A DNA stretch of 63,616 bases, from the NCBI GenBank assembly GCA_903887275.1, contig CAISPD010000151.1, positions 1 to 63,616 on the forward strand, in the 5' to 3' direction. The notes beneath the pieces are model-generated. The model searched no databases, was not told the DNA's origin, and saw only the letters and a list, made by a program, of their open reading frames with translations. This document shows, in pieces, positions 1-63,616 of the stretch. The position numbers were made by a program, and so were the translations under genes. Origin of the DNA: an uncultured Mucilaginibacter sp. (lineage in GTDB: Bacteria; Bacteroidota; Bacteroidia; Sphingobacteriales; Sphingobacteriaceae). The first letter of the stretch is position 1, and each line of letters opens with the position of its first letter.

Positions 1-231
1 CCATAGAAAATTTAATAAATATATCATCTTTATCTGTGATTCCTAAAGAATTTAGTTTTTTATTTGCAACCGAGTACAATAAAAGTACTTCGTTTTTGCA
101 TCGGTACAAACCCGTGAAAACACCCTATTTTGATTACAGTTAGTTTTTATTATCAAAATTCGGCCCATCGTTTCGGCGCAATTTTTCGCATTATCATTTC
201 CTTTCGTTAACCTACATTATATCCCAAAGGC
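1..231. other. left edge, no supportable gene
   Basis: AT-rich sequence with no convincing gene. One minus-strand frame is open for about 40 codons from near base 126 out through the window edge, but it has no good ATG and is too short to separate from chance. A gene on the minus strand could begin here and continue outside the window. Confidence 0.3.
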
Positions 232-444
232 GGCACCTACGGAGCCGATACTAACTTTTCCCATTGCTACAAACAGGGTACTCCGACGGAGTGAGTAAAT
301 AGTTTGATTGCAAATGATCAATCAAGTTATTGCCGTTCATTTCGTTAATAATTCGAGGAAACCAAAACGTTACCAAATGAAAACTCCGGAGGAGTACCCT
401 GTATATAGAAAAATACCTAAAATTTCTGGGGCTCCGTAGGTGCC
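232..444. repeat. nested inverted-repeat element, copy 1
   Basis: A 213-bp element bounded by perfect 15-nt inverted arms, GGCACCTACGGAGCC (232-246) and its reverse complement (430-444). A second perfect inverted pair, ACAGGGTACTCC (273-284) and GGAGTACCCTGT (391-402), lies inside. The transcript could fold as one long interrupted hairpin. It has no coding content and resembles a non-autonomous dispersed repeat; no transposase is nearby. Confidence 0.7.
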
Positions 445-534
445 CACTATTTGCTCTGTGCTAAAATAAATACGAGGTGGGTATGTCGTTCTAAGGCTTG
501 GTCACAAATGCGTGCCGAATTATAGGATCATGAT

Positions 535-759
535 AATCAGCAATCCCGATAGCTATCGGGACAAACGAATCAGCGGTTCAGACAATAAACACGCCCCGCG
601 CCACCCTTCGACGGGCTCAGGGTGACACCCCGGCGCACGATAATTAGTGATATTACATCAACGAAATCAGCAATCCCGATAGCTATCGGGACAAACGAAT
701 CAGCGGTTCAGACAATAAACACGCCCCGCGCCACCCTTCGACGGGCTCAGGGTGACACC
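535..759. repeat. two 95-bp direct repeats, 130-bp period
   Basis: Bases 535-629 and 665-759 appear identical. Each contains the perfect 16-bp palindrome CCCGATAGCTATCGGG (545-560, 675-690) and ends in a second inverted pair, CACCCT...AGGGTG. A diverged copy of the first half is seen at 50273-50317, so this is a dispersed palindromic (REP-like) unit duplicated here. There is no gene in the stretch. Confidence 0.75.
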
Positions 760-875
760 AAACGTTTTAGAACTACAGAATGAATTCAGGGTAATCCTCA
801 ATGAATTACGGTTTGCATTTCTCGTGCCGATGCTATCAAAGGTATATTTAATATAAAACTCTTAACAAGTGTGAA

Positions 876-1083
876 GGCGCCTACACAGCCTGAGCGTAAT
901 TTCTTAGTGCTATGAACAGGGTACTCCTACGGAGTAATTAACATTTTGATAGTTGCACATTGATCGGGGTCGCCTGATCAAAACATTAATAAAAGCCTAT
1001 GCTGATTAGGATCGGTAACAAGACCCCGGAGGGGTCTCCTGTTTATAGAAAAGGCGCATAGGGAAATGGGCTCCGTAGGTGCC
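876..1083. repeat. nested inverted-repeat element, copy 2
   Basis: Same architecture as the element at 232-444. The left arm is degraded (GGCGCCTACACAGCC, 876-890) and the right arm intact (GGCTCCGTAGGTGCC, 1069-1083). It is the first half of a 358-bp tandem duplication that continues to about 1622. Confidence 0.65.
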
Positions 1084-1622
1084 CCCCTAATAAACGCGTT
1101 GCTAAGCCGGTGAAATTCCAGATAAATGCCTCCATCATTTTCACAATAGCTATCGGGACCTGAGAATCTGCAAGCAGGCTGGTGGCGGCTCAATGGTTTA
1201 GAAAATTATGCAAGGCCAGGCGCAAATAGGAGGCACCTACGGAGCCGATACTTACCTTTCCCGATGCTATAAACAGGGTACTCCTACGAAGTTAATTAAC
1301 AGTTTGATAGTTGCACATTGATCGGGGTCGCCTGATCAAAACATTAATAATAGCCCATGCTGATTAGGATCGGTAACCAGACCCCTGAGGGGTCTCCTGT
1401 TTGTAGAAAAGGCGCATAGGGAAATGGGCTCCGTAGGTGCCCCCCTAATAAACGCGTTGCTAATCCAGTGAAATTTCAGATAAATGCCTCCTTCATTTTC
1501 ACGATAGCTATCGGGACCTGTGAATCTGCAGGCAGGCTGGTGGCGGCTCAATGGTTTAGAAAATTATGCAAGGCCAGGCGCAAATAAGAGGCACATACGG
1601 AGCCTTTACTTACCTTTCCCAG
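908..1622. repeat. 358-bp tandem duplication
   Basis: Bases about 908-1264 repeat at 1265-1622 with a period of 357-358 bp and few mismatches. A third copy begins at 1623 and stops after about 35 bases. Each unit carries one nested inverted-repeat element plus about 150 bp of spacer containing a half palindrome (TAGCTATCGGGACCTG). The duplication generates two nearly identical 71-codon minus-strand frames, which I do not regard as genes. Confidence 0.75.
1232..1441. repeat. nested inverted-repeat element, copy 3
   Basis: Both outer arms are intact: GGCACCTACGGAGCC at 1232-1246 and its reverse complement at 1427-1441. It lies in the second unit of the 358-bp duplication. Confidence 0.7.
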
Positions 1623-1655
1623 TGCTATAAACAGGATACTCCTACGGAGTAATTA
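1590..1655. repeat. truncated nested inverted-repeat element, copy 4
   Basis: Only the left half is present: outer arm with one mismatch (1590-1604) and the inner AAACAGG-TACTCC segment. Similarity ends near 1655. The remaining sequence up to the amidase gene at 1891 shows nothing recognisable. Confidence 0.5.
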
Positions 1656-1890
1656 TTTGTTAGCCGGCAAATGTTGAAGATAATACGTTGTTCCAATCCC
1701 CCACCCACACCCTTCGCCAAGCGCAGGACGAGACAGTGTTTTTTGAGCAATAAATCACTAAAAATGAGCGCAGAACAGGTTGTTTTCGGGTAAATACAGG
1801 TGTTTTTTGATGAAAATTTATCTTTTCAGCATAGTTTGGCGGGCGATTTTGAGCAGCACATTCGGCATTTATGATTACTTTAGCTTCACA

Positions 1891-2712
1891 ATGAAACCCT
1901 TGTTTTTACTGCTTTTCGCCTCGCTGATCGTGCTGGCAGGCTGCGCGCCGAAGGGACCTTATTACGCAGCCGGCAAATTCTATAAGCACCATACAGATTC
2001 GATTGCTAAAATTATTGAGTTGGAACAGCCCCCGGCGCTAATTGACAGCACCGGCAACGAGGTTCCCTCCGATTTTGTTGGGACGGTAAACTTTAACCTG
2101 CGTAAACCTAATTATGTAATCATCCATTTTACGGCACAAGAAAGTATACAGCAAACTCTGAAAACCTTTACACTGTCACGCACCCAGGTGAGTGCCCATT
2201 ACGTAGTTGCCAAAAGCGGCAAGGTTTACCATATGCTGAATGATTACCTGCGTGCATGGCAGGCCGGGATCAGTAAATGGGGAAGTGTAACGGATATGAA
2301 CAGTTGTTCAATAGGTATCGAGATAGATAACAATGGCAGCGAGCCTTATACCGATGCGCAGGTAAAAAGTCTTCTGGCCTTGCTGGGCTACCTGAAAAAA
2401 ACTTATAACATTCCACAAGCCAATTTTATTGGTCACCAGGACATTGCCCCCACCCGCAAACCCGACCCGGGCCCCCTGTTTCCATGGCAAGTAATGGCCG
2501 CACACGGCTTTGGTTACTGGAGCGACGAAGTGCTGGAAGTGGCCCCCGAAAATTTCGACTACACAACCGCCCTCCGACTGATCGGTTATGATACCTCTAA
2601 CCTAAATGCTGCTATTGTTGCTTTTAAACGCCATTTCGTACAAAAAGACAGCGATCCGGTTTTAAGCCAGTTAGATCTGAATGTTTTGTATAACGTTTAC
2701 CGGAAGTATTAG
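1891..2712 (+). CDS. N-acetylmuramoyl-L-alanine amidase lipoprotein (Amidase_2/AmpD fold)
   Basis: Predicted zinc amidase that cleaves the amide between MurNAc and L-Ala in peptidoglycan or its fragments. I chose the ATG at 1891 because it gives a typical lipoprotein signal, hydrophobic residues 3-15 followed by lipobox LAGC with Cys18; the frame is open further upstream but that extension has no signal character. Zinc ligands typical of AmpD-like enzymes are visible: His79 (in IIHFT), His182 (in IGHQD) and Asp192 (in PDPGP), with an acidic IGIEI segment at 141-145. The mature protein would be anchored to a periplasm-facing membrane and take part in wall turnover or recycling. It converges with glnS; a self-complementary repeat array lies between them. 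Family assignment is firm, exact substrate unknown. Confidence 0.88.
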   Translation: MKPLFLLLFASLIVLAGCAPKGPYYAAGKFYKHHTDSIAKIIELEQPPALIDSTGNEVPSDFVGTVNFNLRKPNYVIIHFTAQESIQQTLKTFTLSRTQVSAHYVVAKSGKVYHMLNDYLRAWQAGISKWGSVTDMNSCSIGIEIDNNGSEPYTDAQVKSLLALLGYLKKTYNIPQANFIGHQDIAPTRKPDPGPLFPWQVMAAHGFGYWSDEVLEVAPENFDYTTALRLIGYDTSNLNAAIVAFKRHFVQKDSDPVLSQLDLNVLYNVYRKY

Positions 2713-2720
2713 GGGGGCAG

Positions 2721-2822
2721 GTAATTGGTATCTGGTATCGGATATTGGGTATCAGGGGGCGGTGCCTTTTGATAAAAAATTAACCCATTAACCGATACCC
2801 ATTAACCGATACCAAATAACCA
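2721..2822. repeat. degenerate inverted word array (locus 1)
   Basis: The left block (2721-2753) repeats GGTATC-type words. The right block (2780-2822) carries the reverse-complement words, with CCATTAACCGATA twice in tandem. The blocks can pair across a spacer of about 27 bp. It sits between convergent genes, so it might end transcription from both sides, although there is no clear U-run. Confidence 0.5.
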
Positions 2823-2827
2823 CCAAC

Positions 2828-4486
2828 TCATTTCTTCACCCAACCATCCTTCAATGTCACTGTGCGGTTGAACACCAATTTGTCGGGCGTTGAGTTTTTG
2901 TCGAGCGTAAAATAACCTTTGCGAATAAACTGGTAACCCTTACCCGGAACAGCATTTGCCAGGTCGGGTTCAATATAGGCTTGTGGTAGAATATGCAAGC
3001 TTTCGGGGTTGATGTAATCTTTAAAATCGCCTTCTTCACTTGATGGGTCTTCAACACGGAACAGGCGATCGTACAAGCGAACTTCAACGGTTTTTGCATC
3101 AGGTACACTCACCCAGTGGATAGTACCTTTAACATTGATGCCGCTGGTATCATTTCCTGAACGCGATTCGGCGATATGCGTGCAATAAACTTCGGTAACA
3201 TTACCGTTATCGTCCTTTTTAAAACCTTCGCATTTAACAATGTAGGCACTTTTCAAACGTACCATATTGCCAACAGCCAGCCGGAAGAATTTCTTTGGCG
3301 GCTCTTCCATAAAGTCTTCCCGCTCAATCCACAGCTCGCGGCTGAAGGGTATATCGCGGCTGCCTTCACCATCTTCAACTTCTGGATTATTTTCGCCGGT
3401 AAATACTTCGGTTTTGCCTTCGGGGTAATCGGTGATCACCAGTTTGATCGGATCCAGTACGGCCATACGGCGCCATGCGGTTTTATTGAGGTCCTCGCGG
3501 ATACAAAATTCCAGTAAACCTACGTCGATCATATTCTCGCGTTTGGCAATACCAATGCGTTCGCAAAAATCGCGGATGGAAGCAGGCGTGTAGCCGCGGC
3601 GGCGCAAACCACTAATGGTAGGCATACGCGGGTCGTCCCAGCCATCAACATATTTCTCGTCAACAAGTTGCAGTAACTTGCGCTTGCTCATTACCGTGTA
3701 GTTGAGGTTCAGGCGCGCAAATTCGTATTGTTTGGAGGGAAATATCCCTAATTTTTCAATGAACCATTCGTAAAGCGGGCGATGCGGAATAAACTCCAGG
3801 GTACAAACCGAATGGGTAATTTCTTCAATGGCATCCGATTCGCCATGCGCAAAATCGTACATGGGGTAAATACACCATTGGTCGCCGGTGCGGTGATGGT
3901 GCGCGTGTTTGATACGGTACATCAGCGGATCGCGCAGGTGCATATTAGGCGATGCCAGGTCGATCTTTGCCCGCAGCACCTTGGCGCCGTCGGGGTATTT
4001 ACCGGCCTTCATTTCCTCAAACAAACGAAGATTTTCTTCTATGCTGCGATTGCGGTATTCGTTTCCGGTACCAGGCTCAGTAGGTGTTCCCTTCTGGGCT
4101 GCTATTTGTTCGGGAGTGCTATCGTCAACATAAGCCAGACCCTGGCGGATCAGTTCAACTGCAAAAGCATACAACTGATCGAAGTAGTCTGAAGCATATA
4201 ATTCCTTTGCCCAGGTAAAACCCAGCCATTTTACATCTTCCTTGATGCTGTCAACATACTCCACATCCTCTTTCACGGGGTTGGTATCATCAAACCGAAG
4301 GTTGGTTTGGCCACCATATTTAAGTGCCAGTCCGAAGTTGAGGCAAATGGATTTGGCATGCCCGATATGCAGGTAGCCATTTGGCTCCGGCGGAAAGCGT
4401 GTCAGCACACGGCCACCGTGCTTGCCTTCGCGGATATCCTCTTCAACAATTTCCTCGATAAAATTTAACGATCGCTCTTCACTCAT
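2828..4486 (-). CDS. glnS: glutaminyl-tRNA synthetase
   Basis: Class I aminoacyl-tRNA synthetase that charges tRNA-Gln with glutamine in the cytoplasm. The 552 residues match the usual length of about 550. The signature [12 protein letters not shown] at 32-43 contains the HIGH motif, the KMSKS counterpart VMSKR is at 265-269, and a C-terminal beta-barrel anticodon-binding region follows after about 340. Direct charging by GlnRS suggests the organism does not rely only on the amidotransferase route for Gln-tRNA. It is a single gene divergent from the cobalamin-domain gene, with about 207 bp of shared upstream DNA. Confidence 0.97.
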
Positions 4487-4664
4487 GATAGTACGGAAAG
4501 CCGCAAAAATAGGAAATTCAGACGGGTTTGGCTAATGGTTTTATCAGGCAACAGGGCCTGTCTGGAATGTATAGAATTGCTGGCCGTTGTGTACTTTTAA
4601 TTTTTTGATAAAAATCACATCCAGTATACTCCCTGTATTATTGACCATCTCAAATTAACTAAAT

Positions 4665-4672
4665 TACTACCT
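4665..4672 (+). promoter_or_regulatory. candidate -7 box for the cobalamin-domain gene
   Basis: TACCTTTA matches 7 of 8 positions of the Bacteroidota -7 consensus TAnnTTTG and lies about 21 bp before the ATG at 4694. A TTG lies upstream at a slightly long distance. Inferred from pattern only. Confidence 0.35.
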
Positions 4673-4693
4673 TTACAACACCAATAGCTATAG

Positions 4694-5113
4694 ATGAGTA
4701 ATACCTTTAACCGTCCGATTCGTGTACTGGTTGCCAAAGTTGGCCTTGACGGGCATGACCGTGGTGCGCGTATTATTGCAACCAGTTTGCGTGATGCAGG
4801 GATGGAAGTGATTTATACAGGCTTACGCCAGACACCCGAAATGGTGGTAAATGCAGCCTTGCAGGAAGATGTGGATGCTATCGGTATTTCCATACTATCA
4901 GGTGCCCATATGACTGTTTTCCCTAAGATCATTAAATTAATGAAGGAAAAGCAATTGGATGATGTTCTTGTGACCGGTGGTGGTATCATCCCCGAAAGTG
5001 ATATGCAGGAACTTAAAGCGATAGGCGTAGGTGAACTTTTCCCGCCGGGAACCACCACAGCAGATATCGTTACATATATTACCGAATGGGTGCACAAGCA
5101 TCGCAATTTTTGA
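4694..5113 (+). CDS. stand-alone cobalamin (B12)-binding subunit, methylmalonyl-CoA mutase small-domain type
   Basis: A 139-residue protein consisting only of the Rossmann-like B12-binding module that forms the C-terminus of methylmalonyl-CoA mutase. The base-off/His-on signature is present: D19-x-H21-x-x-G24 (LDGHDRG), SxL at 66-68 (SIL) and the glycine-rich TGGG around 94-97. In split mutases such a subunit pairs with a separate catalytic TIM-barrel chain, which is not in this window. It could also serve another adenosylcobalamin mutase. The following enoyl-CoA hydratase gene starts 55 bp downstream, suggesting a shared role in acyl-CoA metabolism. Confidence 0.9.
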
Positions 5114-5168
5114 GCCGGGAGAGTAACTACCAGCTATCATTAAAAAAAGAACTCAATCATATTGTCCT

Positions 5169-5954
5169 ATGTCAATGTTCGAAAATCTGCTCACCCACAC
5201 CGAAAGCGGTATCCACCATATCATTATCAATCGGGCCGGAAAGCTAAATGCACTCAACCGGGATACATTGGCCGAACTGCACACTGCACTATACGATGCT
5301 TTTAATAACGAAAAGGTAGGCGGTATTATCATTACCGGTGCCGGCGACCGTGCTTTTGTTGCTGGTGCCGATATAGCTGAGTTTGCATCGTTCGATTCGG
5401 TCAAAGGAGAAGAATTGGCACGCAGAGGTCACAAAAACGTTTTTGATTTTATCGAAAACAGCAACAAACCTATCATAGCTGCTATCAATGGATTTGCTTT
5501 AGGAGGTGGATTAGAACTGGCGCTGGCCTGCCATATCCGTATTGCTTCGGAAAATGCCAAGATGGGGCTTCCTGAAGTAACGCTTGGCCTGATTCCAGGT
5601 TATGGGGGCACCCAGCGCTTGACCAGGTTGGTAGGCAGAGGCCGGGCTTTGGAGATGATCCTTACCGGCGACATGATCACAGCGCAGGAAGCTTATCAAT
5701 TCGGATTGGTAAATCATGTGGTCAGCCAGTATGATCTGTTAACCAAAGCTGAAACATTGCTACGTGTAATCCTGTCGCGTGCGCCATTGGCATTGCAATC
5801 GGCAATACGGGCCGTAAATGCATCCTCACAGCAGGGTGTAAATGGCTTCGAAGAGGAGATAGAATTGTTCGGACAGTGTTTTGATACGGCCGATTTTAAA
5901 GAAGGCGTGGATGCTTTTTTCGGGAAAAGAAAGCCTGAGTTTCGTGGCAAATAA
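5169..5954 (+). CDS. enoyl-CoA hydratase/isomerase family protein
   Basis: Crotonase-fold enzyme of 261 residues, likely adding water to 2-enoyl-CoA in fatty-acid or amino-acid degradation. Both catalytic glutamates of true hydratases are present: Glu116 in GGGLELA and Glu136 in GLPEVTLG, spaced exactly 20 residues apart as in mammalian mitochondrial hydratase. The oxyanion-hole segments (AGADI about 65-69, NGFALGGG 107-114) and the GYGGTQRL motif are intact. A second ATG lies two codons in; the first was kept. Probably co-transcribed with the upstream cobalamin-binding subunit. Confidence 0.92.
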   Translation: MSMFENLLTHTESGIHHIIINRAGKLNALNRDTLAELHTALYDAFNNEKVGGIIITGAGDRAFVAGADIAEFASFDSVKGEELARRGHKNVFDFIENSNKPIIAAINGFALGGGLELALACHIRIASENAKMGLPEVTLGLIPGYGGTQRLTRLVGRGRALEMILTGDMITAQEAYQFGLVNHVVSQYDLLTKAETLLRVILSRAPLALQSAIRAVNASSQQGVNGFEEEIELFGQCFDTADFKEGVDAFFGKRKPEFRGK

Positions 5955-6273
5955 ACTGTTTTGAACGCAGCACCTATCGGCCTCAGATCTGCAATCCGAC
6001 TTTACTCATCAAGAGATCCCCGAATCCCTGCTTTTTATTGAAAATACATATTATTTCATAAAATGGGTAGGATGCTTATTCCTTTGACAGCAAGTAATTT
6101 TAAAATTATCAATTAAAGCAATAGTGCCTGTAAAGGCTTACTTTAACTAATTTTTATTCAGGAAATAGAAAAATTAGCGCAATAATTAAATTTTACCTTA
6201 AATTTTAGCAGTTTTGTATGTAACTTGATATAGGTATAATCCGTTTACCAGTCAAAATTAGCTAATACCTGTT
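5955..6273. other. 319-bp intergenic stretch, nothing firm
   Basis: AT-rich spacer between the hydratase and the sigma-54 activator genes. I see no reading frame worth reporting, no strong terminator hairpin and no full promoter match; it presumably contains the promoter of the downstream regulator. Confidence 0.3.
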
Positions 6274-7689
6274 ATGAAAAAAATCCTCATCATTGATGAT
6301 GAAGTGAACGTTGCGTTATTACTCTCAAAGTTTTTGACCCGTAACGGTTTTGATGTTACCACAGCTGCTACCGGATCAGGCGGTCTCGAATTGTTAAAAA
6401 ACGGAGCTTATGACCTGGTGCTTTGTGATTTCAGACTGGAAGATACCGATGGGCGCGAAATGCTGAAAAGCATCAAGATCCAGTACCCCAAAACAGGTGT
6501 TATTATTATTACCGGTTATTCGGATATTAAAATGGCGGTTGAGCTCATTAAAATGGGTGCCTATGATTATATCACCAAACCGCTTTACCCCGACGAAATT
6601 TTAAATACCATAAATAAAGCATTTGAAACCCACCATGCATTGGTCGACGAACCCGAGAATGTGGCATCGGTTTCAAAACCCAGCAGCAAGAAGCCGCAAT
6701 TACCCAATAGCGAATTTGTTGTGGGTACAAGTAAAGCCGCCAAAGAACTGGCAAGGCAAATTGAACTGGTTGCACCAACAAATTACAGTGTAATCATTTT
6801 AGGTGAAAGCGGTACAGGTAAAGAGTCGGCTGCTAAAAACATACACCTCCACAGCCAGCGTGCCAATATGCCTTTCATTGCGATGGACTGCGGATCGCTT
6901 ACCAAAGAGCTTGCAGCGAGCGAATTTTTCGGTCACGAAAAAGGCTCTTTTACCGGAGCACTCTACACTAAAATTGGTCACTTTGAAATGGCCAATGGCG
7001 GCACATTGTTTTTGGATGAAGTGGGCAACCTATCTTACGACATACAGGCGGCGCTACTCCGTACCGTGCAGGAAAGAAAAGTAAAACGCATAGGCAGTAC
7101 CAAGGAAATTGATCTTGACGTACGCATCATCATAGCAACCAACGAAAACCTGCAGGACGGAATCTCAAAAGGAAGGTTTAGGGAAGACCTTTACCACCGT
7201 TTTAATGAGTTTACCATTTACATGCCTGCGCTTCGCGAATTGGGAAGTGACATAATGTTGCTGGCAAATCATTTTTTACAAATTGCCAATGCCGAGCTTG
7301 GCCGTAATGTAACTACATTTTCTCCGGAAGTCGAGGAATGTTTTGTGAATTACCGTTGGCCCGGAAATATCCGCGAGCTGAAGAACGTAGTACGTCGGGC
7401 AACGCTTATAACAGAGGGTGATGTTATTCCTTTAAAAGCATTGCCACTGGAGATATCCAATTTCAGATCTTCGCCCGTTCAAGTATCTGAGATAATTGCT
7501 GAGCATGAAATACCGGTTGCTAAAGAAAATCGGCACGACTTAAAAAATGCAGCTCAGGAGGCAGAGTATGATACTATTCTGAAAGTATTGCGTGAGGTGA
7601 ATTTTAACAAGACCAAAGCTGCCGAAATTCTTAATATCGATCGTAAAACACTCTATAATAAGATGAAAGCGATCAACTTAAGTAAATAA
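6274..7689 (+). CDS. sigma-54-dependent response regulator (NtrC family)
   Basis: Two-component transcription activator of 471 residues. Receiver domain 1-120 has the acidic pair D8/D9, phospho-acceptor Asp52 and Lys102. The central AAA+ domain (about 148-380) has Walker A GESGTGKE at 177-184, the sigma-54 contact loop GSFTGA at 224-229, Walker B LFLDE at 245-249 and the RFREDLYHR arginine-finger segment near 301-309. A Fis-type helix-turn-helix ends the protein (NKTKAAEILNIDRKTLYNKM). It should remodel sigma-54 RNA polymerase at distant enhancers after phosphorylation. No full histidine kinase is adjacent; instead a 70-residue histidine-box protein starts 2 bp after its stop codon. Confidence 0.95.
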   Translation: MKKILIIDDEVNVALLLSKFLTRNGFDVTTAATGSGGLELLKNGAYDLVLCDFRLEDTDGREMLKSIKIQYPKTGVIIITGYSDIKMAVELIKMGAYDYITKPLYPDEILNTINKAFETHHALVDEPENVASVSKPSSKKPQLPNSEFVVGTSKAAKELARQIELVAPTNYSVIILGESGTGKESAAKNIHLHSQRANMPFIAMDCGSLTKELAASEFFGHEKGSFTGALYTKIGHFEMANGGTLFLDEVGNLSYDIQAALLRTVQERKVKRIGSTKEIDLDVRIIIATNENLQDGISKGRFREDLYHRFNEFTIYMPALRELGSDIMLLANHFLQIANAELGRNVTTFSPEVEECFVNYRWPGNIRELKNVVRRATLITEGDVIPLKALPLEISNFRSSPVQVSEIIAEHEIPVAKENRHDLKNAAQEAEYDTILKVLREVNFNKTKAAEILNIDRKTLYNKMKAINLSK

Positions 7690-7691
7690 AA

Positions 7692-7904
7692 ATGCCAGAA
7701 CCAGCAAAAGAAAATACGCCTGCCGAAGGTAATACGCGCCGGATAAGGCACGATATTCGTAATCAGCTGTCGAACATTAACCTTTCTGTCGAACAATTGA
7801 AATACGAGATTCCAGACGACGCAGGGTCAGATACTGCTTTTTATATCAATACCATTGCCGTAAGTTGTGCAAAGATCAACCTTTTGCTGGACGATCTTGA
7901 CTAG
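7692..7904 (+). CDS. small histidine-box (DHp-like) protein, unknown
   Basis: A 70-residue, predicted all-helical cytoplasmic protein starting 2 bp after the sigma-54 activator stop, so almost certainly co-translated. After a Pro/Glu-rich start, residues about 17-36 read IRHDIRNQLSNINLSVEQLK. This resembles the H-box helix of histidine kinases and Spo0B-type phosphotransferases (RHDxxNxLxxI). A second helix (about 49-69) could complete a dimerising two-helix hairpin. There is no ATP-binding domain. It could be a phosphotransfer partner, dimerisation partner or phosphatase cofactor for the neighbour; that role is inference. Not recognised as a named family. Confidence 0.7.
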   Translation: MPEPAKENTPAEGNTRRIRHDIRNQLSNINLSVEQLKYEIPDDAGSDTAFYINTIAVSCAKINLLLDDLD

Positions 7905-7990
7905 GCTTCCAAAGGGTACATTTTTAGTAGTTGACCAAAAACTTTTTACATTTTATTTGTTAATAGAGCGTACTTATTACAAGTTCCTCT

Positions 7991-9034
7991 ATGTCCTCTT
8001 TTAATTACCGGCAACGTAACAATATAATACTGGCAGCTATTATTGTACTGGGTTGTATTTTATTGTATGCCATGTCTGGCCTTTTCAGCGCCATATTGGG
8101 GGCCATTATCCTGTTTACTATTTTCAGGTCAGTTTACTTATACCTGGTTGAAAAGAGAAATTGGAACAGTGCATTCACCGCCGTTTTGATCATATTTACT
8201 TCTTTAGTGGTCATTGTGATCCCATTCCTTTCTATGAGCATCATGATCGTTGAGCGGATAACATCACTTTCCCGGTCCGATTTACCGATACAGGATTGGA
8301 TCTATAAGATTGATATTTTCGCGAGTCATCATTTTGGCCAGCCCAAACTGGCAGAAAACACCCTCCAGAAACTGGGTACGTTTATAACAGACCTTTTTCC
8401 TTCAATTTTGGGTAGTGCAGTAAATATTTTAATGAATTTGTTGGTGATGTATTTCCTGCTGTTTTTCATGTTTACGCAAATGAAAGATTTTGAAAACGTA
8501 CTCTTAAAATATGCACCTTTTCGCGAACAACACACATTGAAATTTGCAATAGCATTGCGTAATGCTACGTATAGTAATGTGTTAGGACAGGGCATCATTG
8601 CGGTAGTTCAGGGCGTATTGCTGGGTATGGGTTTTTATGCCTTTGGTATACCCGACCCGGTATTTTGGGGGATGCTTGGCGCCCTTATCTCTTTCCTTCC
8701 GGTTGTTGGTGCACCAACTTTGGCAATTCCAACCAGTATCATACTTTTTGCAAACGGGCATTCCTTCAAGGGCATCGCATTGCTTATTTATGGCCTATTG
8801 GTCATTGGTAATATTGATAATATATTTAGGATGATCATCAATAAACGACTGGCAAATACACATCCTATCATCTCGGTGATCGGCGTATTTATAGGTTTGC
8901 CTTTATTTGGTATACTTGGTCTGGTTTTCGGCCCATTGCTGTTGTCCTATTTCTTACTTTTAGTTGAAATTTATGAGACCAATCGAATGGCTGCTGATCG
9001 GCTTGAAAGAATCAGGACAAGTACTGAGAGTTGA
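7991..9034 (+). CDS. AI-2E family transporter (PerM/YdiK-like membrane protein)
   Basis: Integral inner-membrane protein of 347 residues with paired hydrophobic helices at the N-terminus (about 12-48), further helices near 60-82 and 145-170, and a tightly packed C-terminal set from about 205 to 330. It has the family's FLPVVGAP segment and glycine-rich GLPLFGILGLVFGPL near the end. Family members export autoinducer-2 or act as Na+/H+ antiporters or permeases of unknown substrate, so the actual cargo cannot be told. It ends with a basic cytoplasmic tail. Confidence 0.9.
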   Translation: MSSFNYRQRNNIILAAIIVLGCILLYAMSGLFSAILGAIILFTIFRSVYLYLVEKRNWNSAFTAVLIIFTSLVVIVIPFLSMSIMIVERITSLSRSDLPIQDWIYKIDIFASHHFGQPKLAENTLQKLGTFITDLFPSILGSAVNILMNLLVMYFLLFFMFTQMKDFENVLLKYAPFREQHTLKFAIALRNATYSNVLGQGIIAVVQGVLLGMGFYAFGIPDPVFWGMLGALISFLPVVGAPTLAIPTSIILFANGHSFKGIALLIYGLLVIGNIDNIFRMIINKRLANTHPIISVIGVFIGLPLFGILGLVFGPLLLSYFLLLVEIYETNRMAADRLERIRTSTES

Positions 9035-9192
9035 TTTAATGAGAAATTTTTGCTGGCACGGCAAGAAATACCGATATTAATGCCATCATTTACCATAAGG
9101 TTAAAAATACCTGACGAAAAGTCCGTTTAAAATAATTGGCAGGATATTTAACCGTTATAAAACAAACTAGTTCAAATTAAAATTATAGTACT

Positions 9193-9459
9193 ATGTCAGA
9201 TAACTCAAAAGTTATAGTTGCACTGCTGGCTGGATTAGCGGCTGGGGCAGCATTAGGAATATTATTCGCACCAGACAAGGGCACAGAAACACGCGATAAG
9301 CTTACCGACTCGCTTAAGAAATTGGGCGATTCAATCAAAGAGACCGCCGCCAATGAAATTGATAGTCTTGTTGGTTTAAAGGATAAAGTGGTTGATAATA
9401 TCAAAAGCAAAATAAAAACTGCTGATGAAGAATACCAGGACGACCTGGAACACGCATAA
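9193..9459 (+). CDS. YtxH domain-containing protein
   Basis: An 88-residue membrane-anchored protein. The hydrophobic glycine/alanine-rich segment (about 8-26, with [14 protein letters not shown]) is the YtxH signature, followed by a long amphipathic Lys/Asp-rich helix with coiled-coil character. YtxH proteins are associated with general stress responses in Firmicutes and Bacteroidota; the biochemical function is unknown. It is first of a compact trio with a holin-like membrane protein and a small unknown protein. Confidence 0.85.
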
Positions 9460-9467
9460 AACCTCAT

Positions 9468-9493
9468 CGATCCCGGTTAATGATCCGGGATCG
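9468..9493. other. 9-bp perfect hairpin between ytxH-type and holin-like genes
   Basis: CGATCCCGG (9468-9476) and CCGGGATCG (9485-9493) are perfect inverted arms around an 8-nt loop. No T-run follows, so it is more likely an mRNA processing or stability element, or an attenuator inside the operon, than a strong terminator. Confidence 0.5.
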
Positions 9494-9506
9494 TAGTATA
9501 CTTCTT

Positions 9507-9845
9507 ATGGAAGAAAAGAAAGAAACGCCGCCACCAATTATAGACCAGGTTAAAGCGTATGTTGAAACACAGCTGGAACTAACCAAACTGGAGGCCGTTG
9601 AAAAGGGCTCGAAATTTTTGGCGGGCTTTGTTGTCGACCTCATTATCGGGGTATGTTTTGTTTTGGGTTTTTTATTTATAAGCCTGGCACTTGCTTTATT
9701 AATATCACGTCTGTTAGGCTCGTATTGGGCCGGATTTGGTTGCATGGCCGCACTTTACCTGATCATAGCGTTTATTGTTATTAAACGTAAGGATAAGCTG
9801 CGCCCTACATTGACTAACCTTTTTATCCGTAATTTTTTCAAATAG
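9507..9845 (+). CDS. holin-like small membrane protein (phage holin superfamily III-like)
   Basis: About 112 residues from the ATG at 9507. I prefer this start to one at 9480 because the earlier codon lies inside the hairpin at 9468-9493. An N-terminal amphipathic helix (QVKAYVETQLELTKLEAVEK) precedes two membrane helices (about 42-70 and 75-92) and a basic C-terminal tail. The layout matches chromosomal Phage_holin_3_6-type proteins found next to YtxH proteins in Bacteroidota, which are not evidence of a prophage. The stop codon is 1 bp from the next gene start. Confidence 0.75.
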   Translation: MEEKKETPPPIIDQVKAYVETQLELTKLEAVEKGSKFLAGFVVDLIIGVCFVLGFLFISLALALLISRLLGSYWAGFGCMAALYLIIAFIVIKRKDKLRPTLTNLFIRNFFK

Positions 9846-9846
9846 T

Positions 9847-10269
9847 ATGGACGAGCTGAATATTGATAACATCAACGACTTAAGGGCGGAAATAGTTCGT
9901 TTGCGCGCCGTTCGCGATGAGCAGGGCAAAGCACTCGCAAAGCGTTTCAATACGCCTATGACGGCACTCTCTACTTTGTATACGGTTTTTCCGAATGAGG
10001 CTGAAGAAGGAGCAAAGAATGATATTTTTCACCAGGACCTGGTTGGTGTTGCTTCCAGGATTTTTTTGCCGATGTTGCTTAATTCAACACTTTTCCGCAA
10101 TTCAAATATTTTGATAAAAGGGCTGGTGGGCTTATTCTCACAAAAAGCCTCCGATTATATCAATGAAGATACAGTACTTGGGATTTGGGATAAAGTAAAG
10201 ACCCTGTTTGAAAAAAAGAAAAAGCCTGCTCCCGACTATGGTATCCCGCCCGAAAGTGAGGCTTCCTGA
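9847..10269 (+). CDS. unknown protein, third gene of the ytxH/holin-like trio
   Basis: A 140-residue protein not assigned to a named family. The N-terminal about 35 residues are helical and charged, the middle (about 55-100) is moderately hydrophobic and could be a membrane-associated helix pair, and the C-terminus is Lys-rich then Pro/Glu-rich. It begins 1 bp after the holin-like stop, so it is co-translated, and it likely acts with the two upstream envelope proteins in stress-related membrane function (inference). Confidence 0.7.
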   Translation: MDELNIDNINDLRAEIVRLRAVRDEQGKALAKRFNTPMTALSTLYTVFPNEAEEGAKNDIFHQDLVGVASRIFLPMLLNSTLFRNSNILIKGLVGLFSQKASDYINEDTVLGIWDKVKTLFEKKKKPAPDYGIPPESEAS

Positions 10270-10307
10270 ATTCTTCAAAACGGTATCCCGCAACCAAACT
10301 AAAAAGC

Positions 10308-10880
10308 TTAAGGTTTAATTGTCCTGAAGGTTAAATTGATCCGTGGATTTTTGATTTTGGCCGATTTAGCTATCTGGTGTTGCCAGTGATGCTGCAGGTC
10401 GCCTTTCATCACCAGAACTGAGCCACCTTCCAGCAGTATTTGCTGTTTTACATGGTGATCTTTTTTCAATCTCAGATCGAAACGTCTGGCCTCTCCTAAA
10501 TTTACCGAGGCGATTATTGGGTTGCGGCCAAGCTCGGGCTCGTCGTCGCTATGCCAGCCCATCGAGTCGCTGCCATCGCGGTAAAGGTTAATTAATACGC
10601 TATTGAAAGTTGTACCAGCCAGCTCTTCAGTTTTTGCCCTGATATAAAGTAATTCATCCGTCCAGGGTAAAGGATCAAATGATACTCCCGAATATTTGTA
10701 AACTGCGCCAGCATCCCCATACCATGCAGTCAGGCGCGGCGTCAAAACGCTGCGGCCAAATATGATAATGGATTCCTGTCTCCAGGCGATGTTTCCTGTC
10801 AATTTTGCAAAAAGCACTTCGCCGTCATCAACAGAAAATACTCCGGGAAAATATCCAAGCAACTCAGGTGTAATTATCAT
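10308..10880 (-). CDS. AlkB-like 2-oxoglutarate/Fe(II) dioxygenase
   Basis: A 190-residue dioxygenase of the AlkB family, closest in layout to the ABH2/ABH3 type, expected to demethylate 1-methyladenine or 3-methylcytosine in DNA or RNA. Iron ligands are His110 and Asp112 (MGWHSDD) and His168 (WQHQI). The 2-oxoglutarate-binding arginines fall in the family motif RINLTFR at 180-186. An aromatic substrate-flipping region precedes (RLTAWYGD about 49-56). It is 40 bp downstream of the YceH-like gene on the same strand. Confidence 0.93.
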   Translation of the reverse strand: MIITPELLGYFPGVFSVDDGEVLFAKLTGNIAWRQESIIIFGRSVLTPRLTAWYGDAGAVYKYSGVSFDPLPWTDELLYIRAKTEELAGTTFNSVLINLYRDGSDSMGWHSDDEPELGRNPIIASVNLGEARRFDLRLKKDHHVKQQILLEGGSVLVMKGDLQHHWQHQIAKSAKIKNPRINLTFRTIKP

Positions 10881-10920
10881 GCTGGCACCTTTTAATAAAC
10901 TAAAAACTTGGGACTTATAC

Positions 10921-11571
10921 TCAACTTAACTCTTTCATCAATTTATCAAAAGCTTCTTTTAGTTCAGCCAGTTCGGTTTCTACTTTTGCAAGGCGTACTT
11001 CAAGGTTACCTGAGGTGTTTGATGGAGATTCAGATGCGAAACTTTCCTCGTTCCAGTCTGTACTGCCACCCAGTAAATGAACGTAGCGAACTTCTTTTTG
11101 GCCCGGCCGGCGTGCAAGTTGTTTTACGAAGGGATTTTCGCCGGAAGACAATTTATCCAGTATTTCCTGCACCTCTTCTATCGATTCAAATTCGTATAGG
11201 CGTCCCGAATTGGTATTCAATTCGCCAGGTGTTTGAGGACCACGGAGAATTAGCAGGCAGATGATGGCAATCTCAGAAGGGATAACCGGGTATACAATAG
11301 CAAAGTTATGTTTGTATTTGACCACACGGTCTGTACCGCCTGTAGCTGTAGATATCAGCCCGCGGCGTTTCAGGGTGTTCAGCGTTTCGATGATTGTGGC
11401 CTCATCGTAATTTACAACCGGTTTGCGCGAAGTTTTCTGATTACATGCAGCTACCAGGCTGTTAACTGTCATTGGATAATAGTCGGGCGTGGTACGGCTT
11501 TTTTCCATCATAGCACCTAAAACGCGCAGTTCGGTGTCCTCAAGTTGGGGCAATACAGGTGTTGAATCCAT
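10921..11571 (-). CDS. YceH/DUF480 family protein
   Basis: Cytoplasmic protein of 216 residues, the usual length of the UPF0502/YceH family. The characteristic start LEDTELRVLGAMMEKSRTTP, conserved YYPMTVNSLVAACNQK and RGPQTPGEL are present. Structures of the family show tandem winged-helix domains, suggesting nucleic-acid binding, but no defined function is established. The C-terminus (about 185-216) is predicted coiled coil. Likely transcribed with the AlkB-like gene. Confidence 0.92.
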   Translation of the reverse strand: MDSTPVLPQLEDTELRVLGAMMEKSRTTPDYYPMTVNSLVAACNQKTSRKPVVNYDEATIIETLNTLKRRGLISTATGGTDRVVKYKHNFAIVYPVIPSEIAIICLLILRGPQTPGELNTNSGRLYEFESIEEVQEILDKLSSGENPFVKQLARRPGQKEVRYVHLLGGSTDWNEESFASESPSNTSGNLEVRLAKVETELAELKEAFDKLMKELS

Positions 11572-11604
11572 GTGCTAAAGATAGAAAGCAGGCTCGGTTT
11601 TTTA

Positions 11605-11641
11605 CAAAATAAAAAAGCACCGCCCCAACCAGGCGATGCTT
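11605..11641 (-). terminator. rho-independent terminator of the secreted-protein gene
   Basis: On the minus strand a stem AAGCATCGCC / GGCGGTGCTT (plus coordinates 11615-11641) with a 7-nt loop is followed by a run of six T. It lies just downstream of the gene ending at 11679. Confidence 0.8.
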
Positions 11642-11678
11642 CATCAACTAAACCCATATCTCTCAATTATGGGGTAAC

Positions 11679-12041
11679 TTATTGCATAAAGAAATAATCT
11701 TTATGGTCGCCGTCGTCATAAACGTGCATTTGTTTAACTACGTCGGCAGTTTCTGTTTTTACTTCTACAGTGTAATCACCATAGTCAAGGCGACTGATCA
11801 CATAGCCTTTTTCGGTAGGCAAACCTTTGGAAATTTTATCTTTAAAAATTACGTTATGGTCCTTATCGTAAATAATAACCACTGATTTTTCGGCATCAAC
11901 TTTTACGGCGAAGCCCGGGCGGTCTGACAAATTACCAAAGCTTACTGCCTTGTCGTCTGAACTTGATTTTGCTGGAGTTGCAGCAAATACACTGGAACCT
12001 AACCCTAATACCAGTGTTGCGATGATGATGATCTTTTTCAT
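11679..12041 (-). CDS. small secreted protein, unknown
   Basis: A 120-residue protein with a clear Sec signal peptide (about 1-21, ending SSVFA-A). The mature part is beta-rich (AVKVDAEKSVVIIYD, YGDYTVEVKTE) and resembles short Bacteroidota periplasmic beta-sandwich proteins, but I cannot name the family. It is a single gene with its own terminator and a roughly 270-bp upstream region shared with the divergent MBL-hydrolase gene. Confidence 0.75.
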   Translation of the reverse strand: MKKIIIIATLVLGLGSSVFAATPAKSSSDDKAVSFGNLSDRPGFAVKVDAEKSVVIIYDKDHNVIFKDKISKGLPTEKGYVISRLDYGDYTVEVKTETADVVKQMHVYDDGDHKDYFFMQ

Positions 12042-12311
12042 TTTCTTTTAATTTTTTATTGTAAACCTGATTTATTCTGTTAATTGAATAACCAAAACAA
12101 CAACAAGTTTTCCGACCATTAAAATGAATTAGACCGGGAGCTGTCGCTTATAGACGAATAGCCTTTTTGTTCGGATAAAGCCTGGTAAATGCTTTTTAAT
12201 CAGCAAAAAGCAGTGTTTGTAGCTAAATAAACAGCGTTGATGGATAGGTTAAAGCAGTTCGTCGGATATTTTTAGGATAAAGTGCTTAAAAGCGGTTAAT
12301 TTGCAGCTATC

Positions 12312-13148
12312 ATGTCACTTTTTATCGCATCAATAAATTCGGGCAGTAATGGCAACTGTTATTACGTGGGTAATAGCAATGAAGCAATACTTGTAGATGC
12401 CGGCATCTCTTGTCGCGAGACCGAAAAGCGTATGAAAAGGCTCGGCCTCGCAATGAAAAAAGTTAAGGCGATATTTATTTCCCACGAACATTCTGACCAT
12501 ATCAACGGTGTGTCCGTTCTCTCGCGGAAATATCAATTGCCGATATATATTACGCCGGCAACACTGGCAGGTAGCCGGATGGAGCTTGAGCCCGATCTGA
12601 TAAAAGCTTTCAAAGCTTACGAACCTATTGTGGTTGGCAAACTAACTATCACTGCTTTTCCAAAATTCCATGATGCCGCACATGCTCATAGTTTTACGGT
12701 TAGTAACGAGGGTATCAGGGTAGGTGTTTTTACCGATATCGGCGTTGTATGCGATCACCTGCAAACCCATTTTTCGGAATGCCATGCTGCCTTTCTGGAA
12801 GCTAACTATGATGAAGATATGCTGGAAAACGGACGGTATCCTTACCATTTAAAAAGACGGATCAGTGGCGGTCTCGGGCACTTATCTAACAAACAGGCAC
12901 TGGCGCTTTTCTTAAGCCACCGGCCACCTTATATGAGTCATTTATTGCTATCGCATTTGTCGCGTGATAATAATGATCCGCAAATGGTTCATGAACTATT
13001 TAGCAAACACGCTGATGGAACTGAAATAGTAGTAGCATCACGTTACCAGGAAAGTGCCATTTATTTTGTAGATGGTTCTATGCCTGCAGGAAGAAAACCT
13101 ATGAATAAAATTCCCGAAAGCATTCCGGTTCAATACAGCTTATTTTAG
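12312..13148 (+). CDS. MBL-fold metallohydrolase (WalJ/YycJ-like)
   Basis: Metallo-beta-lactamase-fold hydrolase of 278 residues. The metal motif SHEHSDH lies at about 57-63; further metal-binding candidates are HDAAHAH around 118-124 and the Asp of FTDIG about 140. The family includes YycJ/WalJ, a 5'-3' exonuclease-like protein linked to cell-wall regulation and mismatch repair in Firmicutes. No WalRK genes are nearby, so only the fold and general hydrolase function are supported. Confidence 0.88.
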   Translation: MSLFIASINSGSNGNCYYVGNSNEAILVDAGISCRETEKRMKRLGLAMKKVKAIFISHEHSDHINGVSVLSRKYQLPIYITPATLAGSRMELEPDLIKAFKAYEPIVVGKLTITAFPKFHDAAHAHSFTVSNEGIRVGVFTDIGVVCDHLQTHFSECHAAFLEANYDEDMLENGRYPYHLKRRISGGLGHLSNKQALALFLSHRPPYMSHLLLSHLSRDNNDPQMVHELFSKHADGTEIVVASRYQESAIYFVDGSMPAGRKPMNKIPESIPVQYSLF

Positions 13149-13333
13149 CACAGTTTCGGATGATGCAATAGCTTTTGCTTTCCAGTAATATAATGTATTT
13201 GCTTTGGACGTTTTTACCAGTAAAATGACCAGTTTATTCCGATAGGTTTTGCCGATAAAAACAAGATCAAAAAATCTGGTTTATACCTCCTCAATTATTT
13301 TTATCTTCAAAGGGCCAAACCGGCAAATATTTT

Positions 13334-16300
13334 ATGAAGATCCACATTAAAAAAATATTGTTTAAAACGCTGAAAATTACCGGGATAACACTCGGCTCTT
13401 TGCTGCTGATCATGTTTTTACTTCCGGTATTGTTCCCCAAAACGATCACCCAAAAGATCAAACAGCTGATGAATCAAAGCATCAATGGTCAGGTTAATTT
13501 TTCGGGTACAAGTCTGTCATTCTTTAAACGTTTTCCTGAACTTACACTTACACTCGAAGATTTTTCACTTAAGGGTACCGCTCCCTTTGCGCAGGATACC
13601 TTAGTGGCTGCCAAAGATATTTCGTTTGCAGTTGATCTTACATCCTTACTTCGTTCAAAGATCAATATCAGTAAAGTATACCTGAACAATGCTTTTGTGA
13701 ATATTGAAGTAGATAGTACGGGGCATGCCAATTATAACGTCTATAAATCTCAGCCTGTAAACCCTCAGGCAAAGACAGATACTTCAACAGCCTCATTGGG
13801 CATTGAAGAGATCATTATCGAAAAAAGTCATCTGGTATATGATGATGCTTCCATACCGATGCAAATTGAGGCTAACGATTTTGATTATAAAGGCAGGGGC
13901 GATTTTACCAAAAATGTGTTCGACCTGCAATCGCACACCGAAATAGGGTCGGTCGATTTCACCTATAATAAACAGAATTATGTAGTTAAAAAGCACGTTA
14001 GTGCCGATTTGGTTACAAGCATCAATACTAAGTCGCTGGCTTTTGAGTTTCGGAAAAATAACCTGCTCATCAACCAGCTACCGGTGCAGTTTACCGGCCG
14101 CTTTGGATTTTTGAAAGATGGCTATGATATGGACTTCCAGTTCACCTCTCACCAAAGCGATTTAAGCGACATCTTTACAGCTCTACCACCGGCTTATACC
14201 AAATGGGTAAAAAATACTGAGGTGAATGGTACCGGTGTGATACAGGTAGGTTTGACCGGGCAATACATAGCCTCAAAAAACAAAATGCCCGATTTTACTT
14301 TAAGTATGCAGGCGCGTAATGGCTATATCTCTAATAACAAAACGCCGTCACCTGTCCGCGATCTGTATCTGGATATGCATTTACGGGTACCAAATTTTAA
14401 CCCCGATAGTCTGTCCCTGCATATTGATTCACTTCATTTCAGGATTGATAAAGATTATTTCAATTCCAAATTTTCGGTTGACGGGATCAAGTCCCCTAAA
14501 ATATTTGCCCGGGTAAATACAGAGGTCGACCTGGAAAAATGGAACCGCGCCTTCGGTATCAAATCAGTTGATCTGAAGGGTAGGTATAGTTTACACCTGC
14601 TGGCGCAGGGACAGTATGCAACTGCTATCCAAAAACGAGGTTTAAGGAATTTAGATACTGTCATTACAAGTATACCTAAGTTTACCCTCAAGTCTTCTTT
14701 CCGCGATGGTTATATTAAATATAGTAATGTGCCTGAGGCCATAAAAGACATCCATTTTGATCTGGATGCTTCTTCGCCCGATAATAATGTCAAAAACTTT
14801 ACGCTGTCGCTGGTAAACCTGAACGTTATTGCGCTTGATAATTACCTTAAAGGGTATTTTAAAATGAGCAATACCTCAGGGCTAAATATGGACGGTGCCC
14901 TGCAGGCCCGTTTTAATCTGGCCGACCTGAAGAAAATTTATCCTGTTCAGGGTACTGAATTGAAGGGAAAATTAAGCTTCGATCTGCAAACCAAAGGAAA
15001 ATATGTTCCGAAGAGCAAACTTTACCCGGTTGTTAAAGCCGAAATAAACCTGCAAAATGGTTATGTAAAAACCAAATATTACCCTGATCCTATTCAAAAT
15101 CTGCAGGTGAGCGCAAATATTACTGACAATAGCGGCTCGTTGAAAGGCCTGCATGTGAATATCAAACCAGTATCGCTCACTTTTGAAGGACAACCATTTT
15201 TGTTGAAAGCCGACTTGAAAAACTTTAGCGATCTGCAATACAATATCAAATCACAGGGAACGCTTGATATTGGTAAAATATACAAGGTATTTGCGATCAA
15301 AGGCTATGGCGTAACGGGTTTGGTTACCACCAATTTTACGCTGAAGGGTAAACAGAGTGATGCAACAGCGGGCAGATACGATCAGCTCTTCAATACCGGT
15401 TCAATGAAGGTTAAGGATATGTCGGTAACTTCCGACTTGTTTCCAAAGCCATTTTTAATTAAAACCGGGGAGTTTAGCTTTAATCAGGATAAAATGAAGT
15501 TTGATGCATTTACAGCCAATTACGGCAATTCCGTGATCGTGCTGGATGGTGCTTTGTCTAACGTGATAGATTATGCCATGAAACCAAATGCTTTGCTTAC
15601 CGGGACATTTAACCTTAAAAGCAACTCGATTATAGCAGACGATTTTATGGCCTTTGCTGATGGCCCCGCACCATCAGCCGCTCCGGCTGCTGCTCAACCA
15701 GCAAAAGCAGCTGCTGCGCCATCGGGCGTGGTGATCATACCCAATAATCTTAACCTGACATTTACCGCCGATGTGAAGCAGGTAAAATATCAGGGGTTAA
15801 ATATCAACGATATAAAAGGGCAAATGACCATCAACAATGGACAGATCACATTGAAGCAAGCTGGTTTTACCCTGGTGGATGCGCCGGTTGTGATGGATGC
15901 TACTTATGGCAGTTTGAATCCGCAGCGCGCTTATTTCGACTATCACTTAAGTGCCAGGGAGTTTGATATCCAAAAGGCATATAATCAAATCAAGCTATTC
16001 CGCGACATGGCCACTTCAGCTAAAAGTGCTCAGGGCATTGTTTCGCTCGATTACCAGTTAAGTGGCAAACTGGATAAAAATATGCACCCGGTTTATCCTT
16101 CGTTAAAAGGCGGCGGAACTTTATCCATCAAAAAAGTGAAGATCAAAGGGTTTAAACTCTTTGGTTCGGTAGCTAAAGAAACGGGTAAGGATAGTCTGGG
16201 CAAGGCCAATGATGTTTCGAAAGTGGATATCAAAACCACGATAGCAAATAATATCATCACCATAGCGCGTACCAAAATGCGGATAGCGGGTTTCAGGCCA

Positions 16301-16486
16301 AAATTTGAAGGACAGGTAAGCTTTAATGGCGACCTGAATCTCAAGTTCAGGCTGGGATTGCCGCCTTTGGGCATTTTCGGTATACCGATGACCATAACAG
16401 GAACACAAACAAATCCAAAGATTCATCTGGGCAGAGGCAAGAAGGAAGACGAGCTGAAAGAAGAAGCAGATACCACGGCCCAATAG
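13334..16486 (+). CDS. AsmA-family envelope protein
   Basis: A 1050-residue protein with one N-terminal membrane helix (about 13-33) followed by a very long repeated beta-rich periplasmic domain. The N-terminal part resembles the AsmA domain and the last about 250 residues the AsmA_2 C-terminal region (KMRIAGFRPKFEGQVSF, LPPLGIFGIPMTITGT). An Ala/Pro-rich linker lies near 775-795. AsmA/TamB-like proteins form a hydrophobic groove that carries phospholipids between inner and outer membranes. The C-terminal tail is acidic. It stands 90 bp upstream of glpD but in a separate functional context. Confidence 0.9.
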   Translation: MKIHIKKILFKTLKITGITLGSLLLIMFLLPVLFPKTITQKIKQLMNQSINGQVNFSGTSLSFFKRFPELTLTLEDFSLKGTAPFAQDTLVAAKDISFAVDLTSLLRSKINISKVYLNNAFVNIEVDSTGHANYNVYKSQPVNPQAKTDTSTASLGIEEIIIEKSHLVYDDASIPMQIEANDFDYKGRGDFTKNVFDLQSHTEIGSVDFTYNKQNYVVKKHVSADLVTSINTKSLAFEFRKNNLLINQLPVQFTGRFGFLKDGYDMDFQFTSHQSDLSDIFTALPPAYTKWVKNTEVNGTGVIQVGLTGQYIASKNKMPDFTLSMQARNGYISNNKTPSPVRDLYLDMHLRVPNFNPDSLSLHIDSLHFRIDKDYFNSKFSVDGIKSPKIFARVNTEVDLEKWNRAFGIKSVDLKGRYSLHLLAQGQYATAIQKRGLRNLDTVITSIPKFTLKSSFRDGYIKYSNVPEAIKDIHFDLDASSPDNNVKNFTLSLVNLNVIALDNYLKGYFKMSNTSGLNMDGALQARFNLADLKKIYPVQGTELKGKLSFDLQTKGKYVPKSKLYPVVKAEINLQNGYVKTKYYPDPIQNLQVSANITDNSGSLKGLHVNIKPVSLTFEGQPFLLKADLKNFSDLQYNIKSQGTLDIGKIYKVFAIKGYGVTGLVTTNFTLKGKQSDATAGRYDQLFNTGSMKVKDMSVTSDLFPKPFLIKTGEFSFNQDKMKFDAFTANYGNSVIVLDGALSNVIDYAMKPNALLTGTFNLKSNSIIADDFMAFADGPAPSAAPAAAQPAKAAAAPSGVVIIPNNLNLTFTADVKQVKYQGLNINDIKGQMTINNGQITLKQAGFTLVDAPVVMDATYGSLNPQRAYFDYHLSAREFDIQKAYNQIKLFRDMATSAKSAQGIVSLDYQLSGKLDKNMHPVYPSLKGGGTLSIKKVKIKGFKLFGSVAKETGKDSLGKANDVSKVDIKTTIANNIITIARTKMRIAGFRPKFEGQVSFNGDLNLKFRLGLPPLGIFGIPMTITGTQTNPKIHLGRGKKEDELKEEADTTAQ

Positions 16487-16575
16487 GTTTAGGTAAGAAT
16501 TTGATAATAATATATTATCGAATAGTGAATATTCCATATAAGATGATGGAGTAAATTCGTTGTTCAGGTTTACCT

Positions 16576-18150
16576 ATGAAATATATCGACAGGAATAAAC
16601 TGCTTGAATCTCTTTCCGACTCTGAAAAGACCTGGGATATCATCATTATAGGTGGCGGAGCTACCGGACTTGGTACTGCCCTTGATGCTGCAACCCGAGG
16701 GTACAAAACACTCTTATTGGAGCAGCACGATTTTGCTAAAGGTACTTCAAGCCGGAGCACTAAATTGGTGCACGGGGGCGTACGGTATCTGGCGCAGGGT
16801 AATATCCGCCTGGTTCGGGAAGCCTTGCGTGAACGGGGCTTACTTCTTAAAAATGCGCCTCATCTGGCCAAGAACGTTTCTTTTATCATACCTTGTTACA
16901 GCCGGTTTGAGCTTATCTATTACAGCATCGGCCTGGCTGCGTACGACCTTTTAGCAGGCCGCCTGAGTCTGGGCAAAACCAAACGTATCAACAAAAGCGA
17001 AGTTGTCAAACGTTTGCCGGGCATTAACTCAAAACAATTGCAAGGTGGTATAGTTTATCACGACGGGCAGTTTGATGATGCGCGCCTGGCCGTTAACCTG
17101 GCCCAAACCTGTTTGGAAAATGGCGCAACTGTACTTAATTATACTAAAGTTATCGGACTCCTGAAGTCGGGATCAAGTATTTGCGGGGTATTGGCAAGTG
17201 ATACCGAAACTGGTAAAACCTGGAATTTAAGAGCCAAAGTTGTTATTAATGCTACAGGAGTTTTTGTTGATGAGATATTGCAACTTGACCGGCCGGGAAG
17301 CAAACATCTGATCAAACCCAGCCAGGGAGTACATTTAGTTTTAGAACGGTCATTTATGCCTTCTGTTGACGCACTGATGATTCCCAAAACCGACGACGGC
17401 AGGGTATTGTTTGCAGTGCCATGGCATGATAAACTTGTAATTGGCACTACAGATACGCCCTTAAATGAACACAGTCTTGAGCCTGTGGCTCTTGAATCGG
17501 AGATCGCCTTTATATTAAAAACAGCCTCGGGATATCTTGAACGTACTCCAACCCGGAATGATGTATTAAGCGTATTTGCCGGATTGCGTCCGCTGGCGGC
17601 ACCCGGTGATGATTCATCGCAAACCAAAGAGATATCACGAAGTCATCGGGTTTTGGTCGCTGAGTCAGGTTTAATCAGTGTTATTGGTGGGAAATGGACC
17701 ACCTATAGGCAAATGGCGGAAGATACGATGGAAAAAGCTATAGCTGTTGCTGGTTTGGACCCTGTTCCCTGTAAAACGGCAAATATGCCTGTTCACGGAT
17801 CTGTTAACGATAAGGATTGGAACGATCACCTTTATATTTACGGCAGTGACCGCGAAAAGGTATTGGAATTGATCAATGAGCAGGCAGATTGGGCTAAAAA
17901 GATACACCCAAATTACCCTTATATACGTGCAGAGGTAATTTGGGCAGTACGCTATGAAATGGCGCAAACCGTAGAGGATGTATTGGCCAGGCGGGTTAGG
18001 TTATTGTTTGTAGATGCCCGTGCAGCTATTGCTGCGTCTTCCATCACTGCACAAATGATGGCCAGGGAATTAGGTCGCGATGAAAACTGGCAAAATCAGC
18101 AGGTTGCACGATTTACGGAATTGGCGAATAATTATTTGTTGCAGCCCTGA
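16576..18150 (+). CDS. glpD: glycerol-3-phosphate dehydrogenase (FAD)
   Basis: Membrane-associated flavoenzyme oxidising glycerol-3-phosphate to dihydroxyacetone phosphate and passing electrons to the quinone pool. The 524 residues match GlpD of Gram-positive and Bacteroidota type. The FAD dinucleotide motif IIIIGGGATGLGTALDAATRG is at about 22-42, followed by the GTSSRSTKLVHGG segment diagnostic of GlpD, a catalytic middle domain, and a C-terminal alpha-helical DAO_C cap from about 390. First gene of glpD-glpK-glpF: glpK follows after 43 bp. Confidence 0.97.
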   Translation: MKYIDRNKLLESLSDSEKTWDIIIIGGGATGLGTALDAATRGYKTLLLEQHDFAKGTSSRSTKLVHGGVRYLAQGNIRLVREALRERGLLLKNAPHLAKNVSFIIPCYSRFELIYYSIGLAAYDLLAGRLSLGKTKRINKSEVVKRLPGINSKQLQGGIVYHDGQFDDARLAVNLAQTCLENGATVLNYTKVIGLLKSGSSICGVLASDTETGKTWNLRAKVVINATGVFVDEILQLDRPGSKHLIKPSQGVHLVLERSFMPSVDALMIPKTDDGRVLFAVPWHDKLVIGTTDTPLNEHSLEPVALESEIAFILKTASGYLERTPTRNDVLSVFAGLRPLAAPGDDSSQTKEISRSHRVLVAESGLISVIGGKWTTYRQMAEDTMEKAIAVAGLDPVPCKTANMPVHGSVNDKDWNDHLYIYGSDREKVLELINEQADWAKKIHPNYPYIRAEVIWAVRYEMAQTVEDVLARRVRLLFVDARAAIAASSITAQMMARELGRDENWQNQQVARFTELANNYLLQP

Positions 18151-18193
18151 TTTTTATCATTAGCTTTATATACCAATTATACTTAAGCCATTA

Positions 18194-19699
18194 ATGGAAC
18201 AGTTTATTTTGGCGCTCGACCAGGGTACCACCAGTTCACGCGCTATTGTTTTTGATCATCAGGGACAGATCAGATCGGTTGCCCAGAAAGAATTTACACA
18301 GATTTTCCCACAGCCCGGATGGGTTGAACATGACCCGAATGAAATATGGTCCTCACAGGCAAGCGTGGCCGCTGAGGCTACTGTAAAAATGGGTATCAAT
18401 GGTTCTCAGATCAAAGCCATTGGTATCACCAATCAACGGGAAACAACTATTGTTTGGGATCGAAATACAGGCGAGCCAGTGTACAATGCCATCGTATGGC
18501 AGGACCGCCGGACGGCATCATTTTGCGATGATTTGAAACAAGCAGGTTTCGCCGGGCAGATCCGTTCCAAAACAGGATTAGTGATCGATGCTTATTTTTC
18601 CGGCTCTAAAATTAGGTGGATATTAGACAATGTGTCTGGCGCCAGGGCAAAAGCCGAAGCAGGTGAATTAGCATTCGGAACTGTAGATAGTTGGTTGGTT
18701 TGGAAATTTACGCGTGGCGCAGTTCATGCTACCGATGTAACCAACGCCGGCCGTACCATGCTTTTCAACATCCGCACACTTGAATGGGATCAGGATTTGC
18801 TGGATATTTTTGGCATCCCCAAAAGTATGCTGCCCGAAGTAAAGCAGAGCAGTGAGATCTATGGAGAAACAGCTACCACTATTTTTGCTTCAAAAATACC
18901 TATTGCAGGGATTGCCGGCGATCAGCATGCAGCGCTTTTCGGGCAGATGTGTATTGGTAATGGTATGGTTAAAAATACCTATGGTACCGGATGTTTTATG
19001 CTGATGAATATCGGCGAGCATTTTATCGAATCAAAAAACAACCTGCTGACTACAAGTGCTTGGAAACGTGCAGGGAAAACACTCTATGCCTTTGAAGGCA
19101 GTATTTTTATAGCTGGAGCCGTAGTACAATGGCTGCGCGACGGGCTTGGTGTGATCAAAAGTTCGGCCGATGTAGAGAAGCTGGCCCTGAGTGTATCCGA
19201 TACTGGTGGCGTTTATTTTGTCCCGGCTTTTGCCGGACTAGGTGCACCCTACTGGGACCCTGAAGCCAGGGGAACGCTGGTGGGCATTACCCGGGGAACT
19301 ACATCCGGGCATATAGCGCGGGCTGCCTTACAGTCTATTGCTTACCAAACGATGGATGTGTTAAAAGCGATGGAGGCTGATGCCGGTCTGCCGATCAGCG
19401 AATTAAGGGTAGATGGCGGAGCTACGGCCAACAACCTGCTGATGCAGTTCCAGGCTAACTTATTAGGCTGCAAGGTAATCAGGCCCAACGTTGTAGAAAC
19501 TACAGCATTAGGCGCTGCCTACCTGGCTGGCCTCGCTGTAGGTTTCTGGAGCAGTGAGGACGAGATCAAAGGACTTTGGCAAGCCGAAAAGGAATTTGTT
19601 CCGGCAGGTGATCAGGAAAAAATAAGCGCTGGTGTTCATGCCTGGAAAAGAGCAGTTACAGCAGCACAAAGCTGGAGCGCTTTTGAACAAAATGAATAG
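18194..19699 (+). CDS. glpK: glycerol kinase
   Basis: ATP-dependent phosphorylation of glycerol to sn-glycerol-3-phosphate, trapping substrate brought in by GlpF and feeding GlpD. The 501 residues are the standard FGGY kinase length. The N-terminal phosphate loop [12 protein letters not shown] (7-18), the conserved VWQDRR segment (about 101-106) and the C-terminal adenosine motif [10 protein letters not shown] (about 410-419) are intact. The downstream glpF begins 33 bp later, supporting a single operon. Confidence 0.98.
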
Positions 19700-19732
19700 A
19701 TATTCAATTAAAATAGAAAACACTAAATCACA

Positions 19733-20461
19733 ATGACCCCTTTTTTAGCTGAACTGATTGGCACTGCACTTTTGATCCTCCTGGGAGGCGGTGTGGTTGC
19801 AAATGTTTTATTAACGGATACCAAAGGTAACAACAGCGGCTGGCTGGTAATTACTACTGCCTGGGGGCTTGCCGTTTTTGTTGGTATTACCGTTGCCGGT
19901 CCTTACAGCGGAGCTCACCTTAATCCTGCTGTTACCGTTGGTTTGGCAATTGCCGGTAAATTTGCCTGGGCCGATGCACCCGCCTATATACTTGCTCAAA
20001 TGCTGGGCGCTTTCATTGGTTCGTTTTTAGTGTGGGCCATGTATTACAACCATTTCCAGCGAACTAATGATCCAGGTTCGGTGCTGGCCGTTTTTTGTAC
20101 GGGTCCGGCATTGCGGAATTATGCTTCAAATATTATTAGTGAGATCATTGGTGCGTTTGTTTTGGTTTTCGTGGTATTTTATGTCACTAAAGGCGAGATC
20201 ATTGCAACTAAAACACCCATAGGTCTGGGGTCGGTAGGCGCTTTGCCGGTAGCTTTTCTGGTTTGGGTGATCGGGCTTTCTTTAGGTGGTACTACAGGTT
20301 ATGCCATTAACCCCGCCCGCGACCTTGGTCCGCGTATCATGCACGCGCTGCTGCCTATCAAAAGCAAAGGGACGAGCGACTGGGCCTATGCCTGGATACC
20401 CGTTATTGGGCCCTTGGTCGGTGCTGCCCTGGCGGCTTTGCTATACCTTGGCCTGCAATAA
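19733..20461 (+). CDS. glpF: glycerol uptake facilitator (aquaglyceroporin)
   Basis: MIP-family channel of 242 residues for passive entry of glycerol across the inner membrane. Both pore NPA motifs are present: HLNPAVTVG (about 62-70) and AINPARDLGPR (about 184-194); the Asp after the second NPA arginine (PARD) is the glycerol-channel type rather than the water-specific type. Six membrane helices are visible. Last gene of the glycerol operon; I see no clear terminator after it. Confidence 0.96.
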   Translation: MTPFLAELIGTALLILLGGGVVANVLLTDTKGNNSGWLVITTAWGLAVFVGITVAGPYSGAHLNPAVTVGLAIAGKFAWADAPAYILAQMLGAFIGSFLVWAMYYNHFQRTNDPGSVLAVFCTGPALRNYASNIISEIIGAFVLVFVVFYVTKGEIIATKTPIGLGSVGALPVAFLVWVIGLSLGGTTGYAINPARDLGPRIMHALLPIKSKGTSDWAYAWIPVIGPLVGAALAALLYLGLQ

Positions 20462-20692
20462 TCGCTTGTTTTTCATGTATCAGGGACACCGTGACAGCAC
20501 GGATTCTGCTGCGTATAATTACGTGAAATGCCCCGGCGCTTTACCTGTCTGTTGAAATGAAGTGCATTGTAAATCAATAATTTACAATTTGTACATGCGT
20601 ATAGGCTCATCCTTATTGCTGGTTGCGAGGTTTATTAAGCAGCCCGTAAACCCTATTTTTACCGGATAAACCATCACGCATTTATTTAAAAC

Positions 20693-21178
20693 ATGGAAAC
20701 CAGCAAAAGAACGCCGATCACCGGAAAAGAAGGGGCAGAAATAGACCTTTCAGTGGCCGCCGAATGGACAAAAAATCATCGCGAACGTAATACCTATGGG
20801 TCAATATCTCAATTTTTCGGGAACGAAATTTTACTACGCCTGCTGCAGCAGCCGGGTAGCATGGGTATACGGATTTACTATGCCAACAGTCATAAATTAA
20901 ATGGCTGGCAGAAATTTATATTTTCGATCGCTAATTTTTTAAAAAAGACCGTAGCCGGAGCTGCAGGCGAAGATCATTTTATCCTGGTAGGAGTAAATGC
21001 ACAGGGACTCGACCAATTACCGACGGATGTTAAAGCGGCAGCCCAACCACAGGTAATTACTGCTAACACCTCTACCTCGGGCAGCAGTGGTACGCAAAAT
21101 ATCGTAGTTGAGCAGGCCCATCCATGCCCGGGTTCAGCAAATTGCCCTCAGAACGTTTTAACCGGCAGCGGAAGTTAA
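20693..21178 (+). CDS. unknown protein upstream of a membrane sensor module
   Basis: A 161-residue cytoplasmic-looking protein with no signal or membrane helix. The middle, about 55-100 (GSMGIRIYYANS through GEDHFILVGVNAQG), resembles a segment seen in many Bacteroidota hypothetical proteins. The C-terminus is Ser/Gly/Thr-rich and carries a CPGSANC cysteine pair that might bind metal. It is followed after 13 bp by a membrane-protein gene and then a histidine kinase and response regulator, so it may be an accessory or input component (inference). Confidence 0.7.
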   Translation: METSKRTPITGKEGAEIDLSVAAEWTKNHRERNTYGSISQFFGNEILLRLLQQPGSMGIRIYYANSHKLNGWQKFIFSIANFLKKTVAGAAGEDHFILVGVNAQGLDQLPTDVKAAAQPQVITANTSTSGSSGTQNIVVEQAHPCPGSANCPQNVLTGSGS

Positions 21179-21191
21179 ATGTTGTTCTGTT

Positions 21192-21821
21192 ATGAGCAAG
21201 GAGGCATTATTTGATATCTTATCATCGATATCCGGGTTAATTCCGCTAATAGCCTTTGCTTATAATTTCCAAAATCTCGACCGAATATTTAAGCTGATAG
21301 GCCTTTTTTTTATTATAGCAGCATTATCTGATCTGCTGCAATGGCTTTTACCCTATTGGCATTTTTCAAATATTTGGGTTGTACACATTTTTGTTATCAT
21401 CAATATTATATTTTTCAGTGTTATTTATTATATGGCTTTTGTAAATAGCCTCCAGAAGAAAATCACACTGATTCTTTCGGGTCTTGCATTAGTGTTGGGG
21501 CTATATTCCTGTAAAGATATTTTTGACTATCCTACTGTTTCCAATACGGCCTCAAGTATCGTTTTTATAGTTCTTGCGCTTCTTTTTTTCTTTCAGCTGC
21601 TAACGCGGCAGGAATTTGTCCATATCGAGAAGCAGGGTTTCTTTTGGTTCAATGCTTCAGTACTCTTTTATTTTTCCATCAATATTTTTCTGTTTATGCT
21701 CATCGCGATGATACCCCTGCTCGAGCGGCCCTCGTATTATATTATTAATAACATTACCAATATTATCGCTAACTTGTTATTCACAATCGCATTACTTTGC
21801 CGTCCCCAGAAAGCAACATAA
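21192..21821 (+). CDS. multi-pass membrane protein, unknown
   Basis: A 209-residue protein with about seven predicted membrane helices filling most of its length and a very short basic C-terminus. No family recognised. Its last 25 bp overlap the start of the histidine kinase gene, which argues for translational coupling and for a role as membrane sensor or partner of that kinase (inference). Confidence 0.75.
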   Translation: MSKEALFDILSSISGLIPLIAFAYNFQNLDRIFKLIGLFFIIAALSDLLQWLLPYWHFSNIWVVHIFVIINIIFFSVIYYMAFVNSLQKKITLILSGLALVLGLYSCKDIFDYPTVSNTASSIVFIVLALLFFFQLLTRQEFVHIEKQGFFWFNASVLFYFSINIFLFMLIAMIPLLERPSYYIINNITNIIANLLFTIALLCRPQKAT

Positions 21822-22579
21822 TACCTGTACTTATTATTGGAACGCTGGTAGTAGTGGTACTCATTACCGGTCTGTTTTTCTTTGTGATCATTTATCAGCG
21901 TAAAATGATCAAGAACCAGGTGGCGCTCAGACGACTGGAAGATGAGCGGCAACAGGAATTGCTAAAAGCTGTGATCGAAACCCAGGAAAGTGAACGTAAA
22001 CGCCTGGCGGAAGACTTGCATGACAGTGTTGGCCAGGTTTTGTCGGCCATTAAATTGAAGTTGCATAAACTGGATAAACAAAGCGATGGTAAGAACGAAA
22101 TGCTGGCAGATACCTGTAAATTGACTGACGAATGCATACAGGAGATACGCAATATCATCCATAATGTATTACCGCCGGTTTTAACAGATTTTGGATTGAT
22201 TGACGCACTGGAAGCTCTCTGTAATAAAATGAACAGCAATACCGCTATTCAGGTTGTATTCACCAAAAAGTTGTCGCCAGAGCGTTTTCCTTCAGCTATT
22301 GAGCTAACAGTTTATCGTATAGCCCAGGAGCTTTTTGGTAATGCAGTAAAGCATTCTGATGCAACGTCGATCCACGTGGAGCTATCTAAACATGGAAATG
22401 CTTTGATCATGAGTTTTCGCGATAATGGAAAAGGCTTTAACCTTGATGATGTGACCCAGGGGTTTGGAATAAAGAACCTGCATAGCAGGGTTCAACTTAT
22501 CAATGGGAAAATTGATATTTATTCAAAACCCCTTAGCGGAACTATAACTACAATTAATATCCCCCTGCCACGCGCTTAA
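21797..22579 (+). CDS. sensor histidine kinase (HisKA_3/NarX-like)
   Basis: A 260-residue kinase. One membrane helix at about 9-31 is followed directly by a coiled coil and the dimerisation domain ERKRLAEDLHDSVGQ with phospho-acceptor His75, then a HATPase_c domain with N box GNAVKH (Asn182) and G1 box DNGKGF (209-214). It has essentially no extracellular sensor, so input probably comes from the preceding membrane protein. The start is TTG at 21797, overlapping the previous gene by 25 bp; the next ATG would lose the membrane helix. It pairs with the NarL-type regulator 38 bp downstream. Confidence 0.93.
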   Translation: MPSPESNIIPVLIIGTLVVVVLITGLFFFVIIYQRKMIKNQVALRRLEDERQQELLKAVIETQESERKRLAEDLHDSVGQVLSAIKLKLHKLDKQSDGKNEMLADTCKLTDECIQEIRNIIHNVLPPVLTDFGLIDALEALCNKMNSNTAIQVVFTKKLSPERFPSAIELTVYRIAQELFGNAVKHSDATSIHVELSKHGNALIMSFRDNGKGFNLDDVTQGFGIKNLHSRVQLINGKIDIYSKPLSGTITTINIPLPRA

Positions 22580-22617
22580 ACATTTTAGTAATATATTTAT
22601 GCTGATTTTTTCTGTAT

Positions 22618-23268
22618 ATGAAACCGATAAAGCTAGCCATAGCCGACGACCATAAGATATTCAGGAATGGTTTGAAAGCCACACTGGAAGACTGTGCCGA
22701 CTTTAGCTTGATCATTGAGGCATCTAACGGTAAAGAACTCATAGGGCAACTGGCCAACCAGATACCTGATGTTATACTTATGGACATCAAAATGCCCGAA
22801 ATGGATGGTATGCAAACCACGGCCCATATCCGCCAGCATTATCAAGACATTAAAGTGCTTGCATTGTCGATGCATAACGAGGATAAATATATTGTTGATA
22901 TGATGAAGGCCGGTGCTTCAGGATATCTGCTCAAGAATGCCGAACCGGAAGAGATCATAGAGGCCATCAAAACAGTAAATCAAAAAGGTTTTTATTTTAA
23001 CGAACACCTTTCTGTTACGCTTATCAAACAATTGGTCGGACCGGGCCATAGTGAAGCTGCTCATCAGGCTGTAGAATTGAACGAACGCGAGATCGCAATA
23101 CTTCGATTGGTATGCCAGGAATGTTCGAACCAGGAAATTGCCGATAAAATATTCCTCAGTGTACGTACCGTTGAAGGTTATCGGGCCCGCCTTTTCGAAA
23201 AAACCGGCTCGAAGAACCTGGTTGGGCTGGTAATTTTTGCGATAAAACATGGAATTATCAGTGTCTGA
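22618..23268 (+). CDS. NarL/LuxR-type response regulator
   Basis: A 216-residue DNA-binding regulator. The receiver domain (1-122) carries acidic residues D10/D11, phospho-acceptor Asp56 (VILMDIKMP) and a conserved Lys near 105. The LuxR helix-turn-helix spans about 150-212 (LNEREIAIL, IADKIFLSVRTVEGYRARL). It is the cognate output of the upstream HisKA_3 kinase. Targets are unknown. Confidence 0.95.
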   Translation: MKPIKLAIADDHKIFRNGLKATLEDCADFSLIIEASNGKELIGQLANQIPDVILMDIKMPEMDGMQTTAHIRQHYQDIKVLALSMHNEDKYIVDMMKAGASGYLLKNAEPEEIIEAIKTVNQKGFYFNEHLSVTLIKQLVGPGHSEAAHQAVELNEREIAILRLVCQECSNQEIADKIFLSVRTVEGYRARLFEKTGSKNLVGLVIFAIKHGIISV

Positions 23269-23269
23269 T

Positions 23270-23450
23270 ATTGAATTCGAAATTCGCAATGCCAATTTCG
23301 AAGTGATTTTTTAAAACCAGGATCTGATACATTCATTCCGCATTTGACATTCCGGCCTCCGCATTTTTTTCATTCCGCATTTGACATTCCGCCCTCCGCA
23401 TTTTTTTCATTCCGCATTTGGCATTTCGACTTTCGCATTTATTCACTTCG
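23270..23450. repeat. degenerate word array with 37-bp tandem repeat (locus 2)
   Basis: Units beginning CATTCCGCATTTG start at 23334, 23371 and 23408, exactly 37 bp apart; the third is diverged. To the left, 23273-23305 holds similar words in reverse complement (AATTCGCAATGCCAATTTCG), making an array-spacer-inverted array. The 17-mer CGCATTTGGCATTTCGA (23413-23429) recurs at 27281-27297. The repeat ends right at the csaA promoter box. Confidence 0.7.
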
Positions 23451-23453
23451 CAT

Positions 23454-23461
23454 TACCTTTG
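23454..23461 (+). promoter_or_regulatory. -7 promoter box of csaA, almost abutting the start codon
   Basis: TACCTTTG matches TAnnTTTG perfectly and lies 4 bp before the ATG at 23466, so transcription would begin at or next to the start codon. The panD gene has the identical TACCTTTG-N4-ATG layout. No clear -33 element is visible. Confidence 0.45.
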
Positions 23462-23465
23462 TTTC

Positions 23466-23801
23466 ATGGAAACCATCACCTGGCATGATTTTGAAAAAGT
23501 AGAGCTGCGTGTTGGTACGATACTGGAGGTAGCTGATTTCCCGGAAGCACGTAAACCCGCTTTTAAGGTTAAAGTTGATTTTGGCCCCTTTGGCATCAAA
23601 CAATCGAGCGCGCAGATCACTAAACATTATACCCGAGAGCAATTGGTAGGCAGGCAGATCGTTGGAGTGATCAATTTCCCCAAAAAGCAAATTGCTACTT
23701 TTATGTCGGAATTCCTGGTAACCGGCTTTGCCGATGAAAATGGCGATATTGTCCTGGCTTCTGTAGAACAAAAAGTACCTAATGGCAGTAAACTAATCTG
23801 A
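23466..23801 (+). CDS. csaA: CsaA-like tRNA-binding protein
   Basis: A 111-residue protein made of the EMAP/CsaA oligonucleotide-binding fold. Signature segments are [11 protein letters not shown] (about 8-18), [11 protein letters not shown] and [24 protein letters not shown]-type residues in the second half. CsaA binds tRNA and has been reported as an export-related chaperone in Bacillus; the physiological role is unsettled. I chose the ATG at 23466 because the conserved domain starts right after it. Its stop overlaps the next ATG by 1 bp (TGATG), coupling it to tadA. Confidence 0.93.
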
Positions 23802-24271
23802 TGCGCTACTATACTTTCGGCGATGAGCCTACAATTTCACCCGACGATTTTTTTATGGCCGAAGCGCTTAAAGAAGCAAACCTTGCCCTCGCCGAGGACG
23901 AGATCCCCATAGGCGCTATCGTAGTTTGTAAAGGCAAGATCATTGGCAGAGGACATAATTTGACCGAACGGTTAAACGATGTTTCAGCGCATGCCGAAAT
24001 ACAGGCTTTAACCGCAGCAGCCAATTTTTTGGGTGGCAAATATCTGCGCGACTGTACGCTTTACGTGACGCTCGAGCCCTGTGTAATGTGTGCCGGCGCC
24101 TCCTATTGGTTTCAGGTCAGCCAAATCGTATTTGGTGCCTATGATACACGTATGGGCTTTGGTCGCCTGAATCAAAAGATCACTCACCCCAAAACTATCA
24201 TCACAGGCGGTATCCGCGAAAACGAATGCGCTGAGCTGATCCGTAATTTTTTCAAAAAGAAGCGTGTTTAG
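23801..24271 (+). CDS. tadA: tRNA-specific adenosine deaminase
   Basis: Zinc deaminase converting A34 to inosine in the tRNA-Arg(ACG) anticodon. It has 156 residues. The active site HAE is at 64-66 with catalytic Glu66, and the zinc cysteines in PCVMC are Cys94 and Cys97. Gly-rich QIVFGAYDTRMGF, typical of TadA, follows. Translationally coupled to csaA through a 1-bp overlap, so two tRNA-related functions form one operon. Confidence 0.95.
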   Translation: MRYYTFGDEPTISPDDFFMAEALKEANLALAEDEIPIGAIVVCKGKIIGRGHNLTERLNDVSAHAEIQALTAAANFLGGKYLRDCTLYVTLEPCVMCAGASYWFQVSQIVFGAYDTRMGFGRLNQKITHPKTIITGGIRENECAELIRNFFKKKRV

Positions 24272-24365
24272 ATGATAGTCCATGGTCCATAGTCTATAGC
24301 CCAATGCCTAATCCCAATGCCTAATGTCCAATCCCTGGTGCCCAATGCCAATAACCCAATCCCCA
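24272..24365. repeat. degenerate word array (locus 3)
   Basis: Short repeated words such as CCATAGTC, CCCAATGCCTAAT and CCAATCCC fill the spacer between tadA and sodB. The 18-mer CAATGCCTAATGTCCAAT (24315-24332) matches the reverse complement of 50229-50246 at 17 of 18 positions. Only one orientation is present here. It carries no coding frame. Confidence 0.6.
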
Positions 24366-24411
24366 ACAAAAAAGTTGACATTTAATAGAACAAAAGTGAT
24401 TTACATACCTT

Positions 24412-24419
24412 TATATTTG
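24412..24419 (+). promoter_or_regulatory. candidate -7 box of sodB
   Basis: TATATTTG is a perfect TAnnTTTG match 35 bp upstream of the sodB ATG, giving a leader of about 29 nt. The -33 element is not obvious. Confidence 0.45.
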
Positions 24420-24454
24420 TGACAAACGATTCATCAACATTAAAATAGTTCATT

Positions 24455-25066
24455 ATGGCATTTACACTACCGGCGTTGGCATACGCTACCGACGCTTTAG
24501 AACCTCATATCGACAAAACAACGATGGAGATTCACCACGGAAAGCACCACCAGGCCTATGTTACCAATTTAAACAAGGCACTTGAGGGGAAACCTGAGGC
24601 TGAAAGCAGCATCGAAGATATTATTAAAAATATCTCAAAATTTCCACCAGCTGTACGTAATAACGGTGGCGGTCACTTTAACCATACTTTGTTCTGGACA
24701 TTGCTTTCACCAAGTGGTGGCGGCGAACCTGCCGGTGCACTCGGTGCTGCAATAACCAGTACCTTCGGATCATTTGCTGATTTTAAAACCAAACTTTCTG
24801 AAGCTGGTGCTACCCGCTTTGGTTCTGGTTGGGCATGGCTTATTGTAACCGCTGATAAAAAATTGGCTATTACTTCATCTCCTAATCAGGATAACCCTTT
24901 GATGGATATTGCCGAAGTAAAAGGCACGCCAATTTTAGGTATCGACGTATGGGAACATGCTTATTACCTGAAATACCAGAACCGTCGTCCTGAATACCTG
25001 GCCGCAATCTGGAGCGTGATCAATTGGAGCCATGTTGCTGAGCTTTATGCAAAAGCAATTGCTTAA
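24455..25066 (+). CDS. sodB: superoxide dismutase (Fe/Mn)
   Basis: Dismutates superoxide to oxygen and hydrogen peroxide in the cytoplasm. The 203 residues are full length. All four metal ligands are visible: His27, His77, Asp164 and His168 (DVWEHAYY). I cannot say from sequence which metal is used; many Bacteroidota enzymes are cambialistic, so the symbol is provisional. It stands as a single gene with its own promoter box and terminator, in a neighbourhood that includes an OxyR-type peroxide regulator. Confidence 0.95.
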
Positions 25067-25088
25067 TCGACACTATTAAAATACTATG

Positions 25089-25119
25089 ACGGCAGGATCA
25101 ACCATTCTGCCGTTTTTTT
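25089..25119 (+). terminator. terminator of sodB
   Basis: ACGGCAG (25089-25095) and CTGCCGT (25107-25113) form a 7-bp stem with an 11-nt loop, followed by seven T. Confidence 0.85.
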
Positions 25120-25135
25120 ATGCGTAATAAATTTT

Positions 25136-26131
25136 ATGAAAGCCATTGTTTTAGCATCTGCCATTGATCCTATCGTTTACCAGGAGATCGAAAAGCCCCA
25201 TATTGCCGATGACGAAGTTTTAGTTAGCATCAAAGCCGCCGCGCTTAACCGGCGCGATTACTGGATAACTGTTGGTAAATATGCCGGGATAAAATATCCC
25301 TCGGTTTTAGGTTCGGATGGTGCCGGGGTGGTAGTAGGGGCTGGTTCGGCGGTCGACCAGCAATGGTTGCACAGAGATGTAATCATCAACCCCAGCAACA
25401 ATTGGGGCTCGAATGAAGACTTTCAGAGCAGCAACTTTACTATCCTTGGTTTGCCTGCACAAGGCACCCTGGCCGAATACGTAAAGGTTAAAGCAGAATA
25501 TCTACACTCTAAACCAGCGCATTTAAGCTGGGAGCAGGCTGCCGCGTTACCATTGGCTGGCCTCACTACTTTTCGCGCACTTTTTACTAAGGGGAAAGCA
25601 AAAGCGGGTAATAAAATACTGGTGACTGGTGTTGGGGGCGGTACGGGTGTATTTACCTTGCAATGGGCAGTAGCGGCGGGATGTGAGGTATATGTTACCT
25701 CTGGTTCGGATGCTAAATTGGAGCTGGCAATGTCGCTGGGGGCGAAAGGCGGAGTAAATTATCACTCGTCCGATTGGGCCGGGCAACTTGGTAAAATAGC
25801 AGGTGGTTTTGATGTTATAATTGATAGCGCTTTAGGTGACGAGTTTGATAAACTGCTCGATCTGGCAAGCCCAGGCGGCCGTTTAGTTTTTTTCGGAGGC
25901 ACTGCGGGCAATATACCCCCACTAAATGGTCGAAAGATATTCTGGAAGCAACTGCAGATTATGGGTACAACTATGGGCTCGCCGGGTGACTTTGAGAGAA
26001 TGTTGACCTTTATTGATCAACATAAAGTGGTGCCGGTAGTTGATGAAGTCTTTCCTTTCAATGAGGCCAAAGCTGCTTTTGAGAAATTAGCTGATTCATC
26101 GCAGTTCGGTAAGATCGTACTTAAACCCTGA
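25136..26131 (+). CDS. zinc-binding-type MDR oxidoreductase (quinone oxidoreductase-like)
   Basis: NAD(P)H-dependent medium-chain dehydrogenase of 331 residues. The GroES-like N-terminal domain carries LNRRDYW about 36-42 and GSDGAGVV about 58-65. The Rossmann domain contains TGVGGGTGVFTLQ about 163-175, a variant of the quinone-oxidoreductase GxGGVG motif. The catalytic zinc ligands of alcohol dehydrogenases are not apparent, fitting a quinone or enone reductase. Substrate unknown. The next gene, a flavin/Fe-S reductase, starts 5 bp after its stop. Confidence 0.88.
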   Translation: MKAIVLASAIDPIVYQEIEKPHIADDEVLVSIKAAALNRRDYWITVGKYAGIKYPSVLGSDGAGVVVGAGSAVDQQWLHRDVIINPSNNWGSNEDFQSSNFTILGLPAQGTLAEYVKVKAEYLHSKPAHLSWEQAAALPLAGLTTFRALFTKGKAKAGNKILVTGVGGGTGVFTLQWAVAAGCEVYVTSGSDAKLELAMSLGAKGGVNYHSSDWAGQLGKIAGGFDVIIDSALGDEFDKLLDLASPGGRLVFFGGTAGNIPPLNGRKIFWKQLQIMGTTMGSPGDFERMLTFIDQHKVVPVVDEVFPFNEAKAAFEKLADSSQFGKIVLKP

Positions 26132-26136
26132 CGCTT

Positions 26137-27147
26137 ATGCTTCAGTTACGTATCGAAGGGATAAAATGGGAAACTGCTGATACCGCAACTTTTTATTTAA
26201 AAGATGTTGGGGGTAAACCGGTGATATACAAGGCGGGGCAATTTATAACACTGGTTTTTAAGCATCACGAGCAGGAAATACGTCGTTCTTATTCTTTGAG
26301 TTCGGCACCGGGGGAAGAATTGCTTTCGGTTACCATCAAGCGGATCGCAAACGGCGAGATATCGCGCTATATGCTCAGCAAATTAAAGATAGGCGATACT
26401 TTAACAGCAGTTGAGCCTGCTGGCCGCTTTACATTCAAATACCAGCAATTAAAAGCCGACTTGTTTTTATTTGCCGCAGGCACCGGAATTACTCCTGTTT
26501 TTGCTATGATAAAAGACCGACTTTCAAATCTGGGGCATAGTAAGTTAACCCTGTTTTATAGCAGTAACAATACGGAAGTATTATTCCGTGAGCAATTGGA
26601 CGAACTGGCTGCAAAGTATCCTGAATATTTCTCTATCGTTTACCTGATCAGCAGCGAGGGGAAGCGCCTTAACAACCTGGGTATCGAAAGGCTGGTAAGA
26701 CAATACTTGCGTTTTAAACAGGAAGAAGCTGAATTTTACCTCTGTGGCCCGTTTTCTTATATGCGAATGGTAAAATTGACTTTGCTTTATCTTGGTATAG
26801 ATGCAAATAAGATCAGGACTGAAAACTTTGTGATCGACACAGTCAAAGTGCCTGAATCTTTGATCATGTATCCTCCCGGATTCGTTAAAATAATCTTGAA
26901 AGGTGAAACACATGATATTGCCACAGGTGAGAATCAGACGATCCTGCAGGCGGCACTCCAAAATGGTATCCAATTACCGTATAGTTGCAGGGTTGGTTCT
27001 TGTTCCACCTGCGCAGCAATATGTAAAAGTGGTAAAGTGGTAATGTCAGCCAACGAAGTATTAACTGACGAAGATTTAGATCAAGGTTATATATTAACAT
27101 GCACCGGCCATGTTATCGGCGATGGGGTGGAGATTACTTATAGTTAA
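26137..27147 (+). CDS. FAD/2Fe-2S oxidoreductase (PaaE-like ferredoxin-NAD(P)H reductase)
   Basis: A 336-residue electron-transfer protein in three parts: an FAD barrel with RRSYSLSS at 49-56, an NAD(P)-binding domain with AAGTGITP at 113-120 and CGPFSYM at about 203-209, and a C-terminal plant-type ferredoxin domain with cluster cysteines Cys284, Cys289, Cys292 and Cys322. The order matches phenylacetyl-CoA epoxidase reductase PaaE and related reductases. No other paa genes are present, so the partner is unknown. Probably co-transcribed with the upstream MDR oxidoreductase. Confidence 0.93.
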   Translation: MLQLRIEGIKWETADTATFYLKDVGGKPVIYKAGQFITLVFKHHEQEIRRSYSLSSAPGEELLSVTIKRIANGEISRYMLSKLKIGDTLTAVEPAGRFTFKYQQLKADLFLFAAGTGITPVFAMIKDRLSNLGHSKLTLFYSSNNTEVLFREQLDELAAKYPEYFSIVYLISSEGKRLNNLGIERLVRQYLRFKQEEAEFYLCGPFSYMRMVKLTLLYLGIDANKIRTENFVIDTVKVPESLIMYPPGFVKIILKGETHDIATGENQTILQAALQNGIQLPYSCRVGSCSTCAAICKSGKVVMSANEVLTDEDLDQGYILTCTGHVIGDGVEITYS

Positions 27148-27163
27148 CAGCGGTAGTTTATAA

Positions 27164-27325
27164 ATGCGGAGTACGAAATGTCAATTGCGAAGTGGTTTTT
27201 ATTTCGCCTTTGTTACTTGGCACTACAGTTTATTTCGAATATGGCATTTCGTACTTCGCATTATATCCCATTTCCCATATCGCATTTGGCATTTCGAACT
27301 CCGCATTCCACCCCACTCCGCATTA
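27164..27325. repeat. degenerate inverted word array (locus 4)
   Basis: The left block 27164-27193 (TGCGGAGTACGAAATG...) is mirrored by right-block words such as CATTTCGTACTTCGCATT (27244-27261), differing from an exact reverse complement at one position, and by further CGCATTTGGCATTTCGA words to 27325. It lies between convergent genes and touches the oxyR stop codon. The block explains several small plus-strand frames here that I reject as genes. Confidence 0.65.
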
Positions 27326-27326
27326 C

Positions 27327-28262
27327 TCATATTTCCATCACTTCCTTTTTCTTACGGCTTTTCATGCGTTTTGGAACAAATTCCAGTAATTCATTTTTTA
27401 AGGCCTCTATCATTCTTCGTTTCAGAAAGTTCTTCTGGATAACGATACTGACTTCGCGGGCGGGTTCGGGAGTCTTGAAATAACGTACTTTATCCAGTTG
27501 TTTATCATTTAGATCTGCCAAAGCTAATTCGGGTAAAATGGTAGCACCATTATTTTGGTCAACCATGCGTTTTAGTGTTTCAACGCTCCCTGTATTGTAT
27601 TCGAAATGCTGGAAGCCTTTTGTCGATCTCCTGCGCTGGCAAATGTTCAGTACTTGTTCGCGCATACAATGCCCTTCGTTCAATATCCATATTTCTTCCA
27701 TATCGATATCTTCCGGACTTATACTTTTCTTTTTAGAAAGTTTGCTGTTTTTGGAAACGTAGGCTACAAAATTTTCATAGAAAACCGGTATTTCTGTTAA
27801 TAAAGGTTCATGTAACGGGGTAGATAAGATACCACAGTCCAGCGTCCCAAATTTTAACTGCTGGATGATGTCTTCGGTAGTTTGCTCCCATACGATCAAT
27901 TTTACCAGCGGATATTTGGCAATAAAGCCCGAAATAATTTTAGGTAGTATATAGGGCGATACTGTCGGAATAATACCAACGCGTAATTCGCCCGAAAGTT
28001 CCTTTTGCCTGTCGGTGATCAGCTCTCTTATTTTTTCGCTTTCACCTAATAAAACGCGTGCCTGTGCAATGATCTCTGAACCGATCTCGGTAGGAATTAC
28101 GGGTTGTTTGCTGCGGTCAAATATTTTTACACCCAAGGTATCCTCCAGCTTTTGTACCTGCATGCTGAGCGTAGGCTGGGTTACAAAACACTTTTCGGCC
28201 GCCATCACGAAACTGCGGTAAGTATCAACCGCAACTATATATTCAAGCTGTGTTATAGTCAT
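27327..28262 (-). CDS. oxyR: LysR-family peroxide regulator OxyR
   Basis: A 311-residue LysR-type regulator with an N-terminal winged helix-turn-helix (about 1-60) and a periplasmic-binding-like effector domain. Redox cysteines Cys199 and Cys208 in GHCMREQVLNIC fall at exactly the positions of E. coli OxyR, so it should sense hydrogen peroxide through disulfide formation. The C-terminal tail is Lys/Arg-rich. It is oriented away from glmS, with about 150 bp upstream containing its promoter. Targets probably include peroxide defence genes; none besides sodB is in the window. Confidence 0.94.
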   Translation of the reverse strand: MTITQLEYIVAVDTYRSFVMAAEKCFVTQPTLSMQVQKLEDTLGVKIFDRSKQPVIPTEIGSEIIAQARVLLGESEKIRELITDRQKELSGELRVGIIPTVSPYILPKIISGFIAKYPLVKLIVWEQTTEDIIQQLKFGTLDCGILSTPLHEPLLTEIPVFYENFVAYVSKNSKLSKKKSISPEDIDMEEIWILNEGHCMREQVLNICQRRRSTKGFQHFEYNTGSVETLKRMVDQNNGATILPELALADLNDKQLDKVRYFKTPEPAREVSIVIQKNFLKRRMIEALKNELLEFVPKRMKSRKKKEVMEI

Positions 28263-28415
28263 ATAGAGTAAATCTATTCAAATATAATAAATATTGATTT
28301 TATCTATAACAATAAAGTTTGTTATTTTTTTAGAGCTAAAACATTGGGTAGGAAACGCGCGAAAACCGGCAATCAGGCTTCAGTAAAAAAAGCCAGGTGA
28401 GCAATTAATTTAACA

Positions 28416-28451
28416 AAATGGCCATAGTTTAACAATAAACTATGGCCATTT
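28416..28451 (-). terminator. terminator hairpin of glmS
   Basis: AAATGGCCATAGTTT (28416-28430) and AAACTATGGCCATTT (28437-28451) form a perfect 15-bp stem with a 6-nt loop, about 18 bp beyond the glmS stop on the minus strand. The trailing T-run on that strand is modest (TTTTG, counted from the stem base). Confidence 0.75.
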
Positions 28452-28468
28452 GAAAGTTATAATAGAGA

Positions 28469-30304
28469 TTATTCCACCGTAACTGACTTTGCCAGGTTTC
28501 GTGGCTGGTCAACATTACAGCCCCGCATTACGGCGATGTGGTAGGCAAGTAGCTGCAATGGAATGGTGGCCAGTAATGGAACAAATGCTTCTGCAGTTTG
28601 GGGTATTTCGATGACATAGTCGGCCATGGCTTTTACATCAGTATCGCCTTCGGTAACAATCGCGATCACATGCCCTTTTCTGGCTTTCACTTCCTGGATA
28701 TTGCTGATTACTTTTTCGTACGAGCTGTGATGAGTGGCGATAAATACTACAGGCATTTCATCGTCTATCAAAGCAATAGGTCCGTGTTTCATCTCGGCAG
28801 CCGGATAACCTTCTGCATGGATGTACGAAATTTCCTTCAGTTTTAGTGCACCTTCCAGCGCTACCGGAAATGCGTTACCGCGGCCAAGGAATAAGCAGTT
28901 ACTTGAATCTTTGAATTTAGCCGCTATGGCTTTTACATGTTCGTTTGATTGCAGTGCCTTTTCAACAAGGTCCGGTATCTCGTTTAGTTCGGTTAGGTAT
29001 TCAACCAATTTGCTTTGGGTGATGGTGCCTCGTTGCTGGGCAATGTAAAATGCCATCAGTGTCAGCACGGTTACCTGAGCGGTAAATGCCTTGGTCGAAG
29101 CCACACCGATCTCGGGGCCAGCGTGAGTGTATACGCCAGCATCGGTGATACGGGGTATCGACGCACCAACAACGTTACATATACCGAAAATTGTTGCGCC
29201 CTTTTCTTTTGCCAGCTCAAGTGCTGCCATGGTATCGGCGGTTTCGCCCGATTGTGATATGGCAATCACCAGGTCCTTTTCGGTAATGATCGGATTACGA
29301 TACCTGAATTCTGAAGCATATTCAACTTCAACCGAAACCCTGGCGTATTCTTCTATCAGATATTCGCCTACAAGCCCGGCATGCCAGGAAGTCCCACAGG
29401 CAATAATGATGATACGATCTACATTCTTTAACTTTTCAACGTACTCCTTGATGCCACCCAGTTGAACTTTACCCTGTTGCGGATAGATCCGGCCGCGCAT
29501 ACAATCACGTATAGAACGAGGTTGTTCGTAGATCTCTTTTAGCATGAAGTGTTCATAGCCACCTTTTTCAAGCATTTCGAGCTTCAGGTCCAGTTCCTGT
29601 ATATAAGGAGTTTGAACAGTATTATCGATATTTTTGATCAGCAGATCTTCACGGCGTATATAAGCGATCTCATTATCATTAAGGTAGATTACGTTTTTGG
29701 TAAATTCTACAATAGGCGTTGCATCCGATGCTACAAAATATTCGCCCTTACCTACACCAATCACCATCGGACTCCCTTTACGCGCTGCAATAAGTTGATC
29801 GTGGTCATCAGCACTCATGATAACAATAGCATAAGCTCCAATAACTTTGTTTAGCGCAACCCTCACAGCTTCGCGTAGGTCGAGCCCGGTTTCCTGTTGT
29901 ATATCTTCTATCAGGTGAACCAATACCTCAGTATCAGTATCGCTTAAAAATACATGACCTTTTGCCAGCAGTGCCTCTTTAATGGTTGCATAATTTTCGA
30001 TAATGCCGTTATGGATAATAGAGAGCTTTCTGTTACCCGAAGAATGCGGGTGCGAGTTGCGATCACTTGGGGCGCCATGGGTGGCCCATCGTGTATGGCC
30101 CATGCCAATACTGCCTTTGGTATTTAAACCTTCTGCAAATTTTTCAAGGTCGGCAACTTTGCCAGCCTTTTTATAAACTTTTAGTTCTTTATCAATTAAA
30201 GCTACTCCGGAACTGTCATATCCCCGATATTCAAGTCGATGTAAACCCTTGATAACTATGGGGTAAGCATCCCTGTAACCTATGTATCCAACTATGCCGC
30301 ACAT
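28469..30304 (-). CDS. glmS: glutamine-fructose-6-phosphate aminotransferase (isomerising)
   Basis: Forms glucosamine-6-phosphate from fructose-6-phosphate and glutamine, the entry to UDP-GlcNAc, peptidoglycan and LPS. The 611 residues are standard length. The catalytic N-terminal nucleophile is Cys2 (MCGIVGYIG). The glutaminase domain runs to about 240 with GHTRWATHG at about 69-77, and two SIS sugar-isomerase domains follow (SQSGETADT about 351-359, ALEGALKLKE about 487-496). Its own promoter lies just upstream and a terminator follows. No glmS ribozyme signature is apparent in the short leader. Confidence 0.98.
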   Translation of the reverse strand: MCGIVGYIGYRDAYPIVIKGLHRLEYRGYDSSGVALIDKELKVYKKAGKVADLEKFAEGLNTKGSIGMGHTRWATHGAPSDRNSHPHSSGNRKLSIIHNGIIENYATIKEALLAKGHVFLSDTDTEVLVHLIEDIQQETGLDLREAVRVALNKVIGAYAIVIMSADDHDQLIAARKGSPMVIGVGKGEYFVASDATPIVEFTKNVIYLNDNEIAYIRREDLLIKNIDNTVQTPYIQELDLKLEMLEKGGYEHFMLKEIYEQPRSIRDCMRGRIYPQQGKVQLGGIKEYVEKLKNVDRIIIIACGTSWHAGLVGEYLIEEYARVSVEVEYASEFRYRNPIITEKDLVIAISQSGETADTMAALELAKEKGATIFGICNVVGASIPRITDAGVYTHAGPEIGVASTKAFTAQVTVLTLMAFYIAQQRGTITQSKLVEYLTELNEIPDLVEKALQSNEHVKAIAAKFKDSSNCLFLGRGNAFPVALEGALKLKEISYIHAEGYPAAEMKHGPIALIDDEMPVVFIATHHSSYEKVISNIQEVKARKGHVIAIVTEGDTDVKAMADYVIEIPQTAEAFVPLLATIPLQLLAYHIAVMRGCNVDQPRNLAKSVTVE

Positions 30305-30332
30305 AAATAGAAGTTTTTAAATTTAAAAAGTA

Positions 30333-30362
30333 CAAAAATAGATTACTGCCGGGTAAAAGCAA
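30333..30362 (-). promoter_or_regulatory. glmS promoter (-33 TTG, -7 TATTTTTG)
   Basis: On the minus strand TATTTTTG (30340 down to 30333) matches TAnnTTTG exactly, with TTG (30362-30360) 19 nt upstream, the spacing expected for the Bacteroidota primary sigma factor. The predicted leader before the ATG is about 20 nt. Best promoter match in the window. Confidence 0.6.
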
Positions 30363-30390
30363 TATCATTTGGGATATAATCTTAATATAA

Positions 30391-30417
30391 ACAAAAAAGG
30401 CCCTGGTGAAGGGCCTT
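30391..30417 (-). terminator. terminator of the DUF4270 gene
   Basis: On the minus strand AAGGCCCT / AGGGCCTT (plus 30397-30404 and 30110-equivalent positions 30410-30417) form an 8-bp stem with a 5-nt loop, followed by a T-run. It sits 5 bp past the stop codon at 30422. Confidence 0.85.
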
Positions 30418-30421
30418 CATG

Positions 30422-31855
30422 TTATTGATTAATTTTGGTGTAAATTATGTTTAGCTTAATACGGTAAGGCGAGTTTGGGTCAGTGCCCACTGCTATTGTC
30501 CTACCGGCTGTTTGGGTGGTTGGCAGATAATCGACCGTTGTAGTATTAGTGCTGGCAACCGGTGCAATAAAAGTACCATAATCAACCGTTTTTCCGTCGA
30601 TCAGGTCTTGTATATAGGCAGTAACCGTAAAATGGTAAGTCTGGTTTCCAGGGTTATAAAAGCCCCCGAAATTTGCAACACCACCCGAGCGCGGGTCGGA
30701 AGCTGAAGCGTCCTGCAATTCAACCGGCGTAAGTGACTGATCGTACTTATACATCGACAGTTTAGGCTGTGCCGAATAAGGTAAGGTACTACCGGGTACA
30801 GCCGTTATTACTACTTCGGCTTTGTTCACTACAATTCGGCCGCCTACTGTTTTTAAGATATTCTTGAGGTAAGGAAAACTGATTTTTGCTTTTAAACCGG
30901 CAAGTCCCTGAAAATAAATCACATTTCGTGAGCCTGATTTAGTGTTTGCAAGTTCAGTCAAAACCTGTGCAGAAGGGGTACGTATGATCTGTGCTGCATG
31001 GATCGTACTCAGCCCTGAAAGCGGTAAGGACACGACAGCCGTATCAATTGTAGAAGAGTAAATGGAATGATAATATACGTTGAGTGAATCTGTTAAACCA
31101 AACATAAAAGTACCACCGGCACCCTGCATTGATCCTTTATCCATCGTAATGTAAAGACCTTTAACGTTGTTCAAAAAAACAGTATTTGATGCCAATTGAC
31201 GTGCACTGGCGTTGAACAATATGTTATTGATGAAATTTTTGTTAATCGGAATTCTTAACTGAGGCGCTACCTTGATCAGGGTATCAGGAGCGCCCTTAAT
31301 AATGTTATATACCTTCACGCTGTCGTGCGTACGGGCATAAAATGAGCGCGTACCTATCAGGTTGGTATTGTCATAAGGGAAATTGCTGGTATTGTAATAG
31401 CCTTTGCCCGGCAATGGTCGGGAGGTAAGCTGATATACGTTAACCTTGAATTTTGATGTCAGTGAGTCTCCGTAAAAACCATCGGCATACTTAAGCGCTA
31501 ATACCGCAGAGTCGATAACGATGGTACCCGTAGGCAGTGAATAGGAGCTGCCACCAGGGAGGTTAAGGCCCACTGCCAAATTAGACGTTATTGTTCCGAA
31601 AGATGGATCCTGAAAATAGCCCAGCGGACTTTTAGCCAGACCAGTAGTAACAATTGAATCTTGTGGCGTAGTGCCTGCAGCATAAAAGCCAGCATCAGGC
31701 ACCGTATTAACTACGATTGTAGAAGTATCTATCAGGTTGCCATTTAACTGTGTACCAGAAGTGATACCCAGTCCAATCGTACCTTCGTTTTTACAGCCGT
31801 TAAAAATAAAAAGACTTATCAACAAGGTTAATAAGTCTAATCGAATGAATTTCAT
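30422..31855 (-). CDS. DUF4270 lipoprotein
   Basis: A 477-residue predicted outer-membrane or periplasmic lipoprotein. From the ATG at 31855 it has a hydrophobic signal and lipobox FNGC with Cys21; an earlier TTG adds four residues and is less likely. The rest is beta-rich with the DUF4270 pattern (TIGLGITSGTQ near the mature N-terminus, repeated DSAVLALKY-type strands). Function unknown; the family is typical of Bacteroidota. It follows the half-size starch-synthase-like gene after 15 bp and is probably in the same transcript. Confidence 0.88.
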   Translation of the reverse strand: MKFIRLDLLTLLISLFIFNGCKNEGTIGLGITSGTQLNGNLIDTSTIVVNTVPDAGFYAAGTTPQDSIVTTGLAKSPLGYFQDPSFGTITSNLAVGLNLPGGSSYSLPTGTIVIDSAVLALKYADGFYGDSLTSKFKVNVYQLTSRPLPGKGYYNTSNFPYDNTNLIGTRSFYARTHDSVKVYNIIKGAPDTLIKVAPQLRIPINKNFINNILFNASARQLASNTVFLNNVKGLYITMDKGSMQGAGGTFMFGLTDSLNVYYHSIYSSTIDTAVVSLPLSGLSTIHAAQIIRTPSAQVLTELANTKSGSRNVIYFQGLAGLKAKISFPYLKNILKTVGGRIVVNKAEVVITAVPGSTLPYSAQPKLSMYKYDQSLTPVELQDASASDPRSGGVANFGGFYNPGNQTYHFTVTAYIQDLIDGKTVDYGTFIAPVASTNTTTVDYLPTTQTAGRTIAVGTDPNSPYRIKLNIIYTKINQ

Positions 31856-31870
31856 ATCTGATCTCAAAGC

Positions 31871-32695
31871 TTATGCAACATGTACCAATTCTTCATTGGT
31901 AATTTCGTCGTAAAAATTGTAATAATTTTCGAAATCAGAAGTAGAATTGAACTCTAAAACGGGTTTGTGGCTGTTTTTAACATTATTTAACACTTCATCG
32001 TCAATGTTCTCGCTGCCGAAAACTATACCGTCAGCATATTGAACAGCACCTGTATGAAGTGATGAATTTGTACCTGGAGCATACGCTTCGGTATGAGCTT
32101 CGGTCATGTCGGCCATTACGGCTTTATTGGCAAAATCAGCATTCAGGTTACCTGTGAACTCATTTTCGTAGATCGAATAAACTACTTTAGAATTCTTAAA
32201 GGTAGGATCGTCTTTGTAAGTTGTTTTGAGGTAAGCCGGAACAAGTGCACTCATCCAGCCGTGGCAGTGGATCACATCCGGAGCCCAGCCCAATTTTTTA
32301 ACAGTTTCCAAAGCGCCTTTGCAAAAGAAGATCATTCTTTCGTCATTGTCGCCATAAAATTTACCCTCTTTGTCCGTAAACACATGTTTGCGCTGGAAGT
32401 ATTCCTCGTTATCAAGGAAATAAACCTGCATCCGCGCTGCCGGGATCGAGGCTACCTTAATGATCAATGGATTATCATTGTCATTTATAATAATGTTCAT
32501 ACCCGATAAACGGATCACTTCATGCAGCCTGTTCCTGCGCTCATTGATATTTCCGAAACGCGGCATCAGGATACGGATCTCGTAACCTTTTTCCTGCATT
32601 GCTTGTGGCAACTGGCGTGTGATTTCAGAAATTTTAGAGAGTTCAAGGAAAGGTGACATTTCATGCGTAATGAACAGAAGCTTAGATTTGCCCAT
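31871..32695 (-). CDS. half-size glycogen/starch synthase-like protein (GT5 N-terminal domain only)
   Basis: A 274-residue protein matching only the N-terminal Rossmann half of GT5 starch/glycogen synthases (LLFITHEMSPF at 6-16, PDVIHCHGWMSALVP about 139-153). Full enzymes are about 480 residues and need a C-terminal GT-B domain, which is absent. The ADP-glucose-binding KTGGL motif that should follow the N-terminal strand is replaced by ELSKISE. Catalytic activity is therefore doubtful; a regulatory or structural role is possible. In many Bacteroidota this short form is found with pan genes and DUF4270, as here. It diverges from panC with 156 bp between them. Confidence 0.85.
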   Translation of the reverse strand: MGKSKLLFITHEMSPFLELSKISEITRQLPQAMQEKGYEIRILMPRFGNINERRNRLHEVIRLSGMNIIINDNDNPLIIKVASIPAARMQVYFLDNEEYFQRKHVFTDKEGKFYGDNDERMIFFCKGALETVKKLGWAPDVIHCHGWMSALVPAYLKTTYKDDPTFKNSKVVYSIYENEFTGNLNADFANKAVMADMTEAHTEAYAPGTNSSLHTGAVQYADGIVFGSENIDDEVLNNVKNSHKPVLEFNSTSDFENYYNFYDEITNEELVHVA

Positions 32696-32851
32696 CTCTT
32701 GTCAGTTATTAAAATTATGTAAAGAAGTCAATAAAATTGAGTCTGCAAATATAAGCATTATCTTATGAATTACCAACGTATTATGCAAGTTAGTTTTGGT
32801 TATATTTAAGCAATTACACAACTTTGCCGCATTTTAACAATTTCCACTTCA

Positions 32852-33694
32852 TTGAAAATATTCACTACCAGGGAAAGCCTTGGCAATTACCTCGGGCAAC
32901 TTCGGAGCAAGGCTCAAACAATTGGTTTTGTACCTACTATGGGCGCTCTGCATCCCGGCCACCTTTCTTTGATTGCTCAGGCACAGCTACATAATAGTGT
33001 TGTAGTTTGCAGCATATTTGTGAATCCTACTCAATTTAACGATCCCAAGGATCTGGAAAAATACCCCCGACCTATAGCATCTGACATAGAAAAACTTGAA
33101 ACGGCTGGATGCGATGTATTATTTAATCCCGAAGTAAAGGAGATGTATGCCGGGAATGAGCATTGGCATTTAGTATTAGGAGAATTGGAACACTTGTTGG
33201 AAGGTGAATTCAGACCGGGGCATTATCAGGGTGTTACACAGGTTGTATACAAGTTATTTGATATTGTAAAACCTGACAATGCCTATTTTGGACAGAAAGA
33301 CTACCAGCAGGTGCTCGTTATACAGAAAATGGTGCAATTACTTAACCTTCCTGTAAGCCTGGTGATGTGCCCGATATTGCGCGAAACAGATGGTTTGGCA
33401 ATGAGTTCGAGAAATATCCATTTGTCGGCAGATGAAAGGCAGCATGCCCTGATACTTTCCAGATCCCTGAATTATTTTTCTGACAGTTTCAACAAGGATA
33501 ATTTATTTGAACTGCTTGAAACCTGTAAAAAAATGATCAGTTCCGAACCCGGAGTTCAACTGGAATATTTTGAAGCGGCAAATGCAGACAACCTGCATCC
33601 CGCTGATCAAAATACCGAAAATATTGTGGTTTTAGTAGCTGCTAAAGTAGGTAATACACGACTTATAGATAATACTATCCTGGGAAACCATTAA
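32852..33694 (+). CDS. panC: pantoate--beta-alanine ligase
   Basis: Joins pantoate and beta-alanine using ATP to make pantothenate, the CoA precursor. The 280 residues are the usual length. The ATP-binding signature PTMGALHPGH (about 28-37) is intact, as are FVNPTQFNDPKDLEKYPR and the FGQKDYQQ segment. The frame starts with TTG at 32852, and the conserved domain begins immediately after it. panD, which supplies beta-alanine, lies 130 bp downstream with its own promoter box. Confidence 0.96.
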   Translation: MKIFTTRESLGNYLGQLRSKAQTIGFVPTMGALHPGHLSLIAQAQLHNSVVVCSIFVNPTQFNDPKDLEKYPRPIASDIEKLETAGCDVLFNPEVKEMYAGNEHWHLVLGELEHLLEGEFRPGHYQGVTQVVYKLFDIVKPDNAYFGQKDYQQVLVIQKMVQLLNLPVSLVMCPILRETDGLAMSSRNIHLSADERQHALILSRSLNYFSDSFNKDNLFELLETCKKMISSEPGVQLEYFEAANADNLHPADQNTENIVVLVAAKVGNTRLIDNTILGNH

Positions 33695-33812
33695 TACCTC
33701 AGCAGCGTCAGATCAGTTAATATACGCGGAGCTTTAAACCTGATGCCTTGTAATTAAATGCCATGTCAATGCAACTAATCTTTAATAACTCTGCACTGAA
33801 TAACTAATTTAC

Positions 33813-33820
33813 TACCTTTG
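33813..33820 (+). promoter_or_regulatory. -7 promoter box of panD, almost abutting the start codon
   Basis: TACCTTTG is a perfect TAnnTTTG match, 4 bp before the ATG at 33825, predicting a leaderless or nearly leaderless mRNA. csaA has the same arrangement. Confidence 0.45.
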
Positions 33821-33824
33821 TGCC

Positions 33825-34175
33825 ATGGTAATAGAAGTATTAAAATCAAAGATCCATCGTGCCAGGGTGACGCAGGCCGAGCTCAACTATGTGGGCAGCA
33901 TCACCATTGACGAGGATTTGATAGATGCAGCTAACATCATCCCCAATGAGAAAGTGCAGATCGTTAATAATAACAACGGCGCCCGGTTTGAAACCTATGT
34001 GATAAAAGGTGAGCGCGGAAGTGGCACGATCTGTTTAAACGGGGCAACTGCAAGATTGGCCCAGGTTGGCGATATTGTTATCATTATGTCTTATGCCTAT
34101 ATGGAACCCGAAGAAGCACGCATCTATAAGCCAATTTTGGTTTTCCCGGATAGTGATAACAAACTGATAGGGTAA
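33825..34175 (+). CDS. panD: aspartate 1-decarboxylase
   Basis: Pyruvoyl enzyme making beta-alanine from aspartate for pantothenate synthesis. The 116 residues are typical for a proenzyme that cleaves itself between Gly24 and Ser25 (in VGSITID) to create the pyruvoyl group. The catalytic Tyr region and NGAT segment (NGATARL about 72-78) are intact. It works directly with PanC upstream. Confidence 0.97.
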
Positions 34176-34205
34176 ATTTTAAATTAGCAGTCGTCTAATT
34201 ATCTC

Positions 34206-35177
34206 ATGAAAAAGTTTATCACACTGGCTTTTCAACTGATCAGTATAGCCTGTGCTGCGCAAACCAGAATGAATGTTTATTTCCTCAAAAATGATGGTCA
34301 TTATGTAAACAATCGTGATAGCGCAGATTTTATCCGAATTGTTTCTGAACCTGATTCGGGCTCAAAACTTTACAATGTCAGCGAATATTACCTGAATAAC
34401 AAAAGGAAGTCTGTAGGTAAGTCGTCAAAAATAGACCCACCATACTACGAAGGCTCGCGTCTTCAATTTTACAATTCGGGCTTAAAAAAATCTGTTTCAA
34501 ATTATAAAGATGGCACTCTTGTAGATGATGAAATTAAGTTCTATCCGAATGGAAAACCATACCTGATAATAAAACACACTTTAGGAAGTGCAACAGAAGA
34601 CAGTTTTGACGAAAACTACCCGATCATTGCCAATTATGATTCAACGGGCGTAGCCTTAGTTACCGATGGCAATGGTTCCTACCGTATCTACGATAATCAA
34701 TTTAAATATCTGGAGGAAACCGGTATTGTTAAAAACGGCAAAAAGCAGGGTTTAGTTACCGGTTCCGATAATAAAGGCAAATGGCATTTCCAGGAGCAAT
34801 ACGAAAACGGTGAGCTAATCAGTGGCACAATGACGGATGACACTGGTTTTGTTACGCATTATGTGAAGTCGAGAAATTCGATGCCGCATTACAAGGGCGA
34901 CTTAAAGGCCTTTTACCAATACCTTGGCAATAAGATCAATTACCCCGATGCCGAAAAAAACAGTCTTGTACAAGGCATTGTCGTAATAGGTTTTGTGGTA
35001 GAGAAAAATGGAAAACTGAGCGAATTAAAAGTACTTCATCCGGTAAGTCCCGGAATTGATGCTGAGGCTTTGCGGGTAATGAAAAATTCGCCCTTATGGA
35101 TACCAGGAACACGATTTGGCCGCGTAGTTAGGGTGCAATATCAGATACCAATAAACTTTTCTCTGACCGAAAACTAG
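34206..35177 (+). CDS. periplasmic protein with C-terminal TonB domain
   Basis: A 323-residue protein with a signal peptide (about 1-18, ending CAAQT). The central part has YwqK/MORN-like strands (FYPNGKPYLIIKH, EQYENGELISGTM) and the end is a TonB C-terminal domain (about 235-320, VQGIVVIGFVVEKNGKLSELKVL through VQYQIPINFSL). It lacks the usual N-terminal anchor of TonB, so it is probably secreted to the periplasm rather than energising transport on its own. Its stop codon overlaps by 4 bp that of the convergent lipoprotein gene. Confidence 0.82.
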   Translation: MKKFITLAFQLISIACAAQTRMNVYFLKNDGHYVNNRDSADFIRIVSEPDSGSKLYNVSEYYLNNKRKSVGKSSKIDPPYYEGSRLQFYNSGLKKSVSNYKDGTLVDDEIKFYPNGKPYLIIKHTLGSATEDSFDENYPIIANYDSTGVALVTDGNGSYRIYDNQFKYLEETGIVKNGKKQGLVTGSDNKGKWHFQEQYENGELISGTMTDDTGFVTHYVKSRNSMPHYKGDLKAFYQYLGNKINYPDAEKNSLVQGIVVIGFVVEKNGKLSELKVLHPVSPGIDAEALRVMKNSPLWIPGTRFGRVVRVQYQIPINFSLTEN

Positions 35178-35710
35178 CTTTTGCCGCCCGGTTTAGGATA
35201 TGCGGTCAATCCCAAAACTACATGCACGTTAACATCCCGGTTAACGCTTTGCCGGGTTTTGTAAACCATACGCACCCTGATATTGCGTTCGCGAACCAGT
35301 TGATCCAGAAACTTTGAATCATCAATATCCAGTATCATATTATTGCCGGAGTTTTGCGGGATAGAGTCGCGGCGCGCAACCAGTTGTTCTTCCGACCCAT
35401 CTTCTTTTGACAGATAAATCTTTACCGATGATAAATTGCCAATATTGTAGTCGGTTGGCTCTACCGACATCAGTTTAGCTGAAGCAACATGTACCAGCGT
35501 GATCCTGTCGCCGTTATTGCCATCTCTTTTAAAATTTTGATCAAAACTGTTGGCTATATTGATAGCCGAGTGTTCGCTGCCGGGCTGGGCTGTAGCTGAA
35601 ACTGTTAATGTGCTGGTATAGGGGAATGATGATTTGATGATAGTTTGGTACATCGCACAACCGGCAAACACCATCCCTACAAAAGCAATCAAAGCCAGGT
35701 ATCGTCTCAT
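35174..35710 (-). CDS. small lipoprotein, unknown
   Basis: A 178-residue predicted lipoprotein with lipobox FAGC and Cys18 after a 17-residue signal. The mature part is beta-rich and contains no motif I recognise. It converges with the TonB-domain gene with overlapping stop codons (CTAG shared). Upstream is about 280 bp shared with the divergent carB gene. Confidence 0.75.
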   Translation of the reverse strand: MRRYLALIAFVGMVFAGCAMYQTIIKSSFPYTSTLTVSATAQPGSEHSAINIANSFDQNFKRDGNNGDRITLVHVASAKLMSVEPTDYNIGNLSSVKIYLSKEDGSEEQLVARRDSIPQNSGNNMILDIDDSKFLDQLVRERNIRVRMVYKTRQSVNRDVNVHVVLGLTAYPKPGGKS

Positions 35711-35843
35711 CTTTTTGTCGCTTAAGGTAGTCGTTTAGTTCAGCGTAAATATAAAAAATCTATGTTTATAAATTTATCAATAGGCACGCCAATAGCCGCA
35801 ATTAAAATTTAAAAAAACCTATCCTGTGCTTGATCTATTTTTC

Positions 35844-35851
35844 TATCTTTG
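35844..35851 (+). promoter_or_regulatory. candidate -7 box of carB
   Basis: TATCTTTG matches TAnnTTTG exactly. Transcription would start near 35858, just inside the hairpin sequence that follows, leaving a leader of about 130 nt before the carB ATG. Confidence 0.5.
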
Positions 35852-35854
35852 CAT

Positions 35855-35888
35855 CCCGACGCTGAAGTCGGGTATTTCGCTTTCAGCG
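35855..35888 (+). promoter_or_regulatory. overlapping alternative hairpins in the carB leader
   Basis: CCCGAC (35855-35860) pairs with GTCGGG (35867-35872) around the loop GCTGAA. The overlapping CGCTGAA (35860-35866) is also fully complementary to TTCAGCG (35882-35888). The two stems exclude each other or could form a strained pseudoknot. This could be an attenuator-type switch for pyrimidine or arginine control; no known riboswitch class is recognised. Confidence 0.4.
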
Positions 35889-35990
35889 CATAGATATCGT
35901 TCATAGTTGATAGATCGTAGTTCATTGTAGGCATGTCTTTTAGCCAGCAATGTCAATTATCGTGAATCATGAACCATAACCCAAAAAACT

Positions 35991-38807
35991 ATGCCAAAAA
36001 ACACTTCCATAAAATCAGTTTTAATTATAGGTTCGGGCCCAATTATCATCGGTCAGGCGTGTGAGTTCGATTATTCAGGTTCTCAGGCTGCTTTATCGCT
36101 GAAAGAGGAAGGCATTGAAGTATCAATCATCAATAGCAATCCTGCTACGATCATGACTGACAAGGTAATTGCCGATCATGTGTACCTTTTACCGCTGGAA
36201 CCTGAAAGTATTGAGAAAATATTACAGGAACAGAAGATCGATGCCGTATTGCCAACAATGGGTGGTCAGACAGCGCTCAATCTTTGTATCAGTGTTGCCG
36301 AACGCGGCATTTGGGAAAAGTACGGCGTAAGGATCATAGGTGTTGATCTGGCAGCAATTGAAAAAACCGAAAATCGCGAAGCATTCCGCCAGTTAATGGT
36401 TGATATAGGTGTTGGAGTTGCAACCTCTAAAATAGCTAACTCTTTTCTCGAAGGAAAAGAAGCTGCCCAGGAGATCGGCTACCCACTGGTTATCCGCCCA
36501 AGCTATACATTAGGTGGTAAGGGTGCTGCCTTTGTTCATAAAAAAGAAGATTTTGACCAATCATTAAGTCGCGGCTTACAAGCCTCGCCAACCCATGAGG
36601 TTTTGGTAGAGCAAGCGGTGATCGGCTGGAAAGAATATGAATTGGAATTACTCAGGGATAGCCGCGACAATGTGATCATTATTTGTGCGATCGAGAATTT
36701 CGACCCGATGGGAATCCATACCGGCGACTCGATCACTGTAGCACCACCAATGACCCTGAGCGATCGCTGCTATCAGGATATGCGTAATCAGGCCATTAAA
36801 ATGATGCGTGCTATCGGAAACTTTGCCGGAGGTTGTAATGTGCAGTTTGCTGTAAACCCAGCCGACGAAGCGATCATAGCTATTGAAATTAACCCGCGTG
36901 TATCACGCTCATCGGCCCTGGCATCAAAAGCTACAGGATATCCTATCGCTAAGATCGCTGCCAAACTGGCCATTGGTTATAACCTTGACGAGCTGGAGAA
37001 CCAGATAACAAAAACTACCTCAGCCTACTTTGAACCAACGCTTGACTATGTTATTGTAAAAGTACCGCGCTGGAATTTTGATAAATTTAAAGGTGCCAAC
37101 AAACAACTCGGTCTTCAGATGAAATCGGTTGGTGAGGTAATGGCCATTGGCCGTAGCTTCATTGAGGCATTGCAGAAAGCGGCGCAAAGCCTTGAAATAG
37201 GACGCTGGGGACTTGGTGCCGATGGACGTCAAAGCCGCAACCTTGAAGAAATAATGAACAGCCTGGAAAACCCAAGCTGGGATCGCTTGTTTCATATTTA
37301 TGATGCTTTGAGTTTGGGTGTGCCGATAGAATCAGTACGCAAGGCAACCAAAATTGATCGTTGGTTCCTAAACCAGATACAGGAGATCGTAAATCTTGAG
37401 ATCGAATTGCGCCGATATTCGCTTAACAATATACCAACCGAATTTTTCTTTACCCTTAAACAAAAAGGCTTTTCGGATTTGCAGATAGCGCATATCATCA
37501 CCAACGTTACCGAAGAGGAAGTATACCAGCGCCGCATAAGCCTGGGGATACGCCGGGTGTACAAAATGGTTGATACCTGTGCGGCCGAATTTCCGGCGAA
37601 AACACCATACTATTACTCAACTTACGAGGGCGAGAATGAGTCGAAGGTTTCTGACCGTAAGAAAATCATCGTACTTGGTTCAGGGCCTAATCGTATCGGG
37701 CAGGGTATCGAGTTTGATTACAGCTGTGTACATGGTTTGCTGGCCGCCAAAGAATCGGGTTATGAAGCTATCATGGTCAACTGTAATCCTGAGACTGTTT
37801 CGACCGACTTTAACATGGCCGATAAGCTGTATTTTGAACCTGTTTTCTGGGAGCATGTACGGGAGATCATCGAACTTGAAAAGCCTGAAGGCGTAATTGT
37901 TCAGTTAGGTGGTCAGACTGCCCTTAAAATGGCCGAAAAGTTACACGAACACGGTATTAAGATCATCGGTACCTCGTTTGATAATATGGATATCGCCGAA
38001 GATCGTGGTCGTTTTTCCGATCTGTTGAAAGACCTGGGTATTCCTTATCCAAAATACGGTGTTGCCGAGAACGCTGAAGAGGCGATTGAAGTTGCCCACA
38101 AAGTTGGTTATCCGGTATTGGTTCGGCCAAGCTATGTTTTGGGCGGACAGGGCATGAGTATTGTCATCAATGATGAAGACCTGGAAAAAGCAGTAGTAAG
38201 TCTGTTACGTAATCTGCCTGGAAACCGGGTATTGATAGACCATTTCCTGGATAGGGCCGAAGAAGCTGAATCTGATTCGATCCACGACGGCGAAGACGTA
38301 CACATCATTGGCCTGATGGAACATATCGAACCTGCAGGTATCCATTCGGGCGACTCGAGCGCGGTATTGCCGCCGTTCAACCTGTCGGATAATGTGATCA
38401 GGCAAATGGAAGAGCATACTGAAAAGATTGCCAGGGCGCTCAATGTGCGCGGATTATTAAATATCCAGTTTGCAATTAAAGATGAAAAGGTTTACGTGAT
38501 AGAAGCTAACCCGCGTGCATCACGTACCGTACCTTTTATTGCTAAAGCCTATGATGTACCATATATCAATATTGCCGCTAAAGTGATGCTGGGAGCAAAT
38601 AAGTTGAAAGACTTTAAGATAGAGCGCAAGCTTAAAGGCTTTGCGATCAAAGAACCGGTATTTTCTTTCGATAAATTCCCTGAAGTTAACAAGGAACTTG
38701 GTCCCGAGATGAAATCGACAGGTGAAGCAATACGCTTTATCCCCGATCTGGAGGATCCTTACTTCAGGCACTTGTATAAGGAAAAGTCAATGTACCTGAG
38801 CAAATAG
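35991..38807 (+). CDS. carB: carbamoyl-phosphate synthase large subunit
   Basis: Synthesises carbamoyl phosphate from bicarbonate, ammonia delivered by CarA and two ATP, for arginine and pyrimidine synthesis. Two homologous ATP-grasp halves are visible: the first begins VLIIGSGPIIIGQACEFDYS near residue 10, the second IIVLGSGPNRIGQGIEFDYS near residue 560. The protein is 938 residues, about 135 shorter than the E. coli enzyme, and stops where the C-terminal MGS-like allosteric domain would start, so IMP/UMP/ornithine control through that domain is absent. carA is not in the window. Confidence 0.97.
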   Translation: MPKNTSIKSVLIIGSGPIIIGQACEFDYSGSQAALSLKEEGIEVSIINSNPATIMTDKVIADHVYLLPLEPESIEKILQEQKIDAVLPTMGGQTALNLCISVAERGIWEKYGVRIIGVDLAAIEKTENREAFRQLMVDIGVGVATSKIANSFLEGKEAAQEIGYPLVIRPSYTLGGKGAAFVHKKEDFDQSLSRGLQASPTHEVLVEQAVIGWKEYELELLRDSRDNVIIICAIENFDPMGIHTGDSITVAPPMTLSDRCYQDMRNQAIKMMRAIGNFAGGCNVQFAVNPADEAIIAIEINPRVSRSSALASKATGYPIAKIAAKLAIGYNLDELENQITKTTSAYFEPTLDYVIVKVPRWNFDKFKGANKQLGLQMKSVGEVMAIGRSFIEALQKAAQSLEIGRWGLGADGRQSRNLEEIMNSLENPSWDRLFHIYDALSLGVPIESVRKATKIDRWFLNQIQEIVNLEIELRRYSLNNIPTEFFFTLKQKGFSDLQIAHIITNVTEEEVYQRRISLGIRRVYKMVDTCAAEFPAKTPYYYSTYEGENESKVSDRKKIIVLGSGPNRIGQGIEFDYSCVHGLLAAKESGYEAIMVNCNPETVSTDFNMADKLYFEPVFWEHVREIIELEKPEGVIVQLGGQTALKMAEKLHEHGIKIIGTSFDNMDIAEDRGRFSDLLKDLGIPYPKYGVAENAEEAIEVAHKVGYPVLVRPSYVLGGQGMSIVINDEDLEKAVVSLLRNLPGNRVLIDHFLDRAEEAESDSIHDGEDVHIIGLMEHIEPAGIHSGDSSAVLPPFNLSDNVIRQMEEHTEKIARALNVRGLLNIQFAIKDEKVYVIEANPRASRTVPFIAKAYDVPYINIAAKVMLGANKLKDFKIERKLKGFAIKEPVFSFDKFPEVNKELGPEMKSTGEAIRFIPDLEDPYFRHLYKEKSMYLSK

Positions 38808-38821
38808 GTTCAGCAAGACAT

Positions 38822-38850
38822 AAAGGTGAAAGGGGACTTTCGCCTTTTTT
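38822..38850 (+). terminator. terminator of carB
   Basis: AAAGGTGAAAG and CTTTCGCCTTT pair (one G-T) around a 4-nt loop and run into six T at 38845-38850. It lies 15 bp after the carB stop. The rest of the 38808-39102 spacer shows only a candidate promoter for the next gene. Confidence 0.75.
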
Positions 38851-39044
38851 GTTCGCCCCGCCTGCTCTGAAAATATTCCCGGCAATAATAAAACGGCAGT
38901 ATTTATCGTATAATAAAAGCAAATAGGTACACGGATAAGGCGATTCAATCGCCCTGATCCAATTGTTAATATTTGTTAAATGAATTGAGTAAACAACAAT
39001 TTTAAACTAGTATTGAAATCTGTAAGTTTTTGCCCCGATTTGGT

Positions 39045-39052
39045 TAAGTTTG
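39045..39052 (+). promoter_or_regulatory. candidate -7 box of the NHL-lipoprotein gene
   Basis: TAAGTTTG matches TAnnTTTG exactly, 50 bp upstream of the ATG at 39103. The -33 element is unclear. Confidence 0.35.
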
Positions 39053-39102
39053 CGGAACTTATATTGACGAATGAAGCTTGTGAAGCTAAAATTAATTGCT
39101 AA

Positions 39103-40497
39103 ATGAAAAAACACTTACTGTCGACTATATTTCTGTTATCTATTTTTATTATCATAGGCGGAAGCGGATGCAAAAAAAGCACTACTGATACCAGCTTACC
39201 TACATTAACTACACAGAATGTGATGCTTGATGTAACTTCAACTTCTGCCCAAAGCGGGGGTACAATTACTTCAGCCGGGGGTTCGGGAGTACTTGCCAAT
39301 GGTGTAGTTTATAGTACAAGCAATCATTTGCCAACTTTAGCTGATACAAAAGTAGTAGCTGCCATAACCACATACACCTACTCGTTTACAGCAAATTTAA
39401 CCGGCCTTACGCCCAATACAACTTATTATTTACGTGCATATGCCAGTAATCAATACGGCACAGCTTACGGTGCTGTAATAAGCTTTACCACCAGTGCTAC
39501 ACTTGCATCAGTTACTGGTGTTGTAACTACATTTGCTGGAAGCGGTAACCCGGGATTCCTTGACGGTATCGGAACTGGTGCTTGGTTCAACAATCCGGGT
39601 GGTCTGGCTACTGATGCGCAGGGTAATGTTTATATATCGGACACATTCAATAACAGTATCCGCAAAATGACACCGGATGGTACAGTTACTACTATATCCG
39701 GTAATGGTACCGCAGGCTATATTGACGGACCCGCTGCTAACGCAGAGTTTTTTGCTCCCGCCGGTCTTACACTGGACAAAAGCGGTAATATTTATGTGGC
39801 CGATTTTGGAAATAACGTTATCCGCAAAATTTCGGCTGATGGTTTAACCGTTAGCACATTTGCGGGAAATGGTTATCCAGCTTTTGCAGATGGCGCTGCG
39901 GCAAAAGTAGCGGCTTTTAACGGTCCTTCTGGGGTTGCCTTTGACTCAAAAGGGAGCCTTTTTGTTGTGGATCAAAACAATAACATGATTCGTAAGATAT
40001 CTTCGGCCAGCGTTAGTCTGGTGGCGGGGGTTCGCGCTGGTGGTTATATCAATACCACAGTAGATAGTGCCACGGGTTTTTGGGGCGCATTTAAACATCC
40101 GGTTAGTATCGTTATTGACGCAAACGACAATCTTTATATATCTGATCTCAAAAACAGCGCTATCCGGCAAATTACACCTGCTGGTGTAATATCAACAGTG
40201 GCCGGTGGTCCGGGGCAATCAACGCTGGTTGGTTTAGCTTCTGGTTTATGTATTGATAAGGTTGGCAATATTTTTATGACCGATGAATCGGGCCGGGTGA
40301 TTGAATTAACTGCGGGTCGTTCTTTGTACGATCTGGCCGGGACATCTGGTGTCAGCGGGTATGCCGATGGAGCAGGTACCGCTGCACAGTTTAGCCAACC
40401 CCAGGGTATTGCAGTAGATGGCAATGGTAATATTTATGTAGCCGACTACAACAATCACAGGATACGTAAGGTAGTGGTAACCGCGGTCAATAACTAG
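39103..40497 (+). CDS. NHL-repeat lipoprotein with N-terminal fibronectin-like domain
   Basis: A 464-residue predicted surface or periplasmic lipoprotein: signal with lipobox GSGC and Cys23, a fibronectin-III-like domain (about 35-130, ending NTTYYLRAYASNQYG), then about five NHL blades (NPGGLATDAQGNVYISD type, about 150-464) forming a beta-propeller. NHL propellers bind proteins or carbohydrates and no enzymatic motif is apparent. Only 3 bp separate its stop from that of convergent radA, and no terminator is visible between them. Confidence 0.88.
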   Translation: MKKHLLSTIFLLSIFIIIGGSGCKKSTTDTSLPTLTTQNVMLDVTSTSAQSGGTITSAGGSGVLANGVVYSTSNHLPTLADTKVVAAITTYTYSFTANLTGLTPNTTYYLRAYASNQYGTAYGAVISFTTSATLASVTGVVTTFAGSGNPGFLDGIGTGAWFNNPGGLATDAQGNVYISDTFNNSIRKMTPDGTVTTISGNGTAGYIDGPAANAEFFAPAGLTLDKSGNIYVADFGNNVIRKISADGLTVSTFAGNGYPAFADGAAAKVAAFNGPSGVAFDSKGSLFVVDQNNNMIRKISSASVSLVAGVRAGGYINTTVDSATGFWGAFKHPVSIVIDANDNLYISDLKNSAIRQITPAGVISTVAGGPGQSTLVGLASGLCIDKVGNIFMTDESGRVIELTAGRSLYDLAGTSGVSGYADGAGTAAQFSQPQGIAVDGNGNIYVADYNNHRIRKVVVTAVNN

Positions 40498-40500
40498 GTT

Positions 40501-41946
40501 TTATCCAAAAAGGGCACTCAGCACTTCTTCTATACTGCCTACCGTTCTAACCTCAATTTTAAAACGGGTCAGGTCTATACGTTTTTTATTTTGGCCGCCT
40601 GATTCAAGGTTATATTTTGAAATAAAGATCTGTTCGAATCCAAGTTTTTGAGCCTCAGCTATGCGCTGCTCTATCCTGTTTACGGCCCTGACCTCGCCCG
40701 ATAAACCTATTTCTCCTGCAAAACAGGTTTTAATGGGTACCGGTATATCTTCATGAGATGAAATAATGGCTGCTGCCAGTCCCAGGTCAATTGCAGGGTC
40801 TTCAACACTGATACCACCTGTTATATTTAAAAAAACGTCTTTAGCACCTAACTTGAAACCGCAGCGCTTCTCGAGCACGGCCAGCAGCATGTTCATTCTT
40901 TTGGTATCAAAGCCTGTAGCGGTTCGCTGGGGCGTGCCATAAGGCGACGTGCTCACCAAAGCCTGGGTTTCTATCAGCATCGGCCTGAGGCCTTCTAATG
41001 TGGTCGAAATAGTTATACCACTTAAGGGTTCATCGCGTTGTGATAACAATATTTCAGATGGATTTGAAACTTCGCGAAGTCCCTCACCCATCATTTCGTA
41101 AATACCCAATTCCGAAGCAGAGCCAAAGCGGTTTTTGATGCAACGCAAAATGCGGTACACATGGTGTCTGTCGCCTTCAAATTGTAAAACGGTATCCACC
41201 ATATGCTCCAGTATCTTCGGACCGGCGATCATGCCGTCTTTGGTGATATGGCCGATCAAAAATACCGGCGTACCCGATTCCTTGGCGAAGCGTAACAGTT
41301 CTGCCGTACATTCCCTTACCTGCGAAACACTGCCGGGTGTTGATTCAATATGTGCAGAATAAAGCGTTTGAATCGAATCGATCACCACCATATCCGGTTC
41401 CAGTATCTCGATCTGTTTGAAAATGTTTTGGGTTGAAGTTTCGGTTAAAATGTAACAATCGCTGCCGATTGCCGAGTGCGGAGTGTCGATTGCGGAATTT
41501 GAATTTAGGAGTTTTATCGGGGCAAGTCGCTCTGCTCTCATTTTAATTTGACGGTCGCTTTCTTCGCCTGATACATAAAGCACCTTCAATGCAGGCATAT
41601 TGAGCGCCAGTTGCAGCATCAGGGTCGACTTGCCAATTCCCGGTTCCCCACCGATCAGCACCAGCGAACCGGCCACGATGCCTCCACCTAATACCCGGTT
41701 AAATTCGTTATCAGGCGTTAGCGTCCGTTGTTCCTCTGCAAAACTGATCTCGGATACCTGAACCGGTTTATTAGCGCGCTGCGATGAACTTGAAGTGGCT
41801 TTCCAGTTGGGAATGGCGGTGTTCTGCTTCTCGATCACTTCTTCGGCAAAAGTGTTCCATTGCTGGCAGGAAGGGCATTTGCCCAGCCATTTTGCAGACT
41901 TAAAGCCACAGCTCTGGCAGAAATAAGCAACTTTAGTTTTGGCCAT
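40501..41946 (-). CDS. radA: DNA repair protein RadA
   Basis: RecA-like branch-migration helicase helping recombination intermediates mature. From the ATG at 41946 (481 residues) it has the C4 zinc finger Cys10/Cys13/Cys24/Cys27, Walker A GGEPGIGKST at 99-108, the RadA-specific KNRFG motif and a C-terminal Lon-like domain with VEDPAIDLGLAAAI. An earlier ATG would add 12 residues before the zinc finger and is unlikely. Odd feature: residues about 145-161 (LLNSNSAIDTPHSAIGS) interrupt the usual short link between MRAERL and CYILTETS. The DNA there (about 41463-41513) resembles the intergenic degenerate repeats of this genome. Confidence 0.95.
   Translation of the reverse strand: MAKTKVAYFCQSCGFKSAKWLGKCPSCQQWNTFAEEVIEKQNTAIPNWKATSSSSQRANKPVQVSEISFAEEQRTLTPDNEFNRVLGGGIVAGSLVLIGGEPGIGKSTLMLQLALNMPALKVLYVSGEESDRQIKMRAERLAPIKLLNSNSAIDTPHSAIGSDCYILTETSTQNIFKQIEILEPDMVVIDSIQTLYSAHIESTPGSVSQVRECTAELLRFAKESGTPVFLIGHITKDGMIAGPKILEHMVDTVLQFEGDRHHVYRILRCIKNRFGSASELGIYEMMGEGLREVSNPSEILLSQRDEPLSGITISTTLEGLRPMLIETQALVSTSPYGTPQRTATGFDTKRMNMLLAVLEKRCGFKLGAKDVFLNITGGISVEDPAIDLGLAAAIISSHEDIPVPIKTCFAGEIGLSGEVRAVNRIEQRIAEAQKLGFEQIFISKYNLESGGQNKKRIDLTRFKIEVRTVGSIEEVLSALFG
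41463..41513. repeat. degenerate word array inside radA (in frame)
   Basis: Words TGCGGAGT (41477-41484) and GTCGATTGCGGAA (41485-41497) closely match TGCGGAGT and GTCAATTGCGAAG of the intergenic array at 27165-27192. Here they lie within the radA coding region and encode about 17 extra residues without breaking the frame. Confidence 0.5.
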
Positions 41947-42081
41947 AAGAGGATATGCGAATATATTGGTAAATATAGACAATTGAACCTATCAATACTA
42001 AAAAAATTAGTAAAAGATTTGTCTAAAGCAATTGTAATAGTTGCTTGCGTTTGACTTAATACCAGGAAGAAACTTTTGTAT

Positions 42082-43632
42082 CTACAACTTGATCTCCTCA
42101 TCCTTCGATGAGAAAAAGTGAAACTCGGTGATCTGGTAAGCGGGGTTGCTTTTCACCTTGATACGCTGGCCGTATTTGAAATACCATTTCCATTGGCGGT
42201 TGAACAGGCCCTGTTTGATATAAGCTTCGATATAAGGATGCACCACCAGCGTAATGTTCTTTTCGTTTTGTTCTACCAGGATATAGTTAAAATTATTTTC
42301 GATATCGTCTATCAGTAATATCGTTGGGCGAATAGTGCCGGTACCATGGCAGGTAGGACAAACTTCGGTTGTAACGATATTCATTTCGGGGCGCACACGC
42401 TGGCGGGTGATCTGCACCAATCCGAATTTACTTGGCGGCAGAATCGTGTGCTTGGCTCTGTCGTGTGCCATTTCTGCACGCAGGTAATCAAACAACTCCT
42501 TGCGGTTATTCGGTTTATGCATGTCGATAAAATCGATCACCACAATACCACCCATATCACGCAGGCGAAGCTGGCGGGCAATTTCGCGCGCTGCTTCTTT
42601 ATTCACCTGGAAGGCATTCTCTTCCTGATTTTCTTTACTGGCCGTACGGTTACCACTGTTTACGTCGATAACGTGCAGTGCCTCGGTATGTTCAATAACC
42701 AGGTAGGCACCGCCGGCAAGGTTTACTGTTTTACCGAATGCACCTTTGATCTGCTTATCGATACCGTAATACTCAAAAATAGGCTCTTTGTGCTTATGCA
42801 GGCGAACGATATTTTCGAGGTCGGGTGATATCTGATGCACATAAGTGCGGATCTCCTCGAATATCGCATTATCATTTACATAGATATGCTGAAAATCAGG
42901 ATTCAGGATATCCCGTAGCAGGGTTGATGTACGGTCAATTTCTCCCAGAGCCTTTTTTGCAGGGTCAACTGTGGGCAGGCGGGTAACAAAAGTTTCCCAT
43001 TTTGAAATCAGATCGCGCAGGTCGGCCTGCATTTCGGTTACACCCTTACCTTCAGAAACTGTACGTATAATAACGCCAAAGTTTTTGGGTTTTATGCTTT
43101 CGATGATCTTGCGCAGGCGGTTGCGTTCGGTATTACTTTTTATCTTTTTCGAAATGGAGATGGTTTCCGAAAAGGGCACCAATACCACATACCGGCCCGC
43201 GATCGATAGATCGGAGCTCAGGCGGGGACCTTTGGTTGAAATAGGCTCCTTGGCTATCTGAACGGGTATCAACTGACCTTTGGTAAATACCTCAGATATT
43301 TTACCCGATTTATTGATATCCTGTTCGGCCTTAAAATTATCAAGCAACTTTGATTGATAGCCACCGCTGCGCACCAGCTTGGTCAGCTTTACCAGGCTTT
43401 GAACCTGCGGGCCGAGATCAAGATAGTGCAAAAAGGCATCCTTCTCGTAGCCTACGTCAACAAAAGCAGCGTTTAACCCGGGCATAATCTTTTTGATCTT
43501 ACCCAGATATATATCACCAACAGTATAATTGTTGGTGACCTGCTCTTTATGAAGTTCTACAAGTTGTTTGTCCTGTAATAACGCAATGGTAGCCCCATTC
43601 GGGGTTGAATCGATAATTAATTCTTTTATCAA
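42082..43632 (-). CDS. rng: ribonuclease E/G family endoribonuclease
   Basis: Endonuclease for rRNA maturation and mRNA decay. The 516 residues fit RNase G or minimal RNase E without the long degradosome scaffold. An S1 RNA-binding domain (about 35-125, with IYLGKIKKIMPGLNAAFVDVG) is followed by the 5'-sensor/RNase H region and the metal-binding DNase-I-like core (VIDVNSGNRT about 326-335, VVIDFIDM about 368-375). The zinc-link motif CPTCHGTG lies near 427-434. The HU, TPR and basic mini-protein genes lie upstream on the same strand. Confidence 0.94.
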   Translation of the reverse strand: MIKELIIDSTPNGATIALLQDKQLVELHKEQVTNNYTVGDIYLGKIKKIMPGLNAAFVDVGYEKDAFLHYLDLGPQVQSLVKLTKLVRSGGYQSKLLDNFKAEQDINKSGKISEVFTKGQLIPVQIAKEPISTKGPRLSSDLSIAGRYVVLVPFSETISISKKIKSNTERNRLRKIIESIKPKNFGVIIRTVSEGKGVTEMQADLRDLISKWETFVTRLPTVDPAKKALGEIDRTSTLLRDILNPDFQHIYVNDNAIFEEIRTYVHQISPDLENIVRLHKHKEPIFEYYGIDKQIKGAFGKTVNLAGGAYLVIEHTEALHVIDVNSGNRTASKENQEENAFQVNKEAAREIARQLRLRDMGGIVVIDFIDMHKPNNRKELFDYLRAEMAHDRAKHTILPPSKFGLVQITRQRVRPEMNIVTTEVCPTCHGTGTIRPTILLIDDIENNFNYILVEQNEKNITLVVHPYIEAYIKQGLFNRQWKWYFKYGQRIKVKSNPAYQITEFHFFSSKDEEIKL

Positions 43633-43706
43633 CTGCTACTCCATTTCTATAAGCAGCACCTGAGTGCCGCCCATTATGTGGTAAAACAATATAAGATATA
43701 GTAGAA

Positions 43707-43798
43707 AGTTGATCGGGTTGGATTAATTTGATCAAGTTCAAACAATCCGGATAAAAAATAACCAAATCAACTTGATCAACCACTTAACGCAATCAACT
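43707..43798. repeat. degenerate inverted word array (locus 5)
   Basis: The left block 43707-43738 (GTTGATCGGG, TTGATCAAGTT) and right block 43759-43798 (AACTTGATCAA, CAATCAAC) are mirror arrays with an exact 11-bp inverted pair at 43728-43738 and 43769-43779. It lies between the basic mini-protein and rng genes and could modulate expression inside that gene group. Confidence 0.55.
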
Positions 43799-43803
43799 AC
43801 TTA

Positions 43804-43893
43804 CTATTTCTTCTTGTGCCTGTTTTTTCTCAAACGTTTTTTACGTTTGTGGGTAGCCATTTTGTGACGTTTTCTTTTTTTACCGCTTGGCAT
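43804..43893 (-). CDS. 29-residue basic protein, AURKAIP1/COX24-domain type
   Basis: ATG at 43893 encodes MPSGKKRKRHKMATHKRK followed by KRLRKNRHKKK, then TAG; 20 of 29 residues are Lys, Arg or His. This composition and the KRKRHKMATHKRKKRLRKNRHK core match the tiny Bacteroidota proteins annotated as AURKAIP1/COX24 domain-containing, related to mitochondrial small-subunit proteins, so a ribosome-associated role is likely. It sits between TPR and rng genes, 26 bp after the TPR stop. Confidence 0.8.
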   Translation of the reverse strand: MPSGKKRKRHKMATHKRKKRLRKNRHKKK

Positions 43894-43919
43894 AGTAATA
43901 ATTTTTAAATGTTAGAATT

Positions 43920-44804
43920 TTAATTTTTCAGTTCCTTTATATACTGATCGATCTTTTGATCGACCACAGGGTCGACGATCATTTGCCTGCATTTCTGATA
44001 AGCTTCGATCGCTTCTTTTTTCTGTCCTAATTGCTTATAGCTTTCGGCCAGAAAAAAATAAGGCTCTACCAAATCCTCTTTTGGAGCATTTGCTATCGCT
44101 GTTTTAAGCCTGTTAATGGCTTTGTCATATTGTTTAGACTGAATTGCAAACAGTCCAAGGTTTAAATTGGCCTTAAAATTATTAGGCTCTTTTTTTACTA
44201 CATCCAGCAGTAACATGATGCCCTGCATCGGCGAACCCCCATCCGGATCGGCAATACCTGAAGCCGTTTGGTTTACATAAGCTACTCCCAAACCTGTTTT
44301 CGCTTCCAGGTTATCGGGCTTCAATTTTGTAGCATTTTTAAATGCCTCTATGGCATTGGCTATATAGGCAGGTTGTATAGCTGTATCCTGTGTAGCTTTG
44401 TAAGCGTCGTTAAAATGGTTACCGGCATTCATCCAATCGTCATAACTGTTGTCGGCGCGAGCGGCTGCCAGGTAATAAAAAGCTGAGGGGCCGGGTTGGT
44501 TATCGTCGTCCCATTGCTTTGCCAGTTTTTTCTGTATTTCCAGTTTTTCAGCAGCCGATGAGGCGCTTTTCAACTGGCCCTCAAGGTCGTTAATAGTTGC
44601 TGCTAGGGCAGCACCTATTGCGGCTTTTGCGGGGATTGATACCTGCTCCACCGTTACTTTTGAAGTTGTACGGTTTGCACCTGCTGCTACCCCCGAAGTT
44701 TGTTTGCCTTTTGTAGTTTTAGTTAGTCCTTTCACAGGCTGGAAATACAAATAACCGGATATAACAACAACGATTGCTACTACGACTATCTGTTTTCCGT
44801 TCAT
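43920..44804 (-). CDS. TPR-repeat membrane-anchored protein
   Basis: A 294-residue protein with an N-terminal membrane helix (about 5-22), a Thr/Ser/Lys-rich linker, a coiled-coil stretch (about 65-95) and at least four tetratricopeptide repeats (about 105-290; for example AIEAFKNATKLKPDNLEAKTG). It probably scaffolds protein complexes at the periplasmic face of the inner membrane. It starts 12 bp after the HU stop and so is likely in one transcript with HU. Specific partners unknown. Confidence 0.85.
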   Translation of the reverse strand: MNGKQIVVVAIVVVISGYLYFQPVKGLTKTTKGKQTSGVAAGANRTTSKVTVEQVSIPAKAAIGAALAATINDLEGQLKSASSAAEKLEIQKKLAKQWDDDNQPGPSAFYYLAAARADNSYDDWMNAGNHFNDAYKATQDTAIQPAYIANAIEAFKNATKLKPDNLEAKTGLGVAYVNQTASGIADPDGGSPMQGIMLLLDVVKKEPNNFKANLNLGLFAIQSKQYDKAINRLKTAIANAPKEDLVEPYFFLAESYKQLGQKKEAIEAYQKCRQMIVDPVVDQKIDQYIKELKN

Positions 44805-44816
44805 GCCTGAAAAAAA

Positions 44817-45113
44817 TTACTTAGATGCTTTTTTGTTGCCTGATTTTACCTTGTCAACAAAGGTTTTAGCAGGTTTGAAGCTGGGAACAAAATGCTCAGG
44901 AATAATTATAGCCGTATTTTTTGAAATGTTACGAGCAGTTTTTTTAGCTCTCTTTTTTACAACGAAGCTGCCGAAGCCTCTTACATAAACGTTTTCGCCG
45001 CTAACCATTGACGACTTAACTACTTTGAAGAACGCCTCTACAGTTTCCTGAACGTCAACCTTCTCGATACCTGTTTTAGATGAGATCTCAGCTATAATTT
45101 CTGCCTTAGTCAT
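44817..45113 (-). CDS. HU-family DNA-binding protein
   Basis: A 98-residue histone-like protein that bends DNA and organises the nucleoid. The conserved GFGSF turn (VRGFGSFVVKKRAKKTARN) and the beta-arm region (KNTAIIIPEHFVPSFKPAK) are present, where the IIIPEHFVPSF form is common in Bacteroidota. It is the first gene of HU-TPR-mini-protein-rng and diverges from mutY. Confidence 0.95.
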   Translation of the reverse strand: MTKAEIIAEISSKTGIEKVDVQETVEAFFKVVKSSMVSGENVYVRGFGSFVVKKRAKKTARNISKNTAIIIPEHFVPSFKPAKTFVDKVKSGNKKASK

Positions 45114-45164
45114 ATCAGATTTTCTTTTTATAAAATTTGTAAATACTTAACTGTTTTGGGGTTG

Positions 45165-45172
45165 CAAAAGTA
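45165..45172 (-). promoter_or_regulatory. candidate -7 box of the HU operon
   Basis: Minus-strand TACTTTTG is an exact TAnnTTTG match about 52 bp upstream of the HU start codon. A well-placed -33 TTG is not evident. Confidence 0.4.
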
Positions 45173-45288
45173 TTGGTTTATTAGCAATTATTGAAATAAA
45201 TAATGGATTTTTTTTGCTGTAATAGCAATTTAAACGTTATCGATACATTTCTTAGTATAATTGATTGTCACGAAGTTACATTTGAGGA

Positions 45289-46338
45289 ATGAATTTTGCT
45301 AATGAATTGAGCCGGTGGTATAATACAAATAAGCGTTCGCTTCCCTGGCGTGATACTAACGATGCCTATGTGATATGGCTGTCTGAAATTATTTTACAGC
45401 AGACCCGTGTTGAACAGGGCTTGCCTTACTTTAACCGTTTTTTAGAAAAATACCCGGACGTTAGAGCATTTGCCGGAGCATCGGAAGATGAGGTATTAAA
45501 ATTATGGCAGGGCCTGGGTTATTATTCACGCGGAAGAAACATGCTCAAAACCGCACGTCAGGTAGTATCTGAGTATAATGGGGTCTTTCCGGTTAAATAT
45601 GAGCAACTGATCAAACTTAAGGGTATTGGAGAGTACACAGCTGCGGCCATATCTTCATTTTCTTCTAATGAGGCGAGGGCCGTGGTTGATGGCAACGTTT
45701 ACCGGGTACTGGCACGTTATTTCGGTATCAACGAACCCATCAACACTACCCGGGGTATAAAGTTATTCCGCGGCTTGGCTGATGATATGCTCGATCGGGA
45801 ACATTCCGGCCAGCATAACCAGGCTTTGATGGAGTTTGGGGCCATGCTTTGCAAGCCTAAGAAGCCCGACTGTAGCATTTGCCCTGTGCGCTTATCGTGT
45901 ATTGCTTACCGGGATGATAGCGTAGCAAGTTTGCCGCTGAAGTTAAAAACAGTCAAAATAAAAGAAAGGCATTTCAATTACTTCCTGGTTAGCGATGGTC
46001 AAAGTTTATTAATGAATAAACGAGGCGATAATGATATATGGGCGAATATGTACGATTTGCCAATGCTGGAAACCCCGGGCGCTGTACAGGCGGAAGTACT
46101 TATAGAGCTGCCGGAAGCCAAAGAATTATTTGGTGAGGATATCGGCATTAAAAGTTCTTATTTGGCCAGGAAACATGTACTCACCCATCAGCATATTTAT
46201 GCACAGTTCATACAGATAGCAGTACCGGCCGGATATCAGCACCTGCAAAAATACACAAGGGTTGAATTTGGAGATCTTGACAAAATAGCGATGCCCAAGA
46301 TCATTTATTCTTTTTTGAATAATCTGATTAACACCTGA
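45289..46338 (+). CDS. mutY: A/G-specific adenine glycosylase
   Basis: Removes adenine mispaired with 8-oxoguanine. The 349 residues are full length. Catalytic Glu33 (WLSEIILQQTRV), the helix-hairpin-helix LKGIGEYTAAAI (about 110-121) and Asp134 (VVDGNVYRV) are present. The [4Fe-4S] cysteines 188, 195, 198 and 204 have the family spacing C-x6-C-x2-C-x5-C. A NUDIX-like C-terminal domain (about 225-349) recognises 8-oxoG. The last codons and stop form the left arm of a long perfect hairpin. Confidence 0.96.
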   Translation: MNFANELSRWYNTNKRSLPWRDTNDAYVIWLSEIILQQTRVEQGLPYFNRFLEKYPDVRAFAGASEDEVLKLWQGLGYYSRGRNMLKTARQVVSEYNGVFPVKYEQLIKLKGIGEYTAAAISSFSSNEARAVVDGNVYRVLARYFGINEPINTTRGIKLFRGLADDMLDREHSGQHNQALMEFGAMLCKPKKPDCSICPVRLSCIAYRDDSVASLPLKLKTVKIKERHFNYFLVSDGQSLLMNKRGDNDIWANMYDLPMLETPGAVQAEVLIELPEAKELFGEDIGIKSSYLARKHVLTHQHIYAQFIQIAVPAGYQHLQKYTRVEFGDLDKIAMPKIIYSFLNNLINT

Positions 46339-46363
46339 TCGCAATCAGGTGTTAATCAGATTA
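46320..46363. other. perfect 20-bp hairpin overlapping the mutY stop codon
   Basis: AATCTGATTAACACCTGAT (46321-46339) and its exact reverse complement (46344-46362), plus one flanking A-T pair, surround a 4-nt loop. The left arm contains the mutY codons for LINT and the stop. The mutY and peptidase genes converge here. Neither strand has a T-run after the stem, so it is not a textbook terminator. Confidence 0.7.
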
Positions 46364-46411
46364 AATACTTCATAATAACCTTTCGCCGGCTTTCCTTCCG
46401 GTATCCCGAAA

Positions 46412-48598
46412 TTATCTTGGTCCGGGCGGACAATGTTCTTTCAGGTATTTGGTAAATATTGTCGTTAGGAACAAACTGGTACCTTCGCCTTCATAGATCC
46501 CATGCGAACGGTTAGGATACGACATCAGCTCAAATGGACGGTTGTATTTGATCAACTCATTGATCAGCTGCTCGGCATTGCGGTAATGTACGTTATCATC
46601 GCCTGTACCATGCATATAAAGCAGGTTGCCACGCAGGTTTTTGGCGTAAGTGATAGGTGATCCCTTGATAAAAGGTGCACGTCCGGCCTCATCGGTAGGT
46701 ACGCCCATATAACGTTCCTGATAAATATTATCGTAATTCAATTGCCATCCAACTGCCGCTACCGATATTCCGGTCTTGTATATATCAGGGTATTGGAACA
46801 TCAGGTTCAATGTGCAGGATCCGCCACCGCTCCAACCATGCACTGCCACCCGTGTTGAATCAATAAATGGCCATTTTAGGATCTCTTTGGCACCCATAGC
46901 CTGGTCGCGGATATTTACGATCCCTATACTTTTGTAGATTGCTTTGCGCCACGCCGTTCCTTTAGGTGCAGGTGTACCCCGGTTATCAAGCGAGATATAG
47001 ATATAACCATCGTCGGCCATGTTCCCGGCATATTGGTAATTGCGGGTTGCGCCATAGGCGTCAACAACCGTAGCACCTGCAGGTTCGCTGTAAACATAAA
47101 ACACAACCGGATATTTTTTAGTTGAATCAAAATGGGTAGGTTTTACCATCCAGCCATCCATTTCAACACCATCAATAGTTTTTACCTTGAAAAAAACCGG
47201 TTTGTTTTTAGCGTCAGTTTTTAGCGCAATATGTTTACCGCTGATATGTTTATTATCCGGCAGACTAACAATTTCGGTTTCGTAGGGGGTGTAGCTGTTT
47301 GAAAAAGTGTGCAAGGCTACTTTGCCATTTGGCGATACGGTATAACTATGCGTACCCGGCAGGTCTTTCGGGGTAACTCGTTCAGGGGTTTTGCTTGATC
47401 CGTTCAGTTTTACCCGATACAGGTACTTTTGGGTAGCATTATCAGGCGATGCTGTAAAATATAAATAGCCACCGGTTTCGTCTATACAATTCACACTGAT
47501 CACGTCATAATCGCCTTTGGTTATCAGCGTTTCTTTTCCGGTTGTTGTTATACGGTAAACATGGTTCCAGCCATCTTTTTCACTTTCCCAGGTAAACGAT
47601 TTTCCATCTTTCAGCCAGTTCCAGCGAACAGGGTCACGACGCCAGCTATCTATCCAGGTATCTGATATTTCGTCATGTATCTGACGTGCAGCACCACTGT
47701 TAGCATCTGCAATAAATATCTTGCTTTCATTTTGGGCGCGGTTCAACTGCTCAAGTATGATCTCGCCAGAGTTGGTGGTCCACTCCATTCTCGGAATGTA
47801 ATGCTGTATCTTATCGCCGGGCACATCCATCCAGATAGTTTTAGCACTGCTAATATCTACCACCCCCAGTTTGCAGGAACTTGGATCCTCGCCGGCAACC
47901 GGATATTCAACAGGTACAGTGTAAGGATAGATAGAATCTGTGGTATTCAACATCAGGTAGTTTTTTATCTTGCGCGCGTCAATCTGCCAGAAGGCTATCA
48001 ATTTGCTATCTGGCGACCAGCGGAAACCATCGCGGCATTCCAATTCTTCTTCGTAAACCCAATCAAACGTGCCATTGATCAGTTTTTTTTCGCCATCAAA
48101 AGTTAGCTGTTTGATACTGCCATTTGCCAGGTCTTCCACAAAAATATTGTGTTCGCTAACATAGGCGGCCTTAGTTCCATCCGGAGAAAATTTGGCAAAC
48201 ATCAGTGATGATTCGGGTTTGCCGATACCCAACTGTTTAAGCGTTTTTGCATTGATATCATATACCCAATAGTCGCCACGGGTATTGTAGCGCCATACTC
48301 TTTTAGTGTTAGTGAAGATAAGCACTTTGCTATCATCCTCAGAAAATTTGAAACCACTCACTTCCAAAGTAGATTTACCTGCTGGAGTAAGCATTTCCTT
48401 GGTGATCACTACGGCCTTTTTTGACGAGTCGCGGGTATCGAGTTCATCAATTCCACCGTTTTTACCGGCAGTAAAATATTGATAGCCGTCTTTAGCCCAG
48501 TTAAAGCCACCGCGTTGTGCCAGCACTTTAGCTTGCGTACATAGTAAAATCGCCAGCACAAGTAAGCATGTACCGAGCCGATAGAAGCTTGTTTTCAT
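46412..48598 (-). CDS. dipeptidyl-peptidase IV (S9 family)
   Basis: Secreted serine exopeptidase of 728 residues removing X-Pro or X-Ala dipeptides. A signal peptide (about 1-27, ending VLAQ) leads to an eight-bladed propeller and a C-terminal alpha/beta-hydrolase domain. The nucleophile is Ser590 in GWSGGGS, the catalytic Asp is in HGTGDDNVH (about 667-668) and His699 is in NRSHGIY. The double-Glu substrate clamp (VYEEELECRDGFRWSP) typical of DPP IV is present. It likely acts in the periplasm on peptides. Confidence 0.94.
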   Translation of the reverse strand: MKTSFYRLGTCLLVLAILLCTQAKVLAQRGGFNWAKDGYQYFTAGKNGGIDELDTRDSSKKAVVITKEMLTPAGKSTLEVSGFKFSEDDSKVLIFTNTKRVWRYNTRGDYWVYDINAKTLKQLGIGKPESSLMFAKFSPDGTKAAYVSEHNIFVEDLANGSIKQLTFDGEKKLINGTFDWVYEEELECRDGFRWSPDSKLIAFWQIDARKIKNYLMLNTTDSIYPYTVPVEYPVAGEDPSSCKLGVVDISSAKTIWMDVPGDKIQHYIPRMEWTTNSGEIILEQLNRAQNESKIFIADANSGAARQIHDEISDTWIDSWRRDPVRWNWLKDGKSFTWESEKDGWNHVYRITTTGKETLITKGDYDVISVNCIDETGGYLYFTASPDNATQKYLYRVKLNGSSKTPERVTPKDLPGTHSYTVSPNGKVALHTFSNSYTPYETEIVSLPDNKHISGKHIALKTDAKNKPVFFKVKTIDGVEMDGWMVKPTHFDSTKKYPVVFYVYSEPAGATVVDAYGATRNYQYAGNMADDGYIYISLDNRGTPAPKGTAWRKAIYKSIGIVNIRDQAMGAKEILKWPFIDSTRVAVHGWSGGGSCTLNLMFQYPDIYKTGISVAAVGWQLNYDNIYQERYMGVPTDEAGRAPFIKGSPITYAKNLRGNLLYMHGTGDDNVHYRNAEQLINELIKYNRPFELMSYPNRSHGIYEGEGTSLFLTTIFTKYLKEHCPPGPR

Positions 48599-48681
48599 AG
48601 TTTGAAGTTTAATTGTTCTGTTAATTGAGAATGAATTTTGGCGTTAAATTAGTAATTTACAGCCCCCCATTAGTTTCCGAC

Positions 48682-50214
48682 ATGAAAAAAGTTTATAGTG
48701 TACTGTCAGTTTTAATTTTTGTTGCTTCCCTTGCGTTTTCTCAGAAAGTTGACCGCAGTAAATTTATCAGCGACAGTCTTGATGTTTATATCAATAAAGC
48801 CATGACCAACTGGCGGGTTCCTGGTGTAGCCATTTGCATTGTAAAAGATGGTAAAGTGGTTAAAATGAAGGGCTACGGCATCAAAGAACTTGGCCTGAAC
48901 AACAAGGTTGACGAAAATACGCTGTTTATGATAGGCAGCAATACCAAAGCCTTTACAGCTACCGCCCTGGCCATACTTCAGGTACAAGGCAAATTGTCAC
49001 TGGATGATAAAGTGAACAAATACCTGCCTCAATGGAAGCTGGATAATGCCTATGCCAGTCAGGAAGCGATGATCCGCGACCTGCTATGCCACCGCATTGG
49101 TTTCAGAACCTTCCAGGGTGATTTTACCTTTTACAACACTGACCTGACCCGCGACCAGGTAATGGAAAAAATGAGCCATGTAAAAGCAGCTTATCCATTC
49201 CGTACTACCTGGGGATATACCAATTCGGCTTTTTTAACAGCAGGGCAAATTATACCGGTTGTTACCGGCAAACCCTGGGAAGTATTTGTAAGAGAAAATA
49301 TTTTTGCACCCCTGGGTATGGGGAATACCCTGGCACTTACTGCCGATATTACCCGTTCGCTTAACCGTACGGCACCGCATACCCTGGTCAATGGGCAGCT
49401 TAATGCCATTCCCTATTGTAATATTGATGGTTTGGCCCCGGCCGGTGCCATCAGCTCGTCGGTAAACGACTTAAGTAAATGGGTGCTGGCTTTGCTCGAC
49501 TATGGTAAAGTAGGGCCCCGTCAGGTTATACCGGCCGAAGCAATTCGCCTTACCCGTGAGCCTCAGGATGTGATCGGTAACTCGGGCCATCCCGGCGGTG
49601 AAGTTGATTATTCTCTTTATGGTTTGGGTTGGGAACTGGAGGATTATAACAACCACCGTATCGTGATGCATACAGGAGGCGTAAACGGCTATGTATCATC
49701 CGTTACGCTATTGCCTAAAGACAAACTCGGAATCATCATTTTAACCAATACCGACCAGAACGAACTGTTTGAGGCACTAAAATGGGATATCATTGACGCC
49801 TACCTGCAAAAGCCTTTTGGCGACGTAAATGGTAAATACCTGGCCTATTTTAAAAACCAGCAGCAAGCCGAAGCTGCAAAGGACAAAAAGCTAAAGGATA
49901 CTATCGCCATGAACCTGCATCCGGCAATGGCAGTTTCGGAATATACCGGCAAATATGTAAATGACCTCTATGGCAACATGACCGTTTCGCCGGGCGCCAA
50001 TAACGATCTGGAAATGCGTTTTGAACATCACCCCAAAATGTTCGCTAAACTGCAGCCGCTGGGTGGTAACCGCTTTTATGTTACTTTCTCCGACCCAATA
50101 TTAGGGAAAGCTATCTTTCCGTTTACGGTTGAGGGTGGCAAAGTAACTGGTGTGCGTGTAAAAGTAGCCGATTTTGTAGAGTATGATCCCTATGATTTTA
50201 AGAAGATACCCTGA
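48682..50214 (+). CDS. secreted serine hydrolase, class C beta-lactamase family
   Basis: A 510-residue periplasmic serine hydrolase. I chose the ATG at 48682 because a signal peptide (about 1-20, ending LAFS-Q) follows directly. Catalytic Ser86 and Lys89 in IGSNTKA, Tyr179-Thr-Asn181 in WGYTNSA, and an HTGG motif replacing KTG near 330 are visible. A C-terminal DUF3471-like domain (about 400-510) is present. The family includes esterases, D-aminopeptidases and penicillin-binding relatives; true beta-lactamase activity is not implied. Divergent from the dipeptidyl-peptidase gene. Confidence 0.92.
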   Translation: MKKVYSVLSVLIFVASLAFSQKVDRSKFISDSLDVYINKAMTNWRVPGVAICIVKDGKVVKMKGYGIKELGLNNKVDENTLFMIGSNTKAFTATALAILQVQGKLSLDDKVNKYLPQWKLDNAYASQEAMIRDLLCHRIGFRTFQGDFTFYNTDLTRDQVMEKMSHVKAAYPFRTTWGYTNSAFLTAGQIIPVVTGKPWEVFVRENIFAPLGMGNTLALTADITRSLNRTAPHTLVNGQLNAIPYCNIDGLAPAGAISSSVNDLSKWVLALLDYGKVGPRQVIPAEAIRLTREPQDVIGNSGHPGGEVDYSLYGLGWELEDYNNHRIVMHTGGVNGYVSSVTLLPKDKLGIIILTNTDQNELFEALKWDIIDAYLQKPFGDVNGKYLAYFKNQQQAEAAKDKKLKDTIAMNLHPAMAVSEYTGKYVNDLYGNMTVSPGANNDLEMRFEHHPKMFAKLQPLGGNRFYVTFSDPILGKAIFPFTVEGGKVTGVRVKVADFVEYDPYDFKKIP

Positions 50215-50328
50215 GGGGGGTATTGGGTATTGGTCATTAGGCATTGGGTATTTGGGCAAGATATATCGGCGGAATCAGCATTACCGGTAGCTATCGGGAT
50301 ACACGGAATAGCGGTTAAGGCGCTTAAT
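50215..50328. repeat. degenerate word array (locus 6) plus diverged palindromic repeat
   Basis: GGTATTGGGTATTGGTC-type words fill 50217-50255, and ATTGGTCATTAGGCATTG (50229-50246) is the reverse complement of a word at 24315-24332 with one mismatch. Then 50273-50317 is a diverged copy of the left-end 95-bp repeat (AATCAGCA, TAGCTATCGGGA, GCGGTT in the same order). The stretch separates two convergent genes. Confidence 0.55.
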
Positions 50329-50703
50329 TTAAGACTTTCTATTTGTCGAAGCCAAAGGCTTATTCATCACCAAATAAAAAAACAGGCCACCGATAGCATA
50401 AAGCAGTGCATCTAACCAATCGCGGGTATAGCGTTTTGACAGGAGCGGTAAAATTACTTCAAAAACCAGGCTTACATAAACTACTACAAATACAACTTTG
50501 CTTGCTGAAAGCACATAGTAATTGCTGCGGATAATTGCCACCCGCATCAAACAAAGAGTAAGGTTTGCAATCACCGGTATCGCAAAGAGGTCGTCGATAT
50601 AGCCGTTAACAAATGGTAGCGGATATCCAAATTCGCGACTTGCGTAAATCACCACCCAGGTTAAACAGCCAAGAATAAACCAGGGGTTGAGTAAGGTTTT
50701 CAT
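50329..50703 (-). CDS. small integral membrane protein (VanZ-like layout), unknown
   Basis: A 124-residue protein with four predicted membrane helices (about 7-22, 38-58, 66-88, 96-113). The loop YTRDWLDALLYAIGGL between the last two helices recalls the D-x-x-D/N-x-x-x-N arrangement of VanZ-like proteins, but the match is weak. No assignable function. Its ATG directly follows the stop codon of the zinc-ribbon gene (TAAATG), so the two are co-translated. Confidence 0.75.
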   Translation of the reverse strand: MKTLLNPWFILGCLTWVVIYASREFGYPLPFVNGYIDDLFAIPVIANLTLCLMRVAIIRSNYYVLSASKVVFVVVYVSLVFEVILPLLSKRYTRDWLDALLYAIGGLFFYLVMNKPLASTNRKS

Positions 50704-51018
50704 TTAGCCTGCCAGCAAACTGATAACGAAAATGAGGATAGTGACAAAGGTAAAAATAACCAGCTGCACATAGTACATGCTCCACCTTACCGTATTGAAG
50801 GAAAACTTGTAAAGACGCCGGAATGGGCCGTCGCCTGGCTTGATCGAAAAATAATCGTCTTCAGCTTTTAACTGCTTGTTGATACGTTTTTCAACCTCAT
50901 GCGAAAAACGCCGCGTTTCCAGGAATTCGCCACAGTTGATGCAACGGTCGTCGATATGGCCCTGCCACATCGTCCAAGTATCGCAATGCGGGCACCTGAT
51001 CTCGCTAACCTTAGTCAT
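50704..51018 (-). CDS. membrane protein with N-terminal zinc ribbon
   Basis: A 104-residue protein with a CxxC...CxxC zinc ribbon (Cys9, Cys12, Cys26, Cys29), a charged linker and one C-terminal membrane helix (about 80-103). No named family recognised. It is directly coupled to the small membrane protein downstream and may recruit or sense something at the inner membrane. Confidence 0.75.
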   Translation of the reverse strand: MTKVSEIRCPHCDTWTMWQGHIDDRCINCGEFLETRRFSHEVEKRINKQLKAEDDYFSIKPGDGPFRRLYKFSFNTVRWSMYYVQLVIFTFVTILIFVISLLAG

Positions 51019-51081
51019 TTAACAAAAGTACGTTTAACAATATTAACCCGGAAGGGATGCTGCAGATTTGACAATTGGCAG

Positions 51082-51115
51082 AAAAAAATCAGCCAGGTTT
51101 TCAAGCCCGGCTGAT
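51082..51115 (-). terminator. orphan terminator-like hairpin
   Basis: On the minus strand ATCAGCCGGG...CCTGGCTGAT followed by a run of seven T makes a strong rho-independent signal (stem between 51088 and 51115). It lies about 200 bp below the amidohydrolase stop, which already has its own terminator, and 64 bp above the zinc-ribbon gene start. Confidence 0.75.
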
Positions 51116-51279
51116 CTGAAATTTAATTAACCAATCCAACAAACAAAAGGTAGTAACTTTTAACTGACAATATAAAGCTATCGCTAATATTGACTTTCTT
51201 CAATCAATAGATACTAACATATTAACATTCAGAAGGATGGAAAGAAAGTTTAAAATGCTTTGATTTCTTTAAAGACTTA

Positions 51280-51311
51280 TAAAAAACAAATGCTGGTTTT
51301 TATAAGCATTT
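51280..51311 (-). terminator. terminator of the M20 amidohydrolase gene
   Basis: Minus-strand AAATGCT / AGCATTT stem (plus 51288-51294 and 51305-51311) with a 10-nt loop and trailing T-run, just 3 bp past the stop codon. Between this and the hairpin at 51082 is about 165 bp with no gene visible. Confidence 0.7.
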
Positions 51312-51313
51312 CG

Positions 51314-52618
51314 TTAATTCTTCTTCCCCAAATAATCCAAAGTCAGGTTACATAGCGTTTTTACGCCCAGCGGAAACACACTTTCATCCACATAAAAATC
51401 GGGTGAATGGTTGGAGGCCACAGTTTTGGGGTCGGTACCCTTGGGCATACCACCCAGGAAAACATCCAGCCCCGGTACTTTTTGCTGGAAATAGCTCATA
51501 TCTTCTGAGCCGGTCATTGGTGGCCCGAGTATGGTATTTTCAACACCGGCGGTTTGTTGCAGGGTAGGCAGCATTCTGGCCGTCAATGCAGGGTCGTTAT
51601 AGGTAGCCGGGTAATGTACGCTGTAAGGTATATACACTTCGGCAGTCGCGCCATTCGCTTCTGCAATTTTGGTGACAATCTCTCTCACCCTTTTTTTCAA
51701 TAGCTCCTCATCAGCATCAGTCATAGCGCGCAGCGTACCTAACATTTCAACTTTTTCGGGGATGATATTGTGGCGGTTACCACCGTTAATAGCCGCTATT
51801 GTAACTACTGCCGGATTTTCTTTCAGATTGACATTACGACTGATAATAGTTTGCAAACTGGTAATGATCTCGGCAGAGGTAACGATAGGGTCGACCGAGA
51901 ACCAGGGTTCGGCACCATGCGAGGATTTGCCTTTGATAACGATCTTCATATCATTCACCGAAGCCAGGGCGCCGCCCGGACGATAGGTGATGGTGCCCGC
52001 AGGCATATAGGAGAAGATATGTTGTGCAAAAATGACATCCACTTTCGGGTTTTCTAATGCGCCCTCTTTGATCATTTCTTCGGCACCGCCTTTTTCGCCT
52101 GTAGGCGTACCTTCTTCGGCAGGTTGGAAGATAAACTTCACAGATCCATGCAGTTGGCTTTTTATGGAAGTTAAAATTTCAGCCACGGTAAGCAGCATGG
52201 CCATATGAGTATCGTGGCCACAGGCATGCATTGTGCCTACGCTTTGGCCATTATAGGTAGTGGTTACGGTTGAGGCAAAGGGCACATGCGGGTGCTCGGT
52301 TACCGGTAAGCCATCCAGTTCTGAACGGAGCGCTACCACCGGTCCTGGATATGCACCTTTTAACAGGGCAACTACTCCGGTAGTTGCCACCCCTGTTTTT
52401 ACTTCAAGGCCAAGCGAACGCAGGTAATGGGCTACGATCCCTGCAGTACGCACCTCGCGGTTACCCAACTCGGGATTTTGATGAAAATCGCGGCGCCATG
52501 CAACAGTTTGAGAGAAAAGTGAATCGGCTTTTTTAGCAACCAATGTTTTCAATGCATCGGTTTGGGCGAAAACCCAGGACGGACCTGCAAACAGCAATAA
52601 CAGCCAAAACTTTTTCAT
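51314..52618 (-). CDS. M20 family amidohydrolase with signal peptide
   Basis: A 434-residue metal-dependent amidohydrolase of the hippurate/N-acyl-amino-acid hydrolase group. A signal peptide (about 1-18, ending WVFAQ) places it in the periplasm. Metal-binding motifs are MHACGHDTHM (about 131-140), PAEEGTPTGEKGG (about 167-179) and a C-terminal ASNHSPDFYVDE. It probably releases amino acids from acylated or amide-linked substrates. It follows the FKBP gene at an 80-bp distance on the same strand. Confidence 0.92.
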   Translation of the reverse strand: MKKFWLLLLFAGPSWVFAQTDALKTLVAKKADSLFSQTVAWRRDFHQNPELGNREVRTAGIVAHYLRSLGLEVKTGVATTGVVALLKGAYPGPVVALRSELDGLPVTEHPHVPFASTVTTTYNGQSVGTMHACGHDTHMAMLLTVAEILTSIKSQLHGSVKFIFQPAEEGTPTGEKGGAEEMIKEGALENPKVDVIFAQHIFSYMPAGTITYRPGGALASVNDMKIVIKGKSSHGAEPWFSVDPIVTSAEIITSLQTIISRNVNLKENPAVVTIAAINGGNRHNIIPEKVEMLGTLRAMTDADEELLKKRVREIVTKIAEANGATAEVYIPYSVHYPATYNDPALTARMLPTLQQTAGVENTILGPPMTGSEDMSYFQQKVPGLDVFLGGMPKGTDPKTVASNHSPDFYVDESVFPLGVKTLCNLTLDYLGKKN

Positions 52619-52697
52619 AGTTAAAGATTTTTTGACCGAATATAATGTTTTGGTAGTACAAGTTCAATCCGTCGGGCAAATTGACCATGCAGCCAGA

Positions 52698-53162
52698 TCA
52701 GTTTACAAAACTGAGCATATCTACAGTGAAAATTAAGACTGAATTTTTTGGGATACCGCCATTGGCTGTATTACCGTAACCAAGTGATGAGGGTATCAAC
52801 AACAAAATACGACCTCCATTATTGATATGCGGTAAACCCAATTGCCAACCCCTGATCACGTTGGTCAGAGGAATTGTTAATGCAGTTTCAGTATCAAAAA
52901 TAGTTCCGTCGGTAAGTTTACCGGTAGAATTTACAGTGACCGTAGCTGCCGCATCAGGGTATTTTCCGATACCGGGTGTAACCACCTTGTAATATAAACC
53001 AGAGGGGTCTTTTACCACATCTGTTAAACTGTTGGCTTTGATATAAGCTTGAATAGTTGCGTCATCGTTGGCGGCCTGAACCGCAGCGTTAAAGCTGTCT
53101 TTTTTACAAGAAGATACAACGATCAGAAAAAAGCAGAGCAGGGGTATCAGTTTTTTCATCAT
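52698..53162 (-). CDS. FKBP-type peptidyl-prolyl isomerase lipoprotein
   Basis: A 154-residue protein with lipobox SSC and Cys19 after a hydrophobic signal. The C-terminal FKBP domain (about 55-154) contains GTIFDTE, the VIRGWQLGLPHINNGGRILLLIPSS region and LGYG. It should assist folding of periplasmic or outer-membrane proteins at proline bonds. It lies 39 bp after aspS on the same strand and may be read from the same transcript. Confidence 0.92.
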   Translation of the reverse strand: MMKKLIPLLCFFLIVVSSCKKDSFNAAVQAANDDATIQAYIKANSLTDVVKDPSGLYYKVVTPGIGKYPDAAATVTVNSTGKLTDGTIFDTETALTIPLTNVIRGWQLGLPHINNGGRILLLIPSSLGYGNTANGGIPKNSVLIFTVDMLSFVN

Positions 53163-53201
53163 AAAATAATATACAGGGATAACTCAAATTTCACCGGAAA
53201 A

Positions 53202-54947
53202 TTATACGGTGGTCTTAATTTTGAGCTCCTGTAATTGTTCGTTAGCAATAGTCGAAGGCGTATCGATCATCAGGTCACGGCCAGAGTTATTCTTCGGGAA
53301 TGCCATTACATCACGTATCGAGTCTAAACCAGCGAAGATGGATACCAGACGATCAAATCCGAATGCGATACCTCCATGCGGTGGTGCACCGTATTCAAAA
53401 GCATCCATCAAAAAGCCAAACTGTTTTTGTGCCTCTTCTTTGCTGAAGCCAAGGTGCTTGAACATCAAGGCTTGTAAATCACGGTCATGAATTCGGATCG
53501 ATCCTCCGCCGATCTCAGTGCCATTGATCACCAGGTCATAGGCATTGGCACGCACTGCACCTGGCGCGGTGTCCAACAATACGATATCTTCCGGTTTTGG
53601 AGAAGTAAATGGGTGGTGCATGGCATGGTAACGACCTGATTCTTCATCCCATTCCAGCAAAGGAAAATCGAGCACCCAAAGCGGAGCAAATTCGTCTTTT
53701 TTACGCAGACCAAGTCGGTTACCTATTTCCAGTCTTAGTTCATTCAATTGTTTCCGAACCCTTTCGGCATTACCCGCCAGTACCAGCATCAGATCGCCGG
53801 GTTGAGCTTCAAATGCTGCCGCCCAATTGGTAAGTTCGTCTTCGCTATAAAACTTATCTACGGATGATTTTAAAGTACCATCTGTGTTATAACGACAATA
53901 GATCAAACCGGTTGCTCCAATTTGCGGGCGTTTGAGCCATTCGGTAAGTTCATCTATTTGCTTGCGGGTGTATTCTGCACAACCTTTGGCGTTGATGCCA
54001 ACTACAAGTTCGGCATTATCAAAAATGCTGAATCCTTTACCCTGAACAATATCATTCAGTTCAACAAACTGCATACCGAAACGGATATCTGGTTTATCAG
54101 ATCCATATAAGCGCATCGCATCTGCATATTGCATGCGCGGGAATTTTTCGAAATGAATATTTTTAACTGTTTTGAACAGGTGACGGGTCATACCCTCGAA
54201 AATATGCAATATATCTTCCTGGGTAATAAAGGCCATTTCACAGTCGATCTGGGTAAACTCAGGCTGACGGTCGGCACGCAGATCCTCATCGCGGAAACAT
54301 TTAACGATCTGAAAATAACGATCGAAGCCGCTTACCATTAATAACTGTTTAAAGGTTTGTGGCGACTGGGGCAGGGCATAAAACTCGCCCGGGTTCATAC
54401 GGCTTGGTACCACAAAATCGCGTGCGCCTTCCGGGGTTGATTTGATCAATACCGGTGTTTCCACTTCAATAAAGCCCAAACCATCCAAATATTTTCTTAC
54501 TTCCTGAGCCATTTTATGGCGAAGTACCAGGTTGTTGCGTATTGGGTTACGGCGCAGGTCGAGGTAACGGTATTTGGCACGAAGTTCTTCACCGCCATCA
54601 GTATCGTCTTCGATCAAAAAAGGCGGCACTTTAGCTGCATTCAAAATCTCGAGTTCGTCAACAGCGATCTCGATATCGCCAGTTGCCAGTTTAGGGTTCT
54701 TGTTGGTACGTTCAATAACATTACCACTTACTTTGATCACGTACTCACGACCCAGTTCACGGGTCTTATCCCGTAAAGCAGCGTCAGAATCAGGGTTGAA
54801 CACCAATTGTGTCAATCCATAACGATCGCGCACATCAATAAAAGTCATTCCGCCCAGGTCGCGCGATTTCTGTACCCATCCGCATAAAGTAACATATTTA
54901 CCTAAATGGCTGATATTTAATTCGCCGCAAGTGTGTGTCCGTAACAT
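53202..54947 (-). CDS. aspS: aspartyl-tRNA synthetase
   Basis: Class II synthetase of 581 residues, the bacterial length. The N-terminal OB-fold anticodon-binding domain (1-105), catalytic motif 2 ([18 protein letters not shown] about 218-235), a GAD insertion in the middle and motif 3 ([10 protein letters not shown] about 529-538) are all visible. Its upstream region contains an inverted word array shared with the divergent NlpC/P60 gene. Confidence 0.98.
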
Positions 54948-54987
54948 AGCATTGTTTTATAAAGGATTGCAAAAGTAGGTTTTTTGT

Positions 54988-55152
54988 GTGAAAGTCCGAA
55001 AGTCCGGAAGTCCGAATGTCCGAAAGACGACCGGGGATAAGGAAAAAATAGAAGCTATTGTTTGAACAGCGATATTCTGCGAGTCATCATAGCTGCAAAC
55101 CTATGGCATAAAATTCTTCCGGACTTCCGGACTTCCGCGGACCTCCGGACTC
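54988..55152. repeat. degenerate inverted word array (locus 7)
   Basis: The left block 54988-55029 is tandem AAGTCCGA/GAAGTCCG words; the right block 55116-55152 is CTTCCGGACTTCCGGACTTC-type words, nearly the exact reverse complement. About 85 bp lie between. It separates the divergent aspS and NlpC/P60 genes. Related words recur at 60350-60440. Confidence 0.7.
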
Positions 55153-55223
55153 AAAACATCCCCGTCAATTTTTTCGTAAAAAAAATACTATAGTCATCAA
55201 AAAGCAATATATTGGGCCTGAAA

Positions 55224-55829
55224 ATGAAAAGATACTTTACCCTAACGGCCCTGTTGTTTTTTTGCGCTTTTACAGCGGCAACAGCCCGTGGGCATAAGGG
55301 CAGGCATATCCATAAGGCTAAACAAAAAGTTTCGATTGCGCCTGTTTTTCATTTTGATAGCAATACAGATACCATATCGCCTTACAATCTTCTTTTTTTC
55401 GCTCAATCATTGATCGGAAGTCCATACCGGGCCTCGTCATCCGACCCGGAGAGTGGCTTTGATTGTTCGGGCTTTGTGAGTTATGTATTCAAAAACTTCA
55501 ATGCTAAAGTTCCCCGTTCATCTTCTGAATATGCAGATATCGGACGTGCGATCAATATTGAAGATGCCCGCCCCGGCGATATCATTCTTTTTAAGGGAAC
55601 CAAAACACATCATCCGCATTCTATTGGGCATGTAGCTATTGTTTACAGTAATGACGACAATCAACTACAGTTCATTCACTCTACTTCGGGCAAAGAACAC
55701 GGCGTTACTATTAGCTCATTTGATAATACCTACAAACGCCGTTTTGTGAAGATAGTACGTTTGCTGAATCAAAATGAAATTTTTGAGGCCCAACTCAATC
55801 CACTGCCTTCCAAAAAATCAAATATTTAA
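55224..55829 (+). CDS. NlpC/P60 peptidoglycan endopeptidase
   Basis: A 201-residue C40-family cysteine peptidase cutting D-Glu-meso-diaminopimelate bonds in wall peptides. A signal peptide (about 1-21, ending ATA) follows the ATG at 55224; an earlier TTG adds four residues. Catalytic Cys81 in FDCSGF, His136 in SIGHVAIV and a third polar residue further on are present. It probably works in cell-wall remodelling. It ends 18 bp before the promoter box of the TPP riboswitch. Confidence 0.93.
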   Translation: MKRYFTLTALLFFCAFTAATARGHKGRHIHKAKQKVSIAPVFHFDSNTDTISPYNLLFFAQSLIGSPYRASSSDPESGFDCSGFVSYVFKNFNAKVPRSSSEYADIGRAINIEDARPGDIILFKGTKTHHPHSIGHVAIVYSNDDNQLQFIHSTSGKEHGVTISSFDNTYKRRFVKIVRLLNQNEIFEAQLNPLPSKKSNI

Positions 55830-55846
55830 TTTCTGCTTCTAAATCC

Positions 55847-55854
55847 TATATTTG
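55847..55854 (+). promoter_or_regulatory. -7 promoter box of the riboswitch/thiamin operon
   Basis: TATATTTG matches TAnnTTTG exactly. The expected start of transcription (about 55861) lies a few bases before the aptamer P1 strand, a consistent geometry. Confidence 0.55.
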
Positions 55855-55862
55855 CCTTATAA

Positions 55863-56058
55863 TTCTCAAGGGGTGCCTTGCTTTGAGCAATCAAACTGAA
55901 AGACAGGCTGAGATCAAACCCATTGTTTTGAGTTTTGCATAGTTAAAGTCGGACTGGCGGTCAAAAATTCAGAAATGAACCAATGACCAATGCCTGATAA
56001 CCGATGCCCGCCAACTCAAAACATACACCTGATCCGGGTAATGCCGGCGTAGGGAGAG
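55863..56058 (+). ncRNA. TPP riboswitch (THI element) with extended P3 arm
   Basis: The conserved THI-box blocks occur in order: AGGGGTGCC (from 55869), GGCTGAGA (55906-55913), ACCTGATCCGGGTAATGCC (from about 56027) and GGCGTAGGGA. P1 can form from TCTC and GAGA at the ends. P3 can form from TGTTTTGAG and CTCAAAACA. The P3 arm carries an insertion of about 80 nt, including CCAATGACCAATGCCTGATAA-like words similar to the dispersed arrays. It precedes a TonB receptor gene, and ThiE and TPK-like genes follow, so it should lower expression when thiamin pyrophosphate is plentiful. Confidence 0.92.
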
Positions 56059-56061
56059 GTA

Positions 56062-56112
56062 AAAGTTAAGTGTACTTCGTGCTGTCCCTTGGCACCAAGA
56101 TGGTTTAACTCA
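56062..56112 (+). promoter_or_regulatory. possible riboswitch expression platform
   Basis: AGTTAA (about 56064) can pair with TTAACT (about 56105), enclosing a smaller CTTGG-CA-CCAAG hairpin, close to the TTG start at 56129. There is no T-run, so control may act at translation initiation or the platform may use other pairings. Prediction by eye only. Confidence 0.35.
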
Positions 56113-56128
56113 TTTATTAATTCACATT

Positions 56129-58552
56129 TTGAAAAATTTATTTTCGGCGTTCATCGCCCTGTTGCTGCCATTCCTGGCAGCGGCCCAGATCTCCGTTTCG
56201 GGGAAAGTAACAGATTATGACTCGGGCATTGCACTGCCCGGCGCTACGGTAAGTATCGACCAGCTAAACAGTACATCATCAGATGGCTATGGAAACTATC
56301 AAATCAGGCTAGCTGCGGCTAAACAGTATCGAATTCATGTTAGCTATGTTGGCTATTCGGCAGCGACCGTAATTTTGTACCTGAAGACAGATACGGTCAT
56401 CAATTTTAAATTGCAAGTCGGCAGTATCATTAACGAAGAAGTGACTGTAAGTGGCACCCGCGCTTCTGCAAACTCGCCGATAGCATTTACCAACCTTAGT
56501 AAAAAAGACATCGGGAAGAATAATCTTGGGCAAGACCTCCCTTACCTGCTTGATCAAACGCCATCCGTAGTCACCACCTCGGATGCCGGTACCGGAATAG
56601 GATATAGTTATATCCATATCCGCGGCTCGGACGCTACGCGGATAAATGTTACTATTAACGGTATTCCTTATAATGACTCGGAGGAACAGGGTGTTTACTT
56701 TGTGGATATTCCCGATTTCGGCTCCTCGGTTGATAATATACAGGTACAGCGCGGCGTAGGAACTTCTACTAACGGTGCCGGCGCATTTGGTGCCAGTATC
56801 AATATTCAAACCACGAAACGAATTGATACAGGATACCTCGAATCAGCCAATACAATTGGCTCTTTTGGTACAATCAAGAATTCCATTAACCTGGGTACCG
56901 GTCTTATTGACGGAAAATTCACTTTTGATGGCCGATTATCCCGTATCCATTCCGATGGATATATTGATCGTGCTTTTGCCGACCTGAAATCGTATTTCCT
57001 GACCGGGGCCTATTATGGCCGTTCAACTATCCTGCGTTTTATTACTTTTTCTGGAGTTGAACATACCTACCAGGCCTGGAATGGTATCCCTGAAGATACG
57101 CTGCGAGCCGGAAACCGCACTTACAATGGCTTAGGGCTGGAGCCCAATGGCAGCTATTATAAGAACCAAACCGACAATTATACCCAGGATCATTACCAGT
57201 TGCTGATAGATCAGCAAATAAGTGATAAACTTTCATTCAACGGCGCCTTGCATTATACCCACGGTTATGGTTATTACGAGGAATATCAGCCCGGACAAAG
57301 TCTGGCAGCTTATGGCATCACGCCCGTTGTTTTGCGAAGCGATACTATATCCACTACTGACCTTACCCGCCGCCTCTGGCTGAACAATAAATTTTACGGC
57401 CTTACTTATAACTTTAAATACCAGCCTCAAAAAGACCTTGGTATCATTCTGGGGGGCGCGGTTAACGAATATCAGGGCGTTCATTATAATAATATTGAAT
57501 GGACGCAGCAAAGCACTAATATACCGCCCGATTATCAATACGTAAGGAGCACAGCCGATAAAAAGGAATTTAACATTTTTGCCCGCGCCGATTATAAGAT
57601 CGGGAAATTTAATCTTTATGCCGATCTGCAATACCGCCATATTTCCTATTCAATTATAGGAAGAGACAACGATCTCATCGACGTATCCCAACAACATTTA
57701 CTTGACTTTTTTAATCCTAAGGCGGGTGTTGCTTATAATATCGACCCTAAAAGCAAGCTTTACGCTTCCTTCAGCGTTGGCAACCACGAACCCGATCGGG
57801 ATGATTATGTTCAGTCGGGTACAGCCAGCAGGCCACGGCCCGAAAATTTAAAGGACTTTGAATTAGGCTACCGTACAAACCAGGGTATATTCAGCGGCGG
57901 AGTTAATGCCTATTATATGCTTTACCATAATCAATTAGTGCTTACAGGCGCATTGAATGATGTGGGCAATCAAATTCGAAGCAACGTGCCTGATAGCTAC
58001 CGTGAGGGCCTGGAATTTGATGGCAGGCTTAAATTCAATGAGCAGCTGGCCTGGACATTTTCGGCAACCTGGAGCAGTAATAAAGTGAGAAATTTTCAGG
58101 CCAGCTTTATCAATTATGATGATAATACTGTTGTAACAAATGCAACAGGAACCACTGATATATCTTTTTCGCCAAGTCTTATCGGTGCCAGTGAACTCAG
58201 CTTCAGGCCGTTTAAAAATAGCGAGGTCGCTTTCATCAGCAAATATGTAAGCCGGCAATATCTTGATAATACTTCGAATATTGATCCTGCTGGTTTTGGA
58301 CCAGCTGATGCAGCATCTAACCGCTACCTCAATAGCTATTTTGTGAATGCTTTGCGGCTCAACTATAATTTCAGGTTTAAAGCCGTAAAAAATGTAGGCA
58401 TTACGCTGTTGGTCAACAATATATTTGGTGCTAAATACGAATCAAATGGCGCCACGTATCCTGATATTGAGAACGGAAAAGTAGTAAATTATAATTACTA
58501 TTTCCCGCAGGCACCGGCTAATTTCCTGCTATCACTTAACCTTAAATTTTAA
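56129..58552 (+). CDS. TonB-dependent outer-membrane receptor, probable thiamin transporter
   Basis: An 807-residue receptor. A signal peptide (about 1-20, ending AAAQ) is followed by a carboxypeptidase-regulatory-like domain (about 21-100), a plug domain (about 105-230, with YSYIHIRGSDATRINVTINGIP-type residues) and a 22-strand barrel ending in an aromatic/hydrophobic C-terminus (FLLSLNLKF). The start is TTG at 56129; no ATG gives a signal peptide. Control by the upstream TPP riboswitch makes a thiamin or thiamin-phosphate substrate likely, as with the TPP-regulated omr1 receptors described in Bacteroidota. No inner-membrane PnuT is present in the window. Confidence 0.9.
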   Translation: MKNLFSAFIALLLPFLAAAQISVSGKVTDYDSGIALPGATVSIDQLNSTSSDGYGNYQIRLAAAKQYRIHVSYVGYSAATVILYLKTDTVINFKLQVGSIINEEVTVSGTRASANSPIAFTNLSKKDIGKNNLGQDLPYLLDQTPSVVTTSDAGTGIGYSYIHIRGSDATRINVTINGIPYNDSEEQGVYFVDIPDFGSSVDNIQVQRGVGTSTNGAGAFGASINIQTTKRIDTGYLESANTIGSFGTIKNSINLGTGLIDGKFTFDGRLSRIHSDGYIDRAFADLKSYFLTGAYYGRSTILRFITFSGVEHTYQAWNGIPEDTLRAGNRTYNGLGLEPNGSYYKNQTDNYTQDHYQLLIDQQISDKLSFNGALHYTHGYGYYEEYQPGQSLAAYGITPVVLRSDTISTTDLTRRLWLNNKFYGLTYNFKYQPQKDLGIILGGAVNEYQGVHYNNIEWTQQSTNIPPDYQYVRSTADKKEFNIFARADYKIGKFNLYADLQYRHISYSIIGRDNDLIDVSQQHLLDFFNPKAGVAYNIDPKSKLYASFSVGNHEPDRDDYVQSGTASRPRPENLKDFELGYRTNQGIFSGGVNAYYMLYHNQLVLTGALNDVGNQIRSNVPDSYREGLEFDGRLKFNEQLAWTFSATWSSNKVRNFQASFINYDDNTVVTNATGTTDISFSPSLIGASELSFRPFKNSEVAFISKYVSRQYLDNTSNIDPAGFGPADAASNRYLNSYFVNALRLNYNFRFKAVKNVGITLLVNNIFGAKYESNGATYPDIENGKVVNYNYYFPQAPANFLLSLNLKF

Positions 58553-58625
58553 ATTGGCGTAACTTAAATATCACATAGATATTCGGTGGTATTGTGGATA
58601 TTTGCGTACTTAAAACCAATTTTGA

Positions 58626-60338
58626 ATGAAGAATAAGTATCTGTTTCTGTTATTGTTCGCAATGGGTGCATTGGGCGTTTCCGGTCAAACCAGAAAAAAA
58701 AGAACTGCTGAAAAAACAATTACTATTGTAAGCCCGGCACCCGTACTCATCGCCGAGCCTGCCTTGCAACATCCAAAACTGGTGGTGGGTATTGTTGTAG
58801 ATCAAATGCGCTGGGACTATCTGTATCGCTTTTACGATCGTTACCAGGCAAACGGCTTTAAACGACTATTGAACGATGGATTTAGCTGTGAAAACACCCT
58901 GATCGATTATATCCCAACTTTTACTGCTCCTGGACATTCCAGCGTTTACACCGGTTCTGTTCCTGCGTTGACCGGCATTGCCGGTAATGATTTTATTATA
59001 CAGGCTACCGGTAAATCGCTTTATTGTACCGAAGATACCTCAGTAAGATCGGTTGGTGCTGATAGCAAGGCCGGCCAGATGTCGCCCCGTAACCTGTTGA
59101 CCACAACGGTTACCGATGAATTAAAACTGGCTACTAATTTTCGTTCGAAAGTGATAGGTATTGCATTGAAAGATCGTGGGGGAATTTTACCTGCCGGACA
59201 TACTGCCAATGCTGCTTATTGGTTTGATGATAAAAGTGGAAACTGGATCAGTAGTACCTATTATATGAGCGATCTGCCGCAGTGGGCAAAAGATTTTAAT
59301 GCCCAGAAGCTTGCAGAAACCTATTTAAAATTAGATTGGAACCCACTGTTTCCTATAGATACATATGTGCAAACTTTGCCTGATGATAGTAAATACGAAG
59401 GTAAATTTTCGGGTACTGCTGCACCGACATTGCCCGTAAAAACCTCGGCATTGTATAAAGGAAACCTGGGGATGATCCGTTCTACGCCCTATGGCAATAC
59501 CATTACACTGGATATGGCTGTAGCTGCTATCAATGGTGAACAGTTGGGCCAACATGATGTTACCGACTTCCTCGCGCTTAGTTTTTCATCAACCGATTAT
59601 GTGGGGCACCAGTTTGGGCCAAACTCGGTTGAAGTTGAAGATACTTATTTGAAACTTGATCAAAATTTTGCGTCCTTATTTACATTCCTCGACGCCAAAC
59701 TGGGTAAAGGCAACTACACTGTTTTTTTAACGGCCGACCATGGCGCAGCGCATAACACGGCATTTTTAAAAGATCACGGAATACCGGCCGGTACCTGGGA
59801 CGATGGTGCAGTAAGAGACAGCCTGAACAAAGTTTTATTGCAGAAATATCATGTTGAAAAATTAGTATTGAGCATGGCTAACTATCAGGTAAACTTTAAT
59901 TACAAAGACCTTCAGTATGCCAAATTAGATATAGATGCTGTAAAAAAAGACTGTATTGATTACCTGGAAAAATCACCTGGGGTAGCTTATGCCGTTGATT
60001 TGAAAAAGGCGCAGTCTGCAAATATTCCAGAAGAACTTCGTCTACGTATCATCAATGGGTATAATACCGCAAGAAGCGGTGAGATACAGGTTATCCTATT
60101 TCCGGGATGGTTTACCGGACATGGCTCTGGCGATAGCGGACCAACTGGTACCACCCACGGCACCTGGAACCCTTATGATACGCATATACCATTGGTTTTT
60201 ATGGGCTGGGGCATCCCGCACGGTCATTTGAACCGCGAAACGCATATGACCGACATTGCACCAACCGTTGCTGCACTGCTGCATATCCAGGCACCTAATG
60301 GTAATATCGGTAAGGTTATTCCGGAGGCTTTGAAATGA
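58626..60338 (+). CDS. PafA-type alkaline phosphatase
   Basis: A 570-residue periplasmic phosphomonoesterase of the alkaline-phosphatase superfamily, with a signal peptide (about 1-20, ending SGQ). The nucleophile is Thr100 in PTFTAPGH; Asn121 (GNDF), Lys182 and Arg184 (LKDRG) match the positions of the PafA active-site N/K/R set; metal ligands are visible at Asp59 (VVDQMRWD) and in TADHGAAH. It lies 73 bp after the riboswitch-controlled receptor and before thiE, which suggests that it may dephosphorylate thiamin phosphates for uptake (inference); general phosphate scavenging is the alternative. Confidence 0.9.
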   Translation: MKNKYLFLLLFAMGALGVSGQTRKKRTAEKTITIVSPAPVLIAEPALQHPKLVVGIVVDQMRWDYLYRFYDRYQANGFKRLLNDGFSCENTLIDYIPTFTAPGHSSVYTGSVPALTGIAGNDFIIQATGKSLYCTEDTSVRSVGADSKAGQMSPRNLLTTTVTDELKLATNFRSKVIGIALKDRGGILPAGHTANAAYWFDDKSGNWISSTYYMSDLPQWAKDFNAQKLAETYLKLDWNPLFPIDTYVQTLPDDSKYEGKFSGTAAPTLPVKTSALYKGNLGMIRSTPYGNTITLDMAVAAINGEQLGQHDVTDFLALSFSSTDYVGHQFGPNSVEVEDTYLKLDQNFASLFTFLDAKLGKGNYTVFLTADHGAAHNTAFLKDHGIPAGTWDDGAVRDSLNKVLLQKYHVEKLVLSMANYQVNFNYKDLQYAKLDIDAVKKDCIDYLEKSPGVAYAVDLKKAQSANIPEELRLRIINGYNTARSGEIQVILFPGWFTGHGSGDSGPTGTTHGTWNPYDTHIPLVFMGWGIPHGHLNRETHMTDIAPTVAALLHIQAPNGNIGKVIPEALK

Positions 60339-60349
60339 TGATGGTGGGG

Positions 60350-60441
60350 GAGTCGGAAAGTCCGGAAGAATGAATTTAGGATAGGACAACATCTTTTAGC
60401 AAACCCCAAAACAATCTTTCGAACTTTCCGGCTACCGAACT
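60350..60441. repeat. degenerate inverted word array (locus 8)
   Basis: The left block CGGAAAGTCCGGAAG (to 60368) and right block CTTTCGAACTTTCCGG (60417-60432 region) are mirrored across about 45 bp. The words are those of locus 7. It lies in the short spacer between the phosphatase and thiE genes, right before the thiE ATG. Confidence 0.55.
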
Positions 60442-60448
60442 AAACAAA

Positions 60449-61072
60449 ATGAAAAAATACATCGCTAAATTTCACTACCTGACCCAGGACCTGCCTAACC
60501 GCAGTCATGTTGATCAGGCACATATTGCCTGTGGCGCCGGAGCAAACTGGATACAGTATCGCTGCCTTACAAAATCAGATGAAGATTTAATTACCGAGAT
60601 CGATGAAATTGCTGCAATTTGTGACGATTGGGGCGCTACACTGATACTCACCAATCATTTTCATTTACTTCAGCGTGTGGATGCCCAGGGAGTGCATATT
60701 GAGGATTTTGATGCTGATTTTGCTGCCATACGCCGGGCTATTGGCGAGAATAAAACGCTTGGCGCCTCGGCAACTAATATTGGGGCATTATTAAGAGTAC
60801 AAGAAAGCGCAGTAGTTGATTACTGTGGCTATGGTCCTTTTGCTCATACTGATACCAAACCCAATAATAAACCACTGCTAGGCATTGAAGGATATCGTTC
60901 TTTGCATGACCAGGCTATTGACATTCCTGTTATTGCTGTCGGCGGCATTCAATTGTCTGATGTTGATACGCTATTACAAACGGGCATCCATGGTATAGCG
61001 GTTTCGGCAGCTGTCAACCTTGCGCCTAACCCTGCAACCGCTTTCCGTGCGTTTTACCGGAAGATTTATTAA
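60449..61072 (+). CDS. thiE: thiamin-phosphate synthase
   Basis: A 207-residue TIM-barrel enzyme coupling HMP pyrophosphate and thiazole phosphate to thiamin phosphate. Family landmarks are HYLTQD at the first strand, WIQYR (Gln/Arg for pyrophosphate), LILTNHFHL (about 64-72), GVHIE, the DYCGYGPFAHTDTK phosphate loop region (about 127-140) and AVGGIQLSD. Position after a TPP riboswitch locus supports ThiE rather than the non-catalytic TenI homologue. Other thi biosynthesis genes are not present in the window. Confidence 0.9.
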   Translation: MKKYIAKFHYLTQDLPNRSHVDQAHIACGAGANWIQYRCLTKSDEDLITEIDEIAAICDDWGATLILTNHFHLLQRVDAQGVHIEDFDADFAAIRRAIGENKTLGASATNIGALLRVQESAVVDYCGYGPFAHTDTKPNNKPLLGIEGYRSLHDQAIDIPVIAVGGIQLSDVDTLLQTGIHGIAVSAAVNLAPNPATAFRAFYRKIY

Positions 61073-61183
61073 GGCCGGGCGGTATTCTCCTGGTGTAAAT
61101 TTTTCGTATCGTGTCAGCATGATTTCTAATCCCAAATTATTTCCCTAAATTTCAATGTCCTAATAAAGATCATTGATCCAACC

Positions 61184-61753
61184 ATGTCCTCGCACCATAT
61201 CGTTCGCGAAAAACAAGAACCTGCATTGCTGGTACTGGGGTTAAATAAATTCCCCGGCGAGCTGTTTGGTCAATTGCTGGAATGGAGCCCAACCATAATA
61301 GCAACACCTGCCACTGCTAAGGTATTACATGATAATGGGATCAAGATCGATTGGATAATTGCCGGCAACAAGTACAAGCCACAGCAACGCGATATTAAAA
61401 TAATGGCAGCCGGCAGCGATAGTCCGGCGGAAGCTGCGCTTAAATACCTGGTTACGCACGGTTATCCGGCCGTTAACGTAGTTGTTGATGACCTTCAGTT
61501 GAAAGACTTCTTTTATTTTACTGGTAAAATCAACCTGGTGATCTATATAGGCGACCGGAAAATATATGCTGTTCGCTCAGGTTTCAGCAAATGGAAACCG
61601 GCCGGGGAAGAGATAGAAATACTGACCCATCCTCAGGTATTACAATTAGGTGGTCTTGAAGCGCTGGGTCATCACCGGTTCAGGACAATGCATGATGGTT
61701 TTTTCACACTTGAATTTGATCAGCCCTATCTGTTTATCGCTGAAAAATTGTAA
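61184..61753 (+). CDS. divergent thiamin pyrophosphokinase-like protein
   Basis: A 189-residue protein whose layout resembles thiamin pyrophosphokinase: an N-terminal nucleotide-binding half (ATPATAKVLHDNGIKIDWIIAGNKYK) and a C-terminal beta-rich half (FSKWKPAGEEIEILTHPQVLQLGGLEALGH). The canonical GDxDS metal/ATP motif after the DxII strand is missing and reads AGNKYK instead, and the later conserved GGRxDH segment is replaced by VDDLQLKD. Either a diverged kinase or a non-catalytic relative. Its place after thiE and the TPP riboswitch supports a thiamin role. Assignment is moderate. Confidence 0.6.
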   Translation: MSSHHIVREKQEPALLVLGLNKFPGELFGQLLEWSPTIIATPATAKVLHDNGIKIDWIIAGNKYKPQQRDIKIMAAGSDSPAEAALKYLVTHGYPAVNVVVDDLQLKDFFYFTGKINLVIYIGDRKIYAVRSGFSKWKPAGEEIEILTHPQVLQLGGLEALGHHRFRTMHDGFFTLEFDQPYLFIAEKL

Positions 61754-61998
61754 TAAAAGCTATAAATCATTCGTTTTCGTGTTTGTAAGTATAAAAGATG
61801 TTACCTAATCCGGCTTTGCTCTAAAACAAAAGTAATTGATTATTATATTTATCTTTACTTGGTTTTTTTCGAAAAAGGCCGTCCTGGTTAAGGTAGTCTT
61901 TGATTCATATTTATCTTGATGTTTAGTTTTAAAGGATTAAACCTTTTTTGTTTAGGTTAGTCTAATTTATTCGATATCGGCAATTTAGCCTGTTGAAA

Positions 61999-63216
61999 AT
62001 GTATACAAGTACCATGAGAAGTAGCTATAAATATTTGTCGACCATCGCTATTAATGGCATTATTATGCTGTTTTTAGCTTTGCCTGCATCAGCACAACGT
62101 CCCCCTAGTGGTGGTAGCAGCAGTGGCAGCGGCGGTGGGGGTTCTCGTCCATCCTCATCAGGCGGCGGAGGAGGAAGCAGCAGCAGCGGAGGCGGAAGTT
62201 CCTCACGTCCATCATCCAGCGGCGGCAGTAGTAGCGGAAGCAGCTACAGGCCATCTTCAGGTGGAAGCAGCAATAGTGGTAATAGCGGCAGTAGCTATAA
62301 ACCTTCTTATGGAGGCGGCAGCGGTGCCAATAGTTACAGACCGCCTGCTGGTAGCTCAAATACATACAGGCCTGCAGGTAGCAGCGCTACCTCAACGCCA
62401 AATAATGGCGGTGGATACAGGCCATCTGTTGCTAACCCGCGAATAGCAGTTGCTCCCCCACGTATCAATAGCCAGGGTATCAGGCCACCGGTTAACCGGA
62501 TCGGATTTGGTGGGGTTGCTGCAACAAGTACTACAGGTAACCGTGGCTATGTAGCACCGGGTACCGGCAATGTTGTAGGGACACGCGGATATGTAGGTCA
62601 GGGCGGCCGTGCTTCGGTAGGTGTTGGCGGACGTGGATATTATCCTTCGGGCTATTGGGGTCAGCATCATTATAACTATTACTATCATGGTTATTACAAT
62701 ACTTATTATGCACCGCGGCTTGGGTTTTCTATAGGGTACCTTCCCTATGGATATTATCCTTTTTATTGGGACGATCTGCAATTTTATTATAATGATGGTT
62801 TGTTTTATAATTATGATAACGGTCAGTATACAGTGGTTGAACCCCCTGTTGGAGCCGAAGTGGATAAATTGCCCGCTAATGCCCAATCGATCGTTATCAA
62901 CGGAAAGCAGTATTATGAGTCGAATGGCGTTTATTATGAGCCAATAACAAAAGACGATGGTAGCGTAGTGTATCAGGTTGCAGGTAAAGACGGCGAACTG
63001 AATACCAATGATCAGGGAGTTGACGAACAACAGGCACCACAGGTAGGTGACATTGTAGCTACCTTGCCGGAAGAATGCAGGAGAATAAACATCAATGGTC
63101 AGAAATTCTTTGTTTCGCCTGATGGATACTATTTTCAGGAAACCAGGGACCCGAACGGTAACAAGGTTTATAAAGTTGTAGGAACACCTGCTGACGAACC
63201 CGAGGACCAGCAGTAA
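61999..63216 (+). CDS. DUF6515 family protein with Ser/Gly-rich region
   Basis: A 405-residue secreted protein. A signal segment (about 18-33, ending PASAQ) precedes a low-complexity Ser/Gly/Pro region (about 34-150), a Gly/Tyr-rich section with many aromatic residues (about 205-275, YYYHGYYNTYYAP-type), and then two DUF6515-like repeats (LPANAQSIVINGKQYYESNGVYYEP and LPEECRRININGQKFFVSPDGYYFQ-like, partly quoted in shortened form here). A structural or surface role seems likely but is unproven. Alternative starts exist (TTG 61993, ATG 62014). Confidence 0.8.
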   Translation: MYTSTMRSSYKYLSTIAINGIIMLFLALPASAQRPPSGGSSSGSGGGGSRPSSSGGGGGSSSSGGGSSSRPSSSGGSSSGSSYRPSSGGSSNSGNSGSSYKPSYGGGSGANSYRPPAGSSNTYRPAGSSATSTPNNGGGYRPSVANPRIAVAPPRINSQGIRPPVNRIGFGGVAATSTTGNRGYVAPGTGNVVGTRGYVGQGGRASVGVGGRGYYPSGYWGQHHYNYYYHGYYNTYYAPRLGFSIGYLPYGYYPFYWDDLQFYYNDGLFYNYDNGQYTVVEPPVGAEVDKLPANAQSIVINGKQYYESNGVYYEPITKDDGSVVYQVAGKDGELNTNDQGVDEQQAPQVGDIVATLPEECRRININGQKFFVSPDGYYFQETRDPNGNKVYKVVGTPADEPEDQQ

Positions 63217-63239
63217 ACTACATAGCAATATTTTATAGG

Positions 63240-63272
63240 AAAGGGGGCTGAAGTTATTCAACCCCCTTTTTC
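63240..63272 (+). terminator. terminator of the DUF6515 gene
   Basis: AAGGGGGCTGAA (63241-63252) and TTCAACCCCCTT (63257-63268) form a stem with one mismatch and a 4-nt loop, followed by T-rich sequence. Confidence 0.85.
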
Positions 63273-63335
63273 ATTTGACCAAAAGCCGATGTTTTTGTTA
63301 GAATAAGTAGGATTTAGTTCGAGCAATGGTGCTTT

Positions 63336-63616
63336 TCAGGTTTTTCGCTTTAATTCAATAAAATTGACTACGATCCGGCTGGCGGTTAAGAAGAAAAGCC
63401 CGATCATAAATTTTACAAAGTAGTAGATCAGCCAGCCGGTTGATGAGACTTGTGCCGACCCCCGGTAAGGTATTTTCGACTCATGGAAATAGGAAATAAG
63501 ATTTTTAAAAACATAAGGGAGGCTGTCTGCTATTATCAATGCACCGGTTACAGTTATAATTATTTTTAGTAATGTGGAGCGGTGTAAATTGAATCCAATA
63601 ATTTCATCCTCGAATC
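63336..63616 (-). CDS. membrane protein, 5' part beyond window edge
   Basis: The minus-strand frame ending at 63336 stays open to the end of the window (at least 93 codons), so the beginning of the gene is outside. The visible part has two membrane helices (LLKIIITVTGALIIADSL and WLIYYFVKFMIGLFFLTASR) separated by a polar loop and a basic C-terminus. No family recognised. A TTG at 63539 could be mistaken for the start, but the upstream codons read as a continuous coding-like helix. Confidence 0.6.
   Translation of the reverse strand, partial: FEDEIIGFNLHRSTLLKIIITVTGALIIADSLPYVFKNLISYFHESKIPYRGSAQVSSTGWLIYYFVKFMIGLFFLTASRIVVNFIELKRKT

Follow-up and report, generated by a model that had tools for sequence, protein, structure and literature searches.

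In the window, by which is meant the whole 63,616-nucleotide stretch of an uncultured Mucilaginibacter sp. that was analyzed, a gene for a sigma-54-dependent response regulator precedes one that encodes only 70 residues, and beyond the latter lies a block of downstream genes found in the same order in related genomes (Table 1). According to Pfam, the 471-aa regulator is composed of Response_reg, Sigma54_activat, and HTH_8 (Fis type) domains, and its receiver contains Asp52 together with D8, D9, T80, and K102. The small gene begins with an ATG 2 bp past the stop codon of the regulator (7692 against 7689), in agreement with the first-pass annotation, which had described a gene placed 2 bp behind a full NtrC-type regulator.

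Table 1. Genes at the regulator locus, with positions in the window.
Feature	Coordinates	Strand	Basis
Response regulator of the sigma-54-dependent type, 471 aa; contains a receiver with Asp52, an AAA+ domain bearing a GSFTGA loop, and a Fis-type HTH; putative partner of the small protein	6274..7689	+	Pfam, conserved receiver residues
DHp-only protein, 70 aa; His20, Asp21, Asn24, and Gln25, the last replacing the usual HisKA proline	7692..7904	+	ORF, Pfam, alignment, AlphaFold2
AI-2E family transporter; opens the block of conserved downstream genes and delimits the slot	7991..9034	+	Pfam, synteny
YtxH-like protein, syntenic downstream gene	9193..9459	+	Pfam, synteny
Holin-like protein (Phage_holin_3_6), syntenic downstream gene	9480..9845	+	Pfam, synteny
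140-aa protein, syntenic; no convincing Pfam match (only DUF1192, E 0.15)	9847..10269	+	Pfam, synteny

Orthologs of the regulator were found in 159 of 251 genomes of the family (E up to 1e-140, six candidates scored per genome), a count that misses an interrupted one in genome G196. In one genome of the genus (locus L127) the regulator frame is interrupted and the small gene behind it is still intact. The usual sigma-54 contact loop is GAFTGA. The loop of the window regulator reads GSFTGA, KGSFTGA is present in all 83 regulator orthologs that adjoin a small gene, and GAFTGA occurs in two of nine orthologs that have no kinase gene behind them. A scan with a relaxed sigma-54 promoter pattern gave no match upstream of the neighboring genes in 18 loci (up to 300 bp before the NtrC gene, 150 bp before the AI-2E gene, and 200 bp before the YtxH gene), and its two other matches within 4501-12400 are unconvincing. 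A sigma-70 scan stayed at the level of shuffled sequence (11 found against a mean of 10.0).

The small gene and its protein

The 70-aa protein matches the Pfam HisKA profile (PF00512) at 22.0 bits (E 1.7e-4), which is below the curated cut-off of 26.9, and its only other Pfam match is DUF7278 (E 0.052); no NCBIfam model matched at E up to 0.01. No HATPase_c domain was matched in Pfam and the chain ends at residue 70, leaving it without the catalytic domain that defines a histidine kinase. AlphaFold2, run on an alignment that comprised all distinct orthologs except L002, L006, and L154 (80 of 83), predicts an antiparallel pair of helices at residues 11-39 and 46-68 with a mean pLDDT of 86.8. 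The Hpt profile of Pfam gave no match, and an HPt protein would have four helices in one chain rather than two. In structure comparison, DHp chains match the model at Z about 7, and the first row of the Foldseek result is a chain of the RetS-GacS co-complex with further DHp chains below it. However, no Foldseek match reached an E-value below 0.001, and similar scores are obtained by unrelated hairpins and designed bundles, so the fold alone does not identify the protein. A sequence search of solved structures with the small-protein profile was likewise without a match at E up to 0.1. Pfam also contains Spo0B family models, none of which was among the Pfam matches (E up to 1) or the NCBIfam matches (E up to 0.01). 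The 70-aa protein is a bare HisKA-like DHp hairpin without an ATPase domain. The first-pass annotation had proposed just such a 70-residue H-box hairpin and had likened its H-box to those of kinases and of Spo0B-type phosphotransferases; the hairpin and the likeness to kinases hold, and for the likeness to Spo0B no matching model was found.

For counting, 121 fetched loci known to have the gene were reduced to 83 distinct genes by dropping identical DNA, with profile matches accepted at E up to 1e-6 in frames of up to 130 aa. Eighty of these come from the genus of the window or its near relatives and three from a second genus (g26); they are related sequences rather than independent events. 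The His is present in all 83 proteins, as are Asn at H+4 and Leu at H+6, and the residue at H+1 is Asp in 82 and Glu in one; the His, the acid beside it, and the T/N position of HisKA proteins are therefore complete throughout. HisKA kinases usually carry a proline at H+5. This residue is replaced in every small protein, by Gln in 81 and by Glu in two. The length is 62 to 78 aa across the set, with start codons chosen by us, and no broken copy is found among the 83, all of which had been picked by profile match. All 83 genes lie directly behind an orthologous regulator (72 to 100% identical), at a spacing of -4 to +7 bp in 81 cases and of -11 and +18 bp in the other two. Non-conservation of the His, or absence of the gene beside orthologous regulators, would have spoken against the first-pass annotation, and neither is seen.

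A profile search found the gene in 52/52 genomes of the genus in one sample, including that of the window. In a second sample of 60 genomes, which overlaps the first and again includes the window's own genome, a single-sequence search found one copy in 34 of the 36 genus members besides that of the window; the two without a match are assemblies only 58 and 83% complete. It gave no match in 23 genomes of other families. Ten named relatives carry the gene in our scan, six of them Mucilaginibacter and four labeled Bacteroidetes bacterium. Across 395 genomes of the class, 64 matched the profile in a search that may miss rare cases; small frames occurred in only seven genomes, all from the genus of the window, and the other matches listed sit in frames of 245 to 1239 aa. 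The small gene is real and conserved.

Contents of the slot behind the regulator

Most sampled loci of the family have the same layout, in which the regulator is followed by a slot of variable content and then by common downstream genes. The order AI-2E transporter, YtxH-like, and holin-like is found in the window, in 16 of the 20 loci L107-L126 (it is incomplete in L110, L116, L119, and L125), and in all seven further loci of the genus that were read (L129-L135). In g26, the place of the AI-2E gene is taken by one whose product has about 380 aa, and the holin-like and 9847-type genes were recognized in two of the three loci.

The slot is occupied by the small DHp gene in the genus of the window and in the three g26 genomes. 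In g28 and g46 it holds a full MASE3-(PAS)-HisKA-HATPase kinase. Kinases are joined by other genes in several groups: a receiver together with a REC-PAS-DHp-HATPase protein in the three groups g41, g30, and g35 (Pfam was applied to the receiver of L107 alone, and L117 showed no receiver); a further kinase in g36 and in a single genome of g37; and a REC-PAS-DHp protein without an ATPase domain in g43 (L120). In g31 the slot contains a MASE3-PAS-HisKA protein, a 159-aa ORF, and a PAS-HisKA-HATPase kinase. A REC-PAS-DHp protein without an ATPase domain stands alone in g48 (L122) and g25 (L102), and a second g43 locus (L119) has REC-PAS only. The distance from the DHp protein to the next gene is only 57 bp (L120), 67 bp (L122), and 75 bp (L102), so no ATPase domain is hidden there. 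An OmpA-family gene fills the slot in g29, and the slot is empty at three loci each of g44 and g37 and at one locus each of g25 and g33. The first-pass annotation did not recognize a minimal partner in this position; it can now be placed, with full kinases at the same site in related genera.

In a phylogenetic tree, the small proteins (27 of the 83 were included) form one clade with a UFBoot value of 98, and the split that separates them and 17 slot-type DHps from all other sequences has a value of 91. The other sequences comprised three first-kinase DHps, 18 of the 52 HisKA matches of this genome, and one DHp from another genome of the genus; 16 of the 17 slot-type DHps are known to lie behind the regulator, the 17th being that of g47. 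Since the alignment has about 65 columns, the support is moderate. With moderate support from synteny and phylogeny, then, the small protein is homologous to the DHp of the slot kinases, groups with it, and represents an end point of slot reduction in two genera. The gene would be the surviving DHp domain of a sensor kinase formerly encoded behind the regulator, the sensor parts and the ATPase domain having presumably been lost in the line leading to the two genera and the hairpin kept under selection.

Relocation of the cognate kinase within the genome was also considered. With the g28 slot kinase as query (E up to 1e-20), the genome gave three matches (E-values of 5e-23 to 7e-22 at 25-33% identity). 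They fall within residues 565-925 of that kinase, and none reached its MASE3 part. A profile search of the genome for a second copy of the small protein gave no strong match, the best other one having an E-value of 0.002.

The stages found at this one syntenic place, namely a full kinase, a relative without an ATPase domain, a bare DHp, and nothing, make up a testable natural series for asking which part of a kinase survives when sensing and autophosphorylation are given up.

Proposed phosphate chemistry and rival explanations

The receiver residues of the regulator are conserved. Asp52, D8, and D9 are found in 80 of 83 distinct regulator orthologs, and T80 and K102 in 81, the remainder being cut or interrupted at these positions. 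All five residues are kept in 13/13 loci with a slot kinase, in 3/3 with a reduced slot protein, and in 9/9 without a slot kinase. The last group implies that a partner in the slot is not needed for phosphorylation of the regulator. Regulators that have no partner gene, if phosphorylated at all, must draw phosphate from another source, which may also be true of the regulator of the window.

The His, invariant in the 83 small proteins, is present in only five of the 17 slot-type DHps (g28 twice, g31, g46, and g47); in the other 12 it is replaced by N, D, E, K, R, or L. Ten of these 12 retain the acid and nine the Asn at H+4, which indicates that a retained acid and Asn do not by themselves prove phosphate chemistry; the g25 slot protein has E at the His position and K at H+1. 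The proline at H+5 is seen in the alignment of the slot kinases. For CrdS and three further HisKA kinases, the acid beside the His is reported to be required only for kinase activity and the T/N at H+4 only for phosphatase activity, and the exchange of the H+5 proline of CrdS for alanine is reported to lower phosphatase activity greatly while kinase activity is retained (PMC3510030). In the small proteins the residues tied to each activity are retained and the proline is lost, a pattern that leans towards phosphate acceptance and transfer, with phosphatase action possible too. This argument is weakened by the slot DHps that have lost the His and still carry the acid, and by ChpT, a phosphotransferase that keeps the proline (PMC3433190). 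PhyT relays phosphate through an HRxxN motif that lacks the acid (PMC5898713), so the acid kept in the small proteins is not explained by relay from a receiver.

Taken together, we favor, with moderate confidence, the reading that the small protein is a conserved DHp remnant of the slot kinase that binds the receiver of NtrC and, via His20, passes phosphate to or from Asp52; it would most likely act as a carrier and/or a phosphatase for the regulator. In the most likely mechanism, two copies of the hairpin would form the usual four-helix bundle, which would dock on the receiver and allow His20 to exchange phosphate with Asp52, in either direction. A kinase or a receiver elsewhere in the cell would supply phosphate to His20, and back-transfer or hydrolysis would drain it from the regulator; no donor for His20 was found in this analysis. 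A precedent for the docking step is the DHp of HK853, which is described as binding its regulator at an equal molar ratio and as having a phosphatase activity that is diminished in the H260A mutant (PMC5727384).

The closest competitor, possible though rather unlikely in our judgment, is a dedicated phosphatase, in which the DHp only dephosphorylates NtrC that has been phosphorylated by other kinases or by small donors. The invariant Asn at H+4, a position reported to matter only for phosphatase activity (PMC3510030), would suit this role, as would the HK853 DHp, an active phosphatase in whose reaction the His is described as taking part (PMC5727384); the Asp52 kept by regulators without a slot kinase adds that another source of phosphate may exist. 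However, the acid, which in the same reported division of labor serves only the kinase reaction, is just as invariant, and the proline whose loss cost CrdS much of its phosphatase activity is gone from all 83 proteins (PMC3510030).

It is quite unlikely that the hairpin acts instead as a kinase subunit in trans, pairing with the DHp of another kinase and being phosphorylated by the ATPase domain of that kinase, whereby a distant sensor would reach NtrC. The invariant His and acid agree with such a role, at least six other proteins of the genome end, by our own reading, in a HisKA-type hairpin without an ATPase domain, and in the RetS-GacS co-complex that heads the Foldseek result one partner is described as a DHp alone. 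Against it, no free ATPase-domain protein is found among the HATPase_c matches that were read, and no partner kinase was identified. The genome has 57 such matches, of which 44 have HisKA in the same frame; ten of the other 13 were read by eye, the remaining three lying in long frames of 622 to 654 aa (C46, C159, and C182). Among the ten, those on C160, C87, and C240 are contig-edge pieces, that on C89 resembles gyrase B, and that on C218 resembles an RsbW-type anti-sigma factor, whereas C54:19853, C206, C223:10403, C239, and window positions 21797-22576 carry other domains or H-boxes. The last of these, on the forward strand, is probably a membrane kinase (about 260 aa) that has a HATPase_c match and, by our own reading, a HisKA_3-like H-box.

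Slightly more doubtful still is a non-catalytic docking or inhibitor protein, which would cover the receiver and block its phosphorylation or dimerization. The slot proteins of L120, L122, and L102 (in g43, g48, and g25, respectively) retain a DHp despite the loss of both the His and the ATPase domain, as such a role would allow; the contrast between an invariant His in the small proteins and its presence in five of 17 slot-type DHps argues otherwise. A decaying remnant or chance ORF without function is highly improbable: although the gene is a reduced form of a larger one, the slot is empty in eight of the loci L107-L126 (20 in all), and dN/dS has a median of 0.32 over the 138 pairs for which dS could be used, its occurrence throughout the genus, its narrow range of lengths without broken copies in the profile-selected set, and the substitution pattern of close pairs all disfavor it. 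The median proportion of differences is 0.83 at synonymous sites, which are near saturation in most pairs, against 0.34 at non-synonymous sites. For the 15 pairs with the lowest dS, the 12 with protein identity of at least 70% give a dN/dS of 0 to 0.22, and three divergent ones give 0.51 to 0.80 at a dS that is unreliable.

Relation to known systems

The small protein is nearest in kind to the degenerate-kinase phosphotransferases (PhyT, ChpT, and Spo0B), and is reduced further than the cases known to us. Kinase descent, moderately supported here by synteny and the tree, and a His-bearing hairpin are common to both. However, these proteins possess an ATPase-like C-terminal domain for which the chains of 62 to 78 aa leave no room, and Spo0B also has a C-terminal domain. 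PhyT, of the alphaproteobacteria, is described as a kinase with a degenerate ATPase domain encoded at the locus of its regulator. It is reported to pass phosphate on through one His and also to sequester the regulator; kinase descent is suspected by its authors, who count Spo0B and ChpT among the degenerate kinases as well (PMC5898713). PhyT thus resembles the small protein in being kinase-derived, in its place beside the regulator, and in the phosphate-carrying His on a DHp, but it is membrane-anchored, has a putative sensor domain in addition to the degenerate ATPase domain, and serves PhyR with an HRxxN motif, whereas the small protein has HDxxN and adjoins a sigma-54 activator (PMC5898713). 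ChpT and Spo0B are dimeric hairpin phosphotransferases that resemble kinases (PMC3433190, PMC5898713); for the small protein a dimer is only proposed. ChpT, described as unable to autophosphorylate, retains both a C-terminal domain of the ATPase-like kind and, at H+5, Pro38, whereas the small protein stops after helix 2 (PMC3433190).

With the DHp domains of HisKA kinases such as EnvZ and HK853, the small protein shares the H-(D/E)-x-x-N motif and a helix pair of about 60 residues, and DHp chains are among its structural matches. It differs in being a free-standing gene, in the Gln or Glu that replaces the proline, and in a score below the Pfam cut-off, and its structural matches are unspecific. 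In Rv0600c/Rv0601c with TcrA, the kinase domains are split between separate genes. This system, as described, is similar in placing kinase functions on separate proteins beside a regulator; for the small protein, no separate ATPase-domain partner was seen among the ten HisKA-less HATPase_c matches that were read, three of which are contig-edge pieces.

A search for stand-alone or split DHp proteins and for Mucilaginibacter sigma-54 regulators, in literature that takes in only a minority of subscription journals, found no description of such a protein. We tentatively propose that a single DHp hairpin of 62-78 residues works alone as the phosphate exchanger of one sigma-54 regulator, that is, as a complete two-component partner reduced in nature. 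If this is true, the lone hairpin would be the smallest known natural relative of histidine kinases with kinase-family chemistry; to our knowledge, there is no smaller one. Such a one-domain partner would offer biochemists and designers of signaling a very small module. It may also belong to a wider use, in these bacteria, of DHp ends that lack ATPase domains and are served in trans by other kinases.

Of the other proteins of this genome (G000) that end right after a HisKA-type hairpin, at least six are at loci L045-L050, on contigs C54, C237, C18, C187, C270, and C145, and two of them are cut at the start of the stretch. Read by eye, PAS, GAF, REC, or TPR-like parts precede the hairpin. All six have the His and a Pro at H+5, three have the acid, and none has T or N at H+4, where R, A, or G stands instead. 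Elsewhere in the window, two nearly identical ORFs of 71 aa lie about 360 bp apart on the reverse strand (978-1193 and 1336-1551), a likeness that suggests a tandem duplication.
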